From the IMG/VR virus record IMGVR_UViG_3300025286_000176, positions 1 through 20,601 of that record: 20,601 bases of DNA; one strand, 5' to 3'. Below are positions 1-20,601 of this stretch, in pieces. Each line of letters starts with the position of its first letter. The stretch's first letter is position 1. The notes under the pieces are model-generated. The model worked only from the letters and a program-made list of their open reading frames with translations. It was not told the origin of the DNA and searched no databases. The stretch is from a virus. The position numbers and the translations under genes were made by a program.

Positions 1-50
1 ACCCACCCCAGCATTGTAGCCCCACCCACTTTTACGTCCCCCCAGTTCAT
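1..50 (-). CDS. Unknown protein, N-terminal fragment (runs off left edge)
   Basis: An ATG overlaps the stop of the preceding 99-residue gene as ATGA, the coupling seen at other junctions here. Sixteen codons are visible before the window ends (MNWGDVKVGGATMLGW), with no stop. Too little is present to assign a family; its position suggests another tail-end or post-fibre gene. The start is supported by the 4-base overlap and the unbroken frame only. Confidence 0.45.
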   Translation of the reverse strand, partial: MNWGDVKVGGATMLGW

Positions 51-346
51 CCCTTCTTAAGTCCCATCTCATTAAGGCATAACCCTCCAATAAAATCCTT
101 GTCCGACTTGGTGGACTTCTTCCACTTGTCCCAGGTTTCTCCCACCAAATTTATCCTCTGGCTTAATATGGGAACTGAGTTGCGCTTGGTTAATGTTTGC
201 GCCCCTTCACCCTCTCCCACCGTCCAGGTTTTAACCGAAAAACCCGTTGCCTCAAACGTCATGCCAAATTCGTGGGACCCCACCAGTTGCACCTGAACCA
301 CGTTAACGGGCAAGTCCCTGGTTGCCTTGGTTTTAATCTCAAACAT
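47..346 (-). CDS. Small protein of unknown function, paralogue of its upstream neighbour
   Basis: A 99-residue soluble protein with no signal peptide or membrane segment. It aligns end to end with the 108-residue product at 356-682. Both start M-x-E-(I/V)-x-T-K, share an EF-x-M-x-F core, a GEG turn, two spaced tryptophans (W-x-x-W) and a C-terminal S-D-x-D-(F/Y)-I segment ending in x-G-L. By eye identity is roughly a quarter. The two genes are adjacent, 9 bases apart. I do not recognise the family; the position after the fibre genes fits a tail accessory or fibre-associated protein, which is inference only. Its base composition looks like the tail genes at 5-13 kb rather than like the fibre gene. 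Confidence 0.75.
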   Translation of the reverse strand: MFEIKTKATRDLPVNVVQVQLVGSHEFGMTFEATGFSVKTWTVGEGEGAQTLTKRNSVPILSQRINLVGETWDKWKKSTKSDKDFIGGLCLNEMGLKKG

Positions 347-355
347 TAAACGGCA

Positions 356-682
356 TCAGTCTCCCGGGGACGGTGCTTCTGGTTCCGCTGCAACAACCGT
401 CTCATCCCGCTCAAGCCCAAGCTGGGCCAGTGCTAGATTGGCGATGTAATCAGCATCGCTCGGTGCTGCGCCGGGAACCCAGCCAGACCAAGCCGCACCG
501 GATACCAATAACAACGTCGAGACGATGGGATTGTTGCCCCACACATCGTTGCCTTCGCCGTCCGTATATTTGCCCCAGCCCACAATGCTGAATTGCATCG
601 AGAACTCAGCCGCGCTGTTCAAGCTGATGGCTACCTTCGAGACATTCAGCCCCGCCTTCGGTTTTGTTGGTACTTCTATCAT
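356..682 (-). CDS. Small protein of unknown function, paralogue of the 99-residue neighbour
   Basis: A 108-residue protein starting MIEVPTKPKAG at an ATG 6 bases past the previous stop. It shares the whole-length pattern of the 99-residue product next door (EF-M-F core, GEG, W-x-x-W, S-D-x-D) and adds a short acidic, proline-containing tail of about 15 residues. No SD sequence is evident, so translation is probably coupled to the 211-residue gene upstream. Function unknown. The pair may come from tandem duplication, or from recombination that left one resident and one incoming version of the same gene. Confidence 0.75.
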   Translation of the reverse strand: MIEVPTKPKAGLNVSKVAISLNSAAEFSMQFSIVGWGKYTDGEGNDVWGNNPIVSTLLLVSGAAWSGWVPGAAPSDADYIANLALAQLGLERDETVVAAEPEAPSPGD

Positions 683-688
683 ATCAAA

Positions 689-1324
689 TTATTCTGCTGT
701 ATCCTTCCAAGCGACCTTCTCCACAACGGATTCGGCTCGCGTGATTACCGTCTCGCTCTTTTCTTCAACCGCTTCAACGGCTGGGCTGACCTCGTAAGAT
801 TCCATCACCGGCACTTCGTGTTCGCCAATCTCCTCACCGGCATCGTTGTAAAGTTTGTGCTTCGTGACTTGCGGAGTGCTGACCGTGTTCGTGACTGTCT
901 CGGTTGTGGTCTTCTCGACGAACTTGCCGTCCACCTCGACGATTTCAGTCGTGGAGACTTCGCTTTCTTCTTCGCTTTCAACAACCACTTGACGCTCGCC
1001 CATAACCGCATCAGCGGCGGGAACGGCGGCTTGAGTGATTCGTTCCTCGCTGATTTCCTCCAGCTTGCAACCGGCGGCAATCCACTTCTCGAAAGTCTCT
1101 AGGTCGGCATTGTAGCAGTCGGCGGTTGGATACATATTGCGAAGCACTTCGCGCTTGTAGAAATCCTCGCGGCCATCGACATACGCTTGCAAGTCATCGC
1201 CTTCCAAGTCTGCCGGTGCGGTGTGAACGAAGTTGCACTTGTCACCGTCTGCCTCAACGACAATCCATATGTTTTGGAATGACTTGCCGCTCGGCTTTTC
1301 TGTTTTGCTAATTGTGATTGCCAT
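689..1324 (-). CDS. Unknown protein after the tail fibre (possible fibre accessory or chaperone)
   Basis: A 211-residue product. I take the start at the ATG of MAITISKTEKPSG, which lies just after the fibre stop (TAAGACAATG); a longer reading would run back into the fibre gene. The N-terminal half is a compact-looking, mixed-composition domain (SFQNIWIVVEADGDKCNF, then DFYKREVLRNMYPTADCYNA). The C-terminal half, from about residue 115, is rich in Glu, Val and Thr, with a TTTETVTNTVSTPQ segment, and looks extended or repetitive. There is no membrane segment. Genes directly behind a fibre often encode fibre assembly chaperones, but I see no known chaperone motif, so that role is only positional inference. 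Confidence 0.7.
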   Translation of the reverse strand: MAITISKTEKPSGKSFQNIWIVVEADGDKCNFVHTAPADLEGDDLQAYVDGREDFYKREVLRNMYPTADCYNADLETFEKWIAAGCKLEEISEERITQAAVPAADAVMGERQVVVESEEESEVSTTEIVEVDGKFVEKTTTETVTNTVSTPQVTKHKLYNDAGEEIGEHEVPVMESYEVSPAVEAVEEKSETVITRAESVVEKVAWKDTAE

Positions 1325-1328
1325 TGTC

Positions 1329-4300
1329 TTATTGAAGTTGAACGCCGTGGTATTGCATCGAAAGTTCGTTCCAAGTGCCTTGCGGTGTGAATGATAAATG
1401 TGTATCCGATTCCAACGGAACCCAACCCGCATTTGCATTCTGCACATTGGCAACTTGCGAAAGACTCTTCAGTGCTGAGTCCTCCACAAGTAGGTACTGC
1501 TCCACCACCGCATTGCTACCGGCGTAAATTATATCGACCGCTTTTGCACCTTTGGGAAGTTTGCCATTTGTATCAACCTCCACGTTCAAATCTTCCGCCG
1601 ACGAAATAGTAGCGGCGATTTGCGAAGTGACTTTTGTATCCAACCAAACAATCTCCCCCATCGGTCGCGAATAATTCCCCGCGCCGATTGCGCTGCCGAA
1701 TACGAGGCACACTTGGGAGACGTAAAATGTTTCAGCCGTTGCGCCCGATTTTGCGATTTGAAAAGTTGCACCTGCGGATGTTGATATGGTCTTGGTACAC
1801 TCAAGCCAAGTCCAAGTGTTTTGTGCAACCGTTTGGGTCGAGTCAGATGTTCCACCGTCATCAATCCGCAATAAGACTTCCGGTGTGGCGAGAGTTGAAT
1901 ACACCCACGCGCCAAATGTTACTGTTTTGCCAGCGAAACGCGCGATATGTAGTGGGTCAGCGGAAACGGTCGGCCAATGAGTCTGCCAAAGTGTTTCGCT
2001 ACCGACGCCTTTTAGCGAATAAAATGAACCGTCTTTGGTGAGAGTCGCATCGTTGTGCTGTCTGTATAAATCGCAGCTCCCGCGCCGCGCCCACCCATCT
2101 GGCCCAGCAGTTCCCGACACAATCCCCGGCGTGACTTCTTTGAGTGTGAAGTTTTTCAACTCAACATTGCTGCCGCTCATATTGTTGCTGACTTTAATAT
2201 ATGCCGCTGCCGCTGCGCCGGTCGCTTCAAAAACCCAAGTATGCGTGACGAAACTGCTCGTGGTCGTAAATGTGGGACTGCTACCGTTGGCTGAACCGCT
2301 GTAATACCAATGGAAATAGAGAGGTTGACTCGATGCTGTGCCGTCTTTCACATCAAGTGAAAATTCGTAAAGTTTACCAGTGGTCAGCGCGGAGAACGTG
2401 GTTTCGATGCTTTGATTTGTTGCGCTAGTAGCTAACTCATAGTGGTCGGTGTCAAATGCCAAAGTCGCGCTGGCGGAACCTGTCCAGTCGCCCGTATCGT
2501 CGGATGCCATTGTATCTGCATCAACAGTCGCAACATCCTCCAGCGTCGAGTTACTCCAAACGTCGAAGCCGGAGTTGGTCAGCAAGTTTTCTTTGAGGAC
2601 GCCGTTGGTTTCGTAAACGCCGCCACTCGGAGTTATTGTGAAGCGAGTTCCGTTGGTTCCAGCATTTTTCGTCTGAAACAATAGCGCACCACTGTTGTCG
2701 GCCCCTTGCCTATTGCCCAATATTGTGGCTATCTGTCCACCCGACCCACCAACATTCCAAAAAGCAATTCTCCCGACTGCATCGTCGGCGGTAACTTCTG
2801 AACCAACCAACTCAAGCGCACTTCGATAATTGTCAGCAGTCCCATCTCCAATGGTCAGCGCAATTGAACTTGCTGTGCGGTTGACTGATGCCGTGCCAAC
2901 CCCCAAGTTGCCGCCGCTCTCCATCAACAACATATCGGCGGCGTCTCGTATTGTGAAAGAACTCCCACCCCGTGCGGCATCAACAATGTGGAAATAAGAG
3001 TTTTCTTGTACTCCTACCGTCCATTTGGTGACGCTATTATCTTGAAAAATAACTTCAGAGCGTTCCCGACCAACATTGTCGGTATTGCTGTTAATAATTA
3101 AAGCTGCGTTGTCTGTGTTAGATTCAATCTCTGCGTTTACTGCACCAGAACGATAAATATGCAACGCCTCACTTGGCGTCACGCCAATCCCCACGTTGCC
3201 AGCCGAGTCGATGGTGACTTTGGCGGCAGACGATGAATCGTAAAAGTTGGCAATGTTGTTGCCACTCGCCCCAACAACCATCAAAGCCGTTGTGCCCGCT
3301 AGTCCTACCGTGTGAAATGTTCCTGCGGGAGCCGTATTCACTCCCACTTTGCCAACTGAATCAATCTCCATCCGTTGCACCAGCGTGTTATCCAGAGACG
3401 TAAAAAATTGCATCGTTGCGTCTGCTTGTGCAGCCGAACCATAAGGCGCATCTGCATCCATCAGAATCGCGCCAGCGTTCAGCGTGTTGGCAATGTGGAA
3501 CTTTATCCCAACACCTTCTGAACCACCGGCATTGTTGTTCCGAATGACCAACGGGTAAACGTCACCAGATGTTGACTCATTTATGTCCAGCAATGTGGTT
3601 GGCGTAACTCCCGCCGCCAAACCAATACCAACCAACGGAGTCGTGCCGCCGACTGCCAGCTTGTTCGTGTTGACTTGCTCAATCGGCGTGACTTGCACCA
3701 CACCCGTTGCAGACGAAGTGCCGTCTGCCGCACCAGCGCGGTCTTGCACTTGGTCAGATTGGGTCGGGTTTGCGAACGCTAGGTCGTAGTCGCTGACCAC
3801 TCCGATTTCGACGATTTCATTGTCTACGCTTGATGCGTCAAATTGAATTGTTGCCGCATCTCCTGTGGACGCATAAATATACAAATATCCGTTTAGCGAA
3901 GATTCAGCGACGAAATCAAAAACATTGGTCGTTGATGCAACAAGCGTTCCGACTTCCGTATAGCCAGAAGCATAGGTGTATGCTTTGAATGTGGTTCCCG
4001 AAATAGTGCCGGTTCGCATCACAACTCGGTATCTATTCCCAGCCGTAAGTCCGGCATTGTAATACATACCTGTGTTCGCCCCGGAGGTGCTAAACTGCAA
4101 TACTTTGCTAGAAACAGTCAACGATGTGGCTGAATGGCCCGTCCACGCATAAGCGGAATTGAAAGCGGCTAGATTAGCAACATCCGTTCCCCAATCTTGG
4201 TCAACGGAAGCAGCAATCTTGTTCGTCTGACTCCCATACTGGTCGGCAAACGGCACGGTAGCGTTCTCGTAGCTCGCCGTGACCTCCGCTGCGGTCAGCG

Positions 4301-4955
4301 TCTTGTTCCAGAATCTTGTGCGATACAGAGTGCCGTCGAAGAAATAGCCAGACGCATCGTAGCGTGTGCCGATTCTAGCATCTGCACAATCGTCAATGTC
4401 CGATATTGCACCTAATGTCGCAGTACCGACTTGATTTCCATTGTCGTAAGCAATTGCAGAAGTGCCGTCCACCGTTACAACAAGATGGTGAACTTTTAAA
4501 TCATCAAGAAAAGTCGCACCTGTGAACTTGCGCTCGTCGGTGTCGTAAATCGCCAGCACACCATCAATTGATGTCAAGGCGAACCTACCGCCATTTCCGA
4601 AATCGACGATGTAGGCATAGTCCGATGCCGGTATCGAATCCGCTTGTATGATTAACTCGAAACTGAACTTCGTTCCCAAGTCGGGCGGCGATGCAATGTC
4701 GATGTTGCCAGCCGCACCGTCGAAGTGGAGGCCCGTGCCATCTATGCCAGCCAATCCGCTTGCAACGGGTATGCCGTCAACCTCCAGCTTCAGGTTGTTG
4801 CTTGCGTCCTCGCGTATCTCGACCTTACTTGTGCCGGTAGACGCTTGCCACTCCATCACATCCGAACTCGCACCATCGGATTTGATGATTGGCTCGTTTT
4901 CCGTGGTCGTGCCGGTGGCACTAATTGTTTTTTTGTAGAGTTGAAAATTAGACAT
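1329..4955 (-). CDS. Large tail fibre / receptor-binding protein with LamG-like and jelly-roll modules
   Basis: A 1208-residue protein, the largest here, likely a trimeric fibre contacting cell-surface glycans. Residues 1-60 look like an attachment and collagen-like-free N-terminus. Residues about 75-235 form a LamG/concanavalin-type domain, with the typical end TLYRTRFWNKTLTAAEV. Residues about 255-390 look like a carbohydrate-binding jelly roll. Residues about 430-780 hold fibre repeats built on a G-x-V-G-(I/V) unit (SVGKVGVNTAP, SAGNVGIGVTP, GGNLGVGTASV). From NSGFDVWSN (about 794) to about 1080 come further CBM4/9-like sandwich modules, then a terminal domain of about 110 residues. I see no S74-type intramolecular chaperone at the end. 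The start directly follows the 104-residue gene (TAAAACTAATG) with no clear SD. Base composition differs visibly from the genes to its right. Family-level role is fairly sure; the ligand is unknown. Confidence 0.85.
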   Translation of the reverse strand: MSNFQLYKKTISATGTTTENEPIIKSDGASSDVMEWQASTGTSKVEIREDASNNLKLEVDGIPVASGLAGIDGTGLHFDGAAGNIDIASPPDLGTKFSFELIIQADSIPASDYAYIVDFGNGGRFALTSIDGVLAIYDTDERKFTGATFLDDLKVHHLVVTVDGTSAIAYDNGNQVGTATLGAISDIDDCADARIGTRYDASGYFFDGTLYRTRFWNKTLTAAEVTASYENATVPFADQYGSQTNKIAASVDQDWGTDVANLAAFNSAYAWTGHSATSLTVSSKVLQFSTSGANTGMYYNAGLTAGNRYRVVMRTGTISGTTFKAYTYASGYTEVGTLVASTTNVFDFVAESSLNGYLYIYASTGDAATIQFDASSVDNEIVEIGVVSDYDLAFANPTQSDQVQDRAGAADGTSSATGVVQVTPIEQVNTNKLAVGGTTPLVGIGLAAGVTPTTLLDINESTSGDVYPLVIRNNNAGGSEGVGIKFHIANTLNAGAILMDADAPYGSAAQADATMQFFTSLDNTLVQRMEIDSVGKVGVNTAPAGTFHTVGLAGTTALMVVGASGNNIANFYDSSSAAKVTIDSAGNVGIGVTPSEALHIYRSGAVNAEIESNTDNAALIINSNTDNVGRERSEVIFQDNSVTKWTVGVQENSYFHIVDAARGGSSFTIRDAADMLLMESGGNLGVGTASVNRTASSIALTIGDGTADNYRSALELVGSEVTADDAVGRIAFWNVGGSGGQIATILGNRQGADNSGALLFQTKNAGTNGTRFTITPSGGVYETNGVLKENLLTNSGFDVWSNSTLEDVATVDADTMASDDTGDWTGSASATLAFDTDHYELATSATNQSIETTFSALTTGKLYEFSLDVKDGTASSQPLYFHWYYSGSANGSSPTFTTTSSFVTHTWVFEATGAAAAAYIKVSNNMSGSNVELKNFTLKEVTPGIVSGTAGPDGWARRGSCDLYRQHNDATLTKDGSFYSLKGVGSETLWQTHWPTVSADPLHIARFAGKTVTFGAWVYSTLATPEVLLRIDDGGTSDSTQTVAQNTWTWLECTKTISTSAGATFQIAKSGATAETFYVSQVCLVFGSAIGAGNYSRPMGEIVWLDTKVTSQIAATISSAEDLNVEVDTNGKLPKGAKAVDIIYAGSNAVVEQYLLVEDSALKSLSQVANVQNANAGWVPLESDTHLSFTPQGTWNELSMQYHGVQLQ

Positions 4956-4960
4956 TAGTT

Positions 4961-5275
4961 TTAGCCATAAGGTGAATAGTCAATTGCAACAAAGCCACAC
5001 CCATCCCCGGCAGTGACGTTGCAAATTTCCCATTGTGCCAAAGTGAACTCCTCCCCGTTGGGTCCGGTGATGCTCAACACGTCCCCGGGTTCCAGGGGTA
5101 TCTTGACCGTTCCCCCCACCTTCCGTAGGTACACCGTCCCGGCGTTTTCCGTTTCGCTTGCCTTGTGGGCCACCACAATGAGTGTATCCGCCTGAACAGT
5201 GCTTGCCCCGAGTGCCGTGTTAGAATCAGCCCCAGCTGCCGTTATGTAACCATCCGTTATGCTAATCTCCGCCAT
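4961..5275 (-). CDS. Small decoration-like structural protein (stand-alone copy of a duplicated domain)
   Basis: A 104-residue beta-rich protein (TVYLRKVGGTVKIPLEPGDV core) with no membrane segment. It is about 50% identical by eye over some 91 residues to the N-terminal half of the 214-residue protein at 13921-14565, sharing DGYIT, ADSNT, VYLR-VGG-VKIP, PG-VL and QWEI-N-TA-DGCG. The motif VYLR..L.PGD resembles the small beta-sandwich proteins that many phages encode near capsid or neck genes. It has one of the few strong SD sequences in the window (AAGGAG, 11 bases before the ATG), so it may be made in quantity. Decoration, neck or tail ornament are all possible; the exact role is unknown. 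Confidence 0.75.
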   Translation of the reverse strand: MAEISITDGYITAAGADSNTALGASTVQADTLIVVAHKASETENAGTVYLRKVGGTVKIPLEPGDVLSITGPNGEEFTLAQWEICNVTAGDGCGFVAIDYSPYG

Positions 5276-5286
5276 GTCTTTATCTT

Positions 5287-5292
5287 CTCCTT
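5287..5292 (-). promoter_or_regulatory. Strong ribosome binding site for the 104-residue gene
   Basis: Reads AAGGAG on the minus strand, 11 bases before the ATG at 5275. It stands out because most genes in this window have no recognisable SD and rely on overlap with the gene before. Confidence 0.7.
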
Positions 5293-5310
5293 AAAATTGT
5301 CTGTTTCAAA

Positions 5311-6390
5311 TTATTCGGCCCCACTTGTGTCCCGGGCACTCATCACGGACCACACATTGTCGTCTCCGTCATAAATCAACTGGACCATTCCGTCCCCGGT
5401 TATCACCAGTGCGGAGTCATTAATCTTAATGTCATCACCACTGGTGGCGGAGGCATCGTCGTTGAAGGTCAGGGTTTGGCTTGAGGAATAGGCGTTGACG
5501 TAAATGTTTAAAAAGTACCCGTCCACCCCCCCCGCAATGCCGCTTATGGTTGCGTTACCAGTAAAGCCGGAGTTGTCTAAACGGATGAAACTGGAGTTGC
5601 CCAGGGCCAGGGAATCCATGGTGGCGGACCCGGTAACGGTTGTTTTGTCAATTTGAATGTAGCCGGCGGCACTTGTGCTGTTCCCGGTGCCGCTCTTAAT
5701 GCCGTCTGCCTTTACCGTCACCGTCTTTTGAATGGGTGTCCGGGCAATGGAGGTGCCGGTTATCTCAATCTCCAAAGTTGCCGTGGCACTTGCCACCGGG
5801 CTGGAGTCTCCCAGGAGGAGGGTGTTGTTTACCCCTGCCGTGTTGAGGTCCAACGTGCCTTGGTGGAATGTCTCCCAATCCACCCGGCAAGTCCCTCCCG
5901 AGGTTGTGCTGGCCACCACAAAATCCGTTAGGCTTAAGGCCGAGTCCGACTTGGTGGCATAAATCCCTCTATCCTTAACGGCCAATGCGGTAATGGCACC
6001 ACTTGCCACACCTTTAACCACCAAAACGGGGTCCTCGGTTGCGGACCCGGTGGGGGGTTTTAACTCGTCGTTGAGCGTGTAACCGGTGCCTCCTGCCACG
6101 GGTTTGGCTGCCCCCACCCGGTATTTTCGGGAGAGGGTGGCACTGGAATAGGCAGTTGCCGTGGTTGCCGAGGAGGGTGATACCAGGCCAATCTTAACCG
6201 TTAGATTATCGGAGAGAGTGGTAAACTGTGAGGAAAACCCACCGGACTCATCCGGGACCAACAAGTAAACCTCCACCGGTATCTGGTCTCCCTGGATAAA
6301 ATCCGGGAGGGTTAACGGGGTAGAGTCAACTGCCGATGTAACCAGTTCATCGTTTTGAAGGTCAACAAAGAGCTTTAACAGGTTCGCCAC
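5311..6390 (-). CDS. Tail fibre or baseplate protein with N-terminal docking and C-terminal fibre-tip-like domain
   Basis: A 359-residue protein starting at GTG (VANLLKLFVDLQND read with Met). Residues 1-100 (LFVDL, then LTLPDFIQGDQIPVEVYLL) resemble the BppU-type baseplate/fibre docking domain found at the start of many phage fibres. Residues about 97-150 carry the GGTGYTLNDEL...GAITALAVKDRGIYA pattern, a fibre repeat common in phage tail proteins. The rest is Ser/Thr/Ala/Gly-rich beta structure ending in a segment (SGDDIKIN, then YDGDDNVWSVMSA) typical of fibre-tip domains. It follows the 928-residue gene after a 36-base gap and precedes the decoration-like gene. Probably a second, shorter fibre or the adaptor for the large fibre; that distinction is inference. 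Confidence 0.7.
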   Translation of the reverse strand: MANLLKLFVDLQNDELVTSAVDSTPLTLPDFIQGDQIPVEVYLLVPDESGGFSSQFTTLSDNLTVKIGLVSPSSATTATAYSSATLSRKYRVGAAKPVAGGTGYTLNDELKPPTGSATEDPVLVVKGVASGAITALAVKDRGIYATKSDSALSLTDFVVASTTSGGTCRVDWETFHQGTLDLNTAGVNNTLLLGDSSPVASATATLEIEITGTSIARTPIQKTVTVKADGIKSGTGNSTSAAGYIQIDKTTVTGSATMDSLALGNSSFIRLDNSGFTGNATISGIAGGVDGYFLNIYVNAYSSSQTLTFNDDASATSGDDIKINDSALVITGDGMVQLIYDGDDNVWSVMSARDTSGAE

Positions 6391-6426
6391 GGGTGGATTG
6401 TGCCAAAGATTTTCGGGGTTTCAAAT

Positions 6427-9213
6427 CTAGGCAGAATGGGTTACGGGAGGGGTAACCTGGCAAAAATAGAGGTAATGTTTGGTAATCGCGGTGGGGGTTA
6501 CAAAATTAACGTCTGCCGTCAGGTCCCGGATTGCATCATCCCCAAAGGTCGCCCCGTCCGAGTTGGCTGCCTCGCTTTCGGCAAAGTCCGCCCGGTTGCC
6601 GCTTGCCGTCCTGGCGTCATCGTAAAGGTGAAAGAGGATTGACCGGTTGGCATCGGAGAGGGTGGTGTTGCCGGTGTAATGGGTTCCAATCGAGTAATTA
6701 GTGGTGGAGAGGGTGGCAATGTAGGTGCTGCCGCTAATCACCGGGGTCGTAACCCTAAACTTAAAATCCGCCGAGGCATCAACTGCCGTGGTGGCAAAGT
6801 GCCGGGTAACGGTTGTGGAATACTTGAGCGGCACAACTTGCTCCTCCAGGCGGAACTTGAACCCCAGGGCAGTTGCCCGGGTTTGAACGTCCGCAATCTT
6901 AACCCAATGCCAAGCCTCAATCGCGGTATCGTCACCGGTCAACGCATCGGCGTAAACATCCACCATGGGGGCATCCGTCTCGTCCCGGATGGTTACCCCC
7001 AAATTATCATAAAGGTCCTCCTCGCTGGACCCGTCTGCAAAGCCGGCATAACACTCCCGGGGCGCAAGGTAGTTGGTAAACAGATAGGTCCCCTGTGCCA
7101 TGGGGCGTTTGTTGCCAAAGTAAACCTCATCAATGCAGAGGGGGCGAATCTTGGTTGCCTTTTTGCAGATGTTAACCAGGTCGTTGTAATGTTCCTTGAG
7201 CAGATTAAGCCGGGAGTATTCGTTTGCGTTGCCGTTAATTGCCGTGGCTATCTCGGAGGCAGTTGCCGTGGTGGAGTTTGTGTCCTCCAGGTTCTTCGCC
7301 CCGTCATCAATCACCACCCGTGGATAGTTGGGGACATCGGTGTCCCCGGCATAAAACGGCTCAACCACCAGGTTAATGTCACAGGTCTGGTGGGCAATGC
7401 CGGTGGAGGTTAACGGGCCGGTGTTGTTCTGCGTGTAGTCGCCCCCGGTGGGTCCTGCCGGGTCATAGTTCAATTCGTTGTGTGGGTAATTTCCGGTGGT
7501 GGTTTCATATAAGCGGGGTTTGCGCGGCCCCTCAAACATCCGGTGAAAACCGTGGGCATCGTTAGCGTGTCGCCGGCCCGAGAGGGTTGCCGAAAAAACA
7601 GAGTCCTTCCACATACTTGGCCAACCGGCGCGATACTCGGTTGTTTGTGCGCTTGACCATGTCTTGACGGTTGCCAGGGGCCAATCCTGGTCCAGTTCAA
7701 TGTAGGCAACCCCGCCACTTAAATTAATCTCCAAATAATGGGACCGCATAAACCCGGTAAACCAATTACTAATGGGCCAAGCCTCATGCCAGTAAAGCAC
7801 GGGTCCCTCCGTGGTTAGCTTAACCTCCTCGCCGCTCAGGGTGGGGGTGCTGTCCAGGTGTGTGCCTAGGTCGGTTTTAAGCGTGCCAACCGTCTTGGTA
7901 TGGGCGGAATAATTGGTGGTGCTGTTCCCCCGGTATTGGTAGTTGTGAAGGTATTGGGGATGCGTAAAAACCGGCGGCATATAAAACTTGGTTGCCAAGG
8001 CAACATTACTTGACCCGCTCCCCAGGTCCAACATTCTAAACTGGTCCTGGTAGGTGAGGAGGTTGGTGGTTTTTTGCCAAACGTAATAATATAACTTGGA
8101 GGCAGACTTGGTAATTGTAAACTCATTAAGCACCGTGGAGGACCCCAGGCCGGCGGAGGTCAATGCAGTTGCCAGGTTGGTGTAACCGTCAAACTCTATG
8201 GTGCCAATCTCCGGGGTGCTAACGGCATCGGTTGCCCGGTAATAACTCAAGTCCCCCTTGTGATAAACCAACTCGGCCACCTTGGCAGAGTCGTTGACGG
8301 TTGGAATATAGCCGGCAGTTGCATACTCGCCGCCAATGTCCACGCATTGGGTGGGGTCAAATGTGATGCGGTGGGTTTGCCTGACCGACTCCTGGACCAA
8401 ATCGTGTTGGCCCACAAACTCCAGAATGTTGTAGAGATAGGAGGCATTGGTAATGTTGTTGGCTCGCATGGTTTGCGCCACGCTGCCGGCATGGGAGTCA
8501 AACGACAAAAATCTGGGGTCGTTCTTTTCGCACTTGAAAAAGTATTTGTACTCGGAGTTGTAACCGGAGGCAACCGAGTCCCGGCGGACACACTTCTGGG
8601 AATAAGCGGGAATGGTAAGGCTATAATTGTAACTTGAGGAGGTGCCAAAATAAAACGTGATTTGGCTGCCGGTCAGGTTGTGGAGTTTAAAGGCGTTGTA
8701 CTTATCGTATGTGTCCGGGAACTCAAAGACGTTGCCGGTTGCGTTGCCAATCAAAATCTCCGCAACGGCATACTTCCAACGTTTCTCCGGTGCCGGCTGC
8801 CCTTTGTCCCACACATAATAAGTGTTGCCACTGTCTGTAACGGTGTGGGCTTTTAGTGTCTGGTCAATGGCAATGTCCGTGGCAGACAATGCCCACCCCC
8901 CGGAGTCATAGGTGTAGGTTGCCCCGCTGACTGCCGAGTCAATTGTTGCCTGGTCATGGGTTGCCGGCAGGGTGGAATAAATTGGGTAGAGGACGGAGAG
9001 GTCATCGCTCTGGTGCTGGATTGACGTGTAAAACCAAAACTCCTTGCCGGTGTGGAGGTAGTCCACCCAATCCGAGTCCACTGCCCCATGAAACAGGAGG
9101 AAGGTGGACTTGCCGTCCATTGCTTTGTCTATGATTGTGTCTGCCTCGGCCCAAAGCAGATTCATGCGGTCTGCCGTTGGGGTTTCGCTGCCGGTTAAAA
9201 AGTTTAAAGCCAC
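6427..9213 (-). CDS. Large tail-tip / baseplate protein, family not recognised
   Basis: A 928-residue protein. The start is a GTG inside the end of the 64-residue gene (GCGGTGTGGCTTTAA), giving an N-terminus (M)ALNFLTGSETPTADRMN that matches a common phage structural pattern; AGGGAG lies 10 bases upstream. The protein is rich in aromatic residues, Thr, Ser and Asp, poor in Lys, lacks membrane segments and coiled coils, and looks almost wholly beta-structured. Its size and its place between the tape measure and the fibres are those of a tail hub, central fibre or baseplate wedge. I see no recognisable Dit, Tal, gpJ or lysozyme motif, so the exact role cannot be given. It may carry enzymatic or adhesin domains that motif reading cannot reveal. 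Confidence 0.7.
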   Translation of the reverse strand: MALNFLTGSETPTADRMNLLWAEADTIIDKAMDGKSTFLLFHGAVDSDWVDYLHTGKEFWFYTSIQHQSDDLSVLYPIYSTLPATHDQATIDSAVSGATYTYDSGGWALSATDIAIDQTLKAHTVTDSGNTYYVWDKGQPAPEKRWKYAVAEILIGNATGNVFEFPDTYDKYNAFKLHNLTGSQITFYFGTSSSYNYSLTIPAYSQKCVRRDSVASGYNSEYKYFFKCEKNDPRFLSFDSHAGSVAQTMRANNITNASYLYNILEFVGQHDLVQESVRQTHRITFDPTQCVDIGGEYATAGYIPTVNDSAKVAELVYHKGDLSYYRATDAVSTPEIGTIEFDGYTNLATALTSAGLGSSTVLNEFTITKSASKLYYYVWQKTTNLLTYQDQFRMLDLGSGSSNVALATKFYMPPVFTHPQYLHNYQYRGNSTTNYSAHTKTVGTLKTDLGTHLDSTPTLSGEEVKLTTEGPVLYWHEAWPISNWFTGFMRSHYLEINLSGGVAYIELDQDWPLATVKTWSSAQTTEYRAGWPSMWKDSVFSATLSGRRHANDAHGFHRMFEGPRKPRLYETTTGNYPHNELNYDPAGPTGGDYTQNNTGPLTSTGIAHQTCDINLVVEPFYAGDTDVPNYPRVVIDDGAKNLEDTNSTTATASEIATAINGNANEYSRLNLLKEHYNDLVNICKKATKIRPLCIDEVYFGNKRPMAQGTYLFTNYLAPRECYAGFADGSSEEDLYDNLGVTIRDETDAPMVDVYADALTGDDTAIEAWHWVKIADVQTRATALGFKFRLEEQVVPLKYSTTVTRHFATTAVDASADFKFRVTTPVISGSTYIATLSTTNYSIGTHYTGNTTLSDANRSILFHLYDDARTASGNRADFAESEAANSDGATFGDDAIRDLTADVNFVTPTAITKHYLYFCQVTPPVTHSA

Positions 9214-9398
9214 ACCGCTTTGCCGCTCCCTGTCGCACTGCCGCCGCCTTTACCCTCCCGGATGGTGCCCCGGGTTGTGCGCTTATAGTTGGTGTTAGAG
9301 GACCCAACCGGCAGGAGTGACAAAATCACCTCGCGCAATTGGTTGTGCCAAGCTGCCTCGGGAGAGTTGCCTTTTAGTTTTGCAGGGACTCGGACCAT
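9204..9398 (-). CDS. Small basic tail-region protein, unknown
   Basis: A 64-residue basic protein (MVRVPAKLKGNSPEAAWHNQ start, YKRTTRGTIREGKGGG near the end) finishing in a Gly/Ser-rich tail. Its ATG comes 3 bases after the stop of the 278-residue gene (TGATACATG), and its last codons overlap the GTG of the 928-residue gene by 10 bases, so it is translated within a coupled string. No known motif. Conservation of its place between two tail genes suggests a small virion or assembly factor, but this is positional inference. Confidence 0.6.
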   Translation of the reverse strand: MVRVPAKLKGNSPEAAWHNQLREVILSLLPVGSSNTNYKRTTRGTIREGKGGGSATGSGKAVWL

Positions 9399-9401
9399 GT
9401 A

Positions 9402-10238
9402 TCAGGCCTCCGGGTAAAGGAAGTTGGGCCAGATGTTCAACTGCCATTCCTGGTTTCGCTCAAACTTGCCGCCGGCAACCTGGGTGATTTGCGGGGACTT
9501 CTTCAACCACAACCACTTGTAAGTATACCCGGTGCCGCTTATGTCACCGTCCACCGTAAATGTTGGGGTGGGAATCTCGGACAGGGTGGCCTGAATCATG
9601 GGCGGGATGCCCTCGGCGGCGGTTAGTAATGCAGTGGTCCAAAGGTAGTTAACCCCGGTGGTTGCCATGGCACGTTCGTAGTCGCTCGCCACCAACTCTG
9701 TCTTGCGTAGAACGTACTCCGTCTCAATGTAAGACTCCTGCCCCTTGGTTAGCAGGAAAAAGAAAAACTTTGCATTATTGGTCCAGGCGGAGGTGTTGGT
9801 GGTGGTGCCGCTGCCGGTGTGAATGGCAACATCAAAGGCGTTTGTGTCATAATCCTTGGTGACATCATCCCCCCACTCCTCGGCCTTTTTCTCGATGTCC
9901 TTCATGGTGTTGGGGTTGAGGGTGTGCAGCCTCCAATGTTCCCGGATGTCCTTTTGGGAGTCCTGGCCAACCAACTCCCAGGCAGTTGTAACCTCCGCAT
10001 CGCTAACCCCCCCACCTCCCCCGGAGGTGTCCCGGTTGATACGAGCCACCAGGGTTGCCGTGGCTCCGTTGGTGTCATAAGTCACCTCGTCAACCCGGGG
10101 CGCATAGCGGGAAATCAACCGGCGGACGGCACGGGCCTCCCCCTCATAGCGCACCTCCGATTGCCAGCCACTCTGCTTGCTCCAGGTGTAGCGTCTGCCT
10201 GTCCTTCTGTATGTTCCCTTGCCAACTACTTTTGCCAT
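9402..10238 (-). CDS. Tail protein downstream of the tape measure, family not recognised
   Basis: 278 residues if it starts at the ATG of MAKVVGKGTYRRTG, directly after the tape measure stop (TAACATG); an earlier in-frame ATG would lie inside the tape measure gene and is not needed. The first 45 residues are Arg-rich (TYRRTGRRYTWSKQSGW). A five-glycine hinge at about residues 73-77 separates them from a larger mixed domain with a short aromatic run (FFFFLL) and a Trp-rich C-terminus (YKWLWLKK, IWPNFLYPEA). In siphoviruses this slot usually holds the distal tail protein; nothing in the sequence confirms that here. Confidence 0.65.
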   Translation of the reverse strand: MAKVVGKGTYRRTGRRYTWSKQSGWQSEVRYEGEARAVRRLISRYAPRVDEVTYDTNGATATLVARINRDTSGGGGGVSDAEVTTAWELVGQDSQKDIREHWRLHTLNPNTMKDIEKKAEEWGDDVTKDYDTNAFDVAIHTGSGTTTNTSAWTNNAKFFFFLLTKGQESYIETEYVLRKTELVASDYERAMATTGVNYLWTTALLTAAEGIPPMIQATLSEIPTPTFTVDGDISGTGYTYKWLWLKKSPQITQVAGGKFERNQEWQLNIWPNFLYPEA

Positions 10239-10239
10239 G

Positions 10240-11598
10240 TTAATTAGGGTAAATTGAATCCCCGGCACTGCCTTGTGCCGTTTTCTTTGTGTTGGCAGCA
10301 ATCTCCTTTTGCTGGACCAATTGTTGCCGTGCCAGGTTTATAAGCCCTTGGGGCGAGCGAACCATGGCCCCGATTTGCTGGGCACTTGTCAGGGAACGGG
10401 ATGCCGCCGCGCCACCCGCGCCCTTTGCCAACTTGCTGGCTGCATCCATGGCCTTCATCTCCAATTCCAATGCCTTCTTTTTGTCCTCCGGTTTGCCGGT
10501 TTCCCGGAGTCCTTTTATTTCGGCCTCGGCCTGTTCCTTTTGGAGTTTGAGTTGGGCCTGTTGCTCGGCAGTGGTTAGCTTGGCAAAGTCCAGGGCCTCC
10601 TTGCGTTTCTGTACTTGTTTCTCCAGGGCTTTAATCTCTGCCTCCATTTTGAAGTCCAACCCCTGGCCAATAAACTTGCCCTCCGGGTCTAGTTTGTTTT
10701 TTAAGATGGCCTCCTTGGCTTTCCGCCCCTTTTCCATGTCAGCCCAAACCTTTTTCATTCCTGCTCCCGCCGCGCCCGACACACCCTCGAAACCCCACCG
10801 GGTTTTCCAATCCCGAACGTTTTTCATCAGCTGCCCTATGCCGGCTATCAGTCCGTAGATGGGCGCAACAATTGCCCCCTTAACAACCATCACAATCCCG
10901 TCCGCTAAACCTACCAACCCACCCAGGAACTCCCCGAACCAACTCCGGTTTGCCGCTTTAAAGGCTTCCAGTCTTTTAGTGGCATTATCCAGGGTATTAA
11001 GTGCGTCCTCACTAATTGCAAAGTCCGCGCCGGCTGCCGCCATTTCCCTCAACGCTTCTGCTCCGTCTCGGACTAACGGCAACACCCTCCGCCCCAGGTC
11101 GTCGCCAAAGGTCCGAAGGGTTGTAGTTAAAACCTGGCTTTTATCGGTTGTTCTGGCACACGCATCGGCGTAGGCGTAAAGGGCCTCCATTGCCGTAAGG
11201 TTCTTCATCTTATCGGACTCAAAACCAATCAATCTAAAATCCTCCCGGACACCCTCGGAGCCACTAATGGCATCGTGCATCTTGTCCACCAGGGTCCCAA
11301 AGGCATCCACCACATCATTGGTGTCCGCCCCCACCGTCTTAAAGAGGTAGTCCATTTTTTGGAACTCCTCCGTGGTCAACCCGATTTGGTGGGAGAATGT
11401 TTTAACGTCCTTGGCAAATTGCAGGGCCTCGGAACTTGCCTTGATTAAAAAGCCCAGGGCAAAGACCCCGGCAAGTTGGCCCTTAAGACTGGAGGCCATC
11501 TTTTTCCCGGACTTTTTCATGGACCCGGACACCTTGTTCATCCCCTGATTGAAGGGGCGTGCATCTAGTCCGAGCTTGGCAATGAGTTGGGCTAACAT
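10240..11598 (-). CDS. Tape measure protein (short)
   Basis: A 452-residue protein beginning MLAQLIAKLGLDARPFNQGM, a start typical of phage tape measures. A Lys/Ser-rich helix (SGSMKKSGKKMASSLKG) leads into hydrophobic segments at about 43-60 and 225-255 (GIVMVVKGAIVAPIYGLIAG). Then comes a charged helical, coiled-coil-prone region at about 300-400 (IKALEKQVQKRKEAL and repeats rich in K, E, A and Q). It spans the tail lumen, sets tail length and helps DNA delivery. At the usual 1.5 angstrom per residue the tail would be about 65-70 nm, short for a siphovirus. The ATG overlaps the upstream stop by one base (TGATG), and the gene follows tube and chaperone candidates in classical order. Confidence 0.85.
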   Translation of the reverse strand: MLAQLIAKLGLDARPFNQGMNKVSGSMKKSGKKMASSLKGQLAGVFALGFLIKASSEALQFAKDVKTFSHQIGLTTEEFQKMDYLFKTVGADTNDVVDAFGTLVDKMHDAISGSEGVREDFRLIGFESDKMKNLTAMEALYAYADACARTTDKSQVLTTTLRTFGDDLGRRVLPLVRDGAEALREMAAAGADFAISEDALNTLDNATKRLEAFKAANRSWFGEFLGGLVGLADGIVMVVKGAIVAPIYGLIAGIGQLMKNVRDWKTRWGFEGVSGAAGAGMKKVWADMEKGRKAKEAILKNKLDPEGKFIGQGLDFKMEAEIKALEKQVQKRKEALDFAKLTTAEQQAQLKLQKEQAEAEIKGLRETGKPEDKKKALELEMKAMDAASKLAKGAGGAAASRSLTSAQQIGAMVRSPQGLINLARQQLVQQKEIAANTKKTAQGSAGDSIYPN

Positions 11599-12194
11599 CA
11601 GTTGTTCCTTATTTTGTCGGCAACCTGGTCCGCTTGCCTTTTGGCAAACCGTTCTCCGAACTCGTCCGCCTTTTTCTTTGCCTCATCGTCCGCCTCGGTC
11701 TTGAGGTTGAGGGTGCCCTCAATCTCTCCCAGGGTTACAATGTCCCAAAGGTTCATTGCAAAGGGCCGGTTCATAATCTCGGACTCGGTTAGGTTGGTCT
11801 TGCTGTGCAGTTGCATCCGGATAACCTGGACCAGTGGAGTCTCAAGTTTTTTGCCCTTGTCCTTAAACCAATAGCTTGGACCCTGCAACCCGTCCTCCAG
11901 ATAATCCCGCATGAACTGGGATTCCTTTTCCAGGTCAATCTCCCGGCAAACCTTGGCTAGTTTTTTGGTGTGCTTCTCGACCTGACCGGATGCCTGGGCT
12001 TCCAGGAACTCCTCAAAGGCGGAGGAGCAAACGACAACGGAAACGGCAAAGTCTAGGACGGTGGCAGGCCCACCCAGGAGCAACGCGCAAGCGTTCTTCT
12101 CCAGCAGAATGTAATGCCCCAAACTAAAGGGGCGGAGCCTTATGCCGAGTACCTCATAAGTGTCCGGGACAATCGTATCATGGAAAGACCGCAC
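11598..12194 (-). CDS. Tail assembly chaperone (candidate)
   Basis: A 198-residue protein between the tail tube and tape measure genes, the standard place for the chaperone that coats the tape measure during assembly. The N-terminus (YEVLGIRLRPFSLGHYILLE) is a pattern seen in such phage proteins. The middle is helical and the C-terminus is strongly charged (EADDEAKKKADEFGERF). I looked for the usual programmed frameshift that makes a long G/GT form. There is no second overlapping frame, because the tape measure starts one base into the stop codon, so this phage probably makes a single form. Function is inferred mainly from position. Confidence 0.65.
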   Translation of the reverse strand: MRSFHDTIVPDTYEVLGIRLRPFSLGHYILLEKNACALLLGGPATVLDFAVSVVVCSSAFEEFLEAQASGQVEKHTKKLAKVCREIDLEKESQFMRDYLEDGLQGPSYWFKDKGKKLETPLVQVIRMQLHSKTNLTESEIMNRPFAMNLWDIVTLGEIEGTLNLKTEADDEAKKKADEFGERFAKRQADQVADKIRNN

Positions 12195-12199
12195 ATTGA

Positions 12200-12679
12200 C
12201 TAACTCCCAACTGTCAGGGTGGCATCAAGGTCGCATCCCGCATACTGCTTAAGCACCATGCTAATCCGGGCCTCGGCATCATTGGAACGGGTTAGCTCCC
12301 CGCTCATGTAGGACCACATGCCTGCCCCACCAGCTTCCTTAACTGTGCCGGTTTCCCCGTCCAGGGTGGTAAGGTGTGCGTCTGACTCCCCCAGGGTAAT
12401 GATGGTGCCGGGTATCGGCATCAACTCATCTATGTCCCCCTGTACCACGTCTAACGATGTGCCGCTAGGGACAACCTCAATGGATGCCTCCCGGTTGTGG
12501 TTGGAGAAAACCATCAAAGAAACGTCCCCGTCCCCGTTCTTAACCTCTGCCACATCGGAGGTGTTGGATACCGAAACGCTTTGGTAATCCATAACCGGTT
12601 CATCGCCGGTTGTCATAAAGCCCGTGGCAGTTATGCCGTTGACTCCCCACACTACATATTTACCATTAAAGGTCGCCAT
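12200..12679 (-). CDS. Major tail tube protein (candidate)
   Basis: A 159-residue beta-rich protein without membrane segments (MATFNGKYVVWGVNG start; VSLMVFSNHNREASIEVVPSG; PIPGTIITLGESD). The last block resembles the tube-protein region in which a proline-glycine loop leads into a strand. Its size, acidity and position before the chaperone and tape measure fit the subunit that polymerises into the tail tube. It follows the 262-residue gene after a 30-base gap with no clear SD, which is unexpected for an abundant protein. The family cannot be named from the sequence alone, so the role rests on synteny and overall character. Confidence 0.65.
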   Translation of the reverse strand: MATFNGKYVVWGVNGITATGFMTTGDEPVMDYQSVSVSNTSDVAEVKNGDGDVSLMVFSNHNREASIEVVPSGTSLDVVQGDIDELMPIPGTIITLGESDAHLTTLDGETGTVKEAGGAGMWSYMSGELTRSNDAEARISMVLKQYAGCDLDATLTVGS

Positions 12680-12709
12680 TCAGATAGTGTAAGACTTATC
12701 GGGGGCGTT

Positions 12710-13498
12710 TCAAATTTTGCGCCCGGATTTGTTAAACGCCTTCTCCATGCGGTACTTTAGCCGTTTCTTAAAGTAACGGTTCATTAGGTCCACGGATTGG
12801 TCCACGGCATATTTCATCCACCTGGTGGTTGCCCCCCTGCCACTGGCATAATCCATAAGGTTGGCTATGGTTATCTCCTGCCTGGGGAAGTTAAACCCGC
12901 TGGACTTGTCCCGGATGTAACCCTGCCCGGAGTGCCGTTTAACCCAGGCCGGCCAACCCTTGTTACCCCTGGCCTTTAAGCGTCTGGCTGCCTTGTTCCA
13001 CCCTGCCTTGTACCGGCCCAACCGGGTAGCCACTCGACTTACATATTTGTTGCGCTCGGTCTTGTTGATGACAAACAACTGCTTGCCGGTGGTCTTGTTG
13101 ATGCGGCCTCGCTTGTTTCTGAATCTCTCGTGGAAATCGCCCGGAATGGTCTTGGCAACCGTCACCCCGATAATGCGGGACAACACCCCCAGCTCCCCCT
13201 TGCTGACCAGTTTTCTTATCTTGGGGTCCTGGTAAAGTTTTAACTCCTTGAGAACCCCCACCACCCTTTGTATGTCGGTCCGTATGTTCTGGAGTCCCTT
13301 GGCCTTTTGTTGGTTGCCCTTCTCGGAGTGGGCCATGGTCATGTTGCCCGAGTGTGGGGGCGTAACCTTTAGGGCTGTCTCCACCAAGTGCCGCCCGGTT
13401 AGCCTTAAAATCTCCTTGGTTGCCAAACCGGTTTCATCAACCAGTTTGTCCACGGACATATAAAATGCCCCATCATCAATGTAGAATTTAGAAGGCAC
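12710..13498 (-). CDS. Tail completion / HK97 gp10-like protein
   Basis: A 262-residue, very basic protein. The N-terminal region (VDETGLATKEILRLTGRHLV, then ALKVTPPHSG) matches the usual beginning of gp10/gpZ-type tail completion proteins, where a helix carrying an early arginine leads to a TPP motif. The rest is Lys/Arg-rich (RRLKARGNKGWPAWVKRHSG) and longer than a typical gp10 of about 140 residues, so an extra C-terminal domain is present. It likely helps join or complete the tail beneath the head. It overlaps the preceding gene by 11 bases. gpZ-like and gp10-like are both compatible; head-tail joining as a broad role is moderately sure. Confidence 0.65.
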   Translation of the reverse strand: MPSKFYIDDGAFYMSVDKLVDETGLATKEILRLTGRHLVETALKVTPPHSGNMTMAHSEKGNQQKAKGLQNIRTDIQRVVGVLKELKLYQDPKIRKLVSKGELGVLSRIIGVTVAKTIPGDFHERFRNKRGRINKTTGKQLFVINKTERNKYVSRVATRLGRYKAGWNKAARRLKARGNKGWPAWVKRHSGQGYIRDKSSGFNFPRQEITIANLMDYASGRGATTRWMKYAVDQSVDLMNRYFKKRLKYRMEKAFNKSGRKI

Positions 13499-13928
13499 TC
13501 GCTACAACGTCGAAACTCACCGAGCCAACCAGAAACCGGTCCTCCACTCCCTGGGTGAATCGGTACCCGAACACCCCGCTTGTCCTAATCGTCTGGTCCG
13601 TTGCATCCAGGGTGGTGGTTATACCGTCGTCCATGAACAGGTCCCGGATGTTGGCCAGGAGTGTCCGGTGTGTAGCGGCGGAACCGGTAGCGTCCACGTT
13701 GCTCCTTATCTCCACCACCATGCGAACAGACCACAACCCGGTCCCCACCAACCTCTCCTCGGAACTCTCGGCATAACAGACAATACCGTTTTTCTCATAA
13801 GCCCCATCGTTTATGCCGGTCAGGGAATCGTAGTCGGTGGAGTAGGTGGCCCAAAAGCCGGACTCCTCTATTACCTCCTTGACTGCCAACTCCATCTTGG
13901 CATCAACGTTGTTGTAGGGGCTACTCAT
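13488..13928 (-). CDS. Tail terminator-like protein
   Basis: A 146-residue alpha/beta protein. The middle (TGLWSVRMVVEIRSNVD, then THRTLLANIRDLFMDD) and the final strand (VGSVSFDVVASAF) follow the pattern of tail terminator or minor tail proteins, in which a strand, a His/Arg helix with a D-x-L/F end and later strands form a ring at the head end of the tail. It sits between the connector-like and tail completion genes and overlaps the former by 8 bases (MSSPYNN starts within its final codons). The assignment is from pattern and position; gpU-like is the closest named type I would suggest. Confidence 0.6.
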   Translation of the reverse strand: MSSPYNNVDAKMELAVKEVIEESGFWATYSTDYDSLTGINDGAYEKNGIVCYAESSEERLVGTGLWSVRMVVEIRSNVDATGSAATHRTLLANIRDLFMDDGITTTLDATDQTIRTSGVFGYRFTQGVEDRFLVGSVSFDVVASAF

Positions 13929-14565
13929 TTAAACTCTTTAGGCCGTAGTTGGCTATTTTTCCATCACTCAAACCCCGGGTGTGTATCCGGTAAGAATTGC
14001 CCACCAGGAGGGAATCATAAGAGGTGGCAACGGTTATGGTGTCCCCCACATCCAGCGGGGTGGAGAAGTCCGCCGATTTACAAAACAACTCCGCATCGTA
14101 GTCCGGGACAATGCCCCCCACCTCCAGGGTGGACTCCTCCGAGACCTCGCCCAAGTACCCGGAAAACGTGGAACCCCCAAAGGTAAATGTGGTTGGCCAC
14201 TCCGCCAAAATAGCTGCAAAATCAGCTAACATGATTAATCCCAGTGCCGTGTCTATTGTGACAACCGCAATGGCTAAATAACCGCAACCATCGTTTGCCG
14301 TCTTGTTTGTTATCTCCCATTGCCCTAAATAAAACTGTCCTAAATCGGTTGGCCGGTCCAGGTTTAACACCTCGCCGGGTTGCACCGGAATTTTTACAAC
14401 CCCCCCAACTCTCCTTAAATAAACCTCATCAGCATTATCCCCGGCAGCAGTCTTACCGACAACCAGCAGGGAGTTAGTTTTGACATCGGTAAACGCACCG
14501 AGTTGGGTGTTGGAATCTGCCAACACATTTGTAATGTATCCGTCATGGACCCGTGTTAAAACCAT
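13921..14565 (-). CDS. Two-domain protein: decoration-like domain fused to a head-tail connector-like domain
   Basis: 214 residues from the ATG of MVLTRVHDGYIT. An earlier in-frame ATG at 14617 lies inside the terminator hairpin and is rejected. Residues 5-100 match the separate 104-residue protein at 4961-5275 at about 50% identity. Residues about 112-214 (MLADFAAILAEWP, LDVGDTITVA, then YRIHTRGLSDGKI) look like the small gpFII-type connectors that join portal complex and tail: an N-terminal helix, then a beta barrel ending in a D-G-x-I strand pair. An internal ATG at 14232, without good SD, could make the connector alone. The fusion would put a decoration-like domain at the neck. Domain halves are clear; the roles are inferred. 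Confidence 0.7.
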   Translation of the reverse strand: MVLTRVHDGYITNVLADSNTQLGAFTDVKTNSLLVVGKTAAGDNADEVYLRRVGGVVKIPVQPGEVLNLDRPTDLGQFYLGQWEITNKTANDGCGYLAIAVVTIDTALGLIMLADFAAILAEWPTTFTFGGSTFSGYLGEVSEESTLEVGGIVPDYDAELFCKSADFSTPLDVGDTITVATSYDSLLVGNSYRIHTRGLSDGKIANYGLKSLNE

Positions 14566-14580
14566 CCACCGTTTTAAAGT

Positions 14581-14611
14581 AAAAAGGGGAGAGGAGGCTA
14601 ACCCCCTCCCC
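14581..14611 (-). terminator. Rho-independent terminator / attenuator after the capsid gene
   Basis: On the minus strand GGGGAGGGGG (14611-14602) pairs with TCCTCTCCCC (14595-14586), giving a stem of about 10 base pairs with two G-T wobbles and a six-base loop, followed at once by TTTTT (14585-14581). It lies 22 bases past the capsid stop and just before the next gene. No promoter is evident downstream, so it probably lets part of transcription through, keeping capsid messages above neck and tail messages. Confidence 0.75.
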
Positions 14612-14633
14612 CCATGCACTAACTAATTAACTC

Positions 14634-16571
14634 CTACGCTATCACATAATCGTCACATTTGGAGAACGACTGACCGTGTCTAACGGCTATGTCCGCCCAG
14701 ATTGCAACGACCAGTTTAACCAGTCGATATTCCGCCTTTGAATAGGGGTCTATGGTGATATCCACACCCTGCCAGTGACCAATCAGGAGGTCCGACCAAT
14801 TGCCAAAGATAACCGTGGCAGTTGATGGGGCCGGGACCTGGTTGCTCAAATGCATGGGATAACCGTTGACCATTCCGTTTTCGTAGATGAACCGTGCCGT
14901 ATTGGCGGCAATCTCGGTTACCTTCATCTTCGCAATGACTCCCGCCCCTGCAACATAGGAGAGGGACCCGCTCAACGCATTATCAACCGCAACCTCCTTC
15001 TCCATGTTCACAACATCCGTATAGGGAGAGGACGTTGCTGCAACATCGGCAACGTTGGTCTGGCCGGTAATACCCGTGGGTTGTTCTGTTCCTGTGCCTG
15101 AAATGGCTGCCAGGTCCTCGGCAATTGCCAGGACTTTAACCATGTCATCACGGATTAAACCCTCCACGTCCAGTGAACCCTGAGCCAACAACTGCTTGCT
15201 AACCTCACTGTAAGTGCCGAGCGACTTGGGTGAGAGTGTCACCTGGTCAAATGTCGCCTGACTCTCGGTAATGGCAGTGGTCTCGTCCGTTAACCAGTAA
15301 CCGGTTGCGTTTGTGGCAAGTCTTGGAATCGCCACGTCACCAACCAAGCCGTTAAGCACGGTGGCACCGGTTTGCTGGACAACGGATTTATTCCGCAGGG
15401 CATCAATGAAGTTGGTGCCGAGTAGGTCCGTTGCAACCGTGCCCCCCCCACCAACAGCGGTGGAGACATCGCGCTTGGCAAAGTTTGAGTTTGCCAACAC
15501 ATCGGTTGGGATGATAAGGCCAGGATTTGGCCGCCCATAACGTTTGGCTGCCGCTTCGCTAACTTCACCCTCGAAACCACTCACCCGGCCCTTTTCACAA
15601 TAGGACCTGACAGCACGCAACAGGGAGAAGTCTTTGGCCTCCTTATCGGTCAAGCCGATTTCACCCGTGTCCTGCTTGGTGGGTTCGTTCTTCAAATGGT
15701 TATCAAGTATCCACCGGGAAAACTCCCCGGCAGTCTTGCCGTCCTGGATTGCGTTATACGCATCATCCATGCAGTTGTAACGGGCACCCAGGCCCGTTAA
15801 CTCCTTGGAACGTTTTAACTCGGCATTGCGGGTGTTCTCCGCGATAACCTCAACGTTAGGAGTCTCTCTCTCTTGGACTACTTCAGACATAATAATTTTT
15901 TCCTTTTGTTGTGGTTGTTCTACGTCTACACCACGGCCAACTCCAACCGAGGGGTCCGCTGGCACCGGCACAACGGATAGCTCTAGAGGCAGGAACCGAG
16001 TGACGCGGAGAGTGTCCAAACCCTCCTCCGCCCGTTCCCTTACCGTCTTGAGGACATGATAGCCAATACTCGTTAACCGACGAATGCCGTCCTTCACGTC
16101 CCGGTAAATTTCCTGTGCCCTCTCGGACTTGGAGAAGCGCACAACGGCACGTCCCACCTTGTCCTTGTCTATTCGGGCTGACTCCACCACACCAATCTGG
16201 TCGTCGGTTTTGTGGTTTAATAAAAGGGGTGCCCCGTTGTTTAGACGGGTCAAATCTGCACTGCCCTCGGAATGGTCGAGGACTTCCATGTAACCATCCC
16301 GCTCAACGGGCAGCTCGGAGCTAAAGGCCAACTCCACCAGGTTGTCCTGTTCCAAGGCACGGGCCTCCGCCTGGACGGAACGATGTAGCAAAACCTTGAC
16401 ATCGCCCCGGGCCGGCTCCTCCTCCTCCTCCTCCTCGGCTTCCTCGGCCTCCTCCTCGGGGACGTATTCCTCCTCCTCGGGTTCCGGGGGGTTCTTCGCC
16501 ATGGTAATGGTCAGGGTCGTATCGTCCTCCTGAACATCCACAATGTGCCTCTCCTCTTTTAAGTCACTCAT
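14634..16571 (-). CDS. Prohead protease - HK97-type major capsid protein fusion
   Basis: A single 645-codon frame. Residues 28-53 are a Glu-rich, Pro-containing low-complexity stretch. Residues about 58-210 are an HK97-type (U35/S78) prohead protease: catalytic His in PLLLNHKTDDQIG (H120), Ser in RRLTSIGYHV (S168) and the family end LPLELSVVPVPADP (E197). Residues 228-645 are an HK97-fold capsid protein with a scaffold-like helical start (MSEVVQERETP), the mature-domain beginning around GGGTVATDLLG and the classical body (TGYWLTDETTAITESQATFD). The protease would cut the delta-like scaffold during maturation. An SD and ATG at residue 228 allow separate capsid synthesis. The start overlaps the portal stop by 8 bases. 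Fused protease-capsid genes are known in other phages; both domain calls are secure. Confidence 0.9.
   Translation of the reverse strand: MSDLKEERHIVDVQEDDTTLTITMAKNPPEPEEEEYVPEEEAEEAEEEEEEEPARGDVKVLLHRSVQAEARALEQDNLVELAFSSELPVERDGYMEVLDHSEGSADLTRLNNGAPLLLNHKTDDQIGVVESARIDKDKVGRAVVRFSKSERAQEIYRDVKDGIRRLTSIGYHVLKTVRERAEEGLDTLRVTRFLPLELSVVPVPADPSVGVGRGVDVEQPQQKEKIIMSEVVQERETPNVEVIAENTRNAELKRSKELTGLGARYNCMDDAYNAIQDGKTAGEFSRWILDNHLKNEPTKQDTGEIGLTDKEAKDFSLLRAVRSYCEKGRVSGFEGEVSEAAAKRYGRPNPGLIIPTDVLANSNFAKRDVSTAVGGGGTVATDLLGTNFIDALRNKSVVQQTGATVLNGLVGDVAIPRLATNATGYWLTDETTAITESQATFDQVTLSPKSLGTYSEVSKQLLAQGSLDVEGLIRDDMVKVLAIAEDLAAISGTGTEQPTGITGQTNVADVAATSSPYTDVVNMEKEVAVDNALSGSLSYVAGAGVIAKMKVTEIAANTARFIYENGMVNGYPMHLSNQVPAPSTATVIFGNWSDLLIGHWQGVDITIDPYSKAEYRLVKLVVAIWADIAVRHGQSFSKCDDYVIA
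15901..15907 (-). promoter_or_regulatory. Internal ribosome binding site for separate capsid synthesis
   Basis: AAAAGGA on the minus strand, 10 bases before the in-frame ATG at 15890 (MSEVVQERE). It lies exactly at the protease/capsid domain boundary in an A/T-rich patch unlike the surrounding coding sequence. This suggests that most capsid protein is made from this start, and only a little as the protease fusion. Confidence 0.65.
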
Positions 16572-18018
16572 CTGTCTGTAAGGGTACGGTTTCGGGTTGC
16601 TGTTTCAAATCGTCGCCAAATATCAAACCCTTCTCCTCGGCCAATTGTTGGTCCATTGCAATCTGGTCAAACACGTCCTCCACGTCCCCGCCACTCTCGG
16701 CAACTATTGCTCGCCGGGATTTAAGTCCGTGCTCCACTGCGGTTATGTTGGCCTGGATATCCTTTAACGGGTCAACCCATCCCCACCGTCTCGGCTTCCA
16801 TTGCGGGGCATTCATCTTGTCAAACCGGTTTATGTTAAATGGGAAATGGTTTGCCAATATGCTTGACTCCAGCCAGGACTCAAACACCGGGCCAACCAGT
16901 GTGTCCGTGAACCATTGTTGCACCTTCTTGAAGTGTTCCCTCTCCTCCAACACCCCTGCCCGGATGCTTGAATAGTTGACCCCCTCCAGGTCATTGGCCA
17001 ACATATTGTAAGACACACCCAGGCCGGCGGAGATGCCACGCAGACAGGTCTTAACAAAGTCCTTGTAAGCTGTCGTTGGGTGGGACGGGTTCCATTCCTG
17101 GAACGTCATGCCGCTGGGCAGTTCTTCGATGGTGCCAGGTTCGGCCTCCATTAAAACGTTGAGGTCCGCCGGGTCCTCCTCCCCGGTGTATCCCTCGGAG
17201 TTTTCCTTTAGCAACCAACCCATCTTACAACTTGAAACTCTGGCCGCCACGACCTCTGCCTCCTCGTAGCCAGATAATTGCTGTAACCGTGTCATTGCCG
17301 AGACCATCCAGGGGACTCCACGGGTTTGGCTAATTCGTTCCTGGTTGAATATGTGCAAAATCTCGTTGGCCGGTATGCGTTGCTTTTTGCCGTAGCTTGG
17401 GGAGTAGGTGTCCCCCGGGTGGGTTTCCAGGATGTGGTAGGCAACCGGTTTGCCGTACCGGTCCGACTCCACACCCATCCTCACCTCGTTACCGCCGGGT
17501 AGGGTCTGGTTATGTTCCGAGTCCAAACGGTCCGCCTCAATAATCTGCAAGGCAAAACCAAACGGGTTGTTGTAACCGCGAACCATACGGACCAACACGT
17601 CCCCATCACGGGCACAACTGCGAAGGGTCAACCGTTGCAAGTCCCGCCACGTCATCTTGCCGGTGGGTGTGCAGTTGGCAGCCTTGCCCCAGGTGCTCCA
17701 AGCCTGCTCAATTGCAGAGTTGGCAGCCCGGTCCGGTTTGCCGGGTTGGTCCATAATCTTCATCTGCAACCCGATGCCATGGGCACCAAGCACGTTGTTC
17801 TCCATGCCGTCCAGGTAGCGGCGGACATAATCGTTGTTGCGTTCCAGTTCCCGGCACCGTCCCCGGAGCCTCTTTAGGTTTCCCCTAATCTCCTCGTCCG
17901 CCGTGGTCGTTGGGCTTAACCAATCACTGGTTAGCCGGGAAACGTTTGCCCCGTTGTAACTCCTTTTTTTATGCCGAACGAACCCAAACCGCTTGGCTAA
18001 TTTATCAACTAAACCCAT
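16564..18018 (-). CDS. Portal protein, lambda family (gpB-like, PF05136 type)
   Basis: A 484-residue protein that would form the dodecameric DNA gate at one capsid vertex and dock terminase and connector. The diagnostic N-terminal block is present at residues 47-88 (RLRGRCRELERNNDYVRRYL, then NNVLGAHGIGLQMKI). It is followed by the stem and wing regions (RDGDVLVRMVRGYNNPFGF; LQIIEADRLD; EILHIFNQERISQTRGVPWM) typical of the family. Length is normal. It starts 2 bases after the gpW-like stop and overlaps the protease-capsid start. A basic N-terminus (RHKKRS) and a short Gln/Glu-rich C-terminus are unremarkable. Family assignment is firm. Confidence 0.93.
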   Translation of the reverse strand: MGLVDKLAKRFGFVRHKKRSYNGANVSRLTSDWLSPTTTADEEIRGNLKRLRGRCRELERNNDYVRRYLDGMENNVLGAHGIGLQMKIMDQPGKPDRAANSAIEQAWSTWGKAANCTPTGKMTWRDLQRLTLRSCARDGDVLVRMVRGYNNPFGFALQIIEADRLDSEHNQTLPGGNEVRMGVESDRYGKPVAYHILETHPGDTYSPSYGKKQRIPANEILHIFNQERISQTRGVPWMVSAMTRLQQLSGYEEAEVVAARVSSCKMGWLLKENSEGYTGEEDPADLNVLMEAEPGTIEELPSGMTFQEWNPSHPTTAYKDFVKTCLRGISAGLGVSYNMLANDLEGVNYSSIRAGVLEEREHFKKVQQWFTDTLVGPVFESWLESSILANHFPFNINRFDKMNAPQWKPRRWGWVDPLKDIQANITAVEHGLKSRRAIVAESGGDVEDVFDQIAMDQQLAEEKGLIFGDDLKQQPETVPLQTDE

Positions 18019-18020
18019 GT

Positions 18021-18593
18021 TTAAAATCTCGCCTTTACGAGTCTCCCGGTGCCGTGCTTGTTGTCGGTCTGCCGCTTGGCCTCCTCCAGTTTTAACTTGT
18101 CCTCGTAGCGTTGCAGGAGGTCCGCCAATTCCTGAATCGGTATCTTGTTAATGGACCGTCCTCCAATGTTGTAACTCTCCATGTCCGAGGAGGCCCGTCC
18201 CTCCAGAATGCTCCTTATGGTCGAGACCATAACCCGTGCGTGGGTCCGTTGGTCGGTGGTGGCGGAGGTGGCCAGGGCATTGAGGTTGGCCTTGATAACC
18301 AACTTGCCCGAGTCAATCAGGAATCGCTCGGCGGACTTGGAGGAGTAGGCTTGCCACGCATAGGTGCCGGCAGTGTAATTGGTGGTGGTCGCAGCCGTTA
18401 CGTTGACCTCAAAATAACCGGCGGAGGAGTTGCCGGTGGCGGCAATGTTAAACCCGGTGCCGGTGTCGCTTCTAAAGGAATAATCCAGGGACCACCCATC
18501 TGCCGGGGTGTAGTCCACCACCGTCTTGTTAAACTTGAGTGTGTCCCCGGCAATTAACTCGTAAGGTTCGATTGTCGGTACAGTCGCCGCCAT
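18021..18593 (-). CDS. gpW-like head completion protein with an extra N-terminal beta domain
   Basis: A 190-residue protein located where lambda gpW lies, between terminase and portal. Residues about 113-175 (RTHARVMVSTIRSILEG, then IGGRSINKIPIQELADLLQR) show the helix - beta hairpin - helix pattern of small gpW-like connectors, including a G-R-S-I hairpin. Residues 1-105 are a beta-rich domain (GDTLKFNKTVVDYTPADGWS, TAGTYAWQAYSS) resembling the N-terminal docking sandwich of phage fibre/baseplate proteins, an unusual addition to a protein that is normally about 70-100 residues long. The ATG lies at the centre of a perfect 15-base palindrome and has no SD. The connector role is moderately sure; the function of the extra domain is unknown. 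Confidence 0.7.
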   Translation of the reverse strand: MAATVPTIEPYELIAGDTLKFNKTVVDYTPADGWSLDYSFRSDTGTGFNIAATGNSSAGYFEVNVTAATTTNYTAGTYAWQAYSSKSAERFLIDSGKLVIKANLNALATSATTDQRTHARVMVSTIRSILEGRASSDMESYNIGGRSINKIPIQELADLLQRYEDKLKLEEAKRQTDNKHGTGRLVKARF

Positions 18594-18602
18594 TTAATGG
18601 CG
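18588..18602. promoter_or_regulatory. Perfect inverted repeat over the gpW-like start codon
   Basis: CGCCATT-T-AATGGCG: arms of 7 bases around one central base, containing the ATG. In RNA the loop would be too tight for the full stem, so a short translation-inhibiting hairpin or a DNA operator are both possible. It could also be chance. Confidence 0.35.
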
Positions 18603-18626
18603 ATTGTAGGGGCGCAATGCTGTGTT

Positions 18627-18797
18627 TCAAATAACACCCTTGCAGGGTCTGCCCCTCGGACGTGCCCCCGGTTTGGGTGGCTTGCTTGCGTTTGCCTGGG
18701 AGGATGCCTTTTTGGCCTCGCTTGTCCTGCTCCCCATGAGACTGCCAAGGTTCAACTTGGCACCACACTTGGGACACCTGATTGGTTTTTTAGCCAC
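18627..18797 (-). CDS. Small zinc-binding protein with AT-hook-like tail
   Basis: A 56-residue frame starting at GTG, one base after the stop of the 95-residue gene (TAACGTG). It begins (M)AKKPIRCPKCGAKLNLG, a CPKCG zinc-ribbon half. It then has a flexible Ser/Ala/Lys stretch and ends in KPGARPRGRPCKGVI, whose RPRGRP core is that of an AT-hook, the minor-groove DNA-binding motif; a third Cys follows. This frame is preferred over longer minus-strand frames in the same place because it has a coupled start, a zinc motif and natural composition. Likely a small DNA-binding regulator or terminase helper. Only two clear metal ligands plus one Cys are present, so it may need to dimerise to bind zinc. 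Confidence 0.6.
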   Translation of the reverse strand: MAKKPIRCPKCGAKLNLGSLMGSRTSEAKKASSQANASKPPKPGARPRGRPCKGVI

Positions 18798-18798
18798 G

Positions 18799-19086
18799 TT
18801 AATTGATTGTCAGTCCATCCTTGAGGTTGCCCTTTGCCGCGCCTGACACACCCCACTCCACCATGCCCCCGTCTATTATAATGGGGTCGGGGTCCGGTCT
18901 TTTGGCCTCCACGTTGGTAAACACCAACTCCGCCACCCGGGTCCCCTCTTTGTTTTGGATGGTAACAATCAACTCCCTCCCGATTGCCTCCCCACCGAGG
19001 AACTCGTTAATTGCCGCCGGCATTCCCTCATGGAAAAAGCCGGCCAAGTTAAAGCACGTTGCGCACGGTTTGTCTTTTGTTGTCAT
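18799..19086 (-). CDS. Unknown small protein with one CxxC motif
   Basis: A 95-residue protein whose ATG overlaps the upstream stop by 4 bases (ATGA). The N-terminus MTTKDKPCATCFNLAGFFHE has one CxxC pair and a His, possibly half a metal site. The remainder is a beta-rich domain (GRELIVTIQNKEGTRVAELV) followed by an Asp/Pro segment. There is no membrane region. Not recognised. It belongs to the row of small, coupled genes inserted between terminase and the gpW-like gene. Confidence 0.65.
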   Translation of the reverse strand: MTTKDKPCATCFNLAGFFHEGMPAAINEFLGGEAIGRELIVTIQNKEGTRVAELVFTNVEAKRPDPDPIIIDGGMVEWGVSGAAKGNLKDGLTIN

Positions 19087-19364
19087 ACTTCCCTCCCTTC
19101 CGCATGGGCAATCGCTTTATCAACGACGTCCTGCTCGTGCTTTGCTAAAAAAGCAGGCAAGGCCAGTATCTTCAACGCCTCCAACATTTCAGGCGCACTC
19201 GCTATCAAATGCGCGTTGGCCTCCTCTTCACCCTCTGGCCGGTCTGTCCGAATGTCCGCAACAACGTCGCTGCCGTCGCCGCCGCCTACCATGAGGCAAT
19301 CCTCCCCGTCGATTGTTGTTATTAACCACGGGCCGTTTGTGTGTTTTGTCATTTCAGTTTTCAT
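19083..19364 (-). CDS. Phage small protein with HTxGPW and NAHLIASAPEMLEAL motifs (Ea22-type region)
   Basis: A 93-residue protein in a widespread class of phage accessory proteins that open with HT(P/N)GPW and end with N-A-x-L-I-A-x-A-P-E-(L/M)-L-x-A-L. Both are visible here (TKHTNGPWLITTIDGED; EANAHLIASAPEMLEALK). The biochemical role of the class is not established. The first ATG (MKTEMTK) lies 6 bases past the preceding stop; the second at MTKHTNG is also possible. No SD is seen. A 17-base sequence before it is repeated before the 68-residue gene. Confidence 0.75.
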   Translation of the reverse strand: MKTEMTKHTNGPWLITTIDGEDCLMVGGGDGSDVVADIRTDRPEGEEEANAHLIASAPEMLEALKILALPAFLAKHEQDVVDKAIAHAEGREV

Positions 19365-19366
19365 GT

Positions 19367-19383
19367 TTTTTTATTTGTGGCTC
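19367..19383 (-). repeat. 17-base direct repeat, copy 1 (before the HTNGPW gene)
   Basis: GAGCCACAAATAAAAAA on the minus strand. Here it spans the last codons and stop of the Tat-like gene and runs to 3 bases before the start of the next gene. An exact second copy lies at 20237-20253. Confidence 0.8.
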
Positions 19384-19685
19384 AATGCCTTGTACTGTTC
19401 CCGGGTCTCCGGGGTTTGGTTTGCTGCTTGCCAATGTCCGCCATGGGGGCGTTGCTCGTAACTGTTCCACCACCCCCTAGCCTCTGCCAAATGGTAAAGG
19501 TTATCCAACTCATCAACGTCCAACTCCAGACCCCACCCGTTGACTGTGTACCCGTCCCACTCCTTTAACTGCTCGGCAACCTCTTGTCCACACTTAACTT
19601 GGTAATCCTTGCCCGGGCCTGCCTCCAGGCAGAGCGGGGAGAGTGTGGTTAGTCCCAACACCTTTAACATTGTTCTCCGTGTCAT
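19371..19685 (-). CDS. Small exported protein with Tat-like signal peptide, unknown
   Basis: 104 residues starting MTRRTMLKVLGLTTLSPLCLEA. The T-R-R-x-M-L-K core followed by a short hydrophobic stretch resembles a twin-arginine (Tat) signal peptide; a Sec signal is the alternative. The mature part has paired cysteines possible (C20, C30) and a Trp/Tyr/Asp-rich domain (GYTVNGWGLELDVDELDNLY, HLAEARGWWNSYEQRPHGGH). The start is chosen because AAAGGA lies 9 bases before this ATG, while an earlier in-frame ATG overlaps the upstream gene and lacks an SD. Export is unexpected for a gene between terminase and head genes; it could act on the host envelope or on superinfection. Family unknown. Confidence 0.6.
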   Translation of the reverse strand: MTRRTMLKVLGLTTLSPLCLEAGPGKDYQVKCGQEVAEQLKEWDGYTVNGWGLELDVDELDNLYHLAEARGWWNSYEQRPHGGHWQAANQTPETREQYKALSHK

Positions 19686-19708
19686 TTGTTTAGTTCCTTT
19701 CTGGTTAG

Positions 19709-20041
19709 TTATGCAACCGGGCAACCGTAGAGGTCCGCAATCCTTTTGGCCTCCTTGGTTGCTTTTGCCTTGCTTGTGAATAATCCCTTATTTACCCGCA
19801 AGTCACCTTGCACCAAATAAACAACAATCTTGCCGTTGCTTTTTTGTTTTCTAATTTCAACTTTCATTTTGTTCCTGTCTGGTTCTGGTTTGGTTTCTAG
19901 TCCCTCGCCGTGGCAGTTGGGGCATCCGTAGCGGCCAAGCCAATCCTGGTCGAACGAATGCCCACAACTGTGGCAAGGAGTTTTCAACTTGCTTCGCCGG
20001 TTGAATAACCCGGCGCATTTCGAGTTATTTAACTCCGCCAT
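19709..20041 (-). CDS. Zinc-ribbon protein, possibly with a separately translated C-terminal DUF2188-like domain
   Basis: A 110-residue frame whose ATG overlaps the preceding gene by 17 bases. Residues 24-45 hold a CHSC...CPNCHG zinc ribbon. From residue 59 a second unit begins at an internal ATG (MKVEIRKQKSNGKIVVYLVQ, then TSKAKATKEAKRIADLYG) resembling small DUF2188-type beta-hairpin proteins. AGGA lies 5 bases before this internal ATG, so a 52-residue product (19709-19867) may be made alone. Whether this is one fused gene or two in-frame genes cannot be told by eye. A role in DNA or RNA binding is plausible from the ribbon. Confidence 0.6.
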   Translation of the reverse strand: MAELNNSKCAGLFNRRSKLKTPCHSCGHSFDQDWLGRYGCPNCHGEGLETKPEPDRNKMKVEIRKQKSNGKIVVYLVQGDLRVNKGLFTSKAKATKEAKRIADLYGCPVA

Positions 20042-20231
20042 GCGGGAACAAATAGAAATCCTTGCGCTGGTTGCACCTCGGACACCTATCAACAGAGTTG
20101 CCGGTTCTCTTTGAAAACCGATTGTCAAATCTCAATGCAGTCTCAAACCAATTTGCATCACATCCGTTGCAATTGATGGTTTGCTCGTCGGTTGTTACTG
20201 CATCCAATTTCCAATTTATTTCAGTAATCAT
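20025..20231 (-). CDS. Small zinc-ribbon protein
   Basis: 68 residues with two metal-binding pairs, CNGC near residue 21 and CPRC near residue 50, spaced as in a zinc ribbon. The spacer is aromatic and basic (WFETALRFDNRFSKRT). It is the first gene after the terminase and the 105-base gap, so it would be the first served by any promoter there. It has no clear SD; AAAAACGAAAATG precedes the start. Small proteins of this kind are often transcription or packaging helpers, but no specific role is shown. Confidence 0.65.
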   Translation of the reverse strand: MITEINWKLDAVTTDEQTINCNGCDANWFETALRFDNRFSKRTGNSVDRCPRCNQRKDFYLFPHGGVK

Positions 20232-20236
20232 TTTCG

Positions 20237-20253
20237 TTTTTTATTTGTGGCTC
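20237..20253 (-). repeat. 17-base direct repeat, copy 2 (before the 68-residue gene)
   Basis: Exact match of the copy at 19367-19383, placed 5 bases before the ATG of the 68-residue gene. Here it is intergenic. It may be an A-rich translation leader, or a scar of recombination that added genes to this insert. Confidence 0.8.
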
Positions 20254-20278
20254 GGGCTTATTCCCTGCCGGTCCAAGT

Positions 20279-20307
20279 TACCTAACAGATAGCTTTTAGG
20301 CTGTCAA
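20279..20307 (-). promoter_or_regulatory. Weak promoter candidate in front of the accessory insert
   Basis: A perfect -35 box TTGACA (20307-20302) is followed 17 bases later by TAGGTA, a poor -10 box. An inverted repeat CCTAA-N10-TTAGG (20281-20300) lies between them, as an operator might. It sits in the longest intergenic gap (20232-20336). The good -35, location and repeat speak for it; the weak -10 against. Confidence 0.3.
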
Positions 20308-20336
20308 CCCCTTTTGGTGTTTTTTTTATATTTTTT

Positions 20337-20601
20337 TTAATGCCTGAAATTCCCAACAAAACCGCCCCCTTTCGGGGGTCTCTGCCTTTTGGGTTTCCTC
20401 TCCTCGTCGGTCTTGGGTGGCGCATCCTTTGCCCGGGCCAACTTGTCCAGGTTGGGGTTTAGAATTATCAGGGCCGCGTAGGCATAAATCCTGATGTCTA
20501 ACGCCTCGTTCCTTGCTCCGCCGCTTTTCTTGACCCAGGCCCGGGCCTTGACTCCGCGCTTGACGGAGGTAACGGCCTTCTCGCTTGTCAACTGGTTAAA
20601 C
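20337..20601 (-). CDS. Large terminase subunit, GpA type, C-terminal fragment
   Basis: The frame is open to the right edge (reading F-N-Q-L-T-S-E-K first), so only the last 87 residues are visible. The block FNQLTSEKAV ... ARAWVKKSGGARNEALDIRI YAYAAL is the characteristic C-terminal end of GpA-family terminases, whose large subunit cuts concatemers and drives DNA into the prohead. The fragment then has a Lys/Arg/Pro-rich tail (KPKRQRPPKGGGF). The ATPase and nuclease motifs would lie outside the window. Gene order (terminase, gpW-like, portal) supports it. Confidence 0.88.
   Translation of the reverse strand, partial: FNQLTSEKAVTSVKRGVKARAWVKKSGGARNEALDIRIYAYAALIILNPNLDKLARAKDAPPKTDEERKPKRQRPPKGGGFVGNFRH

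Follow-up and report, generated by a model that had tools for sequence, protein, structure and literature searches.

What is the role of a group of six small genes placed between the terminase and a head-tail joining gene of a phage, and what controls their expression? The question is raised by a 20,601-bp IMG/VR virus fragment, referred to here as the window, whose main genes all lie on the minus strand. Six open reading frames on this strand, g1 to g6, separate the C-terminus of the large terminase subunit gene (terL) from a gpW-like gene (Table 1). The initial annotation described them as a moron-like insert encoding mostly CxxC-motif proteins, which might work jointly as a set in taking over the host, in packaging or in evading defences. 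Little is understood of how phages acquire morons and of what holds these silent or active, and the mechanism of their acquisition has been called mysterious (PMC4378225).

The insert and its borders

The presence of six small genes between the terminase and the gpW-like gene was borne out by the open reading frames and by the family matches of the bordering proteins, and g1 to g6 are real genes, with homologues conserved across phages. As had also been claimed, the insert follows the longest intergenic gap of the window, which comprises 105 bp (20232-20336) and lies directly before g1-g6. Elsewhere in the window, at positions 14634-16571, a single frame of 645 aa encodes the prohead protease (Peptidase_S78) and the major capsid protein as a fusion.

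Table 1. Features of the insert, its borders and its control region in the window.
Feature	Position	Strand	Evidence and remarks
Left border: C-terminus of terL (gpA-type large terminase subunit)	20337..20600	-	Pfam GpA_nuclease 2e-11; phrog_15
-35-like hexamer TTGACA	20302..20307	-	TTGAC- conserved in most A/B relatives (leader alignments)
Proposed palindromic operator AAGCTATCTGTTAGGTA, 3 mismatches to the consensus AACCTAACWGTTAGGTT	20279..20295	-	lineage comparison
17-bp direct repeat GAGCCACAAATAAAAAA, leader copy	20237..20253	-	endpoint of the L003 deletion
g1, 68 aa, two CxxC	20025..20231	-	not seen outside strains identical to the window
g2, 110 aa, two CxxC	19709..20041	-	ribbon shared with lineage-B island L083
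g3, 104 aa	19371..19685	-	89% homologues in L004-L010
17-bp direct repeat, second copy, just before g4	19367..19383	-	L003 deletion comparison
g4, 93 aa	19083..19364	-	phrog_1273 (function unknown)
g5, 95 aa	18799..19086	-	family also in lineage B (L079)
g6, 56 aa, GTG start	18627..18797	-	always the last cassette; proposed autoregulator acting on the operator
Right border: gpW-like head-tail joining protein	18021..18593	-	phrog_5774 1.9e-36

A moron-like island of variable gene content

A search with the portal protein yielded 32 related loci. One of them (L018, portal 65% identical) has an empty site, with terL and the gpW-like gene about 30 bp apart, so that the insert of the window stands between genes which are adjacent in a relative. 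Wherever the portal is at least 79% identical and the interval is covered, an insert of about 1.0-2.2 kb is present and g6 is always its last gene, while the promoter-proximal genes differ among these relatives and g6 alone is constant. One contig, L003, equals the window over 8.2 kb except for 870 bp, which are missing exactly between the two copies of the 17-bp repeat; the deletion removes g1-g3 and places g4 behind the promoter, as seen in this single contig with the junction 43 nt from its end.

The description as a moron-like insert is upheld by the empty site and by a control region which is conserved in all g6-bearing relatives. Judged from the alignments, a promoter of its own is indicated by the -35 box, operator and leader conserved in 28 islands, and terminator-like sites are no commoner than in shuffled sequences. 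The GC content of the island is 0.505 versus 0.534, with 0.42 in g1, and in five relatives the island likewise lies below the rest of the locus, by 1.6-7.7 points. Extra genes between neighbours of a relative, an own promoter and variable presence are shared with the morons of lambdoid and Mu-like phages (PMC4378225), and a differing composition may be a further likeness. Those morons are usually single coding regions (PMC4378225), whereas the present insert is a multi-gene array with a control region common to several lineages and a constant last gene that is a probable regulator.

A conserved palindrome within the promoter region

In lineage A, terL is followed by TTGAC, a palindrome and a leader (GACCGGCAGG...; GGGAATAAGCCCGAGCCACAA in close relatives), and this control region is kept in most members whatever gene follows it, once per genome. 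In the window, the end of the palindrome, TAGGTA, forms a -10-like hexamer at a spacing of 17 nt from the -35 box (TTGACA-17-TAGGTA). Of the promoter candidate that had been proposed for the gap, the element itself is supported by its conservation among relatives; a generic sigma-70 scan found no promoter in 20232-20336, because the -10 hexamer is poor. Absence of an independent transcript, which the initial annotation had named as speaking against its reading, gains no support given this conserved putative promoter.

The palindrome is perfect in L014 and L017 (AACCTAAC-W-GTTAGGTT). Its distance to the -35 box differs between lineages A and B, and in lineages C, D, F and I it lies between good -35 and -10 boxes. 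The sites are two-fold symmetric and located within or overlapping a promoter; among 26 distinct sites, several show full symmetry in all 8 pairs, and at three pairs complementary changes occur on both sides, a symmetrical variation as expected for the site of a dimer. A chance palindrome was ruled out by the permuted-motif controls given below, and a host SOS box by the absence of the exact operator pattern from 388 Verrucomicrobiota genomes. When IMG/VR was scanned with the operator, about 30 of 47 matches had neither a promoter context nor a g6-like gene, a number which by a rough estimate is near that expected by chance. A longer palindrome with the same core (ACCTAAACCAAACAGTTTGGTTTAGGT) occurs without g6 in a microvirus-like contig of 6.2 kb (L097:5357-5374), which seems to be a different small phage.

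Co-occurrence of the palindrome with g6

The palindrome, with at most 3 mismatches, stands just after terL in each of the 28 islands that contain g6 and have their interval covered, whereas eight relatives without g6 show 5-8 mismatches to it. Since they fall in three lineages, these 28 islands are not independent. A wider comparison therefore used g6-like loci that had not been chosen by their operator (L150-L155 and L157), together with L158, whose contig was also in the operator scan; L152 and L153 were counted once, giving seven loci. Their summed mismatches amount to 10, compared with 36.2 +/- 2.5 for 279 permuted half-sites (lowest value 25), and six of the seven have at most 2 mismatches, which no permuted motif reached.

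The position of the site relative to the genes varies among these phages. In L095 and L150, the g6-like gene and the small genes beside it diverge; the promoter spacer of these neighbours is taken up by the palindrome, and a variant of it lies in the promoter of g6 itself (L150: TTGACA-AACCTAACGTTAGGTTA-TATAAT). In L155 and L158, one site precedes the g6 match by 30-39 bp, and a second is found at a distance of about 1.4 kb. At a blastp threshold of E 1e-5, lineages A and B have no protein other than g6 in common with the D, F, H and I loci; these loci are partial and cover 8-15 kb each, so that a further shared gene may lie outside them. In two phage groups, the g6-like gene has a C5 DNA methyltransferase-like gene downstream (L060:3064-3816, L154:5574-6404).

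The g6 protein and its likeness to known DNA-binding proteins

The g6 sequence suggests an N-terminus resembling a zinc hairpin, with a CPxC motif, and a basic tail resembling an AT-hook. Every aligned member has one CPxC rather than the two CxxC pairs of a zinc ribbon, and in the tail of the window protein (RGRPCK, compared with RGRPRK) a lone cysteine replaces the arginine of most relatives. No DNA-binding fold is recognisable in this protein of 56 aa with one CxxC, and its AlphaFold model, of low confidence (pLDDT 67), was too uncertain for a fold search. Neither INPHARED phages nor PLSDB plasmids contain a match. A function as terminase or packaging factor was rejected, given the absence of a family match and the occurrence of g6 outside the slot between terL and portal (L154, L157, L158).

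Several known families come close to parts of the protein. Lar-like restriction alleviation proteins (phrog_6422) give a weak, marginal match (best value 0.002, in 7 of 20 members), as does Brz (best value 0.005, far below the curated cut-off), and both matches probably arise through the CPxC part, i.e. through the CxxC motif only. The tail shares with AT-hook proteins and with the GRPR arm of Hin-type recombinases, which is a minor-groove arm, a PRGRP or GGRPRK core in a basic flexible context. Beyond this core, the likeness to Hin-type recombinases consists of a weak match to a DNA invertase PHROG (0.026), and in contrast to AT-hook proteins, the putative site of g6 is a specific 17-bp palindrome and not merely AT-rich DNA.

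Further likenesses are chromosomal. A widened g6 profile matched 21 of 388 Verrucomicrobiota genomes, mostly through its second half only, which in the loci examined corresponds to the tail of DUF2442-like proteins, three of them with the domain confirmed. Their genes (L182-L193) encode a GGRPRK tail and have an AACCYAA-type site in the promoter, and in L184 the DUF2442-like gene adjoins a DUF4160 gene. The related sites lie between -35 and -10, with summed mismatches of 31 compared with 45.8 +/- 3.0 for permuted motifs, none of 279 being as low. These operons are candidates for autoregulated toxin-antitoxin operons. The DUF4160/DUF2442 pair DhiTA of Dickeya is a validated toxin-antitoxin system which represses its own promoter (PMC8198452). 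The likeness to DhiTA concerns this repression; that of the tail was read from the Verrucomicrobiota proteins, which end in SxxRKxAxSRxNGxxGGRPRK and have a related promoter palindrome. Unlike this pair, g6 has a CPxC head, no Pfam DUF2442 match and no DUF4160 partner, and it does not fall among the DUF2442 (DhiA-type) antitoxins. Taken together, the shared tail, the promoter sites and the self-repression of DhiTA point to the tail as the part that would bind DNA.

These chromosomal cases also bear on an alternative, in which island and promoter are as described, but a regulator of the host or some other phage repressor recognises the operator, and g6 is a passenger travelling with the control region for a different reason. 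Such a role would fit the very small size of g6 and its place as the most distal gene of the operon in lineages A and B; the recurrence of one operator in different phages could be due to a host factor, and the Verrucomicrobiota DUF2442 operons have similar operators. However, the exact operators are absent from the 388 genomes, the tail is present in the chromosomal cases too, on a regulator-like protein of their own, and at the sensitivity used no protein but g6 occurs in every phage group that has the operator. We consider this alternative unlikely, though it is the strongest of those weighed here.

With regard to the host, a search of bacterial genomes with the portal protein found no prophage of the window's lineage, only distant relatives. 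A phage contig near-identical to the window encodes a protein of prepilin type that matches N_methyl and DUF1559 weakly (L040:5756-6706, equal to G003:24756-25706). As possible hosts, this unusual cargo and the DUF2442 cousins suggest Verrucomicrobiota or their relatives.

Exchange of cassettes between lineages

By searching with g6, a second lineage, B, was found (L058/L059 and L076-L089), the TerL of which is only 24-31% identical to that of lineage A and which also differs in its gpW and portal proteins. Lineage B has the same slot, operator and leader, g6 as the last gene and many of the cassettes of lineage A. The best-shared cassette proteins are 81-97% identical between A and B, and in the loci compared, DNA matches (67-88% identity) are found only inside the island. 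Homologues of g2, g4, g5 and g6 of the window occur in lineage-B islands, including a gene 92% identical to g4 (L175) and a g5-family gene immediately before g6 (L079). Outside the island, tail-fibre-like proteins are 40-81% identical between the lineages, with 40-71% for large ones (L042:1877-5047 in A_G005 and L148:4172-7330 in B_G406) against terminases below 31-32%, and these matches suggest common hosts and an exchange of host-range genes between A and B.

The same observations could describe an ordinary hypervariable hotspot, whose genes are read only within the late operon and whose palindrome acts as a signal for recombination or packaging. In its favour, every gene has the same orientation as the late operon, cassettes are exchanged, and the deletion is bounded by leader and repeat sequences that are shared. 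Against this view, which we regard as improbable, stands the location of the palindrome: it is flanked by good -35 and -10 boxes in lineages C, D, F and I, and it lies in the divergent promoters of L095 and L150.

Motifs and functions of the other cassettes

The initial annotation counted three zinc-ribbon proteins with CxxC pairs among the six. Two CxxC pairs are present only in the proteins of 68 and 110 aa (g1 and g2), the pairs of g2 (TPCHxCGxxFDQxxLGxYGCxNCxGEGL) being conserved in L083, while the 56-aa protein has the single CPxC described above. A lone CxxC in the 95-residue protein is present as reported, but it is absent from homologues that are 80-86% identical, and zinc motifs as a common theme of the cassettes are not supported. 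The N-terminus of g3, read by eye, resembles a twin-arginine signal (MTRRTMLKVLGLTTLSPL), and this protein may be exported. In searches of single cassettes against Pfam, PHROGs and PADLOC, the only matches were phrog_1273 for g4 and a weak one to a tail-collar family, and the AlphaFold model of g4 was too uncertain for a fold search. Two relatives contain a cassette of 176 aa with an HExxH-like motif (HETIH) and no family match (L005:1074-1604, L008:2603-3133).

None of g1-g6 matched a packaging family or a PADLOC defence-system family. A fixed set acting together is not supported: the content varies by strain, L003 lacks g1-g3 and only g6 is constant, and the search for the same small genes in other phages returned a varying set, the outcome that the initial annotation itself had named as counting against its proposal. 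A jointly acting zinc-ribbon set appears highly improbable, since, despite the CxxC pairs of g1 and g2 and CxxC cassettes in relatives (L011, and 77 aa in L014), its members do not travel together, most exchanged cassettes have no CxxC and PADLOC gives no match.

A putative autoregulated island

We favour, with reasonable though not high confidence, the explanation that the insert is a moron island with its own control region and with g6 as its autoregulator. Exchangeable accessory genes would be plugged in between terL and the gpW/portal genes, and the control region after terL, i.e., the -35 box, the 17-bp palindrome and the A-rich leader, would drive the cassette set. Two or more g6 molecules may bind the palindrome via the basic, AT-hook-like C-terminal tail and thereby block or tune the promoter, with the CPxC part as a putative zinc-held or dimerising head; repression rather than activation is suggested by where the site lies in the promoter. 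As g6 would be made from the island itself, it would limit island transcription in a negative feedback, which would allow accessory genes to be swapped without upsetting the phage.

The other cassettes would be passengers, gained and lost as recombination takes place through the shared leader sequence, and the likeness of the control region among different phages would let recombination through it replace them. The insert and the empty site, the conserved operator and its co-occurrence with g6, the exchange between A and B and the deletion between repeats are seen directly in the genomes compared, and from these we infer the binding of g6 to the operator, repression, zinc binding and an expression of the island apart from the late operon. 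In the strain of the window, an operator with 3 mismatches, the altered tail and the poor -10 hexamer indicate that the circuit may be weak or relaxed.

On this basis, g6 is probably the switch of the island promoter, of a kind not found in the catalogues searched. It is an even bet, in our estimation, that its tail (about 25 residues, SxAKxxSSxxNGxxGGRPxK) constitutes an undescribed minimal DNA-binding module with a palindromic operator of its own, common to chromosomal autoregulators of toxin-antitoxin type and phage morons, and that module, operator and leader together form a portable docking site for accessory genes, exchanged among lineages whose structural genes are unrelated or very distantly related. 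One conserved control region, one candidate regulator and a defined DNA site in many otherwise unrelated uncultured phages would make the regulation and exchange of morons directly testable, and the operator and g6 motif may serve as a sequence handle for accessory-gene islands in otherwise unannotated phage genomes.
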